DNA of 64,000 nucleotides from a virus, in IMG/VR virus record IMGVR_UViG_3300030049_000706, positions 1 to 64,000 of that record, one strand, 5' to 3'. Below the pieces are notes generated by a model. The model did not search any database. It saw only the letters and a program-made list of their open reading frames with translations, and was not told the DNA's origin. Positions within the stretch are counted from its first letter, which is position 1. The number at the start of each line of letters is the position of its first letter. The position numbers and the translations under genes were made by a program. Shown piece by piece: positions 1 to 64,000 of this stretch.

Positions 1-297
1 TATTTTAATACATTAGTTCGATTTAAAGATAGTAATTTACCAAAGGATGTTTCACTAGATTTTATTAATTCTATTAAATCATTGAAGAATACTATCAATG
101 AGATTAAGGAAAGAGATATTCATAAGTTTAGAAATTTGATATTCAGTACTATCCTACGTATATCAAATTCTGGATCATTATCAGATATGTTAGCATCTGC
201 AAATATGATTAGAGATTATGAGATTTTACAGAAGATGACAAACAATCTTATTCGTAATCCTTTTTACTATCAATCAGAACGACTAAAACATTTTTAA
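1..297 (+). CDS. C-terminal end of an unidentified protein (5' truncated by window)
   Basis: The frame is open from the first base of the window and stops just before a strong hairpin. The apparent internal start is a TTG with no ribosome site, so this is the last ~98 residues of a longer upstream gene. The segment is helical and charged (for example the stretch around NEIKERDIHKF), with no motif I can recognise. It closes the transcription unit that the next hairpin terminates. Function unknown. Confidence 0.75.
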   Translation, partial: YFNTLVRFKDSNLPKDVSLDFINSIKSLKNTINEIKERDIHKFRNLIFSTILRISNSGSLSDMLASANMIRDYEILQKMTNNLIRNPFYYQSERLKHF

Positions 298-303
298 TAC
301 AGT

Positions 304-335
304 AGTCTGAGAAGGCCTCTCGGCCTTCTCAGACT
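304..335. terminator. Strong hairpin terminator
   Basis: Perfect 14-bp arms (AGTCTGAGAAGGCC and its complement) around a TCTC loop, directly after the stop of the preceding gene. No long T-tract follows. Confidence 0.75.
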
Positions 336-370
336 AGGATATCTATATAAATTGTAATTCGTTTTATTTC

Positions 371-384
371 AGATATATATTACT
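371..384 (+). promoter_or_regulatory. Phage-type promoter motif AGATATATATTACT
   Basis: Copy of the recurrent intergenic motif. It shares 20 identical bases with the site at 22789. A leader hairpin (TAGATAC / GTATCTA, 421-440) and a GAGGAG ribosome site precede the ATG at 464. Confidence 0.7.
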
Positions 385-463
385 ATTTTGCATAGATAGA
401 TATAGAAGTCTCGTTTGTGCTAGATACGGCAAGGTATCTATAAGTAACTTGAGGAGAGCCATC

Positions 464-1141
464 ATGTCACTTAATCCCGAAGATGAACAGTTCGGCGATG
501 ATGGCGAGCAAGGAACTCCTAAGTTCGCCCTTCCTCCGAGAGAGCTTAAAGCTGTCCCGTTGGAGGCGACACCCGAACGAGTTGCGGAGCTTAATCGTCG
601 AGGAACGGTTGTTGCCAATATCCTCAACGAACTTGTTCGGCAGGATGAGCTCGCAGGCTTTACGCCGGAACAAATCAAGATCCGACATAAAGCTCAGTAC
701 TACCAAGCTTTAGCATTACAGACGCTCAATCCGAACGCCTGCATCACAATTATCGATCCTTTGGAGAATCTCGAAATGCCCAAGAACAACGAAACCCTCG
801 TCGACATCGCCAATTCCCAGGCCGTCAACCTCGAAACCATCGAAGTGAAGCCCGAGATCATTCGACTCGAATCAGGCGAACTTGTGCAGGTCCTGCGTCT
901 GTCGAACGGCCAGATCATTCCGCTCAATCAGCGTGGCGGCATCAACCAGACCACCGGCAATCCCCAGATCATTTCCGTTCCGGCGGAAAAGGAAGAAGAA
1001 GAAGGTTATTCCTGGAAGAAGATCGCGCTCGGCGTGGTCGGCCTCGCCATCGTCGGCGGCGCCCTCTATTACGGCTACAAACAAATCAGCGGCAATTCCG
1101 AAGCTGTCGGCGATGTGGCCATGGCTCTGGCTGAAGTCTGA
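464..1141 (+). CDS. Tail-anchored membrane protein, GC-rich, function unknown
   Basis: The 225-aa protein starts at the ATG seven bases after GAGGAG and follows the shared leader pattern ATC-ATG; an upstream TTG overlaps that ribosome site and is rejected. The N-terminal half is acidic and proline-containing. A single hydrophobic helix near residues 187-207 (core LGVVGLAIVGGALYYGY), flanked by lysines, lies close to the C terminus, so I infer a C-terminally anchored membrane protein. Codons are GC-rich compared with neighbours (AAG, CTC, ATC dominate), suggesting strong host-like translation. It sits alone between a phage-type promoter and a terminator, so it is likely an early gene. No family recognised. 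Confidence 0.8.
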   Translation: MSLNPEDEQFGDDGEQGTPKFALPPRELKAVPLEATPERVAELNRRGTVVANILNELVRQDELAGFTPEQIKIRHKAQYYQALALQTLNPNACITIIDPLENLEMPKNNETLVDIANSQAVNLETIEVKPEIIRLESGELVQVLRLSNGQIIPLNQRGGINQTTGNPQIISVPAEKEEEEGYSWKKIALGVVGLAIVGGALYYGYKQISGNSEAVGDVAMALAEV

Positions 1142-1146
1142 TCGGC

Positions 1147-1183
1147 ATGGATGGGGGAGAGTAACATCTCCCCCTCCGTCCAT
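1147..1183 (+). terminator. Rho-independent terminator
   Basis: A GC-rich stem (GGGGGAGA with TCTCCCCC, extended imperfectly) is followed by a T-rich run, right after the stop of the membrane-protein gene. Confidence 0.8.
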
Positions 1184-1216
1184 ACAATTTTATTTTTCTT
1201 TATGTGGAGAAAAACT

Positions 1217-1639
1217 ATGGATGACCTCATTGAATGTTATTTGATAATCGATAGCATTCAATTTTATTATACTTCAAAACATGATGGAGTTTGTGTTATT
1301 CAGGTTGATAATTACTTTAAAGGAAATAGCTACAAGCCAGTAAAGAAAGTTTATGGAATTGGTAAACCCATTAATAGATTAGAAACTAAAATTTCTAATT
1401 TAGAAATGCCAATAAAGAATGGGTACTTATTTGAAAAAGTAGATAGTATCATATATTTTGTTGCTATTGAAGAACGAACAGATATTAAAATAATTTGGGA
1501 TACCAGAAATACAATTTCATTAGTTGATTTTATCGAGAAGCGAGTACATGCTATTGATGCTATTGACAAGACTTTAAAAAGTAGAATTATTTGGAAACTG
1601 GAGAATGATCATGGGTACTGGCGAAACGCTGTAAATTGA
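1217..1639 (+). CDS. Hypothetical protein, 140 aa
   Basis: Start chosen at the ATG six bases after GGAGA; the open frame continues upstream into the previous terminator but without a credible start. The product is soluble, AT-rich in codon use, and rich in beta-prone stretches (for example CVIQVDNYF and IIYFVAIEE). It follows the GC-rich membrane-protein gene after a terminator, so it is probably read by leaky transcription or its own promoter. The stop codon lies at the foot of the next hairpin. No family recognised. Confidence 0.65.
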   Translation: MDDLIECYLIIDSIQFYYTSKHDGVCVIQVDNYFKGNSYKPVKKVYGIGKPINRLETKISNLEMPIKNGYLFEKVDSIIYFVAIEERTDIKIIWDTRNTISLVDFIEKRVHAIDAIDKTLKSRIIWKLENDHGYWRNAVN

Positions 1640-1669
1640 TGAAGGACGAGGCTATGCCTCGTCCTTCAT
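1639..1669. terminator. Bidirectional hairpin between convergent genes
   Basis: Perfect 14-bp arms (ATGAAGGACGAGGC) with a TAT loop. A run of T follows on the plus strand. It separates the plus-strand gene from the minus-strand chaperonin operon. Confidence 0.8.
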
Positions 1670-1678
1670 TGATATTTT

Positions 1679-2092
1679 TTAAGAAGATGTGTTTGTCACA
1701 GTACATTTATATCCAGCATTGCTTAAAATAGTAATGATACTATCTTGTCCATTATTAGGAATATCATAAACATCTATAGTGTAAATGGTCGTATCTTGAA
1801 TAATACTAAAACTACCATTCTGAATCCATTCATTGGCAAATACAACCAATGTACCATCATCGAGTCTAATTAAGAAATATGTTAATGTCTGATAAGCTGG
1901 GATAGCACTATTATTTTTTTGTGCATCTGTATTATACTGAACAATATCACGATACTGTTGAGCAATGTCATACTCAACAATACCACGGATAGTACCAGAA
2001 TAGCTGACACTATCTTTGTTATTAACTGATGTAAAAACTACTTTATCTCCACGAATACTATCTGTAACATATTGAGTCATTGTAGATGTCAT
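1679..2092 (-). CDS. Small beta-rich (SH3-like) protein, unknown
   Basis: A 137-aa protein beginning one base after the stop of the chaperonin gene. The pattern of short strands (GDKVVFTSV, VSYSGTIRGI, LTYFLIRLDDGTLVVFANEW) suggests a small SH3-type beta barrel. I recall similar small proteins in other large phages, but cannot assign a role. It is the last gene of the minus-strand operon and is translated tightly after the chaperonin, so a virion or assembly role is possible. This assignment is inference from strand pattern only. Confidence 0.6.
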   Translation of the reverse strand: MTSTMTQYVTDSIRGDKVVFTSVNNKDSVSYSGTIRGIVEYDIAQQYRDIVQYNTDAQKNNSAIPAYQTLTYFLIRLDDGTLVVFANEWIQNGSFSIIQDTTIYTIDVYDIPNNGQDSIITILSNAGYKCTVTNTSS

Positions 2093-3961
2093 TTATTTAA
2101 TCTCCGTATTAACCGTATCTGGTATGATGATCTTGGAGGAATTAATGATCTTGGGAAGAACTTCCTTAAATCGTTTGATCATCTCAGAATACGTTTCAAT
2201 TGGCTGTACCAATACAATATACTCAAGGTCTTCAACAGTAGGAGGAGTATCACTATAAGAAAATATAAGTGTTTTTAAAATAGTAGATTCGGAAAGATAA
2301 TAAGTTTCTTTGTTATTATGAAGTCTATAGCTGAAAATTTCTTCATCAAAATTAACATCTATGAGATCTTTTCTATCAATATCTGTATGGATAATTTCGA
2401 GAAGTTCTCTAAAGATGTGTGCGTATTGAGTAAATTTAGTACTGTATACACAGTTTAAATACATATTAGAAACACCATCAAGAATAAATCCAGATTCAAT
2501 ACTAGAGAGAACAGCACCAAATGAATCTTTAATGATCTGAAAATCTGTTAAGCACTCATAACGAGCACCAGATATCGTAATAATTTTTGGTTTAACACAA
2601 ACTAGCTTTCTATAGAAATTAATATATTCCCTTGCTAAGATATCATCATTGCCAGAATTAACTTGTTTATTACCAGAAGTGAGTTCTTCAATACGAGCTT
2701 TGAGTTCATCGACAAGTTCTGTATAGGGTCTAAACTTATTTCTGTTGAGATAAAATGGATGGAATCTATTGTTTGTCTTTTTATAAATATTATTGATTGT
2801 AATAAACTTGTCTTTATAATGAAACGAAGCATTCCGAATAATTGAATTCTCTAAAGGTTTATCATTCATATAGTTTTCAGCAACAGAATATTTACCAGAA
2901 CAAGCAAGAATAGCTTTGAATAATAAAGCACCCTTTCCGGCCATAACATTACCCATAGCTGTAATAGGAATGATTTTGTTCTTATGTTTACGATTATAAT
3001 TACGAGTAATATCATAAACTTGAGAATCAAAGTTGGGGCACATAAGAAGTAATGTATTTTTAAGTTCTTCTTCATTTGTAATTCTTGTCAAATATTCCAT
3101 AACCAGTGTATAATCCATAGAACCTGGAATAAGAGCGTCTTCAATAACAAGAATATCGCATTTCTTATATATGCACTGAGTATCTAGTTTATAGTTCATA
3201 TAGTCTTGGTTAAGTGTACCGTTAAACATAAAATCATAATTTTGTTCTTCAACTGTAAATCTCTCAGAGGTTTCAAATGGAATCTGATTAACTGTGAACA
3301 TACCATTAAATTCTTCAGGTAGGGATTCGACAACATCACAGATAGCTCTAGCAATCTGATGATCGAACTTAGAAGAAATCATAGCTTGGTTATATGCAAC
3401 AAAACGAATAGCTTCTTCTTTAGTAATATTAAAATGTTTAACAAGTGAAAATTCAGAATTGTCTATGGTAATGGCACCATCTTCAATACACGATTCGATA
3501 AAATCAATAAAGGCATTTAATTCATTAATGATTTCTTTGGATGATTTAATATCATTAGAAATAATATTTAGAAATTTAAAATTCTCACGTTTAATTCTAA
3601 AGAAATGTTCAATGATACTTAGGAAAATATACATAGTCGATGTAGTACCATCTTTAGCTTTATCATCAATTCTATTTCCAATATACTTCAACAGATCAGA
3701 GATGTGATGCTGAACTCCATTAGCATATTCAATAGAACTAATAATCGTAATACCATCATTCGTAAATAAATTATTATATTTTTCTCGATAGTTATTTCCA
3801 TTAAATAAAACAATCATAGCATCAGATGCATCGGGGCCACAATGTTCTGACAAAAGATCTTTCATTTTAACACATGTATCAATAACAAAATCAACAAACT
3901 TCTTACCACTGATAATATTTAAACTATTCTTATCTCTATTCAGATTTGTTTTTTCTGACAT
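2093..3961 (-). CDS. GroEL-like group I chaperonin (diverged)
   Basis: The 622-aa product aligns along its length with GroEL (about 548 aa). TNDGITI near residue 67 matches the TKDGV segment with ATPase Asp52. KDGTTS near 103 matches the DGTTT nucleotide-binding motif with Asp87. CDILVIEDALIPG near 268 matches an apical-domain strand. IIKDSFGAVLSSIESG near 476 matches VEDALHATRAAVEEG with Asp398. The three ATPase aspartates are therefore kept, although overall identity looks low. Phage-encoded GroEL-like chaperonins that fold phage proteins are known in some phiKZ-related phages. No GroES-like gene is visible here. The start overlaps the preceding frameshift extension by 26 bases, indicating co-translation within one operon. 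Confidence 0.8.
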   Translation of the reverse strand: MSEKTNLNRDKNSLNIISGKKFVDFVIDTCVKMKDLLSEHCGPDASDAMIVLFNGNNYREKYNNLFTNDGITIISSIEYANGVQHHISDLLKYIGNRIDDKAKDGTTSTMYIFLSIIEHFFRIKRENFKFLNIISNDIKSSKEIINELNAFIDFIESCIEDGAITIDNSEFSLVKHFNITKEEAIRFVAYNQAMISSKFDHQIARAICDVVESLPEEFNGMFTVNQIPFETSERFTVEEQNYDFMFNGTLNQDYMNYKLDTQCIYKKCDILVIEDALIPGSMDYTLVMEYLTRITNEEELKNTLLLMCPNFDSQVYDITRNYNRKHKNKIIPITAMGNVMAGKGALLFKAILACSGKYSVAENYMNDKPLENSIIRNASFHYKDKFITINNIYKKTNNRFHPFYLNRNKFRPYTELVDELKARIEELTSGNKQVNSGNDDILAREYINFYRKLVCVKPKIITISGARYECLTDFQIIKDSFGAVLSSIESGFILDGVSNMYLNCVYSTKFTQYAHIFRELLEIIHTDIDRKDLIDVNFDEEIFSYRLHNNKETYYLSESTILKTLIFSYSDTPPTVEDLEYIVLVQPIETYSEMIKRFKEVLPKIINSSKIIIPDTVNTEIK

Positions 3962-4388
3962 ACTTAATACCTTCCTTGTCTAATTTTTGTTTTCTTTGTT
4001 CTTCTTCATATTCTTTAATACGACGTTCATTATCTTCTATGATTATTTTTTCTAATACAGTAAATCTATGATACGTTAATTTCATAGTTTCTTTTAAGTT
4101 TAATCCAAACTTAGTATGCCATTCTGTATTGAATAAAATATTAGCTACCTTCTTATAAAGTTTATTAAACTCCCAATGCTTAGATCTATTATGAAAACCA
4201 ACATCTGACATATATGGTAATAGTGAATCAATATGAAGAGTTTCTTCATTAATAGCTTGTAATAGCGAAGTTCTTACAATACCGTAAATACCTCTTAAAT
4301 TTAATTCTCGAATAAGATTCTCTTTTTTATTAATACTTGCTTCTACTTCTTCTTGTGTAACATCATCAATCGAGTCTGCGACTGAATA
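3936..4388 (-). CDS. C-terminal extension reached by probable -1 frameshift
   Basis: This reading frame is open from about position 4424 and encodes a convincing, charged helical protein, but its first ATG (4211) is deep inside, lacks a ribosome site, and leaves about 60 well-formed upstream codons unexplained (ADSIDDVTQEEVEASINKKE and onward). It joins the upstream 553-aa frame exactly at a T TTT TTT heptamer. A -1 slip there would give a fusion of about 689 residues: 539 from the upstream frame plus 150 from this one. The end contains a strongly charged coiled-coil-like tail (RRIKEYEEEQRKQKLDKEG). The arrangement resembles the G/GT tail-assembly chaperones of other phages. An independent 91-aa protein from 4211 is the alternative. 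Confidence 0.65.
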   Translation of the reverse strand, partial: YSVADSIDDVTQEEVEASINKKENLIRELNLRGIYGIVRTSLLQAINEETLHIDSLLPYMSDVGFHNRSKHWEFNKLYKKVANILFNTEWHTKFGLNLKETMKLTYHRFTVLEKIIIEDNERRIKEYEEEQRKQKLDKEGIKYVRKNKSE

Positions 4389-6004
4389 AAAAAAGTGGTT
4401 TCGGGGTCCACCGTATAAAACCCTTCAGAATAGGTTTCAGGAGTATGACCACAATGAGGGCAAGATTTAACCGGATAGCAAATATGAGAAATCTCAGACT
4501 TACCAATAAACTTTTCAACATCTTGAGGAAGATTACATCCAGGATTACGCTTAAACAGAATAGATAAACCTTCATTAATAACAGATTCTTCAGTACTTTC
4601 TTTATTCACCTTACCATTCTTAACAATACGGATTTTACTAATATAGGGAACGTATGATTTAAATAAGGAATACTTCAAAGCAATATCAATTGAATCTCTA
4701 CGCTCTTTATCATTATTACCATGTTCTTGTGCAATGATTTCAGAAACAAAACGACGGCCATATTCAAGATATTGTTTAATAGACGGAATACTGAATTCAA
4801 ATTCAAACTGAACATTATCAGAAACAGTATAACGACCAGTGTCTTTGAACCCTAAGAGTTCTTGATACTTGGTATACATATCAGGAGTAACAGTTTTCAT
4901 GCTCTTAAGATTAAAGATATTATCAACCTTCATTTTACTAAAATCATTACGACGAAGTTTAATGATATTAATCAGTTCAGTGACAGAATTATTGCATGAC
5001 GTACAAACATAAGTATAATTATAACCTTCGGGATGCATAAGCGCCGCAAGTGTCAACATAATAACAGGATAATCAGTAATCTTAATATTTGAAATAAGAG
5101 TGTCTTCGAGACGCCAATTACTCAGATTAGTCCCAACTGTAGAATCTAAGAACAGACGAGTACCTTCTTCTTTAATAAAGAAATCATTAAACAAATAGAA
5201 AACAACACCAAGTTCACGACCATAAACATTAATAGATTCATAGGCATTATTAAAATATGCATTTAATTTATCCATATCAGGATGTGCCAATTCAATATTA
5301 AAACCACTATTCATAAGAGGAATACGCATACAGTCACTAACTTCGAACCTGACTTCATTAAGACCGTCAATAGAATCAATAATACGAATATCATTATGAT
5401 CAGTAGGTTTAACAGTATAGCGATTACCAAGAATACCTTTACCCTTATCATCGATATATGTAGGAGCAAACATACTCTTATTTTCAATATCTTTAATAGC
5501 TAATTGTCGGCGAATAGCTTCTGTTTCAAAAGGAGTATTATTCTGAGTACCACGTACTGTATTAATAAATGCCTGAGCGACAGGATCGGTATCGATCTTA
5601 TCTTCGGGAATATCACTGAAATAAGCATTCATTGCCTTAATAACATCTTCACTTTTCTGACCAATAAAATACCCTGTATTCTCAGCCATTAATTCAAAAT
5701 TAGCTTTATCGACAATATCGTTTTCAGTTTCCACTGAACCATCTTCGGCGATTTCGTCGTAGAAAGGCTCAGCTTCAACATCGTCGATATCATCAGAAAC
5801 AACAATAACTTTATTTTCTAAAGGAGTTTTATCAGAAGAATTATTAGTTTCATTATTTGATTCGAGTTCAGTAGTTAAAGATTCTTCATTACCACTAACG
5901 CTATTAACCACACCACCACTTCCACCATCCATGGTAAATGTTGGAGTTATTTTTAAAATATCTTTATCTAACAGATTATCAGTTTTGTTAGGATCGTCGG
6001 ACAT
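4343..6004 (-). CDS. Zinc-ribbon protein, baseplate-hub/tail-assembly candidate (T4 gp26-like)
   Basis: A 553-aa protein. The first ~100 residues are acidic, Ser/Asn-rich and probably disordered. The middle and C-terminal parts contain two CxxC pairs, C334-C337 (VCTSCNNSV) and C515-C518 (SCPHCGHT), likely binding zinc. The segment around YVCTSCNNSVTELINI followed by a long helical region resembles the CxxC core of the T4 gp26 baseplate-hub assembly family; this match is from memory and weak. A slippery T7 tract 14 codons from the end links it to the following frame. A ribosome site (AAGGGA) precedes the ATG. It lies in an operon with a chaperonin, consistent with an assembly role. Confidence 0.55.
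   Translation of the reverse strand: MSDDPNKTDNLLDKDILKITPTFTMDGGSGGVVNSVSGNEESLTTELESNNETNNSSDKTPLENKVIVVSDDIDDVEAEPFYDEIAEDGSVETENDIVDKANFELMAENTGYFIGQKSEDVIKAMNAYFSDIPEDKIDTDPVAQAFINTVRGTQNNTPFETEAIRRQLAIKDIENKSMFAPTYIDDKGKGILGNRYTVKPTDHNDIRIIDSIDGLNEVRFEVSDCMRIPLMNSGFNIELAHPDMDKLNAYFNNAYESINVYGRELGVVFYLFNDFFIKEEGTRLFLDSTVGTNLSNWRLEDTLISNIKITDYPVIMLTLAALMHPEGYNYTYVCTSCNNSVTELINIIKLRRNDFSKMKVDNIFNLKSMKTVTPDMYTKYQELLGFKDTGRYTVSDNVQFEFEFSIPSIKQYLEYGRRFVSEIIAQEHGNNDKERRDSIDIALKYSLFKSYVPYISKIRIVKNGKVNKESTEESVINEGLSILFKRNPGCNLPQDVEKFIGKSEISHICYPVKSCPHCGHTPETYSEGFYTVDPETTFFIQSQTRLMMLHKKK
4388..4394 (-). other. Slippery heptamer T TTT TTT (-1 frameshift site)
   Basis: In the zero frame the codons are ACT TTT TTT ATT. 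Slipping back one base gives TTT TTT TAT TCA and enters the downstream open frame. The zero frame ends 14 sense codons later. Confidence 0.65.
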
Positions 6005-6005
6005 T

Positions 6006-6788
6006 TTACACAGTCCCTTTCTTTTTTGGGATGACGAATGATAGACACCTTACATCATACATTTCTACATAATTTTCTTCTCTTACATATGCACCATATC
6101 GAATACCAGATTCGTCTTTAACTTTATAATAAACTATATATATTTCAGTAGTGTCATTTAGTGGTTTTAAGATATTATTACCAGCTACAAAAAGAAATGA
6201 TAGCTGATTATATTCATTATTAAGATTGAGAATACTAAGCTCTTCTGGCTCTTGTTTATGAACAAAACTATTAGTATTTTTTGGTATTGTTATTTTTACT
6301 TTAGGATTTAATGTGTTATCGAAGAATTCATTAATACTTTTTTCATATTCAGTTATAATGCTTGATATAATAAAGAATTCGTCACATATACCACAGATAC
6401 GTTTCTTAACATCATCTTTGTTAATATAAATGTTATTATCAATATGTTCAATAACAACGCCATCAAAATTCCACTTTAATTTATTCATAAAAGCTGTAAA
6501 TTCATTAATATAAAAGACATAACATTTATTCTTTTTAAAATCGAATAATTTAAGGAATTCTGTGAAAATTGCTTTTTCTTCTTCATTTAATAAATTAACA
6601 ACACCTATAGAAAATCGAATATCACCAAATTCAAACCTAGACGGTTTTGCATTAGATAAAAGAATATGATCATCCTTAACAAGATTAATATACATATATT
6701 GTAATTTTCTATTAAAAGGTCTTTGTAGATACTCTTGAAAAATATCTTGAAGTTTATATTTTTTTCGTTCTTTAGGTTTTTTCGTCAT
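6006..6788 (-). CDS. Hypothetical protein, 260 aa
   Basis: A basic N terminus (MTKKPKERKKYK) is followed by a mixed alpha/beta protein with no motif I recognise. The start overlaps the preceding 97-aa gene by 17 bases, and the stop is directly before the ribosome site of the 553-aa gene, so it is part of the same minus-strand operon. By context it may be a baseplate or tail-assembly component, but nothing in the sequence proves this. Confidence 0.7.
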   Translation of the reverse strand: MTKKPKERKKYKLQDIFQEYLQRPFNRKLQYMYINLVKDDHILLSNAKPSRFEFGDIRFSIGVVNLLNEEEKAIFTEFLKLFDFKKNKCYVFYINEFTAFMNKLKWNFDGVVIEHIDNNIYINKDDVKKRICGICDEFFIISSIITEYEKSINEFFDNTLNPKVKITIPKNTNSFVHKQEPEELSILNLNNEYNQLSFLFVAGNNILKPLNDTTEIYIVYYKVKDESGIRYGAYVREENYVEMYDVRCLSFVIPKKKGTV

Positions 6789-7065
6789 TTTTTGTAAGAT
6801 TGAGTTCAGAAATTGTTTCTCTTAATTTAGCATCTACTGCATTAATACCATCATTAAGTTTAATAAGACTATCGGCAGATGTATGACTAGGTTCGGTAAT
6901 CAGATTTTTCATACCATCAGAAGCAAGAGATAAAATAGTTAATGTGTCAGAGGTGGAATCAGTAACACCGAGCTTTGAAATACCATCGATAGTGTTATCG
7001 ATAGTCTTCAGACGATCGGACTGATGATTGAGCTCTTTTGTGATATTTGGGCAAGTATCGACCAT
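6772..7065 (-). CDS. Small helical protein, first gene of minus-strand operon
   Basis: A 97-aa, Ser/Thr/Leu/Asp-rich protein with heptad-like spacing (LKTIDNTIDGISKL, LNDGINAVDAKLRETISEL), likely helical or coiled-coil. AGAGGA precedes the ATG. It is the first gene after the divergent intergenic region (7066-7229), so the operon promoter must lie there, but the region contains no clear copy of the TATATATTAC motif on this strand. Function unknown. Confidence 0.65.
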   Translation of the reverse strand: MVDTCPNITKELNHQSDRLKTIDNTIDGISKLGVTDSTSDTLTILSLASDGMKNLITEPSHTSADSLIKLNDGINAVDAKLRETISELNLTKNDEKT

Positions 7066-7229
7066 AGTGTCCTCTAATTTTCAAGATGTTATTCCTCATT
7101 GGGTTCTTACGGAATCATTACCTTGGAGATTTCAGTCTTATAATGTAATATGAAAATTTATTAATATACTAATAATTAACGAATTTATCTTATAAGAATT
7201 CTAGAATATATGCATAGGAGTTTGTGTTC

Positions 7230-9500
7230 ATGCTAGAATATTTTAAACAACACGAATACAAAAAAAAGCGTACTACACTAGCAATTTCATATGTTCAAAA
7301 TATTGTTTCGTATATTAAAACCATGAACCCTAATATGTCAGAAGACCTTATTAAAACATTTGTAACAAATTATATTAAAGAAAATATGCAAAGACCTACT
7401 ATAGAAATTATTGATCATCCTTCATACGGAAATGCAGAATTAAAAACAGTTGATCTATACGACCATGTTAGAAAACATCAATATAAGCTTATTACTCCTT
7501 GTGGTACTATTTATCAGACTCCAGACATTAAAGAAAGTTTTCTAAAAGTAAAGATCAATAAGAATCTAGCCAAACGTAAAAAACTAAAAAACGAAATGTT
7601 AAGAGCAGGTGAAATTGGTGATGAGATTACAGCATCGAAAGCTAATTATGGACAATCACAAGTAAAGATTAATACAAATGCTATCCCAGGAGCTCATGGT
7701 TCTGAATTTAATTGTCTATCTGATGTTGCTAACTATAATGGTGTGACCTCTACTGCCAGACATGGTGTCATGTGTGGTTATGCACATACTGAGAAATTTA
7801 TTAGTGGTAATTTCTATTTTCCTGATATAGAACACATTATTAATTATTGCATCTGTCTTAAAAGAATATTTAACAGAGAACAAGTAGAAAATGTTGTCAA
7901 TAAATTTAATTTATATATTCCTACTGTTAAAGATATAGTTGATCATTTCTTACAAAGTACCCAATTCTATATCAGAAAAGAATTTATTGAAAGTGATATT
8001 TATGATCTTATCTCTAAGTTCGATAATATGGAAAGATGTTTTATCTTCTATGCATCGTGTTTAAAGAATATAGTTATGTTTAATACAGAATTCTTTTTAC
8101 CTTATTTAGACAAGTTCTTCGATAGGGATAATTTGATTATAGATAATGATGTTAATATTAAAAAGATTAATGACTTCAAAGGAGATCTTAAAAATGTTAT
8201 TACTTCATTAAATTCTGATCTTATTGACAATTTACCATTAGAAGATGCTATCAAGGATAATCACCCTAATGTAAGAAATCTTATTACTATTGGTGATAGA
8301 ATGCTTAACCATACAGATGAAATTCAAGATATTATTTCTACATTTATAACAATTGATATGGATGTTGCTGATGCTATGGGTCATCCAAATATGATCAGGC
8401 GATGTGTCATTGCATCAGATACTGATAGTGTTATCTTTACAGTACAAGATTGGGTAAAGTGGTATACCGGACATTATTTACAATTTAGTAAGAAAGCATT
8501 TAATATTAATGCATTTGTGGTCTTTATGTTAAGTATGTCTATTGAACATTTATTTGCAAGGTTGAGTACAAGTTTTGGTATCGTCGGAAAAGATGCTGAA
8601 AGAATTATTATGAAGAATGAATTTCTATATCCTATTATGCTCAATACCCCGTTACCAAAACATTATATCGGATTGATTACAATTCAGGAAGGTAAGATTC
8701 TTGCTAAAATTAAACTTGATATTAAAGGTCTTACTTTAAGATCTAGTGCACATTGTTTAGAAACAAGAACCTCTACAAATAAATTTATTGATTATGTATT
8801 AGATGGTGCAACTAAAACTGGTAGTTTGAGTGCCGAAGAAACATTTATGTTTGTTTATGAACACGAACAGACTGTTTATAAATCATTATTAAATGGTGAT
8901 AAGACATTCCTAACAGTTACTCCTATTAATGAAAAAGAACAATATACAGATCCATTAGTTTCAAAATACTTTTATTATTTATTTTGGTCTGAAGTATTTG
9001 CAGAAGAATATGGTGAGTTCTTATTACCTTCTAAAGGACACGTTGTTCATTTATTAAATAAAGGAAAGTCTATTAAATCGGAAGCTTATTTAAATTATCT
9101 TAAAGAAAAGAATGAGAAGTTATACATCAAGCTTGTCAACTTCTTTGATAAATATCCAAACAAAAATATTAGTTTTATTATTTTTCCATCATCTATTAAA
9201 AAGATTCCAGAAATATTTATACCATTAATTAATTATAGACGAATTGTATTTGATAATTCTACTCCTCATTATTTAATTATTAGAAGTTTAGGTATTCCTT
9301 TTGGCGATAGTAAAGTTGGTACCATCATTAGTGATATTTATGGACAGGATCTTATTGCCGGTACGGTATCTGGAAAAAAGACTGAAGATGATAGCATGTT
9401 AGAAGATGAAGATATTACCAAATTATTAGAAGATGTTGAAGCAGAAGATAATGTTAATGATACAGAGAGTGGTGGTACTGAAGATGATGACGAAGAGTAG
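7230..9500 (+). CDS. Family B DNA polymerase, C-terminal half (fingers, palm, thumb)
   Basis: The 756-aa protein shows family B polymerase motifs in order: a fingers helix pair (KRKKLKNEMLRAGEIGDEI), motif B around residue 148 (VKINTNAIPGAHGS, equivalent to KxxxNSxYG), motif C near 398 (ASDTDSVIF) with the catalytic DTD, and a KNEFLYP segment followed by a KxYIG-like turn. The C terminus ends in an acidic tail (EDEDITKLLEDVEAEDN). The exonuclease domain and palm motif A (DxxSLYP) are absent, so they must be encoded by another gene outside this window; split family B polymerases are known in several phages. TAGGAG lies nine bases before the ATG; a GTG six bases upstream is too close to it. Confidence 0.8.
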   Translation: MLEYFKQHEYKKKRTTLAISYVQNIVSYIKTMNPNMSEDLIKTFVTNYIKENMQRPTIEIIDHPSYGNAELKTVDLYDHVRKHQYKLITPCGTIYQTPDIKESFLKVKINKNLAKRKKLKNEMLRAGEIGDEITASKANYGQSQVKINTNAIPGAHGSEFNCLSDVANYNGVTSTARHGVMCGYAHTEKFISGNFYFPDIEHIINYCICLKRIFNREQVENVVNKFNLYIPTVKDIVDHFLQSTQFYIRKEFIESDIYDLISKFDNMERCFIFYASCLKNIVMFNTEFFLPYLDKFFDRDNLIIDNDVNIKKINDFKGDLKNVITSLNSDLIDNLPLEDAIKDNHPNVRNLITIGDRMLNHTDEIQDIISTFITIDMDVADAMGHPNMIRRCVIASDTDSVIFTVQDWVKWYTGHYLQFSKKAFNINAFVVFMLSMSIEHLFARLSTSFGIVGKDAERIIMKNEFLYPIMLNTPLPKHYIGLITIQEGKILAKIKLDIKGLTLRSSAHCLETRTSTNKFIDYVLDGATKTGSLSAEETFMFVYEHEQTVYKSLLNGDKTFLTVTPINEKEQYTDPLVSKYFYYLFWSEVFAEEYGEFLLPSKGHVVHLLNKGKSIKSEAYLNYLKEKNEKLYIKLVNFFDKYPNKNISFIIFPSSIKKIPEIFIPLINYRRIVFDNSTPHYLIIRSLGIPFGDSKVGTIISDIYGQDLIAGTVSGKKTEDDSMLEDEDITKLLEDVEAEDNVNDTESGGTEDDDEE

Positions 9501-9518
9501 GGCTTTTAGCCCTACTCT
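9494..9518 (+). terminator. Hairpin terminator overlapping the polymerase stop
   Basis: Perfect 11-bp arms (AGAGTAGGGCT) around TTT. The polymerase TAG stop lies inside the left arm, and a T-rich stretch follows. Confidence 0.75.
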
Positions 9519-9547
9519 CTTATTTCAATAATAGAAAAAAATATACT

Positions 9548-10684
9548 ATGACATCCTCAAACATAAGAGGTATACCTTCTATGATTCAGACTGAGACATA
9601 TGAAAACTTTATATCTAGATTATGTACAGTTTCAAAAAATGTAAGAGATGCTATTGAAAGTCAGTCTTATTTATTATCCCACGATCCAGATAGTGTTACC
9701 GATGATGATATTTTGTATTATGCATTAGATATTATTCTAGATGATTTTAATCAATTAGGTATTGAATTCAATTGTAATAGAAATGATATGTTTTCTAACG
9801 CTTTACATATTGAATTATTTATTACATTAGCTGAAATTACAAATGCTACCACTTTATATTTATCTATGAAAGATATGGATTTTAAAACAATTATACGATC
9901 CATTCTTACAGATGGTGGCCCCGAAACATCAACAGTTGGCGATCTATTACATTTTGTTGGTGTCGTAAATGAAAAGACAAGAGAGACTTTATATAGTTGT
10001 TATGAATACCTTATTGATAAAGTATCATCATCTCAGATCTTTGATATGTATTTAGATGGTTTGTTAAAGATAGATGATAGTTCGATTGAATTTGAAATCG
10101 ATAATGAATATGTTACTAGATTTATGAGAAGGACATATTCTGTCTCTAGACTTTATAATAGTTTGATTTCTGCTTTTAATATTCAATTTAGAAATAAATT
10201 CGACATTGATATTCTCTATGTACTGGTCGAGATGCATATTAATTTTATAACATCAAAAGATAATGTTAATCAGTTTGCTTGGCTTGATGCGGTTACTATA
10301 GATAAAGTCGGTGGTAATACTATTCTTATCAACGCCCTTATTACCAAATATCAATATACGTTGAATACACTATCTCCTTTATGTATTGGGTATTATAAGG
10401 ATAAACCTACATTTAATAAACAAACTATATGTCTCATTATTCTATTATCTTCTATTGTAAATACAATCTATGAATTTTCACATATAAATAAAGAAACTTC
10501 TAAAGATGTATATATTAAAAATATTTTAGACAACTATAAAGAAAGAATTACAGAAGCTACTGAAAATAACATATTTACAAATGTATTAGAAATGTTGGAT
10601 ATGAAATATGTAAATCAGATCATGGATATTGTTAGATTATTTGACTTTAGTACATTCTTTAGTGCACAGGAAAACATTAAATGA
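9548..10684 (+). CDS. Unknown protein translationally coupled to RNA polymerase beta'
   Basis: A 378-aa, mainly helical soluble protein without a family I recognise. Its stop overlaps the start of the RNA polymerase beta' gene by four bases (ATGA), so the two proteins are made together. Split phage RNA polymerases carry extra subunits with no cellular counterpart, and this is a candidate for such a subunit, but only by position. There is only a weak purine stretch before the ATG. Confidence 0.7.
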   Translation: MTSSNIRGIPSMIQTETYENFISRLCTVSKNVRDAIESQSYLLSHDPDSVTDDDILYYALDIILDDFNQLGIEFNCNRNDMFSNALHIELFITLAEITNATTLYLSMKDMDFKTIIRSILTDGGPETSTVGDLLHFVGVVNEKTRETLYSCYEYLIDKVSSSQIFDMYLDGLLKIDDSSIEFEIDNEYVTRFMRRTYSVSRLYNSLISAFNIQFRNKFDIDILYVLVEMHINFITSKDNVNQFAWLDAVTIDKVGGNTILINALITKYQYTLNTLSPLCIGYYKDKPTFNKQTICLIILLSSIVNTIYEFSHINKETSKDVYIKNILDNYKERITEATENNIFTNVLEMLDMKYVNQIMDIVRLFDFSTFFSAQENIK

Positions 10685-12129
10685 TTAATACAGCCAAACA
10701 TAATTTTATTTTAAACTATGTCAGAAACTTTCTTATATTAGATTTTCTTATTGATGTGTTTACGGAAAGTCAAAAGACTAAAGCAATAGTTATAGAAAAT
10801 GTTGGTTCTGATGGTAGTGTTAAAGTACAAGTAGAGGGAGACGATACATATCTGTATAAAGGAAAATTATTAAATGTATTAGGTCAACTTTATTATATAT
10901 TTTCATTTACAGAAAATAATGATTTTGAATCATTAATCGACAATAATGAAACTGATATAACATACGATCCTTATTACAATATGGGTATTTATAAGAATAA
11001 GAACATTAATAATATTATTTGCTATCCATTAAACATGACAGCGTCCGGTTTATTTTTTGGTTATGGTGATCATATTCTTATTACAAAAAATGATATTGTA
11101 AATGTACCAGATGGAGAACAAATAGAAACATCTATTGGTAGATTGCTTCTTAATTATGTATGGTTAGCAGATCCATTTGGTGATATTATTCCTTACATGA
11201 ATAACACTATTCGCCCTAAAAAAGATATCGATCCCCTTATTGTTACATTACTGATTGAAGGTAAAATTAAAGTTGATCAGGCGTATGCTTACTCAAGAAA
11301 TCTTTATTATTTACAAAGAACCGAATTAGCAGTTCCTGCTTTTACTAAAAAATCTATTTGTATTAATCCTGCTATTATCAAGAGACGAGACGAACTCTTA
11401 ATAGAATATGCCGAAGAGATTAAAAATGGTAATGCTATTGTTATGAATAAAATAGAAGAAGAACTTGTTAGAATGGACAAAGAAGATATTAGTACTGACG
11501 TAAGTGCTGTCTTTTATGATCATGATAGTAAGTCATACGAAAATCACAGAAAAAATATGTTTATTACTGTTGGTGCTGTTAATAAGTTTGGTGATGAATC
11601 TAACTATAACTTTATTGATAATAATATCGATGAAGGTTGGGACTTTAAGAATTTTGCTACTATCTGTAATGAAATTAGACGCGGTTCTTTTGGCCGAGCA
11701 AAAGAAACAGCTAAGGGTGGTGAAGAATCTAAATTTCTTATTCGTATTTTTCAGAATACAAGAATTATTGAAGATACCTGTGATTCTACTAGACACTTGA
11801 CTCTTGAATTAACTAAGGATAATATTAAAGATTATTATTATAGAAATGTATTATCTCAAGATAATAAAACATACGAAACCATATATCCTGAAAATGTATC
11901 AAAGTTTGTTAATAGAACTATTAAGATGAGATCTCCCCAGACATGCTCTACTAAAAATGGTTATTGTTATTCTTGCTGTGGTGAAGACTTTAGACAGATG
12001 AATCAAGAAATTATGACTATGAATGCTATTACTGTCGGTACTGAATTCCTTAATCTATCAATGAAGGCTATGCATCAAGCATCGCTTGGATTATTTGAAG
12101 TAACATCTGTTAATAAATACCTATATTAG
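10681..12129 (+). CDS. RNA polymerase beta'-like subunit: bridge helix, Zn2 site, start of trigger loop
   Basis: A 482-aa protein matching the C-terminal half of bacterial beta'. RRGSFGRAKETAKGGEES near 333-350 corresponds to the bridge-helix segment KGLADTALKTANSGY. C367 (EDTC), C422, C429 and C432 (QTCSTKNGYCYSC) reproduce all four cysteines of the second zinc site. NLSMKAMHQ (M461, K462, H465) matches the trigger-helix motif LTMRTFH. The protein ends 17 residues later, so the rest of the trigger loop, the jaw and the beta' C terminus must be on another polypeptide. The catalytic NADFDGD segment is also absent. Multisubunit RNA polymerases of this split kind are known from phiKZ-like and AR9-like phages. 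ATGA overlap couples it to the upstream gene. Confidence 0.8.
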   Translation: MINTAKHNFILNYVRNFLILDFLIDVFTESQKTKAIVIENVGSDGSVKVQVEGDDTYLYKGKLLNVLGQLYYIFSFTENNDFESLIDNNETDITYDPYYNMGIYKNKNINNIICYPLNMTASGLFFGYGDHILITKNDIVNVPDGEQIETSIGRLLLNYVWLADPFGDIIPYMNNTIRPKKDIDPLIVTLLIEGKIKVDQAYAYSRNLYYLQRTELAVPAFTKKSICINPAIIKRRDELLIEYAEEIKNGNAIVMNKIEEELVRMDKEDISTDVSAVFYDHDSKSYENHRKNMFITVGAVNKFGDESNYNFIDNNIDEGWDFKNFATICNEIRRGSFGRAKETAKGGEESKFLIRIFQNTRIIEDTCDSTRHLTLELTKDNIKDYYYRNVLSQDNKTYETIYPENVSKFVNRTIKMRSPQTCSTKNGYCYSCCGEDFRQMNQEIMTMNAITVGTEFLNLSMKAMHQASLGLFEVTSVNKYLY

Positions 12130-12179
12130 AAAAATAATCTTATAGTAACACGAAACCAACAAAGAGAAAGATCAGAAAT

Positions 12180-13004
12180 ATGTCTAAATTTGCTACATAT
12201 GACAAAAACTCCAACTCGTCATCTGCTGCTGCTGGTTTGACTACAACACAGGTCAGCACACTGACAACGACTCAACTCGATTCTTTATCGACATCGCAGA
12301 TAAATAATCTGACTACCACACAAGTTGTTGCTTTGGAATCTACACAGATTTCTGAGCTTATTTCAACAGATATTCAGTTATTAACTTCTACTGATATAAG
12401 CACTTTAACAACAACTCAGATTGATACTCTTGATACTACGCAGATCAATACATTGACTACAACACAGGTTGGTGAATTAATAACAACCAACATTCAGCAG
12501 TTACAGACTTCTCAAATTGCTGCCATTGTTGATAATCAGGTTACTGCTATCATTGATGAAGTTCTTGACAATACCAGTACTATTAATACTATTGTTACTG
12601 ATCCCAATGATACATCAGTTGCTATTATCAATCATTATCTTGAACTCTATGTTCCTATTGCTAAAGACGCTTTTGATCCTACTGGCTCCAAAATGAGAAA
12701 TGCTGTTACTAATTTATTGTATGCTATGAACGAAGCTCTTCGTGTCAATAATGATATTGTTTATAATGCTATTTTCAATTTCGTCAATGAACACAAAGAT
12801 GGTATTATGGCACATGGTAGTTCAATGCGTGGTGTTCAGGGTCTTGGACGAACTGATATCGATCGTATTACTATTTTCTATGGTTTAATACATCGCATTG
12901 CTACTGATGGTAAGAATACTCCTAAGTTTAACGAACAGAATATTAAAAACATTCTTAAGACGGATTATTTTATTCGGTGGGCTAAGAAGAAAATTAATAA
13001 GTAA
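12180..13004 (+). CDS. Octapeptide-repeat protein, probable virion or tail-associated
   Basis: A 274-aa protein with twelve consecutive eight-residue repeats of form L-x-T-T-Q-I/V-x-x at residues 20-115, then a ~150-residue C-terminal domain (for example YLELYVPIAKDAFDPTG, MRGVQGLGRTDIDRITIFYG) that looks globular and helical. The repeat is Thr/Ser/Gln-rich with a hydrophobic ladder at positions 1 and 6, suggesting an elongated fibre-like or solenoid region. Similar LTTxQ repeats are known in bacterial surface proteins and some phage structural proteins; the role here is inferred. It is followed by a strong terminator shared with a convergent gene. Confidence 0.7.
   Translation: MSKFATYDKNSNSSSAAAGLTTTQVSTLTTTQLDSLSTSQINNLTTTQVVALESTQISELISTDIQLLTSTDISTLTTTQIDTLDTTQINTLTTTQVGELITTNIQQLQTSQIAAIVDNQVTAIIDEVLDNTSTINTIVTDPNDTSVAIINHYLELYVPIAKDAFDPTGSKMRNAVTNLLYAMNEALRVNNDIVYNAIFNFVNEHKDGIMAHGSSMRGVQGLGRTDIDRITIFYGLIHRIATDGKNTPKFNEQNIKNILKTDYFIRWAKKKINK
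12237..12524 (+). repeat. Twelve 24-bp repeats encoding L-x-T-T-Q-I/V-x-x
   Basis: The protein repeat is regular without insertions across 96 residues, while the codons vary (CTGACTACAACAC, TTAACAACAACTC and similar). It is therefore an old repeat under protein-level selection, not a recent DNA expansion. Confidence 0.85.
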
Positions 13005-13012
13005 TCATAAGG

Positions 13013-13046
13013 TCTACACGGTAGGGCATAAGCCCTACCGTGTAGA
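13013..13046. terminator. Bidirectional hairpin between convergent genes
   Basis: Perfect 15-bp arms (TCTACACGGTAGGGC) around ATAA. It serves the plus-strand repeat protein and the minus-strand small-terminase candidate. Confidence 0.8.
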
Positions 13047-13054
13047 TATTAAAA

Positions 13055-13528
13055 TTATGACATATCTTTTGAATCAGTTCTTTTTTCAAAATCTTTAATA
13101 GTACTTGCCATTTCTGCATTGTTATTTTTTAATTGATCCATAGATGCTGTTAACTCAGAGTCTTTACTAGCATTATCAACACCGACACCATCGTGTAATG
13201 TAAAGTTTCCAAGTTGCATTTTATTGAGGACCTCCACAACAGCTGCACTGGCACTAGAAGTTGATTCTGAATCCTTCTGTTTAATTTTGGTACCAACTTT
13301 ATCTTTAATAGCTTTTTCTTGAGATTCAACAACACCGACATATGTATTAACGAGAGAAATTTGAGCAGTTAATAACTCCGAATTTCCATTAGGATTAATT
13401 TCTATTTTATCCATAGCTTTGTCTAAAATTTCTAATGCTTTACTTTTCTTTTTTTCACCACTATCATAAATTATATCTAACTTAATAAGGTCTTCATCTA
13501 CTGATCTAGACTTAATTTCTTCGGTCAT
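13055..13528 (-). CDS. Helical protein, small terminase subunit candidate
   Basis: A 157-aa protein dominated by helices. A central pair (SKALEILDKAMDKIEI, ELLTAQISLVNTYVGVVESQ) followed by a low-complexity Ser/Ala linker and a C-terminal segment resembles the architecture of T4-type small terminase subunits (central oligomerising hairpin, then a linker with an MQLGNFTLH-like strand). No sequence-level identity can be claimed, and it is far from the large terminase gene. It is a single minus-strand gene between plus-strand genes. A tail or scaffold role is the alternative. Confidence 0.5.
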   Translation of the reverse strand: MTEEIKSRSVDEDLIKLDIIYDSGEKKKSKALEILDKAMDKIEINPNGNSELLTAQISLVNTYVGVVESQEKAIKDKVGTKIKQKDSESTSSASAAVVEVLNKMQLGNFTLHDGVGVDNASKDSELTASMDQLKNNNAEMASTIKDFEKRTDSKDMS

Positions 13529-13626
13529 GTACTATCCCCAGTGTAAATTGTTTAAAGTTAAAATTATACTTAATAGTATAAACTATCAAGGGTGGAACTA
13601 TATAATATTTTTATATGGATTTTATC

Positions 13627-13637
13627 TATATATTATT
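13627..13637 (+). promoter_or_regulatory. Phage-type promoter motif TATATATTATT
   Basis: Copy of the recurrent motif, 29 nt before the topoisomerase ATG. It lies downstream of an alternative in-frame ATG at 13615, which supports the later start. Confidence 0.55.
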
Positions 13638-13665
13638 AAAGAGAAGCACAAGGAAGATTAAGAGC

Positions 13666-16185
13666 ATGAGCGACAACAAACCGGTACGTTCATATACTGC
13701 TAAAAATATTATTACAGCTGGCGGACTTCTCCCTGTTAGGTTAACACCGACTCAGTTTATTACACATCTTAATACAAAAGGACAATTGCATCTTATTGGT
13801 GAACTAACATCTAATGCATTCGATGAGCATTTCTTGAAGTTTATCGATCATGGCGAACGCCCGCCTCTTACTATTGTTCTTATTAAAGATATTAAGAATG
13901 AAACATATCAGATGATTATTAAAGACAATGGTCGTGGTATTCCTATCGAATCTTTGTTTGATAGTATTTGTGTTCTTCATACGTCTGGCAAATTCGATAT
14001 CGAAGGTAATGCTACAACATATGCTTCTACTGGTGGTCAGTTCGGTATTGGTGCTAAAGCTGCTACTGGCGCTAGTAAAGATTTTAAAGGTATTACCATG
14101 ACAGAAGATGGATATGCTTCTGTCTATGCACATCAAGGTAATCCTGATCAAATCATTATAGATAAATCTGTAAAGCCAAAAGAAAGTGGTTATTGTACTA
14201 TCTTTGAATTTGATAAATTAATTTTAAGTGAAATTAATACTTTTAGTTCTACTGGTTATTTAGAACTGTTATTTAAGTTGAGAGCACTGGGATACTTTAA
14301 AACAAATAACATTATCTTTAAGAGTATTATTAATTCCGTCCCTAATAATTTCTGGAAAAAAGGTCCTGTCGAATCTATGGCATATATTGATTCTATTATT
14401 AATAAAGCCACTACTGAATATTCATCACTCGATGACACAGATACCATTAGTTATTTAAGATCATATTTAAATATTAATCGTCCTTTTGTTTGGGAACTAA
14501 AGTTAGATGCTAAGGATGGCGATTCTTATATGTTTAATATTGAAATGTATTATACTAAAATGAATGATAAAAGTAAGTTCTTATCATTTGTAAATAATAT
14601 TCAAATCGATGATAATGAAAGCACACACAATTCTACTATAGAAAAAGTATTAAAGAAAATTATGGGACCGATGATACTGGATGAAGCTATTAAGAAATTC
14701 TTTATGTCTAATATGTATACCATACCACTTTATTATGCTATCAATATGTTTGTTAAGTATGCTAAACTTGCCGGTAGTACTAAGCATGGTTACTATGATG
14801 ATAACTTTGAAAAAGTATATACCAAAGTACTTCATGAACTATTTCAACAAAATATAGAAAAGGTTAATACATTATTCTCACTTATTAAAGACGATGTTGA
14901 ACGCCTGTACAATATTAGTATTCTTGGTAAAACAGAACGTCCTAGAACATCTGCTCGATTTTATGAGAATCTAAATTTTCCTAATAAGTTTGTGAACTGT
15001 ATGGAACCAGGTCATCCTGATTCTGAATTAATTTTGGTTGAGGGCGATTCTGCTAAAAATGTCGAAGGTCGTAATAGTAAATACCAAGCTATTTATGCAT
15101 TACGTGGCGTTCCTATGAATGCTTTAAAATTAATGCGAAATCAACCTGGCGATCCTAGTGCTTTTAGAAGTCCTGAGATTCTTAAGAAACTAAAAGCAAA
15201 TGATATCTTTTATGACATTATGACTATTTTAAATATTGATCTTCATAACTTCGATGTTACAAAACTTAATTTTCGTAAAATTATTATTGCAACAGATGCT
15301 GATGAACATGGCTACCATATCGCTTCTTTGTTAATTGGTAACCTATATGCAATGTGTCCTAAACTCATTGAGACTGGTATGGTTCATGTGGCTATGCCTC
15401 CTCTTTATGGTTTGAAATATAAAGGTGATAAGTCTACTAAAGATAAAATTATTTATTTGCGAGACAGTGATGCTGTTACAGAATGGATGGCTAATGTTAT
15501 TTATAGAGAAGCTCTTTCAATTTCATATGATTTCAAGGGAAAACGATATACATTTACTGATGTTGATTATATTGGATCTATTAAGAAGATTATGGATATT
15601 GGAAACATGATGCAGAATATTTCTAATGAACTCAATATTGATCTACAGATCCTTGAAATGTTAACGCATGTTACAAAATATTTAGAATATGGTTGTGTCG
15701 ATGTGAATAAAATTAAAGAAATATTATCAATCGATAATACGATGGAATCTATCAATATTCATTATCATGAAAAGACACATAATCTTATTTTTGAAATTGG
15801 TAGAGAAGATATCTCTATTCCTCTTTATAATGTCAGAGAACGTTTATATGAATCTATTCTTCCTGTTTTGAATGAAATTGGTTGGAAAGAAGGTTTACAG
15901 TTTTATGTGACGACAAATCACAATCCTAATTATATCGATTATCCTGTTTCTATTATGCAACTTTATACTATTCTTAAATCATTTGATAAATATGTTGAAT
16001 TAGAGAGATATAAAGGTCTTGGTAGTATGAATCCTTCTGACCTTGGTCGTATCTATAGTAATCCGAACAGTCGTCGTATTTTCCAAATAACATCTGTTGG
16101 AAGTATAAATGATATTTACAATATGTTAGGAGGTCAGAGTGATACACGTAAGGACATTTTTAACAAGCCTGAAGCTCAGTACTGA
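13666..16185 (+). CDS. Type II topoisomerase subunit B (GyrB/ParE-like)
   Basis: The 839-aa protein is the ATPase and TOPRIM subunit of a type IIA topoisomerase. The GHKL ATPase has ELTSNAFDEH (Mg/ATP-binding Asn), KDNGRGIP and GGQFGIGAKAATG. The TOPRIM domain shows ILVEGDSAKN and ATDADEHGYH. It ends with a GLGSMNPSDLGRI-like segment typical of GyrB/ParE C termini. Start chosen at the ATG ten bases after AGGAAG; the upstream ATG is before the promoter motif. It should work with the subunit A gene at 17745 in supercoil relaxation or decatenation during replication. Whether it acts as a gyrase or topo IV cannot be read from the sequence. Confidence 0.93.
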   Translation: MSDNKPVRSYTAKNIITAGGLLPVRLTPTQFITHLNTKGQLHLIGELTSNAFDEHFLKFIDHGERPPLTIVLIKDIKNETYQMIIKDNGRGIPIESLFDSICVLHTSGKFDIEGNATTYASTGGQFGIGAKAATGASKDFKGITMTEDGYASVYAHQGNPDQIIIDKSVKPKESGYCTIFEFDKLILSEINTFSSTGYLELLFKLRALGYFKTNNIIFKSIINSVPNNFWKKGPVESMAYIDSIINKATTEYSSLDDTDTISYLRSYLNINRPFVWELKLDAKDGDSYMFNIEMYYTKMNDKSKFLSFVNNIQIDDNESTHNSTIEKVLKKIMGPMILDEAIKKFFMSNMYTIPLYYAINMFVKYAKLAGSTKHGYYDDNFEKVYTKVLHELFQQNIEKVNTLFSLIKDDVERLYNISILGKTERPRTSARFYENLNFPNKFVNCMEPGHPDSELILVEGDSAKNVEGRNSKYQAIYALRGVPMNALKLMRNQPGDPSAFRSPEILKKLKANDIFYDIMTILNIDLHNFDVTKLNFRKIIIATDADEHGYHIASLLIGNLYAMCPKLIETGMVHVAMPPLYGLKYKGDKSTKDKIIYLRDSDAVTEWMANVIYREALSISYDFKGKRYTFTDVDYIGSIKKIMDIGNMMQNISNELNIDLQILEMLTHVTKYLEYGCVDVNKIKEILSIDNTMESINIHYHEKTHNLIFEIGREDISIPLYNVRERLYESILPVLNEIGWKEGLQFYVTTNHNPNYIDYPVSIMQLYTILKSFDKYVELERYKGLGSMNPSDLGRIYSNPNSRRIFQITSVGSINDIYNMLGGQSDTRKDIFNKPEAQY

Positions 16186-17149
16186 TAATAATTGTAATAT
16201 TAATGAACAGGAATGTACAGAAATAATAGATAATGACATTACTGGTATTCTTAATAAACTGAATAATGGAAATTATTTAAACATGGAAGCCAATGATAAA
16301 GAGATGTTGGATTGTATTCAACATCTCTTTAAAGATGATAAGTTCTTTAAAAAATATGATCTTAAATATGAAGAATCACATTTAGAAAATTATGAATTTA
16401 ATAAGAGTTTAAGATACAATTTACGATTAGAGAAACTTATAACTGAATTATATGTTGGAGAAACGCAACGAACTTCTTTAAGCCATATTGTTAGAGCTCT
16501 AGAGAAAAATAATAGTACTCGTACATCATTAATTAATATGATCTATGTTCTACGAGAAGCTAGTACTGTACTTCATCAATATCCCGATATTGTTAATATT
16601 CCTAAGATAAGCGAAATCACTAGATTAGATAATGAGAATATTTTAATACGGAATAATTTTAGAAAAAGTAGACCAACTGGAAAGATTAATGAAATCATTC
16701 ATATTAAAAGATCTGATAGGCAATCAACTATTAAAGAAATATTAAATTGTTTGATTTTATTGTTCTATACATCTTCTAGATTTACTATTGAAGATTTTAG
16801 TTTAAATGTGAAAATACGAGCACTTATACTAGAATACATTTCTGTTATAAGAGCAAACAATTATAATAATGTCAATATACATGCACATCGATATATCGTA
16901 AGATTGTTAAATCTCATTAATGTTGAATATAAAGATAATGTAGAACAAGATAAAATGAGTTATGAAGATTTTGAAAAATATATATTTAATACTATTTTAA
17001 TATCTACAAATATTATATATAAAACATTCTTAGTTTTCATATTTGGACAGTTTTATTTACATACGGATGAAGAAACATTTAGAAAAGATTGGTGTTTGTT
17101 AGATCAGTCACTAGTTGATTATAGTACTAGATATATATTACTTAAGTGA
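16139..17149 (+). CDS. Unknown protein between topoisomerase genes
   Basis: A 336-aa, Asn/Lys/Ile-rich helical protein. The GTG start overlaps the topoisomerase B gene by 47 bases and has a perfect AGGAGG five bases upstream, which decides this start over later ATGs. No motif recognised. Coupling to subunit B and placement before subunit A suggest a function near the topoisomerase, but this is only context. Its last codons contain a copy of the phage promoter motif that serves the next gene. Confidence 0.75.
   Translation: MIHVRTFLTSLKLSTDNNCNINEQECTEIIDNDITGILNKLNNGNYLNMEANDKEMLDCIQHLFKDDKFFKKYDLKYEESHLENYEFNKSLRYNLRLEKLITELYVGETQRTSLSHIVRALEKNNSTRTSLINMIYVLREASTVLHQYPDIVNIPKISEITRLDNENILIRNNFRKSRPTGKINEIIHIKRSDRQSTIKEILNCLILLFYTSSRFTIEDFSLNVKIRALILEYISVIRANNYNNVNIHAHRYIVRLLNLINVEYKDNVEQDKMSYEDFEKYIFNTILISTNIIYKTFLVFIFGQFYLHTDEETFRKDWCLLDQSLVDYSTRYILLK
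17129..17143 (+). promoter_or_regulatory. Phage-type promoter inside the 3' end of a CDS
   Basis: AGATATATATTACTT. The 41 bases from 17129 are identical to the promoter and leader start at 63112, including a leader hairpin. It overlaps the last codons and stop of the upstream gene and lies 70 nt before the ATG at 17213. Confidence 0.7.
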
Positions 17150-17212
17150 AACAAGTTTACTTCTTAAGTAAACAAACTTAAACTGACAGCAGATTCCGAA
17201 GGACCACACCGG

Positions 17213-17638
17213 ATGCGCCTTTTTATCCTGAAAAGAGAAGTGGTTGGTACTAGCCATTATCTCGGTCGCATAGTGCGACTACTCTTCTACTGCCTCCGTG
17301 TTTCTAATGAAGATTATGTCAAGTCTTATTTTAATTATGGTGAATCTCTTGGTTGGCAGAATGATGCTATTATTCAACAGAAGAACAATCATGGAAAATG
17401 TCTAAAAAACCCGAATGGTCAAATTACCTTTCCGAAGGCTATTTTCACTATTGTTAGCATTTTAAATCTTCGTATCAAGGACATTACATTTACTCTTGAG
17501 AAATCGGATGGTACTGAATTTGTTGTTTCTTATAATGACAAAATAGAGGATCTGGAAAAGAGACTCAATGCGCCTCCGGCTCCTGAAGATCCCGCAGAAG
17601 AACAAAATCCAACCTATGGCAATAATCGACTTTTATAA
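17213..17638 (+). CDS. Hypothetical protein, 141 aa
   Basis: Starts at an ATG ten bases after GAAGGA, with a phage-type promoter upstream and a strong terminator after, so it is a single-gene unit. The N terminus is basic and moderately hydrophobic (LGRIVRLLFYCLRV); the middle contains a YFNYGESLGWQNDAII segment; the C terminus is a Pro/Glu/Asn-rich tail (APPAPEDPAEEQNP), probably disordered. A later start removing the basic segment is possible. Function unknown. Confidence 0.65.
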   Translation: MRLFILKREVVGTSHYLGRIVRLLFYCLRVSNEDYVKSYFNYGESLGWQNDAIIQQKNNHGKCLKNPNGQITFPKAIFTIVSILNLRIKDITFTLEKSDGTEFVVSYNDKIEDLEKRLNAPPAPEDPAEEQNPTYGNNRLL

Positions 17639-17653
17639 GACATAATGACATAT

Positions 17654-17683
17654 ATGGAAGAGCACCTATAGGTGCTCTTCCAT
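17654..17683 (+). terminator. Hairpin terminator
   Basis: Perfect 13-bp arms (ATGGAAGAGCACC) around TATA, followed by a T-rich tract. Confidence 0.8.
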
Positions 17684-17744
17684 TATGTTTTTACTACTTT
17701 TGAGTATTATATAATCCAACATACATTAGGGAAAAGTAGATCGA

Positions 17745-19907
17745 ATGGAAGACATTTCCGCATCTGATACTATTCTCGATTTTACTAAAAAGTTTGGAAC
17801 TGGATTAATTGATAAAACATTTCCTAATAAATTTGATGGACTCAAAGACGGCCAGCGTCGTATCTTTTGGTCGTTGAGAAATGATATGAATGATATTATT
17901 CCGAGTAGTCAATTAATTGCAAGTACTATTAAATATCATCCACACGGTGATGCTACTATTTATGAAACTGCTGTTAGACTAGCACAGAATTTTAATTGTA
18001 ATCCTCCACTTATTGCATTTGAATCTTCCGTGGGTACTTATTCAAATCCTATACCTGCCAAAGGTCGATATACAAAATCAAGAATACCCGATTATACAAA
18101 AGATCTTTTTTACAAATCAATTGATATTAATACTTTACCGAAAAGATTATCCGATACCCATAGTGGTTATGAAGTTGAGTATTATATTCCTACTATTCCT
18201 TTGGCTTTGTATTTTGGAAGTGACTCTATTGGATTTGGTTATAATAGCGAAATCATGTCTAGGAACTTAGGTGATATTTGTGATATCGTTATTGCATATG
18301 CAAACCATAGAAAGAATAGTCCTATATCACCATTTGATTATACTAAGATTGTAGAATTGTTCTTACCGGATACTCCTATTGACAATATACTTATTAATAG
18401 AGAAGAACTTATTGAAAAATACAAACATGGTATGTTTAATGCACAATCTATTATTAGTGGTACTGTAAAACTGTGCAGTAATAAAATCATTATTTATACC
18501 CTTCCATATGGAACTCCTTATGGTTCTATTATGGAAACTATGTTAGCATTAATGAAAGTTAAAAATGGTTGGTATGATCGTAATATTGAAAGAATCACAG
18601 ATAATTCATCAGAAAGAAATATTGGTAATCTTGTCATTGAGTTAAAGCCAAATAGAAATGTATTTGAAGCATGGTCAATGATCTCTAAGAAAATATCATT
18701 TACAGGATCATTAAATCCAAATAATCATTTCTCTGAATATGGTTCTATTTTGAAAATAAGCCCCATTGCATTATTACGATATTGGTATGAAGCACGGTGT
18801 AACATTCTTATTTCTTCTAAGAAATATAAAATCTCTAAATTAACGACAGAATTGCGACAGCTTAATGCATTATTACTTATTTGTGACCATACCGATGAAG
18901 TTATCAAAATCATTAAAAATAACAATACCATAGAAGCTATTAAACTCTTTAGAAGTAAATTTCAGTTAACGACGTATCAGGCTTATTATATCCATAAAGC
19001 TCCTCTTAATACATTAGGAAAAGATTCAAAAGAAGAACTTCTTAATGCATTAAGAATCACAGAAAACAATATCGAAAAGATACTAACATCATTTAAAAAT
19101 ATTGATAATGAAATAGCTGAAGAAGCGCAATATATGAAAGATAAATATACTGTAAAAAGAAAATGTATTAGTCATAAATTTATTGGATATGTGAAAGTTG
19201 ATGGTGGAAATATTCAGTTTGAGAATACAAAAGAAATTTATGATATTCTAAATGACTTTCCTAAATCTCGTATTGAAATTTATACGTATAACGGATCTCA
19301 TATGTTTCATGTCAATGCTCAAGAAAAGATAAATGAAAATATAACAATTAAATATACTGATGGTGATCATTATTCATTACCGACAAATTCTATTTACACT
19401 ATAAATATTGCAGATGGTGCAGCATGTTGTGTTAAGGGATTTCAGCCAGGATTCAGAAGTAGTGGATATTTTTACACTTCTCATACTGCAAAGATGATCT
19501 GTAAAGATGGTACTATCTTAACTGGAAAGATCGATGATCATATTTCTTTAAAGAAGACTATTTGTAGAGGTGCAAATACTGATATCATATATGTTTATCC
19601 AGAAAATAAGAATGATCATTTTATTATTTCGATGAATGATGATCTAGAATTAACAAATACTGTTACTATTCAAAGGATCAGACCTACAACTACTAAAATA
19701 CAGATGAGAATGAAAGGTAAAAATTATATTACTCATTCTAACATAAGTAAAGATGTTTTCTTTAATTTGTTCTCTCAGTGTATCAATAGAACCTCTGCAC
19801 GAATCATTGTGTTCAAAGATCTCAACAAACTCATGGAAGATAAAGATGTTTTTAGGATAGATATAAACACTATGAAGAAATATAATAAACTTATCGAAGT
19901 TATCTAG
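17745..19907 (+). CDS. Type II topoisomerase subunit A (GyrA/ParC-like)
   Basis: A 720-aa DNA-breaking and rejoining subunit. DGLKDGQRRIFWSL near 31-44 and YHPHGDATIYET near 64 are typical of the winged-helix domain. The catalytic tyrosine is Y109 in GRYTKSRI, equivalent to Tyr122 of E. coli GyrA. The IGFGYN segment matches the conserved IPVG-type region. The protein is shorter than GyrA (about 875 aa) and shows no GyrA-box, so the C-terminal pinwheel is reduced or diverged; a topo IV-like activity is more likely than true gyrase, by inference. It pairs with the subunit B gene upstream. Confidence 0.93.
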   Translation: MEDISASDTILDFTKKFGTGLIDKTFPNKFDGLKDGQRRIFWSLRNDMNDIIPSSQLIASTIKYHPHGDATIYETAVRLAQNFNCNPPLIAFESSVGTYSNPIPAKGRYTKSRIPDYTKDLFYKSIDINTLPKRLSDTHSGYEVEYYIPTIPLALYFGSDSIGFGYNSEIMSRNLGDICDIVIAYANHRKNSPISPFDYTKIVELFLPDTPIDNILINREELIEKYKHGMFNAQSIISGTVKLCSNKIIIYTLPYGTPYGSIMETMLALMKVKNGWYDRNIERITDNSSERNIGNLVIELKPNRNVFEAWSMISKKISFTGSLNPNNHFSEYGSILKISPIALLRYWYEARCNILISSKKYKISKLTTELRQLNALLLICDHTDEVIKIIKNNNTIEAIKLFRSKFQLTTYQAYYIHKAPLNTLGKDSKEELLNALRITENNIEKILTSFKNIDNEIAEEAQYMKDKYTVKRKCISHKFIGYVKVDGGNIQFENTKEIYDILNDFPKSRIEIYTYNGSHMFHVNAQEKINENITIKYTDGDHYSLPTNSIYTINIADGAACCVKGFQPGFRSSGYFYTSHTAKMICKDGTILTGKIDDHISLKKTICRGANTDIIYVYPENKNDHFIISMNDDLELTNTVTIQRIRPTTTKIQMRMKGKNYITHSNISKDVFFNLFSQCINRTSARIIVFKDLNKLMEDKDVFRIDINTMKKYNKLIEVI

Positions 19908-19914
19908 ATGACAT

Positions 19915-19954
19915 GTGAAGGAGACAGTCACATATATGTGACTGTCTCCTTCAC
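19915..19954. terminator. 40-bp perfect palindrome terminator
   Basis: The two 20-base halves are fully complementary with no separate loop (centre CACATATATGTG), immediately downstream of the topoisomerase A stop. Among the longest perfect hairpins in the window. Confidence 0.8.
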
Positions 19955-19975
19955 GAACACGAAAGGGAAAAACAA

Positions 19976-20572
19976 TTGACAACGATCGGAGTATTCGTTT
20001 CTAGAGATGGTAATACTATTGCAGTTGATAAAAAAATATCAGTAGGAAGCTATACTACATTTGAACTATCTAAATATACTGAAATATATGATCAAAAGAT
20101 GAACAAGTTAGTTCTTATCTGTATTGGTACTATGGTTGTATCTGAAATAATTATTAATGAAATAAAAGAAATCATAAATAATAATGAAATACTTATTGAA
20201 GATATAAATATTTTAAAGTTAAATATTCTAAATGATATTTTGAAATCAATAAATAAAATAATAAATGATATAGATAGTATAACTTATTCAGATAATGGAT
20301 TGGTATTATTAGTATCTAGGGATTCTGTACTTTTAATATGTAAAAATAAAGATAAAAAAGCATTTGTTATAGAACCATCGAGTTCGTTATTTCAAAATAA
20401 CTATATTGCAACATTTGGTTCAGGTTGTACATTATTAAAAATGGCATCAGACTTTCTCGATGAGTATGACACGGTTAAAAAAGGAAGTAAAGAATATTTT
20501 ACTAAAGCTTTTGTAAAAGTAGCTATATATGATAAAGCAACCTCTTCTAATATTGATTATATTACATTCTGA
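19976..20572 (+). CDS. HslV/proteasome-beta-like Ntn hydrolase
   Basis: A 198-aa protein starting at TTG nine bases after AAAGGGA. After removal of Met it begins TTIGVFVSRDGNTIAVDKK, matching HslV (TTIVSVRRNGHVVIAGDG). The Thr1 nucleophile, Thr2, Asp17 and a Lys near 32 (catalytic Lys33 in HslV) are in place. ATFGSGCTLLKMASDFL near 144 matches the AIGSGGPYAQAAARAL helix. The length is slightly above HslV (about 175 aa). No HslU-like ATPase is visible in the window. Activity as a threonine peptidase is inferred; the target is unknown. It is a single gene between two terminators. Confidence 0.7.
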   Translation: MTTIGVFVSRDGNTIAVDKKISVGSYTTFELSKYTEIYDQKMNKLVLICIGTMVVSEIIINEIKEIINNNEILIEDINILKLNILNDILKSINKIINDIDSITYSDNGLVLLVSRDSVLLICKNKDKKAFVIEPSSSLFQNNYIATFGSGCTLLKMASDFLDEYDTVKKGSKEYFTKAFVKVAIYDKATSSNIDYITF

Positions 20573-20579
20573 CACGACT

Positions 20580-20605
20580 CGGTGAGTGGATAATTCCACT
20601 CACCG
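20580..20605 (+). terminator. Hairpin terminator
   Basis: Perfect 11-bp arms (CGGTGAGTGGA) around TAAT, then a T-rich region. Confidence 0.75.
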
Positions 20606-20663
20606 CAGTTATATTTTTTATCAAAAAACTATTTTATGATTTACGCATAATTAAGAGGGCATA

Positions 20664-21323
20664 ATGACAAATAGAAAAGCAGCACAAGACTGGTTTTTTA
20701 ATTTATTGAAAAGTGTCGATGATACTGATGTGAATGTTAAATTTTATGAAAAGAAGTTTGGTAACATGGATGATAAAATGTTTGATAAATATATGAAAGA
20801 TTTACAAGACGGAAAAACAAAACTATATTTCTATACCCCACCTAAAGTCGTTAATATAAATACTGCCAAAGTTATTGCTGCCGCCGAAAAAATAGGTCTC
20901 AAATTATTTGAAAGATTGTTATTGTGGGATCATGTCACTAAAAGATATATCCTTACTCCTCAAGAATATCTTGTTGTTGATTTACCAGTTAGACCACAGA
21001 AACAATATCTCGATGATAAGATCTCATTACCGGAAGGTGATACTAAAATATCAACAACATCTGGACAGGTTATGAAGCCTGATAAAGGATCTTCTATCGC
21101 AATCGTTGAATTACAAACTATATTGTCAAAAGGTTTAAAGAGTTCTGCATACGAATTGATGAGAGTTCGTGGTGGTGATATCTATGCTTATGCTAATCTT
21201 AAAAGTCAATTAGAAGAAACTGGTAGTGCTACATTGGATTCTATTCCTGATGATTCTAGAGCTAGAAGTAATGAAATTCTAAAAGCATACTTTACTGGTA
21301 TGCACCTTGGGACCAATCTATAA
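20664..21323 (+). CDS. RNA polymerase beta C-terminal fragment-like subunit
   Basis: A 219-aa protein whose second half parallels the extreme C terminus of bacterial beta. LPVRPQKQYLDDK near 109 matches the LKLHHLVDDK segment, and QVMKPDKGSSIAIVELQTILSKGLKSSAYELMRVRGGDI near 138-176 follows the order of [25 protein letters not shown]...SDD. The resemblance is in pattern rather than strong identity. The catalytic lysine region of beta is absent and must be elsewhere. Its stop overlaps the next ATG (TAATG), so it is co-translated with a Ser/Thr-rich protein. It fits with the beta' and beta-N pieces in this window as parts of one split polymerase. Confidence 0.6.
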   Translation: MTNRKAAQDWFFNLLKSVDDTDVNVKFYEKKFGNMDDKMFDKYMKDLQDGKTKLYFYTPPKVVNINTAKVIAAAEKIGLKLFERLLLWDHVTKRYILTPQEYLVVDLPVRPQKQYLDDKISLPEGDTKISTTSGQVMKPDKGSSIAIVELQTILSKGLKSSAYELMRVRGGDIYAYANLKSQLEETGSATLDSIPDDSRARSNEILKAYFTGMHLGTNL

Positions 21324-22705
21324 TGGCTAGTACATCAGCTGATCTGAGTGTTATAAGTAATGCTTTGGCTGCTACTGCAAAAGCAGAAAGTGCTGTTGCT
21401 CAACTAACAGGATCTACAGCATTAAGTGCTTCTGCATCCGATTTAATGTCTATTGCTAAAACAACAAAAGCTATTGCAAATACGACGAATACAGTATTGG
21501 CTACCCTGAAGACGACAACGAGCGATCCTTTATCTGGCGGTTATACACAATCAAAAGCTTATTCTGGTTCATTTGTTACTAAGAAAACTTCATCAAATAC
21601 TGGACTAGTTGATTTTGCTATTGGGGCTGCTGCTGTAGCCCAAATAACATCGAGATTGACAAGTTCTCAAATAGGTAGTGTTTCTAGTATATCATCTTCT
21701 ATGTCAAGTATGCTTTCTACTCAATCTGGATATTTGAGTTCATTGGCCTCAACTATTACTACAGATGCTAAACTTGCTACTTCTTTAGCTAACATAGCTA
21801 GTGGAGTTGCATCACAATTAAAGATGTTTAAACAATCTGGATTAGTAGCTCTTGGTGCTACCGCTGCCGTATTAGGGACTGGATATATTGCGAGTTCATT
21901 ATCTTTATCTACAGCATCTATATCGTCTAGTAGTTTTACTTCATTTTTAAAACAGGCAACGGCAGTATTTTCTTCCGTTGCTAATGCAACTGTTGCTATA
22001 GAAAAATGCTATCAAACATTAACATCATCTTGTACAGATAGTTCTGGTAAATGCATAAGCGGTGTACCAAGAACAGCATCTTCATCAACATACTCTTCGT
22101 TAACAACTATAACTCAAAAAGTATCAGTCTCTGCTAGTACGGCAACTATACCAACAACAACCGATTATAGTACGACACAAAATACCTTTAATACTACATT
22201 AACATTAAATATAGAAAATGGATTTACAACATTGGTAGAACCTATGTTAACTGATAGTTCGTTTAATAGTACATCTATTAACGTCGTAAAATCATTATTG
22301 ATGTCGGTATGTAAAAGAGGCGATGTCTATATGGCATATATTCTTATAAATGCAATAGGTGGTAAAAATGTCACTAATCCGGTTGCCATGATAAATTATA
22401 TTCTTAAAAATGAACATATTACATCATCTGAAGATCCTACATCAAGCTCAACTTCTACAGATAGTAATATTAATACATATACAGCAGATGAATATACTAC
22501 ATATATAAATGAAATAATGACATTAACAAACGTATCACAATCACAATTATATAATTCAAAATCAAATTCTAGTTTATATAACTATAAAACGGTTGAAGCA
22601 TCATCATCTTCGACAGTAACGAATTCTTTATTGACATCAGAGGTTGTTAAATTGGTATCTGCTGCAAGTTCAACAAACTCGTCTTCTAATGCAATAACAG
22701 CATGA
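21323..22705 (+). CDS. Ser/Thr/Ala-rich protein, probable virion component
   Basis: A 460-aa protein of low sequence complexity (serine, threonine and alanine dominate). Residues 1-60 form an amphipathic Ala/Thr helix region, and a hydrophobic stretch near 175-195 (SGLVALGATAAVLGTGYIA) could insert into a membrane. Two close cysteines occur in CTDSSGKC. A folded helical segment follows (INVVKSLLMSVCKRGDVYMAYILINAIGG). No enzyme motif is present. Such composition is common in phage tail, internal head or injected proteins. It is overlapped by the RNA polymerase beta-C gene, which raises the possibility of packaging with a virion polymerase, but that is speculation. Confidence 0.65.
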   Translation: MASTSADLSVISNALAATAKAESAVAQLTGSTALSASASDLMSIAKTTKAIANTTNTVLATLKTTTSDPLSGGYTQSKAYSGSFVTKKTSSNTGLVDFAIGAAAVAQITSRLTSSQIGSVSSISSSMSSMLSTQSGYLSSLASTITTDAKLATSLANIASGVASQLKMFKQSGLVALGATAAVLGTGYIASSLSLSTASISSSSFTSFLKQATAVFSSVANATVAIEKCYQTLTSSCTDSSGKCISGVPRTASSSTYSSLTTITQKVSVSASTATIPTTTDYSTTQNTFNTTLTLNIENGFTTLVEPMLTDSSFNSTSINVVKSLLMSVCKRGDVYMAYILINAIGGKNVTNPVAMINYILKNEHITSSEDPTSSSTSTDSNINTYTADEYTTYINEIMTLTNVSQSQLYNSKSNSSLYNYKTVEASSSSTVTNSLLTSEVVKLVSAASSTNSSSNAITA

Positions 22706-22717
22706 GACAGTATATCT

Positions 22718-22751
22718 TACTAGAGTGATGGCATATGCCATCACTCTAGTA
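22718..22751. terminator. 34-bp perfect palindrome terminator
   Basis: Halves of 17 bases (TACTAGAGTGATGGCAT) with no separate loop, 12 nt after the stop codon. Confidence 0.8.
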
Positions 22752-22788
22752 GTATACATTATACATAAAGTGTATTTCGATATGGTTT

Positions 22789-22808
22789 AGATATATATTA
22801 CTATTTTG
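22789..22808 (+). promoter_or_regulatory. Phage-type promoter AGATATATATTACTATTTTG
   Basis: These 20 bases are identical to those at 371 and 25047. A leader hairpin (AAGACAA / TTGTCTT, 22811-22835) and CGGAG precede the ATG at 22857. Confidence 0.75.
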
Positions 22809-22856
22809 AGAAGACAATATATTTATTGTTGTCTTGTATGTAATTCGGAGGCTATC

Positions 22857-23027
22857 ATGTCTGACTTGACTATCTCCAGAACGGTCGGTTGGGTTGCGAC
22901 CATTACGCTCATTTGCATTGGAGCCCATACCATCTGGTCTCGGTATTCCGAACTTGTCGAAAAAGAGAATCGACTCAAAAGCCTCGACGAAGATGTCGTC
23001 GAACAGATGTTCAAAAATCGCACGTAA
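22857..23027 (+). CDS. Small single-span membrane protein, 56 aa
   Basis: Starts at the ATG after GGAGGCTATC, matching the shared leader pattern. One hydrophobic helix lies near residues 8-25 (TVGWVATITLICIGAHTI), followed by a charged, probably coiled C-terminal segment (LVEKENRLKSLDEDVVEQM). GC-rich codons compared with neighbours and its own promoter and terminator point to strong early expression. Function unknown; small early membrane proteins often act on the host envelope or on superinfection, which is only a possibility here. Confidence 0.75.
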   Translation: MSDLTISRTVGWVATITLICIGAHTIWSRYSELVEKENRLKSLDEDVVEQMFKNRT

Positions 23028-23050
23028 GTGGGGGGAGCAATCTCCCCACC
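23028..23050 (+). terminator. Rho-independent terminator
   Basis: A G-rich arm pairs with CTCCCCAC(C), with a short CAAT loop, followed by a T-rich tract. Confidence 0.8.
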
Positions 23051-23084
23051 TACTTTTATTTTTTGTTTTATCCATCGATTGTAT

Positions 23085-23100
23085 AAATATATATTATTAA
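23085..23100 (+). promoter_or_regulatory. Phage-type promoter AAATATATATTATTAA
   Basis: Motif copy lying 44 nt before the ATG at 23144, directly downstream of a terminator. Confidence 0.65.
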
Positions 23101-23143
23101 AATGACAAGGGAAGTTTTTCTTTTCGGATAGGGGCTGTCTATA

Positions 23144-24337
23144 ATGGGGTCTGATAGAGATTCTATTATTGAAGATATGAATGTTATTGAACTATTATCT
23201 GCACATGGATATTTTGATGAGAATAGTCCTGAAGTAATACGCGAAACTAGAAATGGATATTTTTCTCTTGACAGTTATACGAACGGTCATACAAGAGGAA
23301 TTTGTAAGGAGCAATATATTACAAATAATACTAATGAACCACTATATGTTATTGATCATAATAATAACAAGTATGAGATCCTTCCATCGAAATCTTCTGG
23401 TGTAGATTATCGTGGATCACTAGATGGTAGATTATCTATATTCTTTTGTCAAAAAGATTCTGATGAATCAAATAGAGAGACTAATAATAAGTTCGATTTT
23501 GAACAGATAGCTATTGAGAAACTACGAATTAAACCATACTACTGCAATAGATTAAATCTATTATTTACAACTGGTGATTTTGTAGAACATGTCAAACATC
23601 CTTTTTCAAAAGATGCATATCAAGATACAATAAAAAGACACCATGCAATGATATTATCAAATATTGTAGATGAAAGTTCTATCAGGATATTTGCATATGA
23701 TCCAAAGTGTCGTATAAAGAATTTATATATTGAAATGGGATCTAATATTGTAACTGTTCCAGTTTTGCATACGCAAAGTGGAACCGATGCATATGTTGTT
23801 ATTCAATATCTACAAGAAAATAAAACATATGACACACATACATGTTCATTAGAAAAAGCATTTGAAAAAGCAGATTCTCTTATTTCAATTAATGGATTGA
23901 CATTCAGTGTTTGTAAGAGTATATTATCTCATCACTTAGAATTTAAACGTAAAAGAATGACTCCTAACATAGATGAAAAAGTCATCAATGATGGAGATTT
24001 TATTCAGACAAAATACATCGATAGATATGTTAATAAAATTATTGATGAAAAAGATACAGAAATAAATATTCTAAGGAAAGAACTAGAAGATGCAAAAATA
24101 AATTATAAGAAATTAACTGATGGTTCTTATATAGAAAAGAAATCAGAGGTTGTATTATCTCAAATTGAAATAGAGAAAATGAAAGTAACAGAATCTATTG
24201 CTAAACACGGTAGTCAACTACATACTGATAGATTAAGTTTTGGTAAAGATATTGTCGGGTTTATAGGATCTTTATTCAAAGCAATCGCAGTAATCATTCC
24301 TGCGGTTTATGGTATTTATAAATTCTTTAAAACATAA
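23144..24337 (+). CDS. Coiled-coil, C-terminally membrane-anchored protein
   Basis: A 397-aa protein. The N-terminal ~240 residues look globular (YITNNTNEPLYVIDHNN, LLFTTGDFVEHVKHPF). A coiled coil spans about 295-345 (DEKDTEINILRKELEDA, VVLSQIEIEKMKV). A hydrophobic helix near the end (DIVGFIGSLFKAIAVIIPAVYG) plus a basic tail suggests a C-terminal anchor. It has its own promoter of the early type. No family recognised; it could be an inner-membrane or phage-compartment protein, by inference. Confidence 0.7.
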   Translation: MGSDRDSIIEDMNVIELLSAHGYFDENSPEVIRETRNGYFSLDSYTNGHTRGICKEQYITNNTNEPLYVIDHNNNKYEILPSKSSGVDYRGSLDGRLSIFFCQKDSDESNRETNNKFDFEQIAIEKLRIKPYYCNRLNLLFTTGDFVEHVKHPFSKDAYQDTIKRHHAMILSNIVDESSIRIFAYDPKCRIKNLYIEMGSNIVTVPVLHTQSGTDAYVVIQYLQENKTYDTHTCSLEKAFEKADSLISINGLTFSVCKSILSHHLEFKRKRMTPNIDEKVINDGDFIQTKYIDRYVNKIIDEKDTEINILRKELEDAKINYKKLTDGSYIEKKSEVVLSQIEIEKMKVTESIAKHGSQLHTDRLSFGKDIVGFIGSLFKAIAVIIPAVYGIYKFFKT

Positions 24338-24375
24338 TATTAATAACCAAACGATCACAATAGGGGACGTGAGTT

Positions 24376-25923
24376 ATGGTTGATACGAATGTACTAAGAA
24401 GTATTCACGAAAATACCCCTAAGTATAATAGACATACTCTTATTGATTATATGAAAAATGAATTAGATCGCGCTCCTGAGTTTGTTGGTGCTATTTTAAA
24501 TGAAGGCGTTAAAATGTTTAATGGTGTTATTACATATGTCGGTCATAGAGTTCTTCCCCCTGAAGATAGAGCTAATTTTGAATTAGCTGTTTATAAAGGA
24601 TGTTCTGTTCATACATCAGAACTCATTTTAACTGAATATATTTTCGAATATGATGGTAAGAAATTTCAGTCCCACTTCTATCTTCCTTATCTTAGAAATA
24701 ATGTTATCACGATTATGGATACTATGCATGTTGTTCAAAAACCTATTACAGAACAAGTGTTTAGTAAAACCGCTACTGGTGTTACTGTAAAGACTATTCG
24801 TCAACCTATTCCATTTCATCGAAACAGCACCTTTGATGTACGATCAATATGTGGTCGTTATGCTTCAGTCGACTATATCACAACACTGAAGATACATCAA
24901 AATCCTACAAGAAGTAAAGAAAAGAAAAAAACTTATGCGACTTGTTTACACTATCTTTTATGTAAATATGGTATCGTTGAAACATTGAATAGATTTGGTC
25001 TTACTTCTGAAGATATTAGTATTGTCGAAAGAGTCAATAATGATGAAGATATATATTACTATTTTGAAGCAAAGCAGCATATTAAGAAAATTCCTATGAA
25101 TTTATATTTAAAGGTTAAACAACATGTTCTCTTATCTAATAAAACAAATCTAAAGATCGTTGCTAATCTTTTATATATTTTAACCCCATTTACTAAATAC
25201 AAAGTTGAAGATATTTATGATCCTGAAAAAACTGCATTTAGAATCATGTTAGGTAAGATTATTCATGGTGATACTATTACCGAAGCGTCTAGTAAAAATA
25301 GGATTGATAATCATATTCGTAGTGTTGATAATGCATTAGATCTTATTACTATGTATCGATTGAATGCATATGGCTATAATGTTAAAGATATCTATGATTT
25401 TCTACAAGCAGTATTTTCAAATATAGATACAATTATTTTAGAATCTAGTTATACTGATCTTTTCAAGATGAGAATCAATATCGTTGAAACAATATTAGTA
25501 GATACTATTTGTAAGAGTGTTTTTGGTCGTTGGTATTATGAAGAAACAAATCCTAGTCGGTTGAATGAACAAGAAGTTAAACGTATTTTAAAGTTCGATC
25601 CTATGCTTATTCGTAATCTTAGTTCGAATCGTATTGTTCAAAAGAGTCCTCAGATTTATGGCGACAACCAGCTTATTCCCTGTTTATGTCAAAAGACGAG
25701 ACAATCGAGTATTTCACAATCTGGTAAAGTTTTGAAATCTGCTGATCATAGATTTAACCCATCTGCTGCCGCTGTTGAAACAATTTATGTATTTAATAAA
25801 AGTAATCCTGGTGCTGGTGGTATCATAAATCCATACTTAGAAATAGATAATAATGGTACTATCATTAAACCTGCATATTCTGCTGAACTTGACAGTATGA
25901 AGAAATTTATTCCTAATAACTAA
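24376..25923 (+). CDS. RNA polymerase beta N-terminal half-like subunit
   Basis: A 515-aa protein following the order of segments in the N-terminal half of bacterial beta. HFYLPYLRNNVITIMDTMHVVQKPITEQVF near 95-124 parallels the beta segment with GDFPMMT...FIINGTERVVVSQL. A helical stretch near 350-400 parallels the ELIQNQFRVGL region. The end, RFNPSAAAVETIYVFNKSNPGAGGIINPYLEI..., parallels the rifampicin-pocket and fork region ([26 protein letters not shown]). The protein then stops, leaving the catalytic beta half elsewhere. The match is structural in pattern and needs a profile search. A copy of the phage promoter motif lies inside the gene at 25047. GGGGACG precedes the ATG. Confidence 0.6.
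   Translation: MVDTNVLRSIHENTPKYNRHTLIDYMKNELDRAPEFVGAILNEGVKMFNGVITYVGHRVLPPEDRANFELAVYKGCSVHTSELILTEYIFEYDGKKFQSHFYLPYLRNNVITIMDTMHVVQKPITEQVFSKTATGVTVKTIRQPIPFHRNSTFDVRSICGRYASVDYITTLKIHQNPTRSKEKKKTYATCLHYLLCKYGIVETLNRFGLTSEDISIVERVNNDEDIYYYFEAKQHIKKIPMNLYLKVKQHVLLSNKTNLKIVANLLYILTPFTKYKVEDIYDPEKTAFRIMLGKIIHGDTITEASSKNRIDNHIRSVDNALDLITMYRLNAYGYNVKDIYDFLQAVFSNIDTIILESSYTDLFKMRINIVETILVDTICKSVFGRWYYEETNPSRLNEQEVKRILKFDPMLIRNLSSNRIVQKSPQIYGDNQLIPCLCQKTRQSSISQSGKVLKSADHRFNPSAAAVETIYVFNKSNPGAGGIINPYLEIDNNGTIIKPAYSAELDSMKKFIPNN
25047..25066 (+). promoter_or_regulatory. Promoter-motif copy inside the RNA polymerase beta-N gene
   Basis: These 20 bases are identical to the intergenic promoters at 371 and 22789, but here they encode EDIYYYFE. 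It could drive the downstream 544-aa gene, or be chance in AT-rich coding DNA. Confidence 0.3.
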
Positions 25924-25956
25924 AATAACAATCAGTCAAAACAAGGGGACATTCTG

Positions 25957-27591
25957 ATGGTTAGTTTCGGTAATGGCGGTGGCTTTGGTCAAAATAATAA
26001 TAATAATAATAATAACAATATGAATAATGTGATCAATGCTTCTATTAATCTTTGTCAAGATATATTAGAAAATAAAATGAATTATGAAAATAACGAAGAA
26101 CGTATTGTTGCTAAAACTATCTATAATAGCATTTCTGCCAATACTATTGAGCGTACTAAGATCGGTAATGTATTTAAGAATTTTATTATCAATTGTGCTA
26201 ATAATAATACTAGCGGTGTAACCAAGGATGATGTTATCAATTGGTGTAAGAAATTCATCACTGATAACTGGACTGCAATCGGCCGTGCTGTTATGGAAAA
26301 ATCCAATAGTAATAATAGTTTTGGTGGTGGTGGTAATTCCTTTGGTAATAGCGGCGGTAGTAGTTGGGGCGGAGGAAGCAATAACAGCTCTTCTTCCAAT
26401 TTCGGCGAACGCGCTTCGATGAACGATCTCATCGACGGTGTTCATTCTAGTGGCTCAAAAGATACTAATAATTCTTTTAATAGCATATTCAATGACGATG
26501 ACAAAGCTATTAAGAAACAGATTATTATCGAGAATGTTAATAAGGGCGACTTTTACTCGCAGAGGGTTGTTATGACTCAAACGGAACCGAAGATCGATAT
26601 ATTCTCTGGTTGTAATTTCTTCAAAGTAGAACAATATTCCAAAAACAATGATATGTTTAATGATGGTAAGACCGTACATACTTTTGTTGTTGATTATGTT
26701 CGTTCTGAGATGAGCGATCTTCAGATCTACAATGATATTCGCAAACATATCAATCCTGAAGTTGTTGATGAGCATTATGCCGTTATTGTTCGTTATAATC
26801 AGTTGATGCATCTTGGTATCGGTACGAATAGGTTCAAGACTGTTCGTGGTGTTATTCGTGATACTATTGACAATAAAGATAATTCTGTTATTGAGGTCCT
26901 TAGTGTTATTGAAAATCTTATTCACAAAGAACATCGTATTTTTGAACGATTGATCATTGATCATGTTAACTTCTTACTGAAGAATAATCTTATTTCTTAT
27001 CGTAAGAATACTTCTATTGTCCTGAAGACTATTGATGATATTAAAGAATATTTGGAAAATCCTCCTAAGGTTCTTGCTGATAACATTAGAAGCTTCCCCA
27101 CAGCATTTAAGAATATTGTTAACCGTGCTATTCAATATGTATTTATCGAAAGCTGTGTTGTTGATATCGATGATAATAATTTCGGTGATGTTATCAAATC
27201 TCAGGCTGTTAAGTTTGTTGATGAACATGGTCGCACCGAATATGATTATGGTACGTATATCAACGATCCTGATCGTATCAAATCGATTATGAATTCTATG
27301 GTTGAAAACGATACTGTTCTTCGTTTACCGAAAACTATTATTTATACCAATATCATTACCGAAGATGCTCTTACTGAAATTGGAAATGATGTTCGTGTTT
27401 ATGTTCAAGAGTGGAATAATCCTAAGATGAATTTTGTTAGATATACTTGCGACCTCACCATCAATGATGGTGGTCTTGATAATGTTATTTATTTTGTCAG
27501 CCCTCAGGATAGTGACAAGGTTGGTAAAGCCAATATCGGGACTACTTATAAAACTAGTAGCGAAGACAATATCTATATCGTTCTTTATTAA
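25957..27591 (+). CDS. Asn/Gly-linker protein with abundant-protein codon use, unknown
   Basis: A 544-aa protein. Residues 1-20 contain a Gly-rich start and nine consecutive Asn; a helical domain spans about 25-110; a Gly/Ser/Asn-rich linker spans about 112-150; and a large alpha/beta domain runs from about 170 to the end. Codon use is shifted to CGT, GAC, TTC and AAG compared with the AGA-rich neighbours, as in the tail sheath gene, which suggests very high expression. Possible roles include a major DNA-binding, internal or shell protein; none is supported by a motif I can see. AAGGGGAC lies before the ATG. It converges on minus-strand structural genes. Confidence 0.75.
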   Translation: MVSFGNGGGFGQNNNNNNNNNMNNVINASINLCQDILENKMNYENNEERIVAKTIYNSISANTIERTKIGNVFKNFIINCANNNTSGVTKDDVINWCKKFITDNWTAIGRAVMEKSNSNNSFGGGGNSFGNSGGSSWGGGSNNSSSSNFGERASMNDLIDGVHSSGSKDTNNSFNSIFNDDDKAIKKQIIIENVNKGDFYSQRVVMTQTEPKIDIFSGCNFFKVEQYSKNNDMFNDGKTVHTFVVDYVRSEMSDLQIYNDIRKHINPEVVDEHYAVIVRYNQLMHLGIGTNRFKTVRGVIRDTIDNKDNSVIEVLSVIENLIHKEHRIFERLIIDHVNFLLKNNLISYRKNTSIVLKTIDDIKEYLENPPKVLADNIRSFPTAFKNIVNRAIQYVFIESCVVDIDDNNFGDVIKSQAVKFVDEHGRTEYDYGTYINDPDRIKSIMNSMVENDTVLRLPKTIIYTNIITEDALTEIGNDVRVYVQEWNNPKMNFVRYTCDLTINDGGLDNVIYFVSPQDSDKVGKANIGTTYKTSSEDNIYIVLY

Positions 27592-27605
27592 TTTGCGATA
27601 TGTCA

Positions 27606-27637
27606 CATAACAGGATGGCCAAGGCCATCCTGTTATG
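27606..27637. terminator. Bidirectional hairpin between convergent genes
   Basis: Perfect 15-bp arms (CATAACAGGATGGCC) around AA, then a T-rich tract on the plus strand. Confidence 0.8.
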
Positions 27638-27651
27638 GACTTTATATTTTT

Positions 27652-28482
27652 TTAAACCAATAAGACTCTACCTGAAACAAGATTAAATGATTTAATAATA
27701 TTTTTTGTTGAAGATGACATATCATCACCACACCAAGTAATTGTATTATTTAACTGAGTATACATTGACTCTGTATAAGTAAGAGAAGCATTACCGTATG
27801 TAGTTACACTAACACTCTGGTCAACACCGGAGAATAAACCAAGCTCTGAAACAGACGCAGCATAAGCCAAATCACCATAAATAGCAGTAATATATTCCAA
27901 TAACTCATTATCATTAATCGTCAATGTCATAGTCGTCTGTGCATTAACTTCTGTTGTTGTAGAAGCATTACCAGATGAAGTAGGAACAGTTCTCGTAGGT
28001 GTAAGATTACTATAATCAATAACATAAGGATTCTGAAGACCAGTGGTAGCATCTGTTTCAACAAGAGAAATACCCCCAGACATAGTTGCTGTCTTTAACC
28101 AGTATGCATAGTAATTAGAAGAACCAACTTGAACTAAAGATCTAATTCTATAATTAGACATTTCCGCAGCGGTAAGATCAGACTCAGTAGGAACAAATCT
28201 AAAAGGAATTGGAATAGAAAGACCCATATCTGATGGAAGAGGCTGATACGGTCTACGAATATTTGTAGAATCTGCATTATAACATCCATTAATACCAACA
28301 CCAAAATACTGAAGACCAGGAATAGTAGCAGGAATAGCAGCAGGGAAAATATTATAAAGGTTATTTAATGTTGTACCAGTATCATAATCGAGTCCTGATC
28401 CCGTAGTACAGGCCAATTCTCGTTTAGCACCAAGAACAGTTGTAACACTATAACGAACAGCATTGGGAGTCGTTGATGTCAT
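27652..28482 (-). CDS. Probable virion structural protein, 276 aa
   Basis: A Thr/Ser/Asn-rich, beta-strand-prone protein with few charges (for example TTLNNLYNIFPAAIPATIPG, RTVPTSSGNASTTTEVNAQ). The composition and position at the end of a minus-strand group next to the portal gene suggest a baseplate, neck or tail component. Two other minus-strand genes precede it with almost no gap (three bases). No specific family recognised. Confidence 0.65.
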   Translation of the reverse strand: MTSTTPNAVRYSVTTVLGAKRELACTTGSGLDYDTGTTLNNLYNIFPAAIPATIPGLQYFGVGINGCYNADSTNIRRPYQPLPSDMGLSIPIPFRFVPTESDLTAAEMSNYRIRSLVQVGSSNYYAYWLKTATMSGGISLVETDATTGLQNPYVIDYSNLTPTRTVPTSSGNASTTTEVNAQTTMTLTINDNELLEYITAIYGDLAYAASVSELGLFSGVDQSVSVTTYGNASLTYTESMYTQLNNTITWCGDDMSSSTKNIIKSFNLVSGRVLLV

Positions 28483-28485
28483 TTT

Positions 28486-29181
28486 CTAAAATGTTCCTTC
28501 TTTGTCAATGAAAACAATACGCATCCCCATTGATACATATTGTGTTGTTTCTGTTGTTTGAGTACTTTCCAAAACATTTACTGTACAAATAGTATTTAAA
28601 GAAGAGTTTGTAGAATGTTCTTCGGTTAGTTTCATTGTTGATATGTTTTTTAATGTTATAGAATCCTCATAAGATGGAAACTCTATGATATTAACGTTAC
28701 ATTCACTTAAAGAATCACTATCTTTATGAATTTCTTCAGTTTGTATAATATCATAAATATTGTTATTTAATTCATAGGATGCTGTAGATTTTGTAGATTC
28801 GTCTGTATTTACAATAGACATAAATAGCCAATCTATTTCTTCATCATTATTATCTAAGAACTGAACATTATAGCTACAGAATTTGATAAATATATTTTTT
28901 AATGCAGCATATAAATCTGTATCATAAATCAAAGGATTTGCGTTAGATCCTAAGAGTGAAGATTCGGATATTGGTAATGCTGCTGATAGTAAGGAATTTA
29001 TAAATCTGGCATACGAATCTTGTAGTGTAGTTGTGTTTAATTCTATCGAATTAATGATATCATCTAAATTAGCGATAGATGCTAGATATGAACTATAATT
29101 CTCATATGTCGTAAGATCGAGTGACAAAATCTCATTAACCAAAACATTAGAATATATATATTTCTGTTTTATCTGTAACAT
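28486..29181 (-). CDS. Probable virion structural protein, about 231 aa
   Basis: The frame overlaps the end of the upstream 507-aa gene. Two starts are possible: ATG at 29181 (chosen, MLQIKQKYIYSN) or ATG at 29214; neither has a clear ribosome site, so translational coupling is likely. The product is Ser/Thr/Asn/Glu-rich, with an N-terminal helical half and a beta-prone C-terminal half. It sits between two other probable structural genes. Function unknown. Confidence 0.55.
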   Translation of the reverse strand: MLQIKQKYIYSNVLVNEILSLDLTTYENYSSYLASIANLDDIINSIELNTTTLQDSYARFINSLLSAALPISESSLLGSNANPLIYDTDLYAALKNIFIKFCSYNVQFLDNNDEEIDWLFMSIVNTDESTKSTASYELNNNIYDIIQTEEIHKDSDSLSECNVNIIEFPSYEDSITLKNISTMKLTEEHSTNSSLNTICTVNVLESTQTTETTQYVSMGMRIVFIDKEGTF

Positions 29182-30670
29182 AATCACTATTATTTCTAGA
29201 AGTTCTAATATCATCTAACATTGTAGAAAATATAGTATTCATTGAATTTGCAAATGTTGCCGGATCTTGTGTTGTTGTATACTTTATATTTTCACAATTA
29301 GAAACATCATAAAAGTTTTTAATGATATATGTTATTCCATTTAAATCATACGTAGTTGGTAATGTACCAATATCTGATGTATATGCTGTATCGCATGAAT
29401 AATATTTTGGAATATCTATTGGTGTTAATCCTATTAATCTAGACATACAGTAATGTATAAGAAGAATGATATCGTTTTGATTACATTCTATTGTTATTCC
29501 AGTCGTTGTTTCTGTAATAGCAACGCTAGCAAATTTATATATACCGTTTGAGATAGCATATATTAAAGTATCCATTGTAAATCTAGCAACCAAATATTGA
29601 TACTTAGTATCCTGATTAACTTTTTCTAAAATAAGAAGTTTTGTAGGATATTCATTTACTGTAGTCAATGCTAATTCTTTTGTTATCTTGGTGTTATTAT
29701 CTGAACTATCATCTATTTCAGTTTTTGCAGTATACAAAATATCTGTCATCTCAGTAATAGTCTTTGGTTCAATTTGTGTTATATTTGCAGAAAAATTAGT
29801 TGGAATAATAGTAGATGTAACCATAGGTGTCCACAATAAGCTATCGGATACTTGTTGATTGATATTAAAACCAACACAACCTATATTCAAAGCAGCCAAT
29901 AAGTTATCAATAAGTAGAATAAGATTAGATTGTTTTCCTGCATTTCTATTTAAATAATCCATATTTAAATATAAGAATAGTTCCTGTTTTCTCGATAACA
30001 AATTACTATAATCAGGAATATTATTCGATAATAATTCTGACCAAATATGATAACTATGAGCTCTTTCAGTATTTAAATTCTGATATCGCACTGCGTGTAT
30101 TCTTGTAAACAAATTCTGCCACAATAAACCCCAAAAAGAAATGTCATAATACGGTTCATATCTAAAGAATTTAAAATACCATTTATTAACTGCATAATCT
30201 ATCAGAGATTTCAAACTAATTATAATACTATCTAATTCTGTTGTTTCTAAAAAGTTTAATGCATCATAATTTAAAATAGTAAAATCTGGAGCAGTTATTG
30301 CAGTAGAGATATCTACAGGATAAACGATACCTTGAATAACATCTAATTGTTCTGGATATGTTTCGCATAAATTTATAAAATATGTTGTTCCTGGTATATA
30401 TCTTTCTTTTGTTACTGGATGATTTTTAAGGTTGTTTACTGTAAAATCTATAGTTTCTTGTGTGTCTAGAGAAATTATTTCCATAATAGTATCAGTAGAA
30501 TGATATTGACCGGATAAATTTAAATAATATTTCCAGGTAGATTCATCTGCACTTATGGTAGAAGATAACTCTATTTCTGAATTCTGTAAAGTTGCAATTG
30601 GAGTAAATTTAATGACTAGACTCTTTAAGAAATTTATAACTTGTTCATCATATTCCTGAAGCGTTATCAT
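29147..30670 (-). CDS. Probable tail or baseplate protein, 507 aa
   Basis: The first gene of a three-gene minus-strand unit divergent from the portal gene. AAAAGGAG precedes the ATG. The protein is rich in Tyr, Asn, Thr and Ile, with an aromatic cluster (KWYFKFFRYEPYYDISFWGLLW) near residue 165. No enzymatic motif is present. By composition, length and context I infer a virion protein, possibly part of the baseplate or neck. Confidence 0.65.
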   Translation of the reverse strand: MITLQEYDEQVINFLKSLVIKFTPIATLQNSEIELSSTISADESTWKYYLNLSGQYHSTDTIMEIISLDTQETIDFTVNNLKNHPVTKERYIPGTTYFINLCETYPEQLDVIQGIVYPVDISTAITAPDFTILNYDALNFLETTELDSIIISLKSLIDYAVNKWYFKFFRYEPYYDISFWGLLWQNLFTRIHAVRYQNLNTERAHSYHIWSELLSNNIPDYSNLLSRKQELFLYLNMDYLNRNAGKQSNLILLIDNLLAALNIGCVGFNINQQVSDSLLWTPMVTSTIIPTNFSANITQIEPKTITEMTDILYTAKTEIDDSSDNNTKITKELALTTVNEYPTKLLILEKVNQDTKYQYLVARFTMDTLIYAISNGIYKFASVAITETTTGITIECNQNDIILLIHYCMSRLIGLTPIDIPKYYSCDTAYTSDIGTLPTTYDLNGITYIIKNFYDVSNCENIKYTTTQDPATFANSMNTIFSTMLDDIRTSRNNSDYVTDKTEIYIF

Positions 30671-30742
30671 TTATGGTTCTTCTCCTTTTTACATAGAGAG
30701 ATCATATCATAAGTAGTCATTTTTACAAAAGGAAATATTCTG

Positions 30743-33190
30743 ATGACACTTAAAGACAGACTTATGAGTACTCTTAGTATTTTTATAAAAGATAAACAAT
30801 ATACTGAACCATCTCTAGATATTAATTTTAACCCTTCTACAAGTATTTCTAATGATCAGAGAAAAGAATTATTAAATAAGATTCAAAGATCCTCTCTGGA
30901 CAATAGAGGAATAGATCCTACATCATTCTTAAGTAATTATCTAAAACCTATTGCTTCTGAGACAGCAAACTTATCAGTTGACAACTTAGAGATTATTAGA
31001 CTTGTTCCAGAAATTGGTAGAGCAATAAATGTTATTATTCCTCATATTTATGCACCCAATGATTTACAAGATAATACAATCCCTATCGTCGTTAATCATG
31101 CTAGTCTTTCCGAACCACAGAAGAAAGCTATTGGAAAGACATTAGAAAAGTATTTTAATGAAACATTAGAATTACCAACTAAAGCAAAACATTGGACAAA
31201 ACAAAGTCTTTATATTGCTGGGTCTTCTCCCATTTGTATCATACCACTGAATGAAATTGATACTCTCATAAACGATAGTAACAATATCGTTCCTGGTACA
31301 GAATCATATAATGAACACTTTAAAAAATTAAATAATAGTATTTTTAAAGATGCCAATATGTTTTATGAAAACAGGACTGAAGAATCTGTAGCTACAGAAA
31401 CATTAGCTATGGAAAATCTTTATACTGGAATTTCATCTTTAGAATATGGTTATGATGAAAATATAAATAAAAAAATACAATTTTCTCAGAATAAAAACAA
31501 AGAATTTGCCACATTTGCTATGGAAGCATTAGGAGAAAATGCATTCGGATTAACTGATAATATTGATATTCTAAAAATGCCAGAAGCCACAACGAAAGCT
31601 GGTAATAATAAAGTTAAACAACATGTTGCATTGCGATATAAAACAACAGCTACTACATTCTTGGGGAATGGTGAAAAGGGTAAAAAGAATAAAGGTCATC
31701 CTGTTTATATAGAACTTCCTCCAGAAAGTGTTGTTCCTATTTATGTTCCAGGTTCACCTAAAAACCACATTGGATATCTTGTTCTTTTGGGAGATTATGG
31801 TTCTCCTATTAACCTAACTGAATCTGTTAAAGATGTTACTTATTCAACATCTAAACGAGTTAATTATGATACACTCTATAAAACATTCGGTTATAATGGA
31901 ATTAAAGATCCTACCCAACAGTATTTAATGATGCAGACTCTATATGGACAACTTATTAATGCTCATGTTTCTGGAAAGTTAGAAAAGGTTGGATATAAAG
32001 ATGTAGAATTTGGAAATATAGAAAATATTTACAAACACATGTTTACTAGATTCTTAGCATCAAGAAGATCAAACATATTATTTGTACCGAAAGAATTTAT
32101 GATTTATCATCATTATGATCTAAATGCAGATGGTACTGGTAGATCTAAATTAGAAGATATTAAATTTATATTGTCTTTAAAAATGACTATTATGATTGCC
32201 TCTGCACATTCTGCTATTCGCTCTGCTATTGACAAACGAACAGTTGAGGTTACATTAAATAATAAGATTACGAATGTTGAAGGACATCTTAAGAAGTTAG
32301 AAAAAGCGTTTGTTCAGAAAAACATGGTTAAATTTTCAACAGATCCGTCTCAGGCTGTTAGAACTATATCGGAAAAATCATTATCTTTTAAGGCTAAAGG
32401 TATTCCTGGTCTGGGTGATTATGAAGTTACAAGTGAAGCTACACCCGATAATAGTAGTTCTGAATTTAGAGATATTTTAGAGTATTTTGATAATATTATT
32501 CAATATCACTTTGATGTTCCCCCATCTGCTTATAATTCAATGAACGAAAACGAATTCTCTAGATCGATTGTTATGTCGAATATTTATTTTAGTAGAATTA
32601 TTCAAGCTTTACAACAACTTACAATAAAACATTTAAATAATTTTATCAGAACATATATTAGTTTTTCACAACCTCTTATTGAAGAAATTAATAAAATTAT
32701 TAATATCAAAGTAGATGGCGAAGATAAACTATCAGATGGTTCTGGCGTAGAAGATGAAAATAAAACTGAAAGTACCAAAGAAAGACTTGAAGAGATTATT
32801 AATAGTATTAGTGTTCATCTACAGGTTCCGAATGTTGGTCCTAACAAAACACAATTTGACGATCTTGATACATTCTCTGAGTCTCTTGATAAAGTACTTG
32901 ATAAACTTTATAGTGTTCCTAAAGAACTTGAAGACGATCCTCTTACATTTGTTAAGTTTGTTGTTAAAGAAAAGATACTTAGAAAATATCTATCAGAACA
33001 AAATGTCATGGACTCTGATGAATTCCCAACAATCGGTGAGATCGATAAAGTTGCACTTGACGAAACTATTCATGAATGTATTAATCTTATTAATGCAATT
33101 AAAACATCAAAGCGTTTATATAAACAGAAAGCTAATAATAATAATCAAGATGATGATAATTCTGGTTTCGAAGATAGTGATAAATACTAA
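30743..33190 (+). CDS. Portal protein (T4 gp20-like class)
   Basis: An 815-aa protein. It has the features of large-phage portals: an N-terminal segment that includes IIRLVPEIGRAINVIIPHIYAPND, a wing region with WTKQSLYIAGSSPICIIPL, a central beta segment (VVPIYVPGSPKNHIGYLVLLGDYGS), and the clip/stem stretch with FDVPPSAYNSMNENEFSRSIVMSN before long helices. The C terminus is acidic (DDDNSGFEDSDKY). Portals form the dodecameric ring for DNA packaging and head-tail joining. It is longer than T4 gp20 (524 aa). It is the only plus-strand gene in this stretch, with the terminase about 19 kb away. Confidence 0.75.
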   Translation: MTLKDRLMSTLSIFIKDKQYTEPSLDINFNPSTSISNDQRKELLNKIQRSSLDNRGIDPTSFLSNYLKPIASETANLSVDNLEIIRLVPEIGRAINVIIPHIYAPNDLQDNTIPIVVNHASLSEPQKKAIGKTLEKYFNETLELPTKAKHWTKQSLYIAGSSPICIIPLNEIDTLINDSNNIVPGTESYNEHFKKLNNSIFKDANMFYENRTEESVATETLAMENLYTGISSLEYGYDENINKKIQFSQNKNKEFATFAMEALGENAFGLTDNIDILKMPEATTKAGNNKVKQHVALRYKTTATTFLGNGEKGKKNKGHPVYIELPPESVVPIYVPGSPKNHIGYLVLLGDYGSPINLTESVKDVTYSTSKRVNYDTLYKTFGYNGIKDPTQQYLMMQTLYGQLINAHVSGKLEKVGYKDVEFGNIENIYKHMFTRFLASRRSNILFVPKEFMIYHHYDLNADGTGRSKLEDIKFILSLKMTIMIASAHSAIRSAIDKRTVEVTLNNKITNVEGHLKKLEKAFVQKNMVKFSTDPSQAVRTISEKSLSFKAKGIPGLGDYEVTSEATPDNSSSEFRDILEYFDNIIQYHFDVPPSAYNSMNENEFSRSIVMSNIYFSRIIQALQQLTIKHLNNFIRTYISFSQPLIEEINKIINIKVDGEDKLSDGSGVEDENKTESTKERLEEIINSISVHLQVPNVGPNKTQFDDLDTFSESLDKVLDKLYSVPKELEDDPLTFVKFVVKEKILRKYLSEQNVMDSDEFPTIGEIDKVALDETIHECINLINAIKTSKRLYKQKANNNNQDDDNSGFEDSDKY

Positions 33191-33200
33191 GTATAAAACT

Positions 33201-33230
33201 GATAGGAATGGGCAAGTGCCCATTCCTATC
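33201..33230. terminator. Bidirectional hairpin between portal and tail tube genes
   Basis: Perfect 14-bp arms (GATAGGAATGGGCA) around AG, between convergent genes. Confidence 0.8.
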
Positions 33231-33246
33231 ATATCCGACAATTGTC

Positions 33247-34116
33247 TTAACCCATAGCGTAATAATTAGCTTCAGCATCTTCCTGCTGAGCCTGAATACC
33301 CATATCAGCAAGTTCATCAGGAATATCGCTAGCAACCGGAGTAGCAAGATTGTAATTAACACGATGCAAACCAAGACGATCGGCGATGATCTGACCAGCA
33401 ACTTTTGTATTATAATTATGTTGAATAAGACCAGTATAAGCAATAGATCTTTCAGGAACTTCACCATGAGAAATAGTACGTTTCCAACCAAAATTACTTG
33501 TTTCGGTCGGGAACATACAAGTGGAATAATAGGCATCAATAATGTTCTGAGGCTGCATTGTAGGATCAAACTGAATCCATAACACATCCATAGTAAATGT
33601 AGACAACAACATAGGATCGATAGCAGTATCGCCACCATTAATAGCAGACAACAGAGAGAACTGAGTATCAGGATCTCTAATCATCTTAATCCAATTATAG
33701 TGGAAATTCCAAACAACATTACCAACAATTTCATTCCATGTAAACTGTGGCGTAATCGCTGAGCGCTTAGACACGGTAGGAACATGGAGTGTCTGACCAT
33801 CGTGGCCAGCAGTAACATCAGTTGTTTCTAATGTAACATTAAAATCAATACCAGAAACTTCTTTAGGATGTTGTTCGATAAGCGCCTTAAGAATATCAAC
33901 CATACCATCAAATTGATAAAACATAGTAGGTGCCCGTGTGACAATGCCATATGTCGGGAGGAACACCTGCGGTGTCGCAGAATCGATATTGACGAGATTA
34001 ACGCCAAGACCATTCTGCGCACCAGCAGCAATGTTCACAACCTGATCAGCATCCGTCACAGCAGCAACGCCACCAAGATTGCTCAGTAAAGAGCTGGAGA
34101 GCGAGGCCAGTGACAT
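33247..34116 (-). CDS. Tail tube protein
   Basis: A 289-aa protein directly downstream of the sheath gene, the usual order for contractile tails. Sequence features fit tube proteins: short beta strands (FDGMVDILKALIEQH, FNVTLETTDVTAG, FTWNEIVGNVVWNFHYNWIKMIRDPDTQFS), and a WIQFDPTMQPQNIIDAYYSTCMFP segment like those of T4 gp19-type proteins. Codons are GC-shifted as in other abundant virion genes. The C terminus ends in an acidic tail. The identity rests on context plus pattern. Confidence 0.75.
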   Translation of the reverse strand: MSLASLSSSLLSNLGGVAAVTDADQVVNIAAGAQNGLGVNLVNIDSATPQVFLPTYGIVTRAPTMFYQFDGMVDILKALIEQHPKEVSGIDFNVTLETTDVTAGHDGQTLHVPTVSKRSAITPQFTWNEIVGNVVWNFHYNWIKMIRDPDTQFSLLSAINGGDTAIDPMLLSTFTMDVLWIQFDPTMQPQNIIDAYYSTCMFPTETSNFGWKRTISHGEVPERSIAYTGLIQHNYNTKVAGQIIADRLGLHRVNYNLATPVASDIPDELADMGIQAQQEDAEANYYAMG

Positions 34117-34133
34117 TATAGATTATCCCTTTC

Positions 34134-36140
34134 TTAAGAGGCAACATTCACTGAGAGAGTAGTATTCCAAACACGATTGCTACGATACCCAGAGAGGGCA
34201 ACTGTGACGCTAGAAGAGTTTCCGTTCGCCAAGTCAACTGTAGTCTGAGTAACCGTTGTAGCACTCGTGATAATGTTATTAAGAGCAGAGCTGATTTCAT
34301 TATCAATGGACTTTTGTATCTGTTTAAATAACGTTTTTGGCCTAGCATTACTTCCCGTAAAACTAGTCCATTTGTCACGAACAATATGTTTAACATAAAC
34401 AACGTAGTCAACAATACATTCGTCAGAGAGGAGTGAAGAATCTGTTGTATAAACAGTACGGAGATCAGAGTAAAAAATGACAGAGGGGGTAGCATAGCAA
34501 ATAATATTAGCGCCACAATCCCAAATCTCCTGAAGAACATCAGGGCTTTCCGGGATGTAATTGAATGTAGGCCGTTTGAAGACGGTGACTTCGCTTGCGG
34601 GGCGAGGTTTAGGCTCAGCCTTAATGGACGTCGTTCCATCGTAAATGCACCTTTTAATCAATCGGTCAAACGTGGCCGGAACATAGTTAGACCACGAGGC
34701 CGTTGTTCCGTCGTTGTTCAACTTAGCGCACTGACCATAGATAGAACCACGGCACGCCGGAGTTCCCATGATCGAAGATTCAGGATGAAGCAGAATGCGC
34801 TGACGCAGAGATGCCATCAGTGCAACATCCGCAGCAGCTGTATTTGGCTTAAGACTCACGTCCTGAGTAGCCATTGTCAACTGCACATCATCGCGAACAT
34901 TCATAACACCATCGATAATAGATAATTTATTAGCTAAAGCAAAACCAGAATCATAGAAATGAGTAATCGGATAACGATAAACATCCTGAATAGCCGGATA
35001 TGTAGTACCTTCGAGATAAGCAACAACTAATTCTTCAAACATGTTAACGGATGTATCGCCATCAGATCCACCCAATAAATAAAGTGTAACATCTTCATTA
35101 ATGACTTCGGCCGAATCAGAAGTAATGGTAAAGTGATAATAAGAATTATTGTTAGAATCCATACCAGTCATGATATTAATCAAATCAGCAGAAGATGTGA
35201 TTTCAGGAGAAACGTTGAGAATATCAGATGTGATCTTTTTAATATTGTCATTATAAGTACAAACATTGTAAGGGAAAGGATTCGCAAAGTTCGTTGTAAG
35301 TTCATCACTGATATCAAGATATTGTGTTGTATTGGGATTATAAGCATTATCAATAAAAGCAAAAGTCTGACTAGGACTACCATACATGTCATAAACAGGA
35401 GCAGAAATAGCAGTAGTCGGAGAAACATAAGAAGGAGCAAAGACATAGGTCATTGCGCCATTAACAGTTGACAACGAAGCAATGTTACCAGACAGAATAG
35501 AATTCGCCTGAGTCTTATCATAAGAAGAATCGTAATATAAGCTAAAACCATAATTGTTCATCAGAGATCCAACATCGGCCGCTTCGACGGCCATGATCGG
35601 ATATGTAGTATATGTAACACCACCATTCGATATTGTGTTCGGAGTTAATTCATCAAACTCTTCAGAATCTGTAAGTGCACGAGCAGTCCAATCTAATTCA
35701 TAACCATCAGCAGTAACCGAAGCACCATTGAGTGTCTGGGGAATAGGGTTACTATTTTCATCATAAACTAAAGCACCAGTTGCTGTACGCTGATACTGGA
35801 CGATTTGCGCCGGAGTCACCGTGCAGAAGATACCAAGAGTGGATTTTGTAGCGGCCGGATCAACCAGTCGAACAAAACAAATCTGCTGGTACTTGATAGC
35901 CTGATTAACAAACAGCGTCTGGTGATTGAAGAACTTCGAGGTGGTATTCAAGAAGCTCGAACCATAACTAGTCTGAATATCTGTCGTATCGCCGATCAGG
36001 GGAAAGTTAGGAACGCCCTTTTCAGTGAACGAGAACATAATAGGCAGATGTCGAGGCAGGACCGTGAAGGTCTGTCCAGATGCCGCAGAATTATCCTGAA
36101 CCTGGATATTCAGAGCATTAGGATATGTATATGTCGACAT
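34134..36140 (-). CDS. Contractile tail sheath protein
   Basis: A 668-aa protein. The N terminus shows the sheath pattern GVPNFPLIGDTTDIQTSYGS and FVNQAIKYQQICFVRLVDP. The C-terminal domain (RTVYTTDSSLLSDECIVDYVVYVKHIVRDKWTSFTG...) corresponds to the conserved sheath core with the extended C-terminal arm. Length matches T4 gp18 (659 aa). Codons are GC-shifted, typical of an abundant protein. AATGGGAG precedes the ATG, and it forms an operon with the tube gene. It shows that the phage has a contractile tail. Confidence 0.85.
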   Translation of the reverse strand: MSTYTYPNALNIQVQDNSAASGQTFTVLPRHLPIMFSFTEKGVPNFPLIGDTTDIQTSYGSSFLNTTSKFFNHQTLFVNQAIKYQQICFVRLVDPAATKSTLGIFCTVTPAQIVQYQRTATGALVYDENSNPIPQTLNGASVTADGYELDWTARALTDSEEFDELTPNTISNGGVTYTTYPIMAVEAADVGSLMNNYGFSLYYDSSYDKTQANSILSGNIASLSTVNGAMTYVFAPSYVSPTTAISAPVYDMYGSPSQTFAFIDNAYNPNTTQYLDISDELTTNFANPFPYNVCTYNDNIKKITSDILNVSPEITSSADLINIMTGMDSNNNSYYHFTITSDSAEVINEDVTLYLLGGSDGDTSVNMFEELVVAYLEGTTYPAIQDVYRYPITHFYDSGFALANKLSIIDGVMNVRDDVQLTMATQDVSLKPNTAAADVALMASLRQRILLHPESSIMGTPACRGSIYGQCAKLNNDGTTASWSNYVPATFDRLIKRCIYDGTTSIKAEPKPRPASEVTVFKRPTFNYIPESPDVLQEIWDCGANIICYATPSVIFYSDLRTVYTTDSSLLSDECIVDYVVYVKHIVRDKWTSFTGSNARPKTLFKQIQKSIDNEISSALNNIITSATTVTQTTVDLANGNSSSVTVALSGYRSNRVWNTTLSVNVAS

Positions 36141-36215
36141 TGAAAACTCCCATTAGAAAGGTTTTTTAGAATAAAACCATCGTATAAGGATAATTCTTTT
36201 AAAAGGAACAAAAAA

Positions 36216-37247
36216 ATGAAAAACCGTGAATCTATCTTTGACGTATTTAGTGTTAAACAAACAGTTAATAATCCACAGTTAACCGAACTTATTAATTTCT
36301 TAATGGATAATAGAGATGTTAGACTTGACCACGATATTACTAAACAGATTACATCTCGTGATCCCTTGATTAAACCAGGAATCAGTCATATTTTCCGTAG
36401 AGCTGTTATGAGTGGTAAAGACAATATTTTTTCTTTCTGTAATATTCCTATGAATACAAATGCTCCAGAGATTGTCACTTATGACTATGTCAGTTTTGAC
36501 TTTGCTCAGCTTGCTGGTAAGCATGCCAATTTATACAAAGACACTACCTTCATTCCTGGATTTAAAGATACTGTTTTTTATAATGTTTCATCTGTTATTA
36601 AGACAAATAATGAACCTAGTGACATCAATCAATTTCAAGCAAAATGTGTGTTATCTATGTTATCAAGAAGTTACTATAATAGTGGTGTTTTACCTTGGTT
36701 AACACCTACAATCATTAGGTTTTTATGCCGAAGCTATAATATGTCCATTGGTACTGCCATAAGCAGTTCCTATGGACTTACCTATGCCGAAATGCAAATT
36801 ATCAAGACAATTTTGTCATTTTATTTCTTAAAATGTGTTGCTTCTGTTCATGAAGCAGAGGTTCTAATTAAGACCTCAAAACTCGATTTAGGTCCTACAA
36901 ATGAGATCCAGGATGTTGTTAATAAAATAAAAGAATTACTCGGCGATAAATACGAAAATATATCATTTGATGACATGTGTTATTGTATTCAAAATTGTGG
37001 TATTGGTAGATTGTCTGGCGTTAATAGAAAATGGATGGTTCAGAGATTGAAAAGTCTTGGTCCTGATATGTTTACAACAAGTATTGCTTTGGAATACCCT
37101 CCCTACTTCTGCTATTTATTGTTATTGGCCGAGGCTGGTAAAAAGATCGGTATGTTTAATATATTAATGAAGACCGATCTCAAAAGAGAAGTTAATGAAT
37201 TTATTGACAACATTATTAAATCCCCTTCATTTATTTCTACAATCTAA
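36216..37247 (+). CDS. Hypothetical protein, 343 aa, start of a structural operon
   Basis: A mixed alpha/beta protein with several cysteines (MCYCIQNCGIG) and no motif I recognise. It begins with AAAGGAAC before the ATG, divergent from the sheath gene, and is followed after 15 bases by the 868-aa gene, so the four genes to 43200 seem to be one plus-strand group. A virion-assembly role is inferred from context only. Confidence 0.7.
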   Translation: MKNRESIFDVFSVKQTVNNPQLTELINFLMDNRDVRLDHDITKQITSRDPLIKPGISHIFRRAVMSGKDNIFSFCNIPMNTNAPEIVTYDYVSFDFAQLAGKHANLYKDTTFIPGFKDTVFYNVSSVIKTNNEPSDINQFQAKCVLSMLSRSYYNSGVLPWLTPTIIRFLCRSYNMSIGTAISSSYGLTYAEMQIIKTILSFYFLKCVASVHEAEVLIKTSKLDLGPTNEIQDVVNKIKELLGDKYENISFDDMCYCIQNCGIGRLSGVNRKWMVQRLKSLGPDMFTTSIALEYPPYFCYLLLLAEAGKKIGMFNILMKTDLKREVNEFIDNIIKSPSFISTI

Positions 37248-37262
37248 GAATGGAGTATTTGT

Positions 37263-39869
37263 ATGACAGTTTCTAGTTCTACATTAGTCTCCTATCTTAA
37301 TCTTAATTTTTTAGAAAAAGTATGGAATAGTCCTAGATTTTATTGTTTTGAAAATATAAGATTAAATCCGTTTGTTGTCGGCACCTCTAATATACTAATG
37401 AACTTAATTTCTGATACATATGAAACTATTGCATTACCGAATAACGAAATCCAGTATAGCGTTTTTACAACAGATTACTTTAGTATTCAGACGTTATTAT
37501 TATTGGATACTGATGCTTGGTATCAGGCTAGTTCTTTAATAGATGAATATTCAGAACTAATTACTGTCTATACTGAAAATGGGTTTATGGTACCTAAGAG
37601 TTCTATTTATTTAAGATATTCATCAACGACTGAGAAGCTTTATATTGCTATCGATAAGTTGGCATTATATAAAGTTGATGGAGTAAATTATAAATCTTGT
37701 TACCTTGATGTATTGCGGTTTGCTCCTAGCATGACAAAATCTAATAAGGTATTACTAAATTATTATTCTGACATTATAATAAAATCTACTTTCACAAATC
37801 AGTTAGCGACCATAACAACTTTATTAACAAATTTAAACAATAATTATTATGATCAAACTACATTCATTATTAATGGTGAAATAATCGACTCTAAGTCTAA
37901 TTATTCTATTTCAATTGGTGATTATATTGAAATCATCACTGACTTCTCTATTGATAAAACGGTGACTATAGATATTTCTTCAAATGCCACAAACTATATA
38001 GATACCATCAATAAAGGTAATTATACACTATTACATATTCCTAAAGAAAATAATCCAAATAATGCTATTTATACATTTAATGATATGTCGATATATATAA
38101 AGAATAATGTATCTTCTAAGTCTATATATTTTAATAGATCTACTACAGGTGCTATAAATCAAATAACTCACAATGATATCTCGATTAATAATCTAGAATT
38201 ATCTGCTGCACAAGATACGCTCAATACTACCAATATAAGTGTTATTCTTAAATTAAGAAGTCACCAAAATAAATATATTATTCAAGATATTAATTATATA
38301 AATTATTTATACGAGCTTCCAGATGATGAAATAGTACAATTCTTATTAGCTAAAAATAGTGATACCTCATTGTCATTCTGGTCGTTGTTAAATTTACAAC
38401 AATCTTTACAAACAAGTTTATTCTTTAATGTTACAAATGATACATCATTGTCGACATTAGCTAAATATACAAATGGTTTAGGATATGACTGTATCGCAAA
38501 CGTTTTAAGTGGTTATGACGATACAACTATTTTAAATCAGAGTAGTACAGTAACCATCCCTGTTAAAAAGCCTATTATCCTTAGTGATTCTTCTACAAAA
38601 AATATTTTTTATATGAATGGTAAGAAGGTTATGGATACTTTATATAAATATTCTGATAATGGACTAAGTATCGGTTATACAACACTCAGTAAAGATTTAT
38701 ATATTCCCCCTAAGTCTAATTGTAGAAATCAATTATTTCAACACAACGATAGTACACATGAGCTCTTTTCTCCTAAAATTGGGGTTACCCAAGTTACTGT
38801 TAATATGACAGATTTTAAAATATACTTAATGAATGATATTGATCCCATACAAGGATTTAATAGAACATATACAAAATCTTTTACAGAAGTTACTCCAGAT
38901 AATCATTCATTAGTAACAACAATAGGAACAGATAGTTCTATTCTAGCATTTGGATATCTTTATTATAATAAAACATTTATAATTGTTAATAATACTTACA
39001 CTTATAGTACATCTATAAATTTAGATACTGATATGAGTGAAGGGAATGTATTATATCACGATCTGGATATCCTGTATTCAGACGATGTAACGACTTTACC
39101 CTTATTGAATTCTAGTAACATAGAAGCACATCTAAATGGATATTATTTAATACCCGATATTGATTACAATGTTATTACTTATATAGATACAAATGGATAT
39201 TTTTGTGGTAGACAATTTATTTTAACAAACAATATATTCTTACAAGAATCATCTAATATTTTAGAAATTATGAACCATACAGCAAGAATAGATTATCAGA
39301 CTATTGATTATGTTTTAAACGGCCAATTAAATCAGAATGGTGAAATAGATTTTGAATTGGTTAATAGTTCAAAAGTATATATCAATGGATTGTTACAGAA
39401 TTACAATTCTGATATATTTAGTATGACATTAGATGTCCCTAATGGTTCGCCATATATTATCAGAAATATTATTCCTAAACAGACAGATGTTTATTTAAGT
39501 ACATATAATCAGAATTCAGATAACCCAAATAAACAGGCTATTCAAAAATACTTCACAAAAGAATTTACAGTTGCACAAGATCCTATATTTGTAAATAAAA
39601 TGCATATCGTTTTTAGTCCTTATTTTACATATCTTATTCAACAGATTAATAATGGATCGCTAGTTTTAACAAACGATCCTGATAATACCAAATTTATAAA
39701 TCAGGTTAGTCAATATGACTATATAAAAAATATGGATCAGACTTTAAGTGATTCTACAATTATCAATTTCAATTTTGTTTATTGGAATATTACATATTCA
39801 GATACTGTCATTAATGATTCAACACAATATGCACTATTTAAGAAACTTGTTACGCTAATAAGAGGATAG
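37263..39869 (+). CDS. Large probable virion protein, 868 aa
   Basis: An Asn/Ser/Thr/Tyr-rich, low-charge protein composed largely of short beta strands (for example FIINGEIIDSKSNYSISIGDYIEII). It contains repeated NG-turn motifs such as NGYYLIPDIDYNVITY and NGLLQNYNSD, typical of phage tail, baseplate or fibre-associated proteins. GGAG precedes the ATG. It is followed after six bases by another large protein of similar composition. Exact role unknown. Confidence 0.65.
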   Translation: MTVSSSTLVSYLNLNFLEKVWNSPRFYCFENIRLNPFVVGTSNILMNLISDTYETIALPNNEIQYSVFTTDYFSIQTLLLLDTDAWYQASSLIDEYSELITVYTENGFMVPKSSIYLRYSSTTEKLYIAIDKLALYKVDGVNYKSCYLDVLRFAPSMTKSNKVLLNYYSDIIIKSTFTNQLATITTLLTNLNNNYYDQTTFIINGEIIDSKSNYSISIGDYIEIITDFSIDKTVTIDISSNATNYIDTINKGNYTLLHIPKENNPNNAIYTFNDMSIYIKNNVSSKSIYFNRSTTGAINQITHNDISINNLELSAAQDTLNTTNISVILKLRSHQNKYIIQDINYINYLYELPDDEIVQFLLAKNSDTSLSFWSLLNLQQSLQTSLFFNVTNDTSLSTLAKYTNGLGYDCIANVLSGYDDTTILNQSSTVTIPVKKPIILSDSSTKNIFYMNGKKVMDTLYKYSDNGLSIGYTTLSKDLYIPPKSNCRNQLFQHNDSTHELFSPKIGVTQVTVNMTDFKIYLMNDIDPIQGFNRTYTKSFTEVTPDNHSLVTTIGTDSSILAFGYLYYNKTFIIVNNTYTYSTSINLDTDMSEGNVLYHDLDILYSDDVTTLPLLNSSNIEAHLNGYYLIPDIDYNVITYIDTNGYFCGRQFILTNNIFLQESSNILEIMNHTARIDYQTIDYVLNGQLNQNGEIDFELVNSSKVYINGLLQNYNSDIFSMTLDVPNGSPYIIRNIIPKQTDVYLSTYNQNSDNPNKQAIQKYFTKEFTVAQDPIFVNKMHIVFSPYFTYLIQQINNGSLVLTNDPDNTKFINQVSQYDYIKNMDQTLSDSTIINFNFVYWNITYSDTVINDSTQYALFKKLVTLIRG

Positions 39870-39875
39870 AAAGGC

Positions 39876-41600
39876 ATGACAGTCATCACAGTCCTAAAAG
39901 AGGATGCATCTAACGTAGCAAGTGGTTATGTTAGAGTTTATCCATTAAGTAAAATATATAATCCTAATTTAAATCAAACATCTGGATCTTATATTGTTCC
40001 GCAGGTAGACTCATTGGTTATCGATGTTGACAATGGTGGATTGTTGTACTATGTAGAAAGTGTTAATGAAATCACAAATGTTTCTACATTGGTTCCTGCT
40101 AAAATCATTACTGATTCAATAGAAACCGAATTAGATCAGATCTCGGTTATTTCTTATGGAAATGATTTATTTTATCTTTATTATGATCCTTTGAACACCC
40201 CAACAGATATTGATATCGATAGTAAATTACATATTGTCGGTCCTGTCGGAATGAAATACCAGATTATAGAAAATGTTGGAACTGCTACAGAAAAAGTTAT
40301 AAGTCAGTATTACGATATTGATGGAAATTATGTTGGTAATGTTGTTCCTATGGTTCCTTGTTTTGAAGACGGAACTAAAGGTGTTCATTATTTAAAGAGT
40401 TGTTATACGACACAGCCTATTGTTGATGGAACTTCTTATCAGATTAATGTATTTAATTCTGCTGGTAAATTAATTGGTGAAGTTAAGAATGTTATTTCTA
40501 AGAAATCATACATTTTAAATAATGGTTTTAATTCTCTTCCTGTTATAAACAACTTAAGTATTGTTGGAAATCAAATGAGAAACGATAATGAAATTTATAT
40601 TTATCAGAATCAGAATATAGACAGTTTGAATATTAGAGGTATATTAACATTTGAAGATGGAAGAACACAAGAAGTTCTCCCAGATACATCTAAATGTGTT
40701 TTATATGGATTTACTAATTTCGTATCTTCTTATCCTGGTTATAAACAACCATTATTGTTAAAATATATGCTTGATAGTGATGAACCTATTTCAAGAGAAC
40801 TTATGTTAACAAATGATATATTTATTACTGGAGAAACTAATCTTATTGTTATTCCAAATAATGTGTCTTATGGTATTAAATTACTGGTTGTTCCTCAATG
40901 GTCGGCAAATTTAAATCAATATACATTAAAGTTCTTCTTATACTCAACAGAACGAAATTCATCTGTCGATGTCACTCAGTATGTTACAACGACAAGTCTT
41001 GATACATCCACAGGACTTACTAATTTTAGTGGAAATTATTATACAGGGTATCAAACATTACAAGCATCTATCGATTTAAATAATTTTGATAATACAACAT
41101 TTGGAGTTGGTTCTATTTATTTACAGACAATCGTTATTAAGTTACAACCGTTCAATGCATATAACAGATACATATTTGGAGATAGTATTACTGGAACAAT
41201 TTATGGTATCGATAATACTCTTGTTCATAGACCTGTTCTATATAACGATATCATAAAGAATGTTTATTTTATTCCGTCTAGTTTATTCTCAACAGTTGAT
41301 AATTTCTTACAAGCATTTTATTATAATACATTACCTGTTTATGATAGTTCAAATACATCTTCACCTCCTGTTCCTACACACTTCTGCATAAGAGATATTG
41401 TTACTGGTAATATGCTAACAAATGACATTATCCCGATTGCAAACTATCAACAAGCATTCAACTTTGTTAATAATACTTCATATTTAAATAATAATGTGTT
41501 GATTGAATTTATTCAGCAGATCAATACAACAACAAATAATACTCTTTATGGTGCCCCCATTGATGTTTATTCAAACACATATATTCCAACATTATCTTAA
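39876..41600 (+). CDS. Probable virion protein, 574 aa
   Basis: Beta-rich, Asn/Thr/Tyr-rich protein translated right after the 868-aa gene (GAAAGG before the ATG). Segments such as LHIVGPVGMKYQIIENVG and YDIDGNYVGNVVPMVPCFEDGTKG suggest tandem beta-sandwich domains, as in tail or decoration proteins. No specific family recognised. It ends at a perfect palindromic terminator. Confidence 0.65.
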   Translation: MTVITVLKEDASNVASGYVRVYPLSKIYNPNLNQTSGSYIVPQVDSLVIDVDNGGLLYYVESVNEITNVSTLVPAKIITDSIETELDQISVISYGNDLFYLYYDPLNTPTDIDIDSKLHIVGPVGMKYQIIENVGTATEKVISQYYDIDGNYVGNVVPMVPCFEDGTKGVHYLKSCYTTQPIVDGTSYQINVFNSAGKLIGEVKNVISKKSYILNNGFNSLPVINNLSIVGNQMRNDNEIYIYQNQNIDSLNIRGILTFEDGRTQEVLPDTSKCVLYGFTNFVSSYPGYKQPLLLKYMLDSDEPISRELMLTNDIFITGETNLIVIPNNVSYGIKLLVVPQWSANLNQYTLKFFLYSTERNSSVDVTQYVTTTSLDTSTGLTNFSGNYYTGYQTLQASIDLNNFDNTTFGVGSIYLQTIVIKLQPFNAYNRYIFGDSITGTIYGIDNTLVHRPVLYNDIIKNVYFIPSSLFSTVDNFLQAFYYNTLPVYDSSNTSSPPVPTHFCIRDIVTGNMLTNDIIPIANYQQAFNFVNNTSYLNNNVLIEFIQQINTTTNNTLYGAPIDVYSNTYIPTLS

Positions 41601-41613
41601 GTTATGTCATTAA

Positions 41614-41645
41614 CTGTATAAGGTGCCACGTGGCACCTTATACAG
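41614..41645. terminator. 32-bp perfect palindrome terminator
   Basis: Halves of 16 bases (CTGTATAAGGTGCCAC), 13 nt after the stop codon. Confidence 0.8.
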
Positions 41646-41673
41646 ATAGACAAATCGAAAGGAAAAAACTTCT

Positions 41674-43200
41674 ATGTCGGTATATCAGTATTATCACACA
41701 TATGTTGTTGAAGACGGACAAATAACAGATACAAACGACGAAACACCATTACTTTCTTCTTTCTTACAGAAAAGAGTTTACATCATAGTTTCTAAGTATA
41801 ATGTCAATACGTTAATCATGTTAAACATAAAGGATTATATATCAAAAGAATCTAATATTAATCTAAATCTATCTATAGCTGAATTCTGCGATAATCTTAA
41901 TGATCTATTGGTTTTAAAATATACATCAAATGATATCCCATTAAAGAATATTACAACTGGAGCATTTGATAACAGACTTAATATATATGATGCTAATAGT
42001 TTAAAAGATGTAGACATTTCTTATACTTCTATTAGTGATCCTTCAAATAAAAATAACAAATATAGTTTCTTTCAATCTAATGATTTAGTATTGACATCTG
42101 ATTCTAATAGAGATTTTACAAATTGTCTTATTACAGTTAATGGTGTATTTCATAGTACTGAATATTACAATAATAACTTCTTTGTTAAAAATGGTTTTTC
42201 TAATATTAAAAATACAAAACAAAAGAATGTCTGTTTAATAGACACAACTAATTTGGGTGGTCATTCTACAATTCCTATTACATTAGAAGATATAGAAATT
42301 CCTTCTGGTTCTTCAATTCCTTCTAGCATAACTTTGAATTTTAAAAATGCTAATTTCTTAAATAAAACTATTATTCCCGTTATCTATGGATATCCACTTT
42401 TAAATAAAGACTTTTTTAAAGTCTTAGACAATACAAGAATTAAAATATATATTAATAGGATCGATTATATTTACCAATTCTTAAAATCACCCAATACTTT
42501 ATTTTCAAAATACAATTCTTATTTAATCGATAGGCATAGAGAATTCTACATCGATACACCAGAACCAGATATTATTGATTCTATTGTGGATCTCATGACA
42601 GTTGAATATACTAAATTTATGACTTATAATGAGCCTCATACTGGTATTGTTGATTTTGGTAAAAGAGAAGATACTCCAGAAATGGTAAATTCTCTAGATG
42701 TATTCTTTTCTGATTTTTATCCTAAGATGGTTTCTGAAGATAGAGACGTTAATCTTATTGAATTTGAAAATTCACAATATTACAACCAATTAAAAAATCT
42801 ATTTAATATTATTAAAAAATCACATTTACAATCTAAAGATTTTATCTTACAATTATTAACCATGTTTAATTCATTTATTATAACTATTAATAATCCAGAT
42901 ATATTCATTAAAAATTATAAATGTTATTCATTAAATAATAAAGGATATATGTATACTTGTAAATCTAAAGATACACCTCGTGGATTATTGGTTTATAATA
43001 AGTCATTTGTATTACCATATAACATCTGTACAGATGGTACTCTCAATCATCATATTTTAAATATAGATTTCTACGACCACACAAATCTGTTATATGATAA
43101 AAATCCATTTACAGATTATTTCCCTAATCCTTTCTATGATCAGAATAATGCCACAAATTACCCTGTAGAGATTGTAGAGTTCTATTCTAAAGCTATCTAA
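41674..43200 (+). CDS. Probable virion protein, 508 aa
   Basis: Asn/Tyr/Ile/Asp-rich protein with an N-terminal small beta domain (YQYYHTYVVEDGQITDT) and a long central region including helices near 290-400. GAAAGG precedes the ATG. It is separated from the previous gene by a terminator, so it needs its own promoter or read-through. Composition fits the preceding structural genes; role unknown. Confidence 0.65.
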   Translation: MSVYQYYHTYVVEDGQITDTNDETPLLSSFLQKRVYIIVSKYNVNTLIMLNIKDYISKESNINLNLSIAEFCDNLNDLLVLKYTSNDIPLKNITTGAFDNRLNIYDANSLKDVDISYTSISDPSNKNNKYSFFQSNDLVLTSDSNRDFTNCLITVNGVFHSTEYYNNNFFVKNGFSNIKNTKQKNVCLIDTTNLGGHSTIPITLEDIEIPSGSSIPSSITLNFKNANFLNKTIIPVIYGYPLLNKDFFKVLDNTRIKIYINRIDYIYQFLKSPNTLFSKYNSYLIDRHREFYIDTPEPDIIDSIVDLMTVEYTKFMTYNEPHTGIVDFGKREDTPEMVNSLDVFFSDFYPKMVSEDRDVNLIEFENSQYYNQLKNLFNIIKKSHLQSKDFILQLLTMFNSFIITINNPDIFIKNYKCYSLNNKGYMYTCKSKDTPRGLLVYNKSFVLPYNICTDGTLNHHILNIDFYDHTNLLYDKNPFTDYFPNPFYDQNNATNYPVEIVEFYSKAI

Positions 43201-43290
43201 TTTAATTATATGCGCATAGTAGTACATACAACGTTTTAAAAGAAATCTGCGCACTTATATCTTGTGAAACTAAAATATGTATTTTGTTAA

Positions 43291-43322
43291 ATGATAGAGT
43301 GGGCGATAGCCCACTCTATCAT
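43291..43322 (+). terminator. Hairpin terminator
   Basis: Perfect 14-bp arms (ATGATAGAGTGGGC) around GATA, followed by a T-rich run. It lies about 90 nt after the structural gene. Confidence 0.8.
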
Positions 43323-43417
43323 CATTTTCTTATATTGATTAACTTTATTGACTTGTTCTTATGACTTTAGTTTTTTCAAGTTCAAATGAAACACACAAGA
43401 TAGATCTGAGGATTAAA

Positions 43418-43444
43418 CGAAGAGTTTTTAAGAAAAACTCTTCG
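43418..43444. repeat. Perfect hairpin, 12-bp arms
   Basis: Arms CGAAGAGTTTTT and complement around AAG, inside the non-coding region and not next to any gene end. Confidence 0.7.
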
Positions 43445-43487
43445 ACCGAAGATTAATTTATTTATATAAAAAATATTTTATTTATTC

Positions 43488-43605
43488 ATAGTAGTCGTCG
43501 TTTATTTACTTTTATTTTCATTAAATCTTTTTATATAAAATTATTAAAATGTGAAAAAATAAAAGTTTTGACATTATATAGGTTGAAGCCGACGACGACT
43601 ACTAT
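43488..43605. repeat. Long-range inverted repeat around an AT-rich core
   Basis: Arms ATAGTAGTCGTCGT (43488-43501) and its exact complement (43592-43605) enclose 90 nt of very AT-rich DNA. The two arms could form a lariat-like RNA stem or mark an origin. Confidence 0.7.
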
Positions 43606-43876
43606 TCCTTAAGGATTTCTGGATACTAGGATATTTTCGGGAGAAAATAGACTAGGAGAAAGAAAGACTTATGGAAGAGAGGAGGAGGAGGCATCAACAC
43701 ACTACAAGATGGTCAGAGAATGTAAAAAATTATAATCATTAAAAACCCTTTAAAGTAAGAGTATTTTATAAAACCATTAAAATTATATCATTCATCCTCG
43801 GAAGAGGGTGGATGGTTTATATTTTTTATTAAAGTCATGATCTTATAGATTTGTTTTTACCAAAAAAGGAATTGAT

Positions 43877-44599
43877 ATGAAGAAAACACCTTATCTTAAG
43901 TCTTATGAAAAAACAAAAGATTTAGATCAATTTTTAGAGTATGATGTTGATTTAAAAGAATGTAGATTTATTGGTGATAGCATGACTATCTTTATTCCTA
44001 TGAGATATGAAGCATATGGATTTTTAGAAGTTTCAGATACTTGTAAGTATTTAGGATTAGTTGATATAATCGTTAATGATAAGTATCAAACTGGATTTAA
44101 TATTCTAGCCGAAATAGAAAGTGAATTTACAGATCAATCTAAGATCATGGTGGGTAATACCCAGTATCTTGTTTTAGAATTATCTCACGGTGATAGATTC
44201 ATGTGTAATACAAAGCTTGTTAAGAACAAAAATATAGCATTCGCAGTTTGGGTAGAATCTATTACAAGAGGTAAGTTAATTTACAATATGGATTATTTTG
44301 CATTAACTCATTTATTAGATTTGAGTGGTCCTAATTGTGCAGCCGATCTTAAGATCAATCACAGTATTATAGAAATCATTTACAGTCATCTGAGTAGAGA
44401 TATCAATGATATCAATGTTCAATATAGACATACTGATATGACAAACGATTTTCAGTTAATTCCATTAAGAAGTGTTGCCGATGCTACTACAAATACCGCC
44501 TCTAAGATTACTGGATCTTATTTAGGAGATGCTTTAAATAATGCTATCATTAATCCATCCCAGGAAAAATATCCATTAGAGACTATTTTACGAAGTTAA
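43877..44599 (+). CDS. Hypothetical protein, 240 aa
   Basis: A soluble alpha/beta protein. AAAAAGGA precedes the ATG, and the preceding non-coding region must contain its promoter. Notable segments are YLVLELSHGDRFMCNTKLVKNKNIAFAVW and ALTHLLDLSGPNCAADLKINHSIIEII. I cannot assign a family. It ends at a strong terminator and is followed by the ligase remnant. Confidence 0.7.
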   Translation: MKKTPYLKSYEKTKDLDQFLEYDVDLKECRFIGDSMTIFIPMRYEAYGFLEVSDTCKYLGLVDIIVNDKYQTGFNILAEIESEFTDQSKIMVGNTQYLVLELSHGDRFMCNTKLVKNKNIAFAVWVESITRGKLIYNMDYFALTHLLDLSGPNCAADLKINHSIIEIIYSHLSRDINDINVQYRHTDMTNDFQLIPLRSVADATTNTASKITGSYLGDALNNAIINPSQEKYPLETILRS

Positions 44600-44602
44600 G
44601 CT

Positions 44603-44636
44603 AGATGTCAGGAACCCTTACGGGTTCCTGACATCT
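44603..44636 (+). terminator. Hairpin terminator
   Basis: Perfect 15-bp arms (AGATGTCAGGAACCC) around TTAC. Confidence 0.8.
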
Positions 44637-44724
44637 TAAATTACTATTTAGATTTTTGTTTTATTTTATAAGTTCTTCAATGAGGAAATATGTATGTCAA
44701 AATAATTCGATGACTACATGTTGA

Positions 44725-45282
44725 GTATTTTTGATTATAAAGATTTTATTAAAGATAAAAGAAAAAGATATTAGAATACATGATATTATTCATGTTGTTA
44801 GAAACGGAGATGTTATTCCAGGTATTTCATACTCTTTAGAATTATTATCTCTTTTTGTTTTATCAAAATAAGAAATACCTTCAAAATGTCCATGTTGTCA
44901 ATCAACTCTTATTAAAGTAAAAACTTCTCTTATCTGTAACAATGAAGATTGTGAAGATAAAATTCTATTTAAACTTTATCATTTTGTATCTAAAGCAGGA
45001 CTTAATATAAAAGGATTAGGATTAGAAAATATTAAATTAATTATGAAAAGATACAAAGTGAAAACTTATTATGAATTATTATCTTGCGAAACCTCTATCA
45101 TACAAAACTATTTAAAAGATCATAAAATCACAATAAATGCATTCATTTTAGGATTAGGGTTTACAAAGACTCAACTAAAAAATACTTTTAGTAATTATAA
45201 AACTTTTGAAGAATTATCAAAATGTAAACAATTAGAGCAGCATCATGATGTACTAACTTTTATAAAAGAGGTTCAAAAATGA
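44725..45282 (+). pseudogene. Decayed NAD-dependent DNA ligase (LigA) C-terminal remnant
   Basis: In one frame the sequence reads KEKDIRIHDIIHVVRNGDVIPG, matching the LigA OB-fold (IGDTVIVRKAGDVIP). It then meets a TAA at 44869-44871, followed at once by IPSKCPCCQSTLI...LICNNEDCEDKI, the four-cysteine zinc finger of LigA. Next come KAGLNIKGLGLENI and an ILGLGF-type helix-hairpin-helix segment. The adenylation domain with the KxDG motif is missing, as is the BRCT domain. Upstream, fragments in another frame (FDDYMLSIFDYKDFIKDK) suggest an additional frameshift in the A-rich stretch near 44757. The remaining open part from 45043 could still be translated (79 aa) but lacks a ribosome site. A functional zinc-finger/HhH protein is an unlikely alternative. 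Confidence 0.75.
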
Positions 45283-45389
45283 AGTTTACAGCTATATGTG
45301 TTTTTGTGTATTTTGTTTTCTTATTTTTGTTATTATAAAGATAATATTTTTCATTTTAAATAAATTAAACACAAACAAGGAAAATCTAC

Positions 45390-45839
45390 ATGGAAAGCAC
45401 TAGAGTGTTCTGTGGTTTTCCCGGCGTTGGAAAATCTACACTAGTTAACAATAATCATTTAATATCTCAAAAAGTATTAGATTCTGATAGTAGCAAATTT
45501 GATAAACAATATTTTCCAGATAATTATATTTCTCATATCAAAGAAACAATCGAAAATAATAAATATATTTTAGCATCTACACATAAAACTGTTAGAGATG
45601 CTTTAGCCATAAATAAAATACGGTATTTTATTTTTATGCCAGAGTATGGATTGAAAGATGAATATATTGAGCGATATATAAAGAGAGGTAGCCCAGAATC
45701 ATTTGTAAAGCTGATGGATGATAATTGGGATTCTTTTTGGGCTAGCTGTCAGTCAGATACCGAATGCATCAGTATAGTTTATATGAAACGTGGAGAAGTT
45801 TTATCTAAATATATGGAGTTGTTTGGTGTCATTACTTAA
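45390..45839 (+). CDS. P-loop NTPase, nucleotide-kinase-like
   Basis: A 149-aa protein with a Walker A motif GFPGVGKST at residues 9-17. VLDSDSSKF after it resembles the LDSDSS segment of small phage kinase-like proteins, and STHKTVRDAL follows. It lacks further signatures that fix the substrate. It precedes MazG-like and thymidylate synthase genes, so a nucleotide or nucleoside kinase role is plausible. ACAAGGAAAA lies before the ATG. Confidence 0.7.
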   Translation: MESTRVFCGFPGVGKSTLVNNNHLISQKVLDSDSSKFDKQYFPDNYISHIKETIENNKYILASTHKTVRDALAINKIRYFIFMPEYGLKDEYIERYIKRGSPESFVKLMDDNWDSFWASCQSDTECISIVYMKRGEVLSKYMELFGVIT

Positions 45840-45875
45840 TTATGATCTAAACAGACAAAACAAAAAGGATAAAAG

Positions 45876-46076
45876 ATGAAAAAGAATATGCAAGGTATAA
45901 CTATATGGAGATTAAATAATTTAATTGAACATTCTAAAGAAAATTTCGTTAATGTTGATAAAGGATGGATTCCTTGCAGACCACTCGGTTGTTTTGGTTT
46001 TAGATATAAATTAAAAGCTATTTTAATGGTTCTTAGAGGCGAAGCTGATGTTGTTATATGGCCAAAGATATGTTAA
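45876..46076 (+). CDS. Small conserved phage-type protein, 66 aa
   Basis: The segment KGWIPCRPLGCFGFRYKLKAILMVLRGEADVVIWP follows a pattern I recall from other phage genomes (GxWVPARPxG...LRxAWxVFxGxADxxxWP). That family has no known function. AAAAAGGA precedes the ATG, within the nucleotide-metabolism group. Confidence 0.7.
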   Translation: MKKNMQGITIWRLNNLIEHSKENFVNVDKGWIPCRPLGCFGFRYKLKAILMVLRGEADVVIWPKIC

Positions 46077-46097
46077 TGATCTTTATGGAGTATGTCA

Positions 46098-46355
46098 ATG
46101 AGAGAAGATCTACTACGAAGTGATCCACAAGGTATTATAATAAAAACTATACAAGAATGTAGTGAAGTTATTTTAGCACTTACAAAACTACAAACATTTG
46201 GAAATGTTGCTACAGATCCAAAAACAAATATTACATATGACAATATAAAAGATGTATTAGACGAAGTTAAAGATATGGAACATGCAGTTTCTAAATTAAG
46301 AAAAATATTAGATTACAAAACGAACTGTAAACTTGAAACAGGAGAAACGACGTGA
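46098..46355 (+). CDS. MazG-like nucleotide pyrophosphohydrolase candidate
   Basis: An 85-aa all-alpha protein. ECSEVILALTKLQTFG followed by VLDEVKDMEHAVSKL reproduces the ExxE...ExxD metal-binding spacing of MazG-like NTP pyrophosphohydrolases. The second ATG (46098) is chosen because TGGAG is only one base from the first ATG. The stop overlaps the GTG start of thymidylate synthase, so both are co-translated and likely act together on the dNTP pool. Confidence 0.6.
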   Translation: MREDLLRSDPQGIIIKTIQECSEVILALTKLQTFGNVATDPKTNITYDNIKDVLDEVKDMEHAVSKLRKILDYKTNCKLETGETT

Positions 46356-47317
46356 GACAATATAAACAACTTTTACATCATATTAAAGTGAATGGTAGAC
46401 CTTTTATGGATCGTACTGGTACCGGATGCCTTGGTGTCTTTGGTAGTATGGTCCAATTTAATGTCGAAGATTCTATTCCTATTTTGACTGCGAAGTATGT
46501 TAATATAAAAAATATTATCCATGAACTATTATGGTTCTTATCTGGTGATACCAATATTAAATATCTTGTTGAAAATAATGTTCATATTTGGACAGACTGG
46601 CCGTTAAAGAAATATAATAATGATTCCGGCTGTGCTATTTTAAATAGAAAAGAGTTTGAAGATGCTATTATGACAGTTGCTGGATTTTCTGAAAAATGGG
46701 GTGATATTGGCCCTTGTTATGGAAAACAGTGGCGTAACTGGAAAGGTAAAATAAATAGTGCTACTCCTATTTTTACCAACAGATCAAAAGACAATTTACA
46801 TGGTATAATTGATATTGAATATGAATATCACGATCAAATTAAAAATATTATTGATGCAATTAATAATAATCCTACTGATCGTGGTATTATTTTAAGTGGC
46901 TGGAATGTTGCCGATCTCAATGGAATGGCACTTCGTCCATGTCACACGATGTATCAGTTTAAAGCATATCCGGATACAAAACAGTTATCTATGATTCAAT
47001 ATTGTCGTTCTCAAGATTTATTCTTAGGGACTCCTTACAATTGGGTTTCTGGTACTCTCTTATTAAAAATGATTGCTCAAGTTACTGGTTATACTCCATA
47101 TGAATTTATTTGGGATGGTGGTGATGTACATCTTTATAATAACCATATGGAACAGGTTGAAAAATATTTAGATCTTCCTACATTTAAATTACCTAATATT
47201 GCTATTGATCAATCTGTTATAAATATAGATTATTTTAAGTTTGAACATTTTGATATTGAAAAGTTTGAACAAAATTATAAACACGGTCCTTTTATTCCTG
47301 CCCCTGTTGCTGTTTGA
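46352..47317 (+). CDS. thyA: Thymidylate synthase
   Basis: A 321-aa enzyme converting dUMP to dTMP with methylene-tetrahydrofolate. The N terminus has RPFMDRTGTGCLGVFG (phosphate-binding Arg). The catalytic Cys is C197 in LRPCHTMYQF. FLGTPYN near 224-230 carries the Asn that selects dUMP, so it is not a dCMP hydroxymethylase, which has Asp there. GGDVHLYNNHMEQ is the dUMP-binding end motif. The insert around 132-170 makes it slightly longer than E. coli ThyA (264 aa). The GTG start overlaps the preceding stop. A strong terminator follows. Confidence 0.93.
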   Translation: MRQYKQLLHHIKVNGRPFMDRTGTGCLGVFGSMVQFNVEDSIPILTAKYVNIKNIIHELLWFLSGDTNIKYLVENNVHIWTDWPLKKYNNDSGCAILNRKEFEDAIMTVAGFSEKWGDIGPCYGKQWRNWKGKINSATPIFTNRSKDNLHGIIDIEYEYHDQIKNIIDAINNNPTDRGIILSGWNVADLNGMALRPCHTMYQFKAYPDTKQLSMIQYCRSQDLFLGTPYNWVSGTLLLKMIAQVTGYTPYEFIWDGGDVHLYNNHMEQVEKYLDLPTFKLPNIAIDQSVINIDYFKFEHFDIEKFEQNYKHGPFIPAPVAV

Positions 47318-47325
47318 TTCTATCA

Positions 47326-47356
47326 GTAGATGGAGTGCCATTGGCACTCCATCTAC
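47326..47356 (+). terminator. Hairpin terminator
   Basis: Perfect 15-bp arms (GTAGATGGAGTGCCA) with a one-base centre, nine bases after the thymidylate synthase stop. Confidence 0.8.
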
Positions 47357-47361
47357 TATTT

Positions 47362-47374
47362 AGATATATATTAC
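47362..47374 (+). promoter_or_regulatory. Upstream copy of tandem phage-type promoters
   Basis: AGATATATATTAC begins six bases after a terminator. A second copy lies 67 bases downstream; both point to the gene at 47523. Confidence 0.6.
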
Positions 47375-47428
47375 ACGTTTGTAACGATTTAATTTTGGCG
47401 CTTTGAAAAGTGTACTTCCTTTTTAAAT

Positions 47429-47443
47429 AGATATATATTACTT
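47429..47443 (+). promoter_or_regulatory. Downstream copy of tandem phage-type promoters
   Basis: AGATATATATTACTT, followed by a leader hairpin (AAGTTCACT / AGTGAGCTT, 47452-47474) resembling those after the motifs at 17129 and 63112. Confidence 0.7.
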
Positions 47444-47522
47444 AAATGAATAAGTTCACTTCTTGAGTGAGCTTTGTTGACTTAAAGGTACGTTGTTACC
47501 TATAATCTTGGGAGACTGTATC

Positions 47523-47708
47523 ATGGAAAAACTCATCGCGCGTGCTAAAGAAATCGGTGTGTGGCAAATCACTATCGATATTATCATAAACAACCATATC
47601 TACAATGAAGATGAAAAGATCGCTGAGCTTACCAGAGTCATCGATATGTATGGTGTCCTCAGTAAGTCTGATGGTCAAATTGGCTCCGAGAATATGACTT
47701 GTCACTGA
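47523..47708 (+). CDS. Small early protein, 61 aa
   Basis: Start chosen at the ATG eight bases after GGGAG, in the common ATC-ATG context; an in-frame TTG farther upstream is rejected. The product is a short helical protein (LIARAKEIGVWQITIDIII, EKIAELTRVIDMYGVL) with no recognised family. Two tandem promoters and a terminator isolate it, suggesting strong early expression. Confidence 0.7.
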   Translation: MEKLIARAKEIGVWQITIDIIINNHIYNEDEKIAELTRVIDMYGVLSKSDGQIGSENMTCH

Positions 47709-47733
47709 GTGTATATATAATTCAGATCTTACA

Positions 47734-47765
47734 AGATAGACAGGACCGTACGGTCCTGTCTATCT
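47734..47765. terminator. 32-bp perfect palindrome terminator
   Basis: Halves of 16 bases (AGATAGACAGGACCGT), followed by a T-rich stretch. Confidence 0.8.
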
Positions 47766-47815
47766 GTATCTATCATATTTTTTATTTTTTCAAAAAGTGT
47801 AGTTGAAGATTATAC

Positions 47816-47830
47816 AAATATATATTGTTA
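47816..47830 (+). promoter_or_regulatory. Phage-type promoter AAATATATATTGTTA (variant)
   Basis: A variant with G in place of A/C near the end. It is followed by a perfect leader hairpin (GAGATAT / ATATCTC, 47841-47858). Confidence 0.6.
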
Positions 47831-47883
47831 TATTGAAGAAGAGATATAAAAATATCTCATAACCCTTTCTTATGGTGAATATC

Positions 47884-48201
47884 ATGACCATCATGACCGA
47901 CGCCCATGCCGCTAAGCAGTACAATGCTACCTTCATCAATTCGGTTATTGCCGCCAAGGCCAAGACCGACTCCTCCAAGCAGCTCGTCCGCTTCTTCTTT
48001 GACTATCTGGTTGCTGCTGTGAAAAGCAAGACCAACGATAAGTCGTACATCGAACTCCCGATCAGTATGCTGGTTGCTGATTTCAGCACGGTTTACAATG
48101 CCGATATGAAATCTGTGTTTTCGACAGTGTTCGAATCCATCCGTTTGCTGAAGATCAAGAACATCCGCACCATGGACCAGAACATTCAAATCGTCTTTTA
48201 A
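47884..48201 (+). CDS. GC-rich small protein, 105 aa
   Basis: Start at ATG 47884 in the ATC-ATG context, with GGTGA upstream; ATG 47893 is an alternative. The product is helical and basic to neutral (AKQYNATFINSVIAAKAK, LVRFFFDYLVAAVKSK, FSTVFESIRLLKIKNIR). Codons are strikingly GC-rich for this genome (GCC, ATC, AAG, CTC). It has its own promoter and terminator. Likely a highly expressed early protein; function unknown. Confidence 0.75.
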   Translation: MTIMTDAHAAKQYNATFINSVIAAKAKTDSSKQLVRFFFDYLVAAVKSKTNDKSYIELPISMLVADFSTVYNADMKSVFSTVFESIRLLKIKNIRTMDQNIQIVF

Positions 48202-48229
48202 GAAGGAGGGAATCTATTCCCTCCTTCTT
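48200..48229 (+). terminator. Rho-independent terminator
   Basis: Arms AAGAAGGAGGGAAT and complement with a CT loop; ATTTTTTG follows. Confidence 0.85.
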
Positions 48230-48301
48230 ATTTTTTGTTTTTAACCTTAAAATACTATAGACTGTAGCTTTCTTTATTTTTTAGAAAGGATCGAAGGTAT
48301 T

Positions 48302-49123
48302 ATGGCTACATTAGAAGATGTCTCTCGTCTGGTATTTACAGTTGAAACTCTTTATACCCAGGATAATAAATCTTTAGGCGTTCTTCGTCCTGATGAAAAT
48401 GGTTATTATGATACGCCTTTGGCAGCTTTGGGGATTCCCTCTCGTAACAATACTTATTACTATGTTAAGAATTTCTTAGACTCTATGACAAATAAAGATT
48501 CTCCTATAAACATCATGTTGACTGGTGGTAATTTGTATGGCGAATGGGGACATCCCATGCGTACGGATTATCCTGATGACGATACATTCTTACAGAGACT
48601 TCGTATTATTGATGAAAAGAAATATTCTCATCATATTAAATCTGTTTATACTGGAGATACTTTAGAGAATGGTGGTAAGTTAGTTAGAGGATTAGTGAAA
48701 CCTTATGGTCCTTATGGCCATTGTGTTGAGCAGAACTTTGCTGAACGATTCATGAATACTTCATTTAGTTTAAGAGCTATCGTTGATCAACAGATTAAAA
48801 ACAATTTGGCTATGAGAACTATTAAATCTCTTTATACATTCGATGCTGTTGGTGTTGGTGGTTATGCTGAAGCTTCTAAGCGTTTCAGTGGTGCCACAGA
48901 GTCACTTGAACGAATGGATATTAAGTTATCATTAGATACCATTACAACAACTGAGTTTGGTCTTGAGTGTTTTACACAATCAGAAATTAATGATTTAATG
49001 AAATCTAAGAAGGTTATTGTTGGTAAGACTACTGTTAATCTTATTAAAGTTAATGACAGTTATAGATCAGAAGATAAAGCTAGGTCTATCTTTACTGAAG
49101 CTATGAAATTGACAAGACGTTAA
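48302..49123 (+). CDS. Prohead maturation protease candidate (T4 gp21-like)
   Basis: A 273-aa protein with the pattern of phage prohead proteases: NLYGEWGHPMR near 80-91 (the G-x-x-GHP catalytic His loop) and PYGHCVEQNFAERFMNTSFSLRAIVD near 136-161 (Ser-containing catalytic strand, as in SSRG-type motifs). These proteases cleave scaffold and head proteins during capsid maturation. It is upstream of the terminase by two genes, a usual neighbourhood. GAAGG lies before the ATG. The catalytic Ser/His assignment is by pattern and needs a structural check. Confidence 0.65.
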   Translation: MATLEDVSRLVFTVETLYTQDNKSLGVLRPDENGYYDTPLAALGIPSRNNTYYYVKNFLDSMTNKDSPINIMLTGGNLYGEWGHPMRTDYPDDDTFLQRLRIIDEKKYSHHIKSVYTGDTLENGGKLVRGLVKPYGPYGHCVEQNFAERFMNTSFSLRAIVDQQIKNNLAMRTIKSLYTFDAVGVGGYAEASKRFSGATESLERMDIKLSLDTITTTEFGLECFTQSEINDLMKSKKVIVGKTTVNLIKVNDSYRSEDKARSIFTEAMKLTRR

Positions 49124-49129
49124 AGTTGA

Positions 49130-49163
49130 CATAGTGAGGATGGCGTCTGCCATCCTCACTATG
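49130..49163 (+). terminator. Hairpin terminator
   Basis: Perfect 15-bp arms (CATAGTGAGGATGGC) around GTCT. Confidence 0.8.
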
Positions 49164-49180
49164 TATTTAAATCTCATTTT

Positions 49181-49193
49181 AAGTATATATTAC
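49181..49193 (+). promoter_or_regulatory. Phage-type promoter AAGTATATATTAC
   Basis: Motif copy 17 nt after a terminator and 41 nt before the ATG at 49235. A weak leader hairpin (GAAC / GTTC, 49206-49219) follows. Confidence 0.65.
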
Positions 49194-49234
49194 ATTATTG
49201 TACACGAACGATTTTGTTCATACGGAGAAACACC

Positions 49235-49762
49235 ATGGCTGTTCTTAAACTGAGTGAAGTCTTGACTACAGATCAGATTCGTCAGAAATATCGTTATATT
49301 GCTATTTTGTTTTCACAAGATCCTAAGAAATACATTTTCAAAAAACAAGCACTTTGTGATGATTTGAGATATAGTAATCTTAAAGAATTAGCCGATGAAG
49401 AAGAAATTCTCCATAATAGGTTTATGATGGACATTTCAGTTGGTCGTAATTACTTGGAATATGAAACTATTCAAAAATTATCGACTGAAACATTTCCTAT
49501 CATACATGAAAAGATTGAACGTCTTGCTAGTCAGGATGATATTGATATGGTTGTTATTAACACAACCACCGTTGAAAACAGTGAAGAACTTTTTGAGAAA
49601 AACGCCCATATCGTTATTTCATCTGAAGAAGAACATGTTGCAGCATTGGCGCGCATTGATATTCTTATGAATGCTGAGGAGGGAACTCTTGAAGCTGATG
49701 AGTTAGCGACGCTTGCTTCAGCAGTCCAACTATATGAAAAATATAAGTTTCCATTAGGTTAA
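49235..49762 (+). CDS. Unknown protein with HigA-antitoxin-like C-terminal segment
   Basis: A 175-aa protein starting at the ATG after CGGAGAAACACC. Residues about 136-175 (ALARIDILMNAEEGTLEADELATLASAVQLYEKYKFPLG) follow closely the N-terminal pattern of HigA-type antitoxins (ALxRIExLMxAxxGTxExDELxxLAxLVxxYExxxyPI). The helix-turn-helix that follows this segment in HigA is missing because the protein ends here. The first 130 residues are helical and acidic with no recognised domain. It is a single gene behind an early-type promoter. A role in toxin neutralisation is conceivable but unproven. Confidence 0.65.
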   Translation: MAVLKLSEVLTTDQIRQKYRYIAILFSQDPKKYIFKKQALCDDLRYSNLKELADEEEILHNRFMMDISVGRNYLEYETIQKLSTETFPIIHEKIERLASQDDIDMVVINTTTVENSEELFEKNAHIVISSEEEHVAALARIDILMNAEEGTLEADELATLASAVQLYEKYKFPLG

Positions 49763-49783
49763 TAACTGATTTGAAATATATGT

Positions 49784-49806
49784 AGGGGGTGACATCATCA
49801 CCCCCT
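49784..49806 (+). terminator. Hairpin terminator
   Basis: Nine-bp GC-rich arms (AGGGGGTGA) around CATCA. Confidence 0.8.
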
Positions 49807-49898
49807 TAAGATCTATTTATAATTATTGTTTTATTTTTTTAATAAAATAGTATTTTTTAATATTTTATAAGAAACCTATTTTTATTAGGAGTATTTAT

Positions 49899-52805
49899 AT
49901 GACGGTTCTTTATAAAGAAGATTGGGTAAGGAAAAACGCATTTGTTCATTCTAATACACAAAATAAGTCATTTATTAGAGCAAGTTTATTATTAGAAAGT
50001 ATGGGAATTAAGAATTGTCTATTTCCATTAACTATCTATGATAAAGACTTAATGAATATAGATCCTCATAAATTAAATGATAATTCAGTAGAATTAAGAA
50101 TGAGAATAGCTATTGAGTGTAAACGAAATGTTTGGTATTATGTAAGAGAAGTTGTTAGAGTTGGTGCACAAGGTTCAGATCCTATTCCATTTAATGCAGA
50201 TCGTGGTAATATAGCCATGATTTGGGTATTTGAAAATAATTTCCATTACATGAGTATCCAGCCCAGACAGACTGGAAAAGAACAACCATTAACAGCTAAT
50301 GTTAAGACTCCAAATGGTTGGATAAAAATGGGTGATATTAAAGTTAGCGACGATGTCATTGCCCACGATGGAACAACTGTAAAAGTAAAAGGTGTTTATC
50401 CGCAAGGAATTAAACCTGTTTACAAAATAACTTTTGAAGATGGAAGATCTACAGAATGCGGTGAAGAACATCTTTGGAAGATCTATAATAAATATGAATT
50501 ATCACAGAATCCTACAACAGAGGTCGTTTCATTAGATAGAATAAAAGATCTTATTAATGATTATCCTAATATAAAATCTTTATTAAGTATACCCCTTATT
50601 ACATCAGAAATAAAAGACGATGTTAATCTTCCAGTAGATCCATATATGTTTGGTAATTTATGTAGAGGTGAAAATATTCCAGAAGATTATTTAAATGCAT
50701 CAACTTCTCAGAGGTTATCACTTCTTAGAGGTATTATGACGAATTTATTTATATCAAATAAAATAGGAGATATTTCATATTCTGTAGAAAGTTTAAAAGC
50801 TGTAAATAATATAAAATATTTAGTCCGTAGTTTAGGCGGAATATGTAGAAGTGTTGAAAGAGATGATTCTTATGATCTTTATATCAAGTTGAATAACCAA
50901 CAGAATAAATTAAGTTTAGGTATTTCTAATATAGAATTTGTAGGATATAAAGAAACACAATGTATTGAAATTGATCATCCTGATCACTTATATGTAACTG
51001 ATGATTTTGTCGTTACTCATAATACAACATGCGCTGTTGTGTTAACTTCATATGTTATTTATATTAGAGGTAAGAATTTTAACTTTGGATTATATACTAA
51101 AGACAGTGATCTTGTTCATGCAAATGTGCAGCGTTTAAAAATGGTTAAAGATAATCTTCCTAAATATCTTATTCATAAGTCTACTAGGGATGCTGATAAT
51201 AAAGAAGGATTGTCTTATAATGTATTAAATAATAACTATATTACGTTTATTGGATCTAAAGATAAACAGGCCGCCGATAACCTTGGTCGCGGTATGACCG
51301 GACCGGCATATCATTTCGATGAGCCAGCTTATACCAATAATATCAATATTACATATCCGGTTATGATGTCTTCTACAAATGCTGCTGTCGAATCTGCTCG
51401 TAAAAATGGTATGCCGCATTCAAATATATTGACAACAACAGCCGGTCGTACTGATACTGATCGTGGTAAATATGCATTTGAATTATTAACAGGATCATTA
51501 TCATTCAGTGAAAGATTCTACGACTTAAAGAATAGAAAAGAATTGGAAACTATTGTTAAAAATAATTCTGGTAATAATATCATCTCTGGTGTATTCTCGC
51601 ATCTTATGCTTGGATTTAGTAATGAATGGTTAAATGAAAAGATCCGTAACTCTAATTCAACACAAGACGAAATTAATAAAGATTATTATAACATCTGGAG
51701 TACTGGTTCAGAACTCAGTATCTTGAAACAAGAAATATTGAAAAAGATCAATGAAAGTATTAGAGAACCAGATCATGTCGAATTTATTCATGGTTATGTC
51801 ATTAGTTGGTATATAAGTGAAGAAGAAAGAACGTCAGATCACTTTAAGAATAAACAATTTGTTTTGGGTATGGATAGTTCAGAAAATATTGGTAGAGATT
51901 TTACAGCATTGGTCATGGTCGATATATCAACACTAGAAGTTGTAGCAACATTTAAATGTAATGAATCCAGTACAACTAAAATTGCTATTTTTATTAGCGA
52001 CTTCTTAGTCAAATATAAAAACGTCTTATTTATTCCTGAAAGAAAAAGTACTGGTGGTTCTATTACTGATCAGGTTCTTGAAATCTTTGAGAAATATAGG
52101 ATCAATCCATTTAAACGTATTTATAATAAAGTGGTACAGGAGAGACAGGCTAATGAATATAAAGATGTTAAAATAGACGATATTGATCTTTTATTAAAAT
52201 ATCCTGCTATTAGAAGGTTCTTAGGATTCACAACTCAAGAAAAGACTCGTGAATTCTTATATAAGAATGTTCTTAATAAAGCAGCAGAACTCAATGCAGA
52301 TAAAATCATTGATAAAACATTAGCAAGTGAACTAAGTTGTTTGGCTATTGTTAATGGTAGAATAGATCACCAGAATGGTAAACACGACGATATGGTTATT
52401 GCATATTTATTGTGCTGTTTTGTTATATTCTTTGGTAAGAATTTAGATTATTATGGAATTGACATTTCTGCACTGACTGATAATTACGATGTTAATGGTA
52501 ATAAGATCGATAAAAGATATAGAGATAAACAGATTGCTTTCAGAAAAGAGATTTTAAAATTAGAAGATTTAATGGCAAATACAGCAAGTCTCGTACTAAA
52601 AGAATATTATAGAAAACAGATAGAAAATCTCAGAACTATTATTGATGAGGATCTTGTATTAGAACCTATTAGTGTTGCTGTTGTTAATAGTGTCGTTGAA
52701 TCTTATGGTAAGCTTTATTCAGCAAATGAAATCAAGTCTAATGATAATTCTCCCGTTATGTCAGAAACACAAATGTTAAATCTTGTAAAATTACTTCCAT
52801 TATAA
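49899..52805 (+). CDS. terL: Terminase large subunit with an intein in the Walker A motif
   Basis: A 968-aa precursor. The N-extein (127 aa) ends in SIQPRQTGK and the C-extein begins TTCAVVLTSYV; joined, they restore the terminase P-loop QPRQTGKTT. The C-extein has the Walker B region (GMTGPAYHFDEPAY), then a nuclease domain with GMDSSENIGRDFTAL and a final HDDMVIAYLL. Removing the 248-residue intein gives 720 aa, in the range of large-phage terminases (T4 gp17: 610 aa). TTAGGAG precedes the ATG. The precursor cannot bind ATP until splicing restores the P-loop. Head-packaging motor function is well supported. Confidence 0.88.
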   Translation: MTVLYKEDWVRKNAFVHSNTQNKSFIRASLLLESMGIKNCLFPLTIYDKDLMNIDPHKLNDNSVELRMRIAIECKRNVWYYVREVVRVGAQGSDPIPFNADRGNIAMIWVFENNFHYMSIQPRQTGKEQPLTANVKTPNGWIKMGDIKVSDDVIAHDGTTVKVKGVYPQGIKPVYKITFEDGRSTECGEEHLWKIYNKYELSQNPTTEVVSLDRIKDLINDYPNIKSLLSIPLITSEIKDDVNLPVDPYMFGNLCRGENIPEDYLNASTSQRLSLLRGIMTNLFISNKIGDISYSVESLKAVNNIKYLVRSLGGICRSVERDDSYDLYIKLNNQQNKLSLGISNIEFVGYKETQCIEIDHPDHLYVTDDFVVTHNTTCAVVLTSYVIYIRGKNFNFGLYTKDSDLVHANVQRLKMVKDNLPKYLIHKSTRDADNKEGLSYNVLNNNYITFIGSKDKQAADNLGRGMTGPAYHFDEPAYTNNINITYPVMMSSTNAAVESARKNGMPHSNILTTTAGRTDTDRGKYAFELLTGSLSFSERFYDLKNRKELETIVKNNSGNNIISGVFSHLMLGFSNEWLNEKIRNSNSTQDEINKDYYNIWSTGSELSILKQEILKKINESIREPDHVEFIHGYVISWYISEEERTSDHFKNKQFVLGMDSSENIGRDFTALVMVDISTLEVVATFKCNESSTTKIAIFISDFLVKYKNVLFIPERKSTGGSITDQVLEIFEKYRINPFKRIYNKVVQERQANEYKDVKIDDIDLLLKYPAIRRFLGFTTQEKTREFLYKNVLNKAAELNADKIIDKTLASELSCLAIVNGRIDHQNGKHDDMVIAYLLCCFVIFFGKNLDYYGIDISALTDNYDVNGNKIDKRYRDKQIAFRKEILKLEDLMANTASLVLKEYYRKQIENLRTIIDEDLVLEPISVAVVNSVVESYGKLYSANEIKSNDNSPVMSETQMLNLVKLLPL
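50280..51023 (+). other. Intein (248 aa) with degenerate LAGLIDADG region and Glu at position 1
   Basis: The N-terminal Hint block reads EQPLTANVKTPNGWIKMGDI, with Glu rather than Cys or Ser at the first position implied by the extein boundary. Block B is DGRSTECGEEHLW. The C-terminal block ends LYVTDDFVVTHN, followed by Thr as the +1 residue. Between them, LPVDPYMFGNLCRGE and QRLSLLRGIMTNLF correspond to the two LAGLIDADG motifs (LGLLLGDG and LLxGLMDTDG), but the catalytic aspartates are lost. The homing endonuclease is therefore probably inactive. Confidence 0.8.
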
Positions 52806-52816
52806 ATTCATCTTAA

Positions 52817-52842
52817 AGATAGGGGAGATATCTCCCCTATCT
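52817..52842. terminator. 26-bp perfect palindrome terminator
   Basis: Halves of 13 bases (AGATAGGGGAGAT), 11 nt after the terminase stop. Confidence 0.75.
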
Positions 52843-52885
52843 AAGCCATCATATAGCTTTTCATATTGGCGACTGGGGGTCGTAT

Positions 52886-53095
52886 ATGGCCATAATGACT
52901 GCATGTTATTTTGCATATCTGTTATTAGGCTTCAGACTTTCTTTTATCCGTTTCATGGGAATCGATTATACAAATATTGATATTGATAAAATAGGTGTCA
53001 TTCGTATCGGAGTGACATTTACAATCCTTGCACTACTATTCCCACTGTATGCTATTTTAAATAAATCTGATCTTGAAAAGATCCTATCTGCATAG
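52886..53095 (+). CDS. Small two-span membrane protein, 69 aa
   Basis: Two hydrophobic segments (residues about 2-24, MTACYFAYLLLGFRLSFI; about 42-60, VTFTILALLFPLYAIL) separated by a short charged loop (GIDYTNIDIDKIG). GGGGGT precedes the ATG. Its TAG stop is part of the AGGAGG of the next gene, so the two are co-translated. It follows the terminase; the size and topology would fit a holin-like or other small envelope protein, but no lysis gene lies nearby. Confidence 0.7.
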   Translation: MAIMTACYFAYLLLGFRLSFIRFMGIDYTNIDIDKIGVIRIGVTFTILALLFPLYAILNKSDLEKILSA

Positions 53096-53110
53096 GAGGA
53101 ATATGGTACT

Positions 53111-54352
53111 ATGGATCATATTTATCAAGAATTCAATAAATTAAACGTCGTTATAGATTCTAAGAAAATAGATGCAGTGAACGATATGTTAGTTTGTTTC
53201 GAAGTAAGAGGACAACATCCTCTCGTTTTTAATTCTCAGTATTTAGGTATTCATAAATGCGCATTTCTAGAAAATGACAGTAATGCACTATTTGAAATAT
53301 TTGGTGTTACGGCAGATCAGATTATAAATCATTTACAATCTATTCCAGCTATTAGAGAAATATCTGGTAAAGTAACATCAGATCCATTCAATATGTTTTG
53401 TATCTGGTTACTTCATCTATCTTTTATTTTTATTCCAGATCAAAAAGCTAGACATGCTTTTATGCTTAACATTTCAAAATATCTCCATTATAGATTCTTT
53501 ACATCTATTGTTAATTATAATTTTGGTCTAGGTGTTGATGAGAAAACAATGGTTGCTACTGTCAATAACTTGTCTAAGAAATACGATATTGTTGTTTATG
53601 GTACATGGAAGAAAGTGATCGAAGAAAGATGTAAGGATCTTATTTCTGATCAGAGTATTCATATTCATTATTTGAAAGATGGAAAACCTGATAATAAAAT
53701 TATTTATGTTTTGACTGATATCAATACAAGAATTAGAGCTAGACTTTACAATGTTATTGGTGAGTTTTATATGAATAGAGATAGAGGAACTGCTATTTCA
53801 AATAGATCCTCTACTACAGAATATGAAGGTGAAAAAGTATTAGTCCATACATCTTCTATTCAAGATGCTATGATCAGTAATTTAACTATGGAAGTTATTA
53901 ACGAAAGAACCTTTGTTCATAAAGAAACAGTAAAATATATCATTAGATCTTTTCCAAGTGTATCCGAAAGCATGTTAACAGACGCTTTAGTTAAAATAGC
54001 CATGATAGCAGATGCTCAGAGTCATTCTAAAGAACAGAATTTAATAAAAATACAAGACGGGAAACCTTTGTATATTGGTATCAAAGTTCTTATTACAAAT
54101 CTAATCAAGAATTCATATGCATATTGTAAAAGAAATAAAATAGATATTTCTAACAGAAAAGAAATATTTGTTAAATGTCTTAATATCTATTCGGCATCTA
54201 GAATCTCAGATGACGATATTGCAGCAGTTAAAGATAGCATTGTTCATCTTGTGGAAATTATGGGTGAAACTAAAAGAGAGGCTACTAAATCTTCTCTCAG
54301 ATTGGCTATTATCATGTATATTCTTGTTAGAAGTTTTAGATTTATTAAATAA
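53111..54352 (+). CDS. Hypothetical protein, 413 aa
   Basis: Starts ten bases after AGGAGG, which overlaps the preceding stop codon. The N-terminal half contains a hydrophobic stretch (PFNMFCIWLLHLSFIFIPD); the C-terminal half is helical (YAYCKRNKIDISNRKEIF, IVHLVEIMGETKREATKSS). No recognised motif. Context between the terminase and a minus-strand probable structural gene is not decisive. It ends in a bidirectional terminator. Confidence 0.7.
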   Translation: MDHIYQEFNKLNVVIDSKKIDAVNDMLVCFEVRGQHPLVFNSQYLGIHKCAFLENDSNALFEIFGVTADQIINHLQSIPAIREISGKVTSDPFNMFCIWLLHLSFIFIPDQKARHAFMLNISKYLHYRFFTSIVNYNFGLGVDEKTMVATVNNLSKKYDIVVYGTWKKVIEERCKDLISDQSIHIHYLKDGKPDNKIIYVLTDINTRIRARLYNVIGEFYMNRDRGTAISNRSSTTEYEGEKVLVHTSSIQDAMISNLTMEVINERTFVHKETVKYIIRSFPSVSESMLTDALVKIAMIADAQSHSKEQNLIKIQDGKPLYIGIKVLITNLIKNSYAYCKRNKIDISNRKEIFVKCLNIYSASRISDDDIAAVKDSIVHLVEIMGETKREATKSSLRLAIIMYILVRSFRFIK

Positions 54353-54355
54353 TAT

Positions 54356-54387
54356 ACAAGAGGATGGCCCGATGGCCATCCTCTTGT
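54356..54387. terminator. Bidirectional hairpin between convergent genes
   Basis: Perfect 14-bp arms (ACAAGAGGATGGCC) around CGAT. Confidence 0.8.
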
Positions 54388-54397
54388 AAGTGTCTAT

Positions 54398-55204
54398 TTA
54401 GATACTCATAAGCATAATACGTTCGATCGTATCGGGGTCTAAGAAAGCTCCGCCTCTAAATTCATCTATTAAATCTTTATATCTATCAAATTCTTGTTTA
54501 TAATCTTCAATGATATCTTTAAACTTTCCTAATTCTTGACCGCCGCTTAATTCAGCTTCATTTATTTTTAAAATAAGTTTTGTATAAATATAACATTTCG
54601 TCATGCATAAACCAAGATCTGCTAAAGGAGCAACTGCATCATGGTGTAAATTTGTAAATTCTTTATCATATTCTAATCTACACGTCATAACCCAATCAAC
54701 ACTAAAGTTAGTCATAGGTGTCAGTTTAATAACATTACCTGTTTGTAAGACAGGAGTTGGTGTAATAACTTCATTGGCAAGTGTTCTGCTGTCAATGGCG
54801 GCTTGTGCAAGATTATAAAGATTATTTCCTCTATCATTAAAATCGGTAGGATCTGACATTCTACTATAAGCAAAAGGATATGATAGGTCAGTAACAGCCG
54901 TAATATTCCTATGTTCTCTAACAGCAGGAGGGATTCTATAAACAGCGGACATATTAGAAGTTATAACACCAGAAATTCCAGGAACGGGACTTGTTGGTTC
55001 CATAATACATTGACTTAGATAAATACGTTTTGTAGCACCAGCATAAATATTACAATCAGGAAGAACATATGCTTCAATAACAGTATCCATAATTCTTTGA
55101 TCTAGTGTAACTTTCCATTTATTTGGCTCAAAAGCCACATCAAGAATTCCTTCAGGAATATGTAAATATATTTTTCTAAGTATTTGTTCAAAACCATTTA
55201 TCAT
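54398..55204 (-). CDS. Probable neck or head-completion protein, 268 aa
   Basis: A single minus-strand gene. The protein starts with ILRKIYLHIPEGILDVAF and contains beta-rich central parts (VMTCRLEYDKEF) and a charged C-terminal helix (KFKDIIEDYKQEFDRYKDLIDEFRGGAF). An N-terminal IPxxIL helix plus this layout reminds me of connector proteins of T4-like phages, but the resemblance is weak. The plus-strand early-type promoter at 55250 lies just upstream in the opposite direction. Confidence 0.6.
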   Translation of the reverse strand: MINGFEQILRKIYLHIPEGILDVAFEPNKWKVTLDQRIMDTVIEAYVLPDCNIYAGATKRIYLSQCIMEPTSPVPGISGVITSNMSAVYRIPPAVREHRNITAVTDLSYPFAYSRMSDPTDFNDRGNNLYNLAQAAIDSRTLANEVITPTPVLQTGNVIKLTPMTNFSVDWVMTCRLEYDKEFTNLHHDAVAPLADLGLCMTKCYIYTKLILKINEAELSGGQELGKFKDIIEDYKQEFDRYKDLIDEFRGGAFLDPDTIERIMLMSI

Positions 55205-55249
55205 AAACAGTACTCCTTTTAGATGAAAAAATTAATTCATAAAATGTTA

Positions 55250-55265
55250 AGATATATATTATTAA
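55250..55265 (+). promoter_or_regulatory. Phage-type promoter AGATATATATTATTAA
   Basis: First promoter of the accessory region, 33 nt before the ATG at 55299; TCGGAG lies between. Confidence 0.7.
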
Positions 55266-55298
55266 AATAGCTTATGGATAATTCCTCGGAGAATTTGT

Positions 55299-55715
55299 AT
55301 GTATAATCATAAACTCGATGTCTATGACATAAGTAAAGATTATAGCGTCTTAAAAGTTAATATAAAATTTGATGTTTATAAATTTGTAATTAAATCTGTA
55401 AAGATGAATGCTATGGTTATAGAAAATATTATTGATGAGATTGCTTTTTCTGATAGAGAACCTATTAAAATTAAAACCATTTATGGTACTTATAATCTTA
55501 ATATCGATACTATTTATAAATGTGAAATTTCAGATATTAATGGGGATGTTAAAACAAAGGTAAGAGAAGACGAACCATGCTTATTAAATATTTATATTAT
55601 TGGTGATCCTGTCAAACCCGATATTAATAAGAAAGAACATGTTAGTTGTGGTAAAACTATAAAAGAAATTATTGATGCGGTAAATCATAAATTAACTGAT
55701 AGGCGTGAAGGATAA
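55299..55715 (+). CDS. Hypothetical early protein, 138 aa
   Basis: A soluble alpha/beta protein (VLKVNIKFDVYKFVIKSVKM; IKIKTIYGTYNLNIDTIYKCEI). It is the first gene of an operon of four small genes (to 56624). CTCGGAG lies before the ATG. No family recognised. Confidence 0.7.
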   Translation: MYNHKLDVYDISKDYSVLKVNIKFDVYKFVIKSVKMNAMVIENIIDEIAFSDREPIKIKTIYGTYNLNIDTIYKCEISDINGDVKTKVREDEPCLLNIYIIGDPVKPDINKKEHVSCGKTIKEIIDAVNHKLTDRREG

Positions 55716-55721
55716 TCAATC

Positions 55722-56081
55722 GTGGATTTCTCTGAATATAGTACTTTAAAAAAAACCATGTTACGACACGAACGGGTACATTATTATCTTAAAAAGAGAA
55801 TGGATAGAAAATTAAGTAAGCTTAAAGAACTAACCGGTCCTACAAATTTAAATGAACTTATTAATTATTTCAGAACTAGATTAAGTTTAGCAAGTACTGT
55901 GTTGATTGCAGGTTATACAGTCAATATTAGTCAACAAACAGTTATATTTAGTATCGTTAGCGATGATAAAAAACTAGAAAAAATGTTGTATGATGAGATT
56001 GTTAATATAACTGGCTTTAATTATAATTTTGAAATTGTTGATTTTGGTTTATATAAGCTCTCAATTAGAACAAGGGTGTAG
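55722..56081 (+). CDS. Hypothetical protein, 119 aa
   Basis: Starts at GTG with GAAGGAT nine bases upstream, six bases after the previous stop. A basic N-terminal part (RHERVHYYLKKRMDRKLSKLKEL) is followed by a small alpha/beta domain (STVLIAGYTVNISQQTVIFSIV). Function unknown; the basic segment could bind nucleic acid. Confidence 0.7.
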   Translation: MDFSEYSTLKKTMLRHERVHYYLKKRMDRKLSKLKELTGPTNLNELINYFRTRLSLASTVLIAGYTVNISQQTVIFSIVSDDKKLEKMLYDEIVNITGFNYNFEIVDFGLYKLSIRTRV

Positions 56082-56083
56082 AA

Positions 56084-56407
56084 ATGTATCTAAATTGTAA
56101 AGTAAGAGATGATAAAATTATTATTTCTAAAAATGATATTGAACAATATCATACTAATATCATCAGAGCTAAAGATATCGGTCCTTGTTACATAATTGTG
56201 AATGATGATGAACAATATAGTAGCATCATCAATAATATTAGAATATTTATCTGCGATGGTGAATTTATTCATATGAAAGATAATGACGTTGAAGACATCA
56301 CTGTTGATAATTTTAAAGATGGTACAAATATAGTAATTAATTGGAAAAATAATAAGAATGCATTAAAACAATATAATAGTTTTATTATGAAATTAGCTGC
56401 ATTATAA
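56084..56407 (+). CDS. Hypothetical protein, 107 aa
   Basis: Begins two bases after the preceding stop (ribosome site within the previous gene end). Small beta-rich protein (DDKIIISKNDIEQYHTNII; YIIVNDDEQYSSI; FICDGEFIHMKDNDVEDI). No family recognised. Confidence 0.65.
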   Translation: MYLNCKVRDDKIIISKNDIEQYHTNIIRAKDIGPCYIIVNDDEQYSSIINNIRIFICDGEFIHMKDNDVEDITVDNFKDGTNIVINWKNNKNALKQYNSFIMKLAAL

Positions 56408-56450
56408 AAAGTCGTAGTATATTTATTTAAATATTTAGAGGAGAACGACG

Positions 56451-56624
56451 ATGTATGGATCTATCTTTGAGCAAGCGACTAATTCCTGTAGACTTGCTTT
56501 ATCTGCGGCTAAAACAGAATACCTCTCATTGAAGGATAAAAATATTCCTACTAAAAATAAAATTATTGTTAATAAATATATCTCTGTTTATAAAGAAAAT
56601 ATGAATATTAAAACTATTGGTTAA
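56451..56624 (+). CDS. Small protein, 57 aa
   Basis: A short gene starting at ATG seven bases after GAGGAG. The product (MYGSIFEQATNSCRLALSA...) is helical at the N terminus and basic at the C terminus (NIPTKNKIIVNKYI). It is the last gene of the four-gene accessory operon and precedes a strong terminator. Function unknown. Confidence 0.6.
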   Translation: MYGSIFEQATNSCRLALSAAKTEYLSLKDKNIPTKNKIIVNKYISVYKENMNIKTIG

Positions 56625-56650
56625 ATAGTGTGATATTGTTAATTAAAATC

Positions 56651-56681
56651 ATAAGGATGTGGCAAAATGCCACATCCTTAT
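56651..56681 (+). terminator. Hairpin terminator
   Basis: Perfect 14-bp arms (ATAAGGATGTGGCA) around AAA. Confidence 0.8.
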
Positions 56682-56732
56682 ATTCCTTAATAATTGTATA
56701 CTTTTTAATATACGCATTTCAAATTTTTTTGA

Positions 56733-56746
56733 TTATATATTATTAA
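56733..56746 (+). promoter_or_regulatory. Phage-type promoter TTATATATTATTAA
   Basis: Motif copy 27 nt before the ATG at 56774; AAGGAG lies between. Confidence 0.65.
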
Positions 56747-56773
56747 TGCGATGACTTAAATAAGGAGCGGATC

Positions 56774-57367
56774 ATGAAATATGCTACAAAAGAATCGATG
56801 ACATATGGATTATGTCTATTTTATATTTTCAATGCTATAGCAGCACCAGTAATGTTTGTCGACGTGTTTGCTAAGGGAGGAAAGCAATTATTCAGTATAA
56901 CTGAGTTTTGTGGAGCTGTATTAGCATTATCGGCAACAATAATACTAAAGAAGTATAAAAATAAAATAATAAATATATTTCCTATACTCTCTATTTTGGT
57001 TGGTATGGGAAATATAATTGTCATACTCGCGACATTACCAATGATATACAAAATATGGATAGATACAACTATAACCGTATTCTTCCTAGGGTTTACAACA
57101 AGCGTACAGGAGGTTATTGTTGCTAGAAAATTTAAAAGTGTTATGGAGAAGTATATCGTTGAAAAGACAGTTATGAATAACTGCTCTAAATTGTTAGCAC
57201 TGTCTGGGGGTATATTAGTAACAACATGTATTTCTCTGACATTGTATCAGGTGTTGTGGATAGAGGCCCTGGCTGATATATCTTGGACATCTTTGGCCAT
57301 ATGGTCTTGGATACAACTAAGAAGAATTGAGAGTGGGGCTTTACGCCACACTCCTTTTATTTTTTAA
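56774..57367 (+). CDS. Multi-span membrane protein, 197 aa
   Basis: About five hydrophobic spans: residues ~9-30 (YGLCLFYIFNAIAAPVMFV), ~43-58, ~68-90 (PILSILVGMGNIIVILATL), ~97-115 and ~140-175. It begins after AAGGAGCGGATC in the common leader context. The last codons lie within the terminator stem. No transporter signature seen. Likely an early inner-membrane protein. Confidence 0.75.
   Translation: MKYATKESMTYGLCLFYIFNAIAAPVMFVDVFAKGGKQLFSITEFCGAVLALSATIILKKYKNKIINIFPILSILVGMGNIIVILATLPMIYKIWIDTTITVFFLGFTTSVQEVIVARKFKSVMEKYIVEKTVMNNCSKLLALSGGILVTTCISLTLYQVLWIEALADISWTSLAIWSWIQLRRIESGALRHTPFIF
57331..57353 (+). terminator. Terminator overlapping the end of the membrane-protein gene
   Basis: Nine-bp arms with one mismatch (GAGTGGGGC / GCCACACTC), then CTTTTATTTTTT. 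The stop codon is inside the T-run. Confidence 0.75.
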
Positions 57368-57376
57368 CAATATCTT

Positions 57377-57391
57377 AAACATATATTACTT
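57377..57391 (+). promoter_or_regulatory. Phage-type promoter AAACATATATTACTT
   Basis: Motif copy just ten bases after the preceding stop and 36 nt before the ATG at 57428. Confidence 0.65.
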
Positions 57392-57427
57392 ATATAGGTA
57401 CATCTCGAATTAGTGGAGAAAATAAAA

Positions 57428-58093
57428 ATGTCTATGTTAAAGAGTTTTCTAGAAAGCATTAAAATCATAGAAACAGACGATGACTATTATAAATATATTA
57501 TTCGTATTGATGAACTTAGAATTTGTAGTAATAGAACTGCATTAGAATCACATCAGTTAAAGATATTAGAATTGATGGTTAACCAATATAGGGCGAATAG
57601 TTATTATAAATCAGATATTAATCCCAAATCAAGAAGTGTTGTTCAAGATTGGGTTAAAGAAAATATGACTCTTCGTCAACAAGCTACTTTGTTATCAGCA
57701 CTTCGTGGTTGTGATGGTGTATCAAAACACGATCCTGCAAAGAAGTTGACAAGAGCACTTCGTAAAGTTATGCTTAATCCTGCCGATCCTGATTTTATGA
57801 ATGACCCCAATAATACATTCATGAAGGGATCTATATCTATCGAAATCATTAATGAATTTTTAGGTGATATTGATCATTATCCCACACATTGGTTAATTCA
57901 TTTTACTCATGCTGCTATGCTTGTGGGATTCTTTCATCCAGACAACGAGGTTGGTATTATCTGGTTATCTCTTTATCATGCTATTGTTACTAATTTACAT
58001 ATGCATCCTGAAACTAAAGATGAAGTTAATATAAGACTTCGTGATGGCCGTAGAACTGTTGATGAAGAAATTGGAGCACGCGCTCGCATATGA
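57428..58093 (+). CDS. Conserved phage protein of unknown function (CDG / H-HAA motif family)
   Basis: A 221-aa protein. Start chosen after TGGAGAAAATAAAA. Segments LLSALRGCDGVSKHDPAKKLTRALRKVMLNPAD and HYPTHWLIHFTHAAMLVGFFHPD...LHMHPETKDEVNIRL match a protein pattern I recall from many phages (LxxAIRGCDGLPKxDPxKxLTRAxR... HxxHAAEIIGYxHPD... LHLNPETxxQL). Its function is not known to me. The conserved His and Asp residues could bind a metal. Single-gene unit with promoter and terminator. Confidence 0.8.
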   Translation: MSMLKSFLESIKIIETDDDYYKYIIRIDELRICSNRTALESHQLKILELMVNQYRANSYYKSDINPKSRSVVQDWVKENMTLRQQATLLSALRGCDGVSKHDPAKKLTRALRKVMLNPADPDFMNDPNNTFMKGSISIEIINEFLGDIDHYPTHWLIHFTHAAMLVGFFHPDNEVGIIWLSLYHAIVTNLHMHPETKDEVNIRLRDGRRTVDEEIGARARI

Positions 58094-58101
58094 GTTAAGT
58101 T

Positions 58102-58135
58102 GATATATAAGGAGGATAAATCCTCCTTATATATC
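58102..58135. terminator. Hairpin terminator
   Basis: Perfect 15-bp arms (GATATATAAGGAGGA) around TAAA; T-rich region follows. Confidence 0.8.
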
Positions 58136-58173
58136 TAATATTTTTTATAAAATCTGTAACCAAATTAATTTTG

Positions 58174-58187
58174 AATATATATTACTT
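58174..58187 (+). promoter_or_regulatory. Phage-type promoter AATATATATTACTT
   Basis: Motif copy 32 nt before the ATG at 58220, with CGGAGTGATTATC immediately before the ATG. Confidence 0.7.
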
Positions 58188-58219
58188 ATAGGAAGCATGT
58201 CAAATACGGAGTGATTATC

Positions 58220-58477
58220 ATGGCTGTATATGTCGATATTAACGGGCTTAAACTTGCACCTATTTATTGTGGTGATGGTCCTATTGTCCGCACTGTTGAC
58301 AATGTTACCATATATGCCACAGAAGAAGACGATGTCGCTATTTTGGCAGATGGCAACGAATTGAAAAGAATCATTCTTCTCTGTACCAACATCAGAACAA
58401 TTGAGCCAGGTATTGTTCACACAATGCGTTGGGGTGGTGAAGATGCTAGATTTATCTTTAACAATTTAATCATGTAG
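58220..58477 (+). CDS. Hypothetical early protein, 85 aa
   Basis: Starts in the ATC-ATG leader context. A small beta-rich, acidic protein (VYVDINGLKLAPIYCGDGPIV; VAILADGNELKRIILL). Its TAG stop is part of the TAGGAG ribosome site for the next gene, indicating an operon. Function unknown. Confidence 0.7.
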   Translation: MAVYVDINGLKLAPIYCGDGPIVRTVDNVTIYATEEDDVAILADGNELKRIILLCTNIRTIEPGIVHTMRWGGEDARFIFNNLIM

Positions 58478-58487
58478 GAGTGATGAC

Positions 58488-58766
58488 ATGAACATGCGTG
58501 AAGCTTCTAAAGAAGAGAAATTGGAGATTCTCGGTTCTATGGCTGAGTTCTCCTGGTGCTGGGATGAACACTTCCTCGTTAGGATCGAGAATAAATTGTT
58601 TTTGTGGTCTGATCCCGATCACTGCGGAAACAATCGGTTTCTCGAACTCAATATTCCATTTACGCAGGCTGTTGCCAAATATAGCGGTGCTACTGTTCGA
58701 GATAAAGGGTGTCAGATAGTTCGTGACTATTGTGGCGATAACATCACTATTCAACTACGAAATTAG
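58488..58766 (+). CDS. Hypothetical protein, 92 aa
   Basis: Begins after TAGGAGTGATGAC. A small protein with several Trp and Cys residues (FSWCWDEHFLVRIENKLFLW; DPDHCGNNRFLEL; CQIVRDYCGD) and moderately GC-rich codons. Its TAG stop again forms the AGGAG of the next gene. No family recognised. Confidence 0.7.
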   Translation: MNMREASKEEKLEILGSMAEFSWCWDEHFLVRIENKLFLWSDPDHCGNNRFLELNIPFTQAVAKYSGATVRDKGCQIVRDYCGDNITIQLRN

Positions 58767-58777
58767 GAGTAGTAACC

Positions 58778-59170
58778 GTGTCTCTGTTTGTATTTGCTAA
58801 AAATTTGTTCAGATATATAACGATGATTCTATCAAAATCATCGTTATATATTGTAAATATTAGTAAAAAGAGTAAAACAAAAATAATTACTAATAATAAT
58901 GATTCATCTGTTACAATTAAAGAAATTATAACAACATATGAACATAGTAATGTTCTTAATTATATCGGAATAGACGGTTATATACGTTCACTAGTTTATA
59001 CTGGAATATGTTCTAATTCTCCTATTGTTAAACGAATTACTTATAATATTAAAAACGATGTAGAAAAAGAATGCGCTAATAAACTACTACAGTATTTGAA
59101 GTGTTATTATAAATGTTCTGAAGAAATAGATCTAATTAATCAGATCGGTATAATTATAATTGATTGGTAA
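58778..59170 (+). CDS. Hypothetical protein, 130 aa
   Basis: Starts at GTG with AGGAGTAGTAACC directly before. Codons switch back to AT-rich compared with the gene before it. The N terminus is basic and hydrophobic (FVFAKNLFRYITMILSKSSLYIV); the rest is Asn/Lys/Ile-rich with three cysteines. A 15-bp perfect hairpin lies within its first 25 codons. Unknown function; the start of the gene might also serve as a regulatory RNA element. Confidence 0.6.
   Translation: MSLFVFAKNLFRYITMILSKSSLYIVNISKKSKTKIITNNNDSSVTIKEIITTYEHSNVLNYIGIDGYIRSLVYTGICSNSPIVKRITYNIKNDVEKECANKLLQYLKCYYKCSEEIDLINQIGIIIIDW
58814..58850. repeat. Perfect hairpin inside the 5' end of a gene
   Basis: Arms TATATAACGATGATT and complement around a seven-base loop, 36 nt after the GTG start. 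It is not near a gene end. Confidence 0.6.
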
Positions 59171-59217
59171 TATCACATGCATGAAAACATAAAAAACTAC
59201 GAACGGAGAAGGAAACT

Positions 59218-59469
59218 ATGTCTACAGACTATTACCCGAAACAACCAATACCAATAGATACTTTTGTAAAATTGGCTATAGTAAATGGAGTTAATATTAA
59301 TTATTGTTTGGAATATCAGAAAGATGAAATAACATATTTTCATGCTATAAAAACTGTTAATAATAATCCAGGACTCATTGTTGTCGAGATTGATCATAAA
59401 GCTGGTGTTATCGAAGGATTTGGCAGATATGGATGTAATCATACAGACTGGCTAGAGAAATTTCTATGA
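59218..59469 (+). CDS. Hypothetical protein, 83 aa
   Basis: CGGAGAAGGAAACT precedes the ATG. A small alpha/beta protein (DTFVKLAIVNGVNINYCLEYQ; ITYFHAIKTVNNNPGLIVVEID). No promoter motif directly upstream, so probably read from 58174. Function unknown. Confidence 0.65.
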   Translation: MSTDYYPKQPIPIDTFVKLAIVNGVNINYCLEYQKDEITYFHAIKTVNNNPGLIVVEIDHKAGVIEGFGRYGCNHTDWLEKFL

Positions 59470-59548
59470 AAACATTACAATATTAAATTAAATGAATTAA
59501 TAGGTTAAATTCAATTCAGTATATACAGAAAGAAAAGGAGAATACTAC

Positions 59549-59965
59549 ATGGCATATGATACAATTGATAATTTGATGCTTAATGGTACTTATGTGCTGG
59601 GAGTTTTTGGTAATAGATATGGTGGTGGTTATATTGCTGCTATGTGTTGGCATATGGATTTGTTGTTAGTAATTGAAGATGATTATACTGGCGGTGATGA
59701 TCGAGGGTGTTCCGTAAGTGAATTCTTCTCTACAAATGATGTATACCCCGCAGCATGGGGAGAAACACCATCGGCGGCATTAGCGGAATTAGAAACTAAA
59801 TTAAAGAATATTGTTAGTTCATCGAATTATGATTATGATAAATGGAATACATTAGTTATAGGTACAGTAACAGAATATCACAATGCTCGCCAATTGGCAC
59901 AATACTTAGAATTTCCAAATACACTACAAGTAGCTATAGATGAATGGAAGAAACAATTACTGTAA
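59549..59965 (+). CDS. Hypothetical protein, 138 aa
   Basis: AAAAGGAGAATACTAC precedes the ATG. Glycine-rich N-terminal part (LGVFGNRYGGGYIAAMCWHM), acidic middle (IEDDYTGGDDRGC), helical C-terminal part. No recognised family. A hairpin terminator follows. Confidence 0.65.
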   Translation: MAYDTIDNLMLNGTYVLGVFGNRYGGGYIAAMCWHMDLLLVIEDDYTGGDDRGCSVSEFFSTNDVYPAAWGETPSAALAELETKLKNIVSSSNYDYDKWNTLVIGTVTEYHNARQLAQYLEFPNTLQVAIDEWKKQLL

Positions 59966-60011
59966 GTTATTTAAACTATATAATAAAAAATTTTAAATGG
60001 TAATAAAAAAG

Positions 60012-60058
60012 AGTTAAGTATAGTGGCAGAGAGTAATATCTCTGTACGATAGTTAACT
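60012..60058 (+). terminator. Long imperfect hairpin terminator
   Basis: An outer stem AGTTAAGTATAGTG pairs imperfectly with the downstream CGATAGTTAACT side; the inner stem GCAGAGA / TCTCTGT closes on GTAATA. It is followed by TTTTTATTTT. Confidence 0.7.
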
Positions 60059-60083
60059 TTTTATTTTATCAGGAGAAATTATC

Positions 60084-60917
60084 ATGCTTGAAGAAGCAAC
60101 TATCCGTCAGAAAATTGGTGAAGATATCACCAACGTTACAAATGGTAATTTCGATGGACCACTCTGGGTCTGGAGAGATAAAAACGAAACAACAGGTGTC
60201 TTGGGGTTAATCTCTAAATTGAACCACCATATTCCCGAAGGGCTTGAGTATGCATGGTTTCACAATAGTGTTGAGAGATTTATTCAGGACCTTCTCTCAG
60301 CAAGTGATTGTAGTAATGAGTCATATGAGACGATTACCAGGTTTATCAACTCTGTTATTAAGGTCGGTACTGGTGGAGCCGAGTATACGATTTTCTACCA
60401 TACCCCATTCGATCGTATAACTGGTGCAGATTCATATCGCCCAGCTATTTTTACTGTAACCCCGGGTGTTTCCAATATCATATTGCATCACAACGTTCCG
60501 ACATATGACTGCCGGGCACGTGATGAATACATTAAAAATGGTTATGGAGATCGTGAGTTCTTCCGAACATATCGTCTCAGTGAGAAGCAGTTGAGTGATG
60601 GCAAATTCTGGTTTTTAAATGGAGAAGTCTTCGACTCTTCTGGAGAACCTGAGTTATTCACTCTTAAGATCGTCACGAATAATGAGGCCGATGTGACATC
60701 TGTCACGTTTCCCATTGATGATTATGTGACTGGAGAAATGAATGACGGGCATCTCATTATAACGCTCATCAATCCCGATAGAGTCAAGAACATTGATATC
60801 AATACCGACGACTTCTCATTTGCTGAACTCGGAGATGCTATTTTCAAACGTAAACGAGAGCTTGTCATCAACACCGGATACAAATATCCTGATCAAGCGG
60901 AGGTTATAGATGTCTGA
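60084..60917 (+). CDS. Hypothetical protein, 277 aa, GC-richer
   Basis: AGGAGAAATTATC precedes the ATG (common leader). A soluble alpha/beta protein with more GC-rich codons than most of the window. Segments: FDGPLWVWRDKNETTGVLGLI; FYHTPFDRITGADSYRPAIFTV; SDGKFWFLNGEVF. No family recognised. It overlaps the following small gene by eight bases. Confidence 0.7.
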   Translation: MLEEATIRQKIGEDITNVTNGNFDGPLWVWRDKNETTGVLGLISKLNHHIPEGLEYAWFHNSVERFIQDLLSASDCSNESYETITRFINSVIKVGTGGAEYTIFYHTPFDRITGADSYRPAIFTVTPGVSNIILHHNVPTYDCRARDEYIKNGYGDREFFRTYRLSEKQLSDGKFWFLNGEVFDSSGEPELFTLKIVTNNEADVTSVTFPIDDYVTGEMNDGHLIITLINPDRVKNIDINTDDFSFAELGDAIFKRKRELVINTGYKYPDQAEVIDV

Positions 60918-61086
60918 GAAAAAACCGATCCGTACTACAGAAGAGCTACTCGAAGCATGGAAACATCTTCGTAATGCAACTCCGAGAGAGCTTGCGGTTG
61001 TCGATCCTTACTTTCTTCCAGAAGTAATGTATCGCCTCAAGGAGATAAATGATGAACTTACAGATCCACATCTGTGGCCAACATGA
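60910..61086 (+). CDS. Small protein, 58 aa
   Basis: A short gene whose ATG overlaps the preceding stop region by eight bases; GGAGG in the upstream gene gives a ribosome site. The product (MSEKKPIRTTEELLEAW..., ending PHLWPT) is helical and charged. A perfect palindromic terminator follows after six bases. Function unknown. Confidence 0.65.
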   Translation: MSEKKPIRTTEELLEAWKHLRNATPRELAVVDPYFLPEVMYRLKEINDELTDPHLWPT

Positions 61087-61092
61087 AAGATA

Positions 61093-61124
61093 CTGATGCG
61101 AGACGAGATCTCGTCTCGCATCAG
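61093..61124. terminator. 32-bp perfect palindrome terminator
   Basis: Halves of 16 bases (CTGATGCGAGACGAGA), six bases after the stop. Confidence 0.8.
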
Positions 61125-61161
61125 CTACAAAAAAACACAATACTGGGGTAGGAGCATGATC

Positions 61162-61476
61162 ATGATTTCGCCTATATATCCACTAAGTCTAGTCTCTGTT
61201 ATTTTGATTTTTATTATTGTCTATAGAATTCTAATAGAATTGAAAGCGATTAGTGCCATTAATATGGGATTTTATCAAGGATTGCCGAGCACACATTTAC
61301 GCCAAGTAGAGCATGCTTGTATTGTTATCAGAACACCAATCTTTGAGAATGAACTCAAGTCCGTAGTTAGATGTATAAAGAACGATCTGTGGATACAGGC
61401 TATCTATCAAAATAAGAAATCAGATTATCCCAATATAGCAAGGTTTGCTAAATATCACAACATTGAACTAGAATAA
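61162..61476 (+). CDS. N-terminally anchored membrane protein, 104 aa
   Basis: Start chosen at the ATG seven bases after AGGAG (ATC-ATG context); an open frame continues upstream into the terminator but is rejected. A hydrophobic helix near residues 5-25 (PLSLVSVILIFIIVYRILI) is followed by a soluble region with two cysteines. Function unknown. Confidence 0.65.
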   Translation: MISPIYPLSLVSVILIFIIVYRILIELKAISAINMGFYQGLPSTHLRQVEHACIVIRTPIFENELKSVVRCIKNDLWIQAIYQNKKSDYPNIARFAKYHNIELE

Positions 61477-61490
61477 AGGAGTTTAAGCTT

Positions 61491-61769
61491 ATGACTCTTG
61501 ACGAAGAAGAACTTGAGCTAAGTAAACAGCTCGATAATATTTACATTGCTATTGTGAATGAATATCATTTAAGATCTCAGTATATAGTTAAACGATTATT
61601 TGAAATTAAGCAACAGAAGATTTTATTACAACCGCTATCTATATCGTTTGATGAAGTACAACCCTGTTATAATAAACAAGAATTTCTGGATCGGATGGCA
61701 CAGCTTCCAAAATTAGATGACTCCGAGAGTCTCTCTGCTATCTTTAAAGAAGAAGGAACATCATCATGA
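61491..61769 (+). CDS. Hypothetical helical protein, 92 aa
   Basis: AAAGGAG precedes the ATG. Acidic N terminus and a long helix (EEELELSKQLDNIYIAIVNEY; YIVKRLFEIKQQKILL). Its end overlaps the next ATG by four bases (ATGA). Unknown function. Confidence 0.65.
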   Translation: MTLDEEELELSKQLDNIYIAIVNEYHLRSQYIVKRLFEIKQQKILLQPLSISFDEVQPCYNKQEFLDRMAQLPKLDDSESLSAIFKEEGTSS

Positions 61770-61972
61770 AACAACTCACTATCTCGACGACATTCGATGA
61801 TGCACAGCATGAACTCGCACTAAAGGATGTGCTGGATAAGTCAATGCGGTGTGTAATCAATAAGCAGATGAAAGTGTTATTTGCAGACCCACATCTTGAT
61901 GTTTCTGATTGCCGGTGGTTTAAAGGACCCCCCGATCTATCTGCTGACACTAAGCTTATTCAAGGTGGTTAA
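61766..61972 (+). CDS. Hypothetical protein, 68 aa
   Basis: Coupled to the previous gene by ATGA; AAGGAAC upstream. A small helical protein (FDDAQHELALKDVLDKSM), GC-richer. Unknown function. Confidence 0.6.
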   Translation: MKQLTISTTFDDAQHELALKDVLDKSMRCVINKQMKVLFADPHLDVSDCRWFKGPPDLSADTKLIQGG

Positions 61973-62090
61973 TATTACCAAAGACGGCATAATGTGCTAT
62001 GACGGTATCCCTGACGATAATATCCTCGTCAAATCTCGCTTGGCGGCCGATGCCGAGATCCTTAAGGATCTCTTGAAAGAAAAAACATGA
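61965..62090 (+). CDS. Very small protein, 41 aa (tentative)
   Basis: A GTG start overlapping the preceding stop by eight bases is the best choice; the frame is open farther upstream but overlaps the preceding gene. The product (VNITKDGIMCYDGIPDDNIL... KDLLKEKT) is compact and GC-richer. No clear ribosome site, so coupling is assumed. Confidence 0.45.
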   Translation: MVNITKDGIMCYDGIPDDNILVKSRLAADAEILKDLLKEKT

Positions 62091-62160
62091 TCAAATATAT
62101 ACAAGATAAGTCCACTCTTTGAATTGTGTAATCAAACACAGTTCATTGGAGTATGACTAG

Positions 62161-62367
62161 GTGACTAAAGAACAAGAACTGAAGTTTTGGGATGCTTTGG
62201 GCGATGGCTCTGGCTGGCCTAAAATGACGGACGACCCAGAAGTCAACTTTGTGGTAGACTGGTTCGTGGCCGACAAAGACGATTGGGATTTCTCCTATAC
62301 CACATGGGACGAACTCCCTGAGGAGGACAAAATCGTCTACCGTTACGAAGCAGAGCATATGAAGTAA
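62161..62367 (+). CDS. Small, highly acidic protein, 68 aa
   Basis: Starts at GTG ten bases after TGGAG. About 20 Asp/Glu residues against about seven Lys/Arg, and five Trp (FWDALGDGSGWPKMTDD; WFVADKDDWDFSYTTWDEL). The strong negative charge and GC-rich codons recall DNA-mimic proteins of phages, but no specific family is recognised. Single gene before a terminator. Confidence 0.65.
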   Translation: MTKEQELKFWDALGDGSGWPKMTDDPEVNFVVDWFVADKDDWDFSYTTWDELPEEDKIVYRYEAEHMK

Positions 62368-62373
62368 AACTAC

Positions 62374-62403
62374 ATAGAGGATGTGCCGATGCACATCCTC
62401 TAT
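62374..62403 (+). terminator. Rho-independent terminator
   Basis: Perfect 13-bp arms (ATAGAGGATGTGC) around CGAT, then TTTTTTTATTTG. Confidence 0.85.
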
Positions 62404-62430
62404 TTTTTTATTTGTAGTCAATTATATTTC

Positions 62431-62446
62431 AAATATATATTATTAT
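62431..62446 (+). promoter_or_regulatory. Phage-type promoter AAATATATATTATTAT
   Basis: Motif preceded by ATTTC, lying 36 nt before the ATG at 62483. Confidence 0.7.
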
Positions 62447-62482
62447 TATGTAATGTTATAACAGAAGGTAAGGTGTACTAAA

Positions 62483-63040
62483 ATGTCTAACGTTGACAAT
62501 GATCTTGTCGCGCCACTCAATGCCAAATATATTGAACTTTATAAGGAGCTTGATAGCATACTTAAAGAGATCTCCGATGCTCAACTACGAATAACCAATC
62601 TCGATAGTGAGCGATTGGAACTTGTAGAACGAATCGCACATATTCGTAATACAGCGACCATGTTTAACATAACTTTGACAGAGGTGCTGGTAGAACAGGA
62701 TATCCCACCAACCGATACGCCAATCGATATCAGTCGGTGTGAGCATGATCTCGATATTGATAAGACTGGCTTTAATTGGTATAATAAAGTAGCTAATGAG
62801 GCAGTTTATCTCAAAAATGGTACTAAACTTACGTTTCTATATAAAGCTAAATCGTATTATGCAACAATAATTGATGGTATGCCTGTGACAGATATTGGTG
62901 GAATTAAATACTCATCTGTACCATTGTGGTACAAATCGGTAACTTCTGCTATCGGGAGTTCGATAGATAAAATATCCGTTAGACTCCCAGGCGATCCGGA
63001 ATGGATATGTGCTCGACGTCTGTTTCGACCTATATCCTAG
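62483..63040 (+). CDS. Coiled-coil protein with a RAMA-like C-terminal domain
   Basis: A 185-aa protein. Residues ~12-60 form a coiled coil (KYIELYKELDSILKEI, RLELVERIAHIRN). Residues ~110-182 (LKNGTKLTFLYKAKSYYATIIDGMPVTDIGGIKYSSVPLWYKSVTSAIGSSIDKISVRLPGDPEWICARRLF) follow the RAMA pattern: GTxL.YKxxxYxAxI..dG...GxxYsSx..a...v.g......w. RAMA domains are proposed to read modified DNA and often accompany DNA methylases and restriction systems. The function here is inferred only; it might sense the state of host or phage DNA. Early-type promoter upstream. Confidence 0.65.
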   Translation: MSNVDNDLVAPLNAKYIELYKELDSILKEISDAQLRITNLDSERLELVERIAHIRNTATMFNITLTEVLVEQDIPPTDTPIDISRCEHDLDIDKTGFNWYNKVANEAVYLKNGTKLTFLYKAKSYYATIIDGMPVTDIGGIKYSSVPLWYKSVTSAIGSSIDKISVRLPGDPEWICARRLFRPIS

Positions 63041-63055
63041 AAAGGTTAATGCCAG

Positions 63056-63081
63056 TGGAGTAGTCTATATAGACTACTCCA
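63056..63081. terminator. 26-bp perfect palindrome terminator
   Basis: Halves of 13 bases (TGGAGTAGTCTAT), followed by TTATTTTTTATTT. Confidence 0.85.
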
Positions 63082-63111
63082 TTATTTTTTATTTGTGATT
63101 AAGCATATTTC

Positions 63112-63129
63112 AGATATATATTACTTAAG
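63112..63129 (+). promoter_or_regulatory. Phage-type promoter with conserved leader hairpin
   Basis: AGATATATATTACTTAAG. The 41 bases from here are identical to those at 17129. A hairpin in the leader and CTTGGAG lie before the ATG at 63195. Confidence 0.75.
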
Positions 63130-63194
63130 TGAAACAAGTTTACTTCTTAAGTGAACTTTACTGGAATTACAACATACATCCTTGGAGTAACATC

Positions 63195-63956
63195 ATGGAA
63201 ACAGATACAAATACCACCATTTACACGACTATTATTTCTGGGGGTATCACTCCGTTGGTTAATTGGCCGATTTCTGGATTCGATAATGCTCGACGTATCA
63301 ATTTCGATCACGATCGTTATGAATTCGAAGTAGTGACAACCAATCCGAAAGATAAAGATCGGCGTATTTTTAAACCATCTGGTATAGATTGGGAATTCGC
63401 TGAAGAATACGTTGGTAAAATCGATGAATCTCCGCATGATACGTATGTGTCATTGTGGATGAGGCCCCGCCGTGAACTGAAAGACCTTAAGTTCGATAAT
63501 GATTATCGTCACTATATCTACCACCACGGAGTGGAGAATGTGCGATTTATCATTCCAGTTAAGCGACTTCAACAGATTCTGATGATCGCATTTACGACAA
63601 GCGATCAGCCTGAGACTGCTGCGGTTTGCAAAATCGTTGAGGGTTTCAATCGGACTGTTCTCGACAACTACAAGTATCAACTTCAGCCCATTGCACATGA
63701 GAATGCATCAGAAACGTTCTATGTTAGCGATCTTGTATCGCTGATGCGGGAACTTCCTGATCAGTTCATGATGGTCGACCATTTCAAGGCTGGCGATAAG
63801 GTCGTGATTTCTGAAACCAGACACGCCGTTCATGAAGTATTCAAGGTCGTTGATATCACGGATCTTACTGGGCGTAAGCACCATCAGGATGTATTTTTGA
63901 AAGAGATCCCTGATTGTGTGTTTTCTGGCGATAGTCTGATAAGAGCTTATAAATAA
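63195..63956 (+). CDS. Hypothetical early protein, 253 aa, GC-richer
   Basis: Start chosen after GGAGTAACATC-ATG; the upstream frame covers the leader hairpin and is rejected. Mixed alpha/beta protein with GC-rich codons. Segments: SGGITPLVNWPISGFDNARRI; YVSLWMRPRRELKDLKF; KAGDKVVISETRHAVHEVFKVVDI (a KOW/SH3-like strand pattern near residue 205). Function unknown. Confidence 0.7.
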   Translation: METDTNTTIYTTIISGGITPLVNWPISGFDNARRINFDHDRYEFEVVTTNPKDKDRRIFKPSGIDWEFAEEYVGKIDESPHDTYVSLWMRPRRELKDLKFDNDYRHYIYHHGVENVRFIIPVKRLQQILMIAFTTSDQPETAAVCKIVEGFNRTVLDNYKYQLQPIAHENASETFYVSDLVSLMRELPDQFMMVDHFKAGDKVVISETRHAVHEVFKVVDITDLTGRKHHQDVFLKEIPDCVFSGDSLIRAYK

Positions 63957-63965
63957 TGAGATCTG

Positions 63966-63987
63966 GGAGGGTGTAATTACACCCTCC
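63966..63987. terminator. Palindromic terminator
   Basis: Halves of 11 bases (GGAGGGTGTAA), followed by ATTTTTC. Confidence 0.8.
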
Positions 63988-64000
63988 AATTTTTCAATAA

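Follow-up and report, generated by a model that had tools for sequence, protein, structure and literature searches.

A short and a long product made from one gene by frameshifting are a hallmark of tail assembly chaperones, with a few per cent being the ordinary rate at such frameshift sites, and the chaperone gene usually, if not universally, lies beside that of the tape measure or the tail tube. Xu, Hendrix and Duda reportedly dealt in 2004 with the gpG/gpGT pair of phage lambda and with related frameshifted tail assembly chaperones. According to excerpts of the respective papers, gpG and gpGT occur at a ratio of 30:1 and neither is present in the virion (PMC5009743), and 7% frameshifting was measured for an HK97-like chaperone (PMC3711429). 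Excerpts of a study on the TAC-N/TAC-NC pairs of the Vandenendeviridae and Andersonviridae (phage Adele; PMC12846349) state that every genome of that study has an open -1 frame, that a GTTTTT motif is conserved in the Vandenendeviridae, and that the second part is usually annotated as a hypothetical gene. The same excerpts cite Vladimirov, Gautam and Davidson (2022; Virology 566:9) for poly-T shift sites in T4-like TAC-N genes. In T4 itself, gp26 and gp51 (PF12322, PHROG_150) are the products of two genes on opposite strands that are free of frameshifts, and both (208 and 249 aa) are far smaller than the jumbo-phage proteins described here.

Tail assembly chaperones made by frameshifting are well established; what is of interest here is how far the two-frame layout spreads through the phiKZ-like phages, and its tie to gp26/gp51. 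In the available parts of the literature searched, which included PMC5009743, PMC10885494, PMC5105663, PMC5694885, PMC13282480, PMC7909554 and PMC3711429 (papers on phiKZ, SPN3US and jumbo phages among them), we found no description of this frameshift in phiKZ-like phages. Some leads in the accessible portions of other texts proved unrelated: gp26 and gp51 of PMC6690015 are that paper's own gene numbers rather than T4 gp26/gp51, the frameshift of PaBG concerns dnaX and not a tail chaperone, and gp51 of PMC11948020 is a neck protein.

A two-frame gene in a phiKZ-like phage genome

The window, i.e. the whole stretch of DNA analysed, spans 64,000 nucleotides (positions 1 to 64,000) of the 67,981-base IMG/VR virus record IMGVR_UViG_3300030049_000706. 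Profile matches give it the marks of a phiKZ-like jumbo phage, namely a divergent family B DNA polymerase (PF20286, E = 4.9e-124), an RNA polymerase beta-type subunit (phrog_2962, E = 3.7e-89) and a GroEL-like chaperonin of 622 aa (2093..3961, minus strand; phrog_5725, E = 1.6e-21). The latter falls just under the Pfam Cpn60 cut-off (32.8 versus 34.3 bits) and is the phage chaperonin that a first-pass annotation of the window had correctly placed next to the gene considered here. A scan of genome contigs for the host returned no relative. GC content is 39-42% at positions 34001-36000 and 60001-64000, whereas most of the window lies at roughly 26-34%.

The 0 frame of the neighbouring gene (4343..6004, minus strand) starts with an ATG at 6004, ends with a TAG at 4345..4343 and encodes 553 aa, which the frame, profile and fold matches together mark as a putative T4 gp26-like short product; residues 223-549 match PHROG_4585 (E = 2e-36). 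Two CxxC motifs, CTSC (residues 334-337; 4994..5005) and CPHC (residues 515-518; 4451..4462), both on the minus strand, have cysteines (C334, C337, C515 and C518) that are nearly invariant among aligned relatives; together with the T4 gp26 profile match given below, they bear out the earlier description of a zinc-ribbon, gp26-like protein. Near the 3′ end of the 0 frame, a T TTT TTT heptamer (4394..4388, minus strand) lies in phase within the codons ACC ACT TTT TTT ATT, separated from the TAG by 14 sense codons. A slip at this site would lead into FF and a further 150 aa of the -1 frame (3936..4394, minus strand), for which relatives and domain homology speak. This frame is open from stop to stop over 4424..3936 (162 codons), and past the slip its first ATG, GTG or TTG does not come until position 4211 (an ATG, 61 codons on); a Shine-Dalgarno core is absent there as well as at the next start-like codon, at 4085. 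The predicted frameshift product (3936..6004, minus strand) counts 689 aa (539 + 150).

It was on these features that the first-pass annotation had proposed a programmed -1 frameshift, and the in-phase heptamer 14 sense codons ahead of the zero-frame stop, the 150 codons of the -1 frame with about 60 of them start-free, the ATG without a ribosome site and the fusion of about 689 aa all reappeared on recounting. It had also named a sequencing error in the seven-base tract as an outcome that would speak against the proposal. Five other IMG/VR contigs (with different UViG numbers, yet possibly from one study and hence not fully independent) carry the same seven Ts, a comparison of 8,000 bases showing 0 differences from the window in four of them and 1 difference in the fifth, and we therefore consider such an error unlikely.

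The slippery site and the -1 frame across relatives

Among 50,697 phage records, tblastn matched 29 with the window protein and 203 with its LucasX relative as query, the phages so found including phiKZ, PhiPA3 and 201phi2-1 as well as jumbo phages of Erwinia, Serratia, Klebsiella, Salmonella, Vibrio and Burkholderia. We compiled 131 sequences, comprising the window, 26 annotated phage loci picked for spread and 104 IMG/VR loci sought with 0-frame proteins only, and grouped them at 90% amino acid identity into 97 clusters. The two-frame layout was present in all 131 sequences, the -1 frame overlapping the end of the 0-frame gene by 46-514 nt and extending 341-533 nt beyond its stop; a homologue with a single uninterrupted frame, which the first-pass annotation had listed as evidence against recoding, was not among them. 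In each of the 26 annotated records, the -1 frame carries a second CDS, with PHIKZ077 (gp077) and PHIKZ076.4 (gp076.4) being the pair in phiKZ; if the frameshift is real, these genomes would present one recoded gene as two. The window 0-frame protein matched a profile of the other 0-frame proteins at E = 1.1e-29. Its -1 domain had no relatives in the phage collection by tblastn at E <= 10, and in IMG/VR it matched contigs of the same phage only; the link of this domain to other phages came via profiles (E = 6.8e-5, probability 64%, with reversed controls at about 0.4).

A canonical X XXY YYZ heptamer in phase was found in 80 of the 97 clusters (104 of the 131 sequences), in the form of T TTT TTT in 44, T TTT TTC in 32 and T TTT TTG in four. 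The 17 non-canonical clusters comprise 12 N TTT TTT A sites (N being A or G), four five-T sites (JHP1101, L056, L095 and L097) and one T TTT TCC site (L116). The two-frame layout is kept at five-T or T TTT TCC sites (L015, L056, L095, L097 and L116). Elsewhere in the 0 frames of the 97 clusters, T TTT TTN occurs in phase at a single one of 50,899 codon positions and any in-phase X XXY YYZ at 92, and phenylalanine is encoded by TTC 1078 times and by TTT 519 times. The presence of T TTT TTN at the site is more than chance. In an alignment of relatives that share 13-19% identity with the window protein, few columns are conserved to at least 90%, and the Phe-Phe pair belongs to them.

In layout, the arrangement is like that of lambda gpG/gpGT, with an overlap near the 3′ end, a predicted -1 slip and a putative short and long product, but no neighbour bears the name of a tape measure in the annotated phiKZ-like loci. 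The 12 N TTT TTT A sites recall the GTTTTT motif of the Adele-type chaperones; these, however, belong to other phage families, and the jumbo-phage sites are full heptamers in 80 of 97 clusters.

A downstream RNA structure or an upstream Shine-Dalgarno-like stimulator is common at -1 frameshift sites but not required. Over the 97 clusters, folding of the 60 nt downstream of the site is no stronger than elsewhere in these genes (mean z +0.20, SE 0.17), and Shine-Dalgarno-like motifs are not enriched upstream of it (4/97 versus 147/1,940 in the control). Since a stimulator is an optional feature, we did not take its absence to exclude a frameshift site.

Alignments of all relatives were too diverged for use in scanning. 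To count substitutions by -1 codon position, we took 34 disjoint pairs of relatives with identities of 55-96%; some pairs share a clade, and they are thus not all independent. The pre-start zone was defined as reaching from the 0-frame stop to the first ATG, GTG or TTG and was counted as long as at least one member was short of its own first start. Over its 598 codons, substitutions at -1 positions 1/2/3 numbered 122/95/259, resembling the rest of the -1 frame (954/646/2041 over 4,439 codons). Within the overlap (592 codons; 72/27/60), the rate drops to one third, and the position that is non-wobble in both frames is the most constrained. The -1 frame shows codon-type substitution ahead of any start codon, and so looks translated there.

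Likeness to T4 gp26/gp51 and to cyanophage proteins

T4 gp26 aligns with the 0-frame protein, and gp51 is a longer paralogue of gp26, so that T4 has a short and a long form. Against the 0-frame profile, gp26 scored E = 5.3e-5 over its residues 14-208 and E = 3.6e-5 in a second comparison, with the reported core of the latter match lying in the C-terminal zinc-ribbon part (residues 168-197); the best of six T4 control proteins was gp27 (E = 0.0062; 0.0069 in the first comparison). As gp51 came out little better than this control (0.0045 and 0.0011) and a cyanophage gp26 profile matched the jumbo 0-frame proteins weakly (E = 0.002, probability 14%), the sequence link rests mainly on gp26. T4 gp51 gave nothing against the jumbo -1 profile (E = 0.15).

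Within PF12322 (T4_baseplate), gp26 matches over residues 1-206 (8.8e-64) and gp51 over residues 1-201 of 249 (3.9e-52), which leaves gp51 some 48 residues more. Searches of this family gave no row for the window protein at E <= 0.1 and none for the LucasX, phiKZ and DT01 proteins at E <= 1. Because the Pfam gathering score is missed, we regard the 0-frame protein as related in manner and remotely in sequence, and not as a PF12322 member.

Structure prediction yielded a 0-frame model with a mean pLDDT of 72, confident from about residue 223 to the end, and an all-helical model of the -1 domain (mean pLDDT 79.5). Compared with predicted viral structures, the 0-frame model matched jumbo-phage proteins first and next T4-like baseplate hub assembly proteins (E = 3.5e-5, 1.8e-4 and 5.3e-4), followed by hub subunits of SP-15 and CP220 (4.1e-4 and 5.3e-4) and gp26 of Aeromonas phage 25 (0.041); chaperones of other phages appeared among its fold matches only at E above 1. 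Foldseek against the PDB gave no match below E 1 for either model, and sequence searches of the PDB with either frame or with T4 gp51 turned up no credible relative, the best hit being an unrelated protein at E = 0.039. By profile and predicted fold, the putative short product resembles T4 gp26. Genes 26 and 51 of T4 (L038:5803-7229) belong to one Pfam family and are adjacent on opposite strands.

T4-like cyanophages have an arrangement much like that of the jumbo phages. In P-SSM2 and Syn9, a T TTT TTC lies in phase within the overlap, with FFR at the junction, and the residues that match the gp51 tail sit in the -1 frame behind it. Here, however, the slip would occur two codons before the stop, the -1 part is about 70 aa, and either domain is only weakly linked by sequence to the jumbo proteins (E = 0.002 and 0.005, the latter value, from the -1 domains, having a probability of 7%). 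Of the 82 T4-like cyanophage loci examined, for which the listing covered 80 of at least 591 matches, 81 carry an in-phase T TTT TTC with a gp51-like -1 tail; the 82nd (L161) ends at the contig end, 41 nt past its stop. Overlapping gp26 and gp51-like frames can be viewed at L148:1477-2372, L149:1477-2390 and L152-L231. Given that Vladimirov et al. (2022) are cited for T4-like poly-T sites in the available part of PMC12846349, the cyanophage portion may already be in print.

The 26/51 arrangement of T4 looks as if two genes had taken the place of a recoded one. We tentatively entertain the possibility that one ancient recoded chaperone gene stands behind the contractile tails of both phiKZ-like jumbo phages and T4-like phages, with the T-rich -1 shift being ancestral and kept in the jumbo and cyanophage lineages and T4 26/51 stemming from a duplication that replaced frameshifting. 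The comparison would tie T4 gp26/gp51, the cyanophages and the jumbo phages to one short/long scheme that is testable in laboratory phages such as phiKZ and Goslar.

Proposed mechanism, alternatives and gene neighbourhood

Taking sequence comparisons, structure models and analogy together, we think it quite probable that the gene makes a short/long tail assembly chaperone pair by programmed -1 ribosomal frameshifting, which is the mechanism best supported by the sequence data. Most ribosomes would read frame 0 to the TAG and release the 553-aa short form, whereas a minority would slip back by one base on T TTT TTT, with tRNA-Phe re-pairing with TTT TTT in the -1 frame, and produce a 689-aa long form bearing an extra, predicted helical domain. 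Following the logic of gpG/gpGT, a phiKZ-like jumbo phage would have its tail assembly chaperone pair in these two forms: short copies in large numbers, along with a few long ones, may bind tape-measure or hub proteins, and the extra -1 domain may recruit tail-tube or hub parts, as gpG/gpGT do in lambda. We infer in this way the production of the fusion, the ribosomal nature of the slip, its rate, the chaperone function and the partners. A chaperone pair is proposed because of the kinship with T4 gp26 as the short form and with gp51 as its paralogue with a C-terminal tail, and the gene is thus a candidate tail assembly chaperone for phiKZ-like jumbo phages. The gene had at first been described as of baseplate/tail-assembly type; a tail assembly chaperone pair fits better than a baseplate-type gene, given the family-wide layout, the same logic in the cyanophages and the T4 gp26/gp51 paralogues.

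How the -1 frame comes to be expressed might be explained otherwise. RNA polymerase could add a U in the T run, so that altered messages are read into the -1 frame; the site consists of a homopolymer run, 5 to 9 Ts long, the search for a ribosomal stimulator came up empty, and phiKZ-like phages have their own polymerase, a subunit of which is encoded in the window. Yet 32 of the 97 clusters end in T TTT TTC and four in T TTT TTG, some having six Ts only, and four sites have five, and runs of six or five are short for transcriptional slippage as usually described. The T run also sits in phase with X XXY YYZ in 80 of the 97 clusters, although this is weaker evidence than it appears, as a protein-level need for FF in both frames may be what sets the phase. 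On balance, we hold transcriptional slippage to be improbable. GenBank instead shows two separate genes, the second of which would start at an internal -1 ATG, GTG or TTG, perhaps by reinitiation. Two CDS are present in every one of the 26 annotated records, a start-like codon exists in all 97 clusters at a median of 34 codons after the slip, and a Shine-Dalgarno core precedes 4/26 of the annotated second starts. These starts, however, are scattered, the extremes lying 26 codons ahead of the slip and 87 codons beyond it, Shine-Dalgarno cores occur at background level (3/97 clusters at the first -1 ATG versus 878/11,491 background ATGs; 19/26 at 0-frame starts), and the in-phase slippery site is conserved. 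A genuine start with a ribosome site, the remaining outcome that the first-pass annotation had set against its proposal, did not emerge, and since codon-type substitution also begins upstream of any start, we consider a separately started second gene disfavoured, reject it as the main reading and judge it very improbable. That the two frames were once one and have lost a base, through decay or mis-assembly, would fit a -1 frame that continues without a start of its own, but with the same break in 131/131 sequences and the T tract repeated in five contigs, this chance is practically negligible. Programmed -1 frameshifting, as first proposed, is supported by the conserved in-phase site, the two-frame layout throughout the set and the coding constraint in the -1 frame.

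Granting such a frameshift, the product could be a structural baseplate-hub protein rather than a chaperone. Labels in the records point that way ('baseplate hub' in MJ359, 'baseplate protein' in AH06 and 'putative baseplate hub assembly protein' in DT01), and among the neighbours that bear a name in the 26 annotated loci there is neither a tape measure nor a tail tube, many others being termed 'hypothetical protein'. A frameshifted short/long pair is nevertheless typical of tail assembly chaperones, gp51, the T4 relative, bears the annotation of a baseplate hub assembly protein and chaperone, and in the available part of PMC9024508 the authors of work on P1 mention proposed chaperone roles of T4 gp26 and gp51. 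We regard the structural role as rather unlikely. Fitting poorly with a frameshifted chaperone pair are the non-canonical sites in 17/97 clusters, the stimulator not found, the missed Pfam threshold, the weak likeness between jumbo and cyanophage -1 domains and the lack of a named tape-measure neighbour.

Downstream, the start of the window's chaperonin gene lies within the last codons of the -1 frame, in a 26-base overlap (3936-3961), and translation of the chaperonin might therefore be coupled to the frameshifted product. In Goslar, a protein annotated as macro-domain-like comes after the recoded gene (L012:5399-5959), and frames that look similar by eye follow it at L073:4515-4967 and L116:4221-4700.
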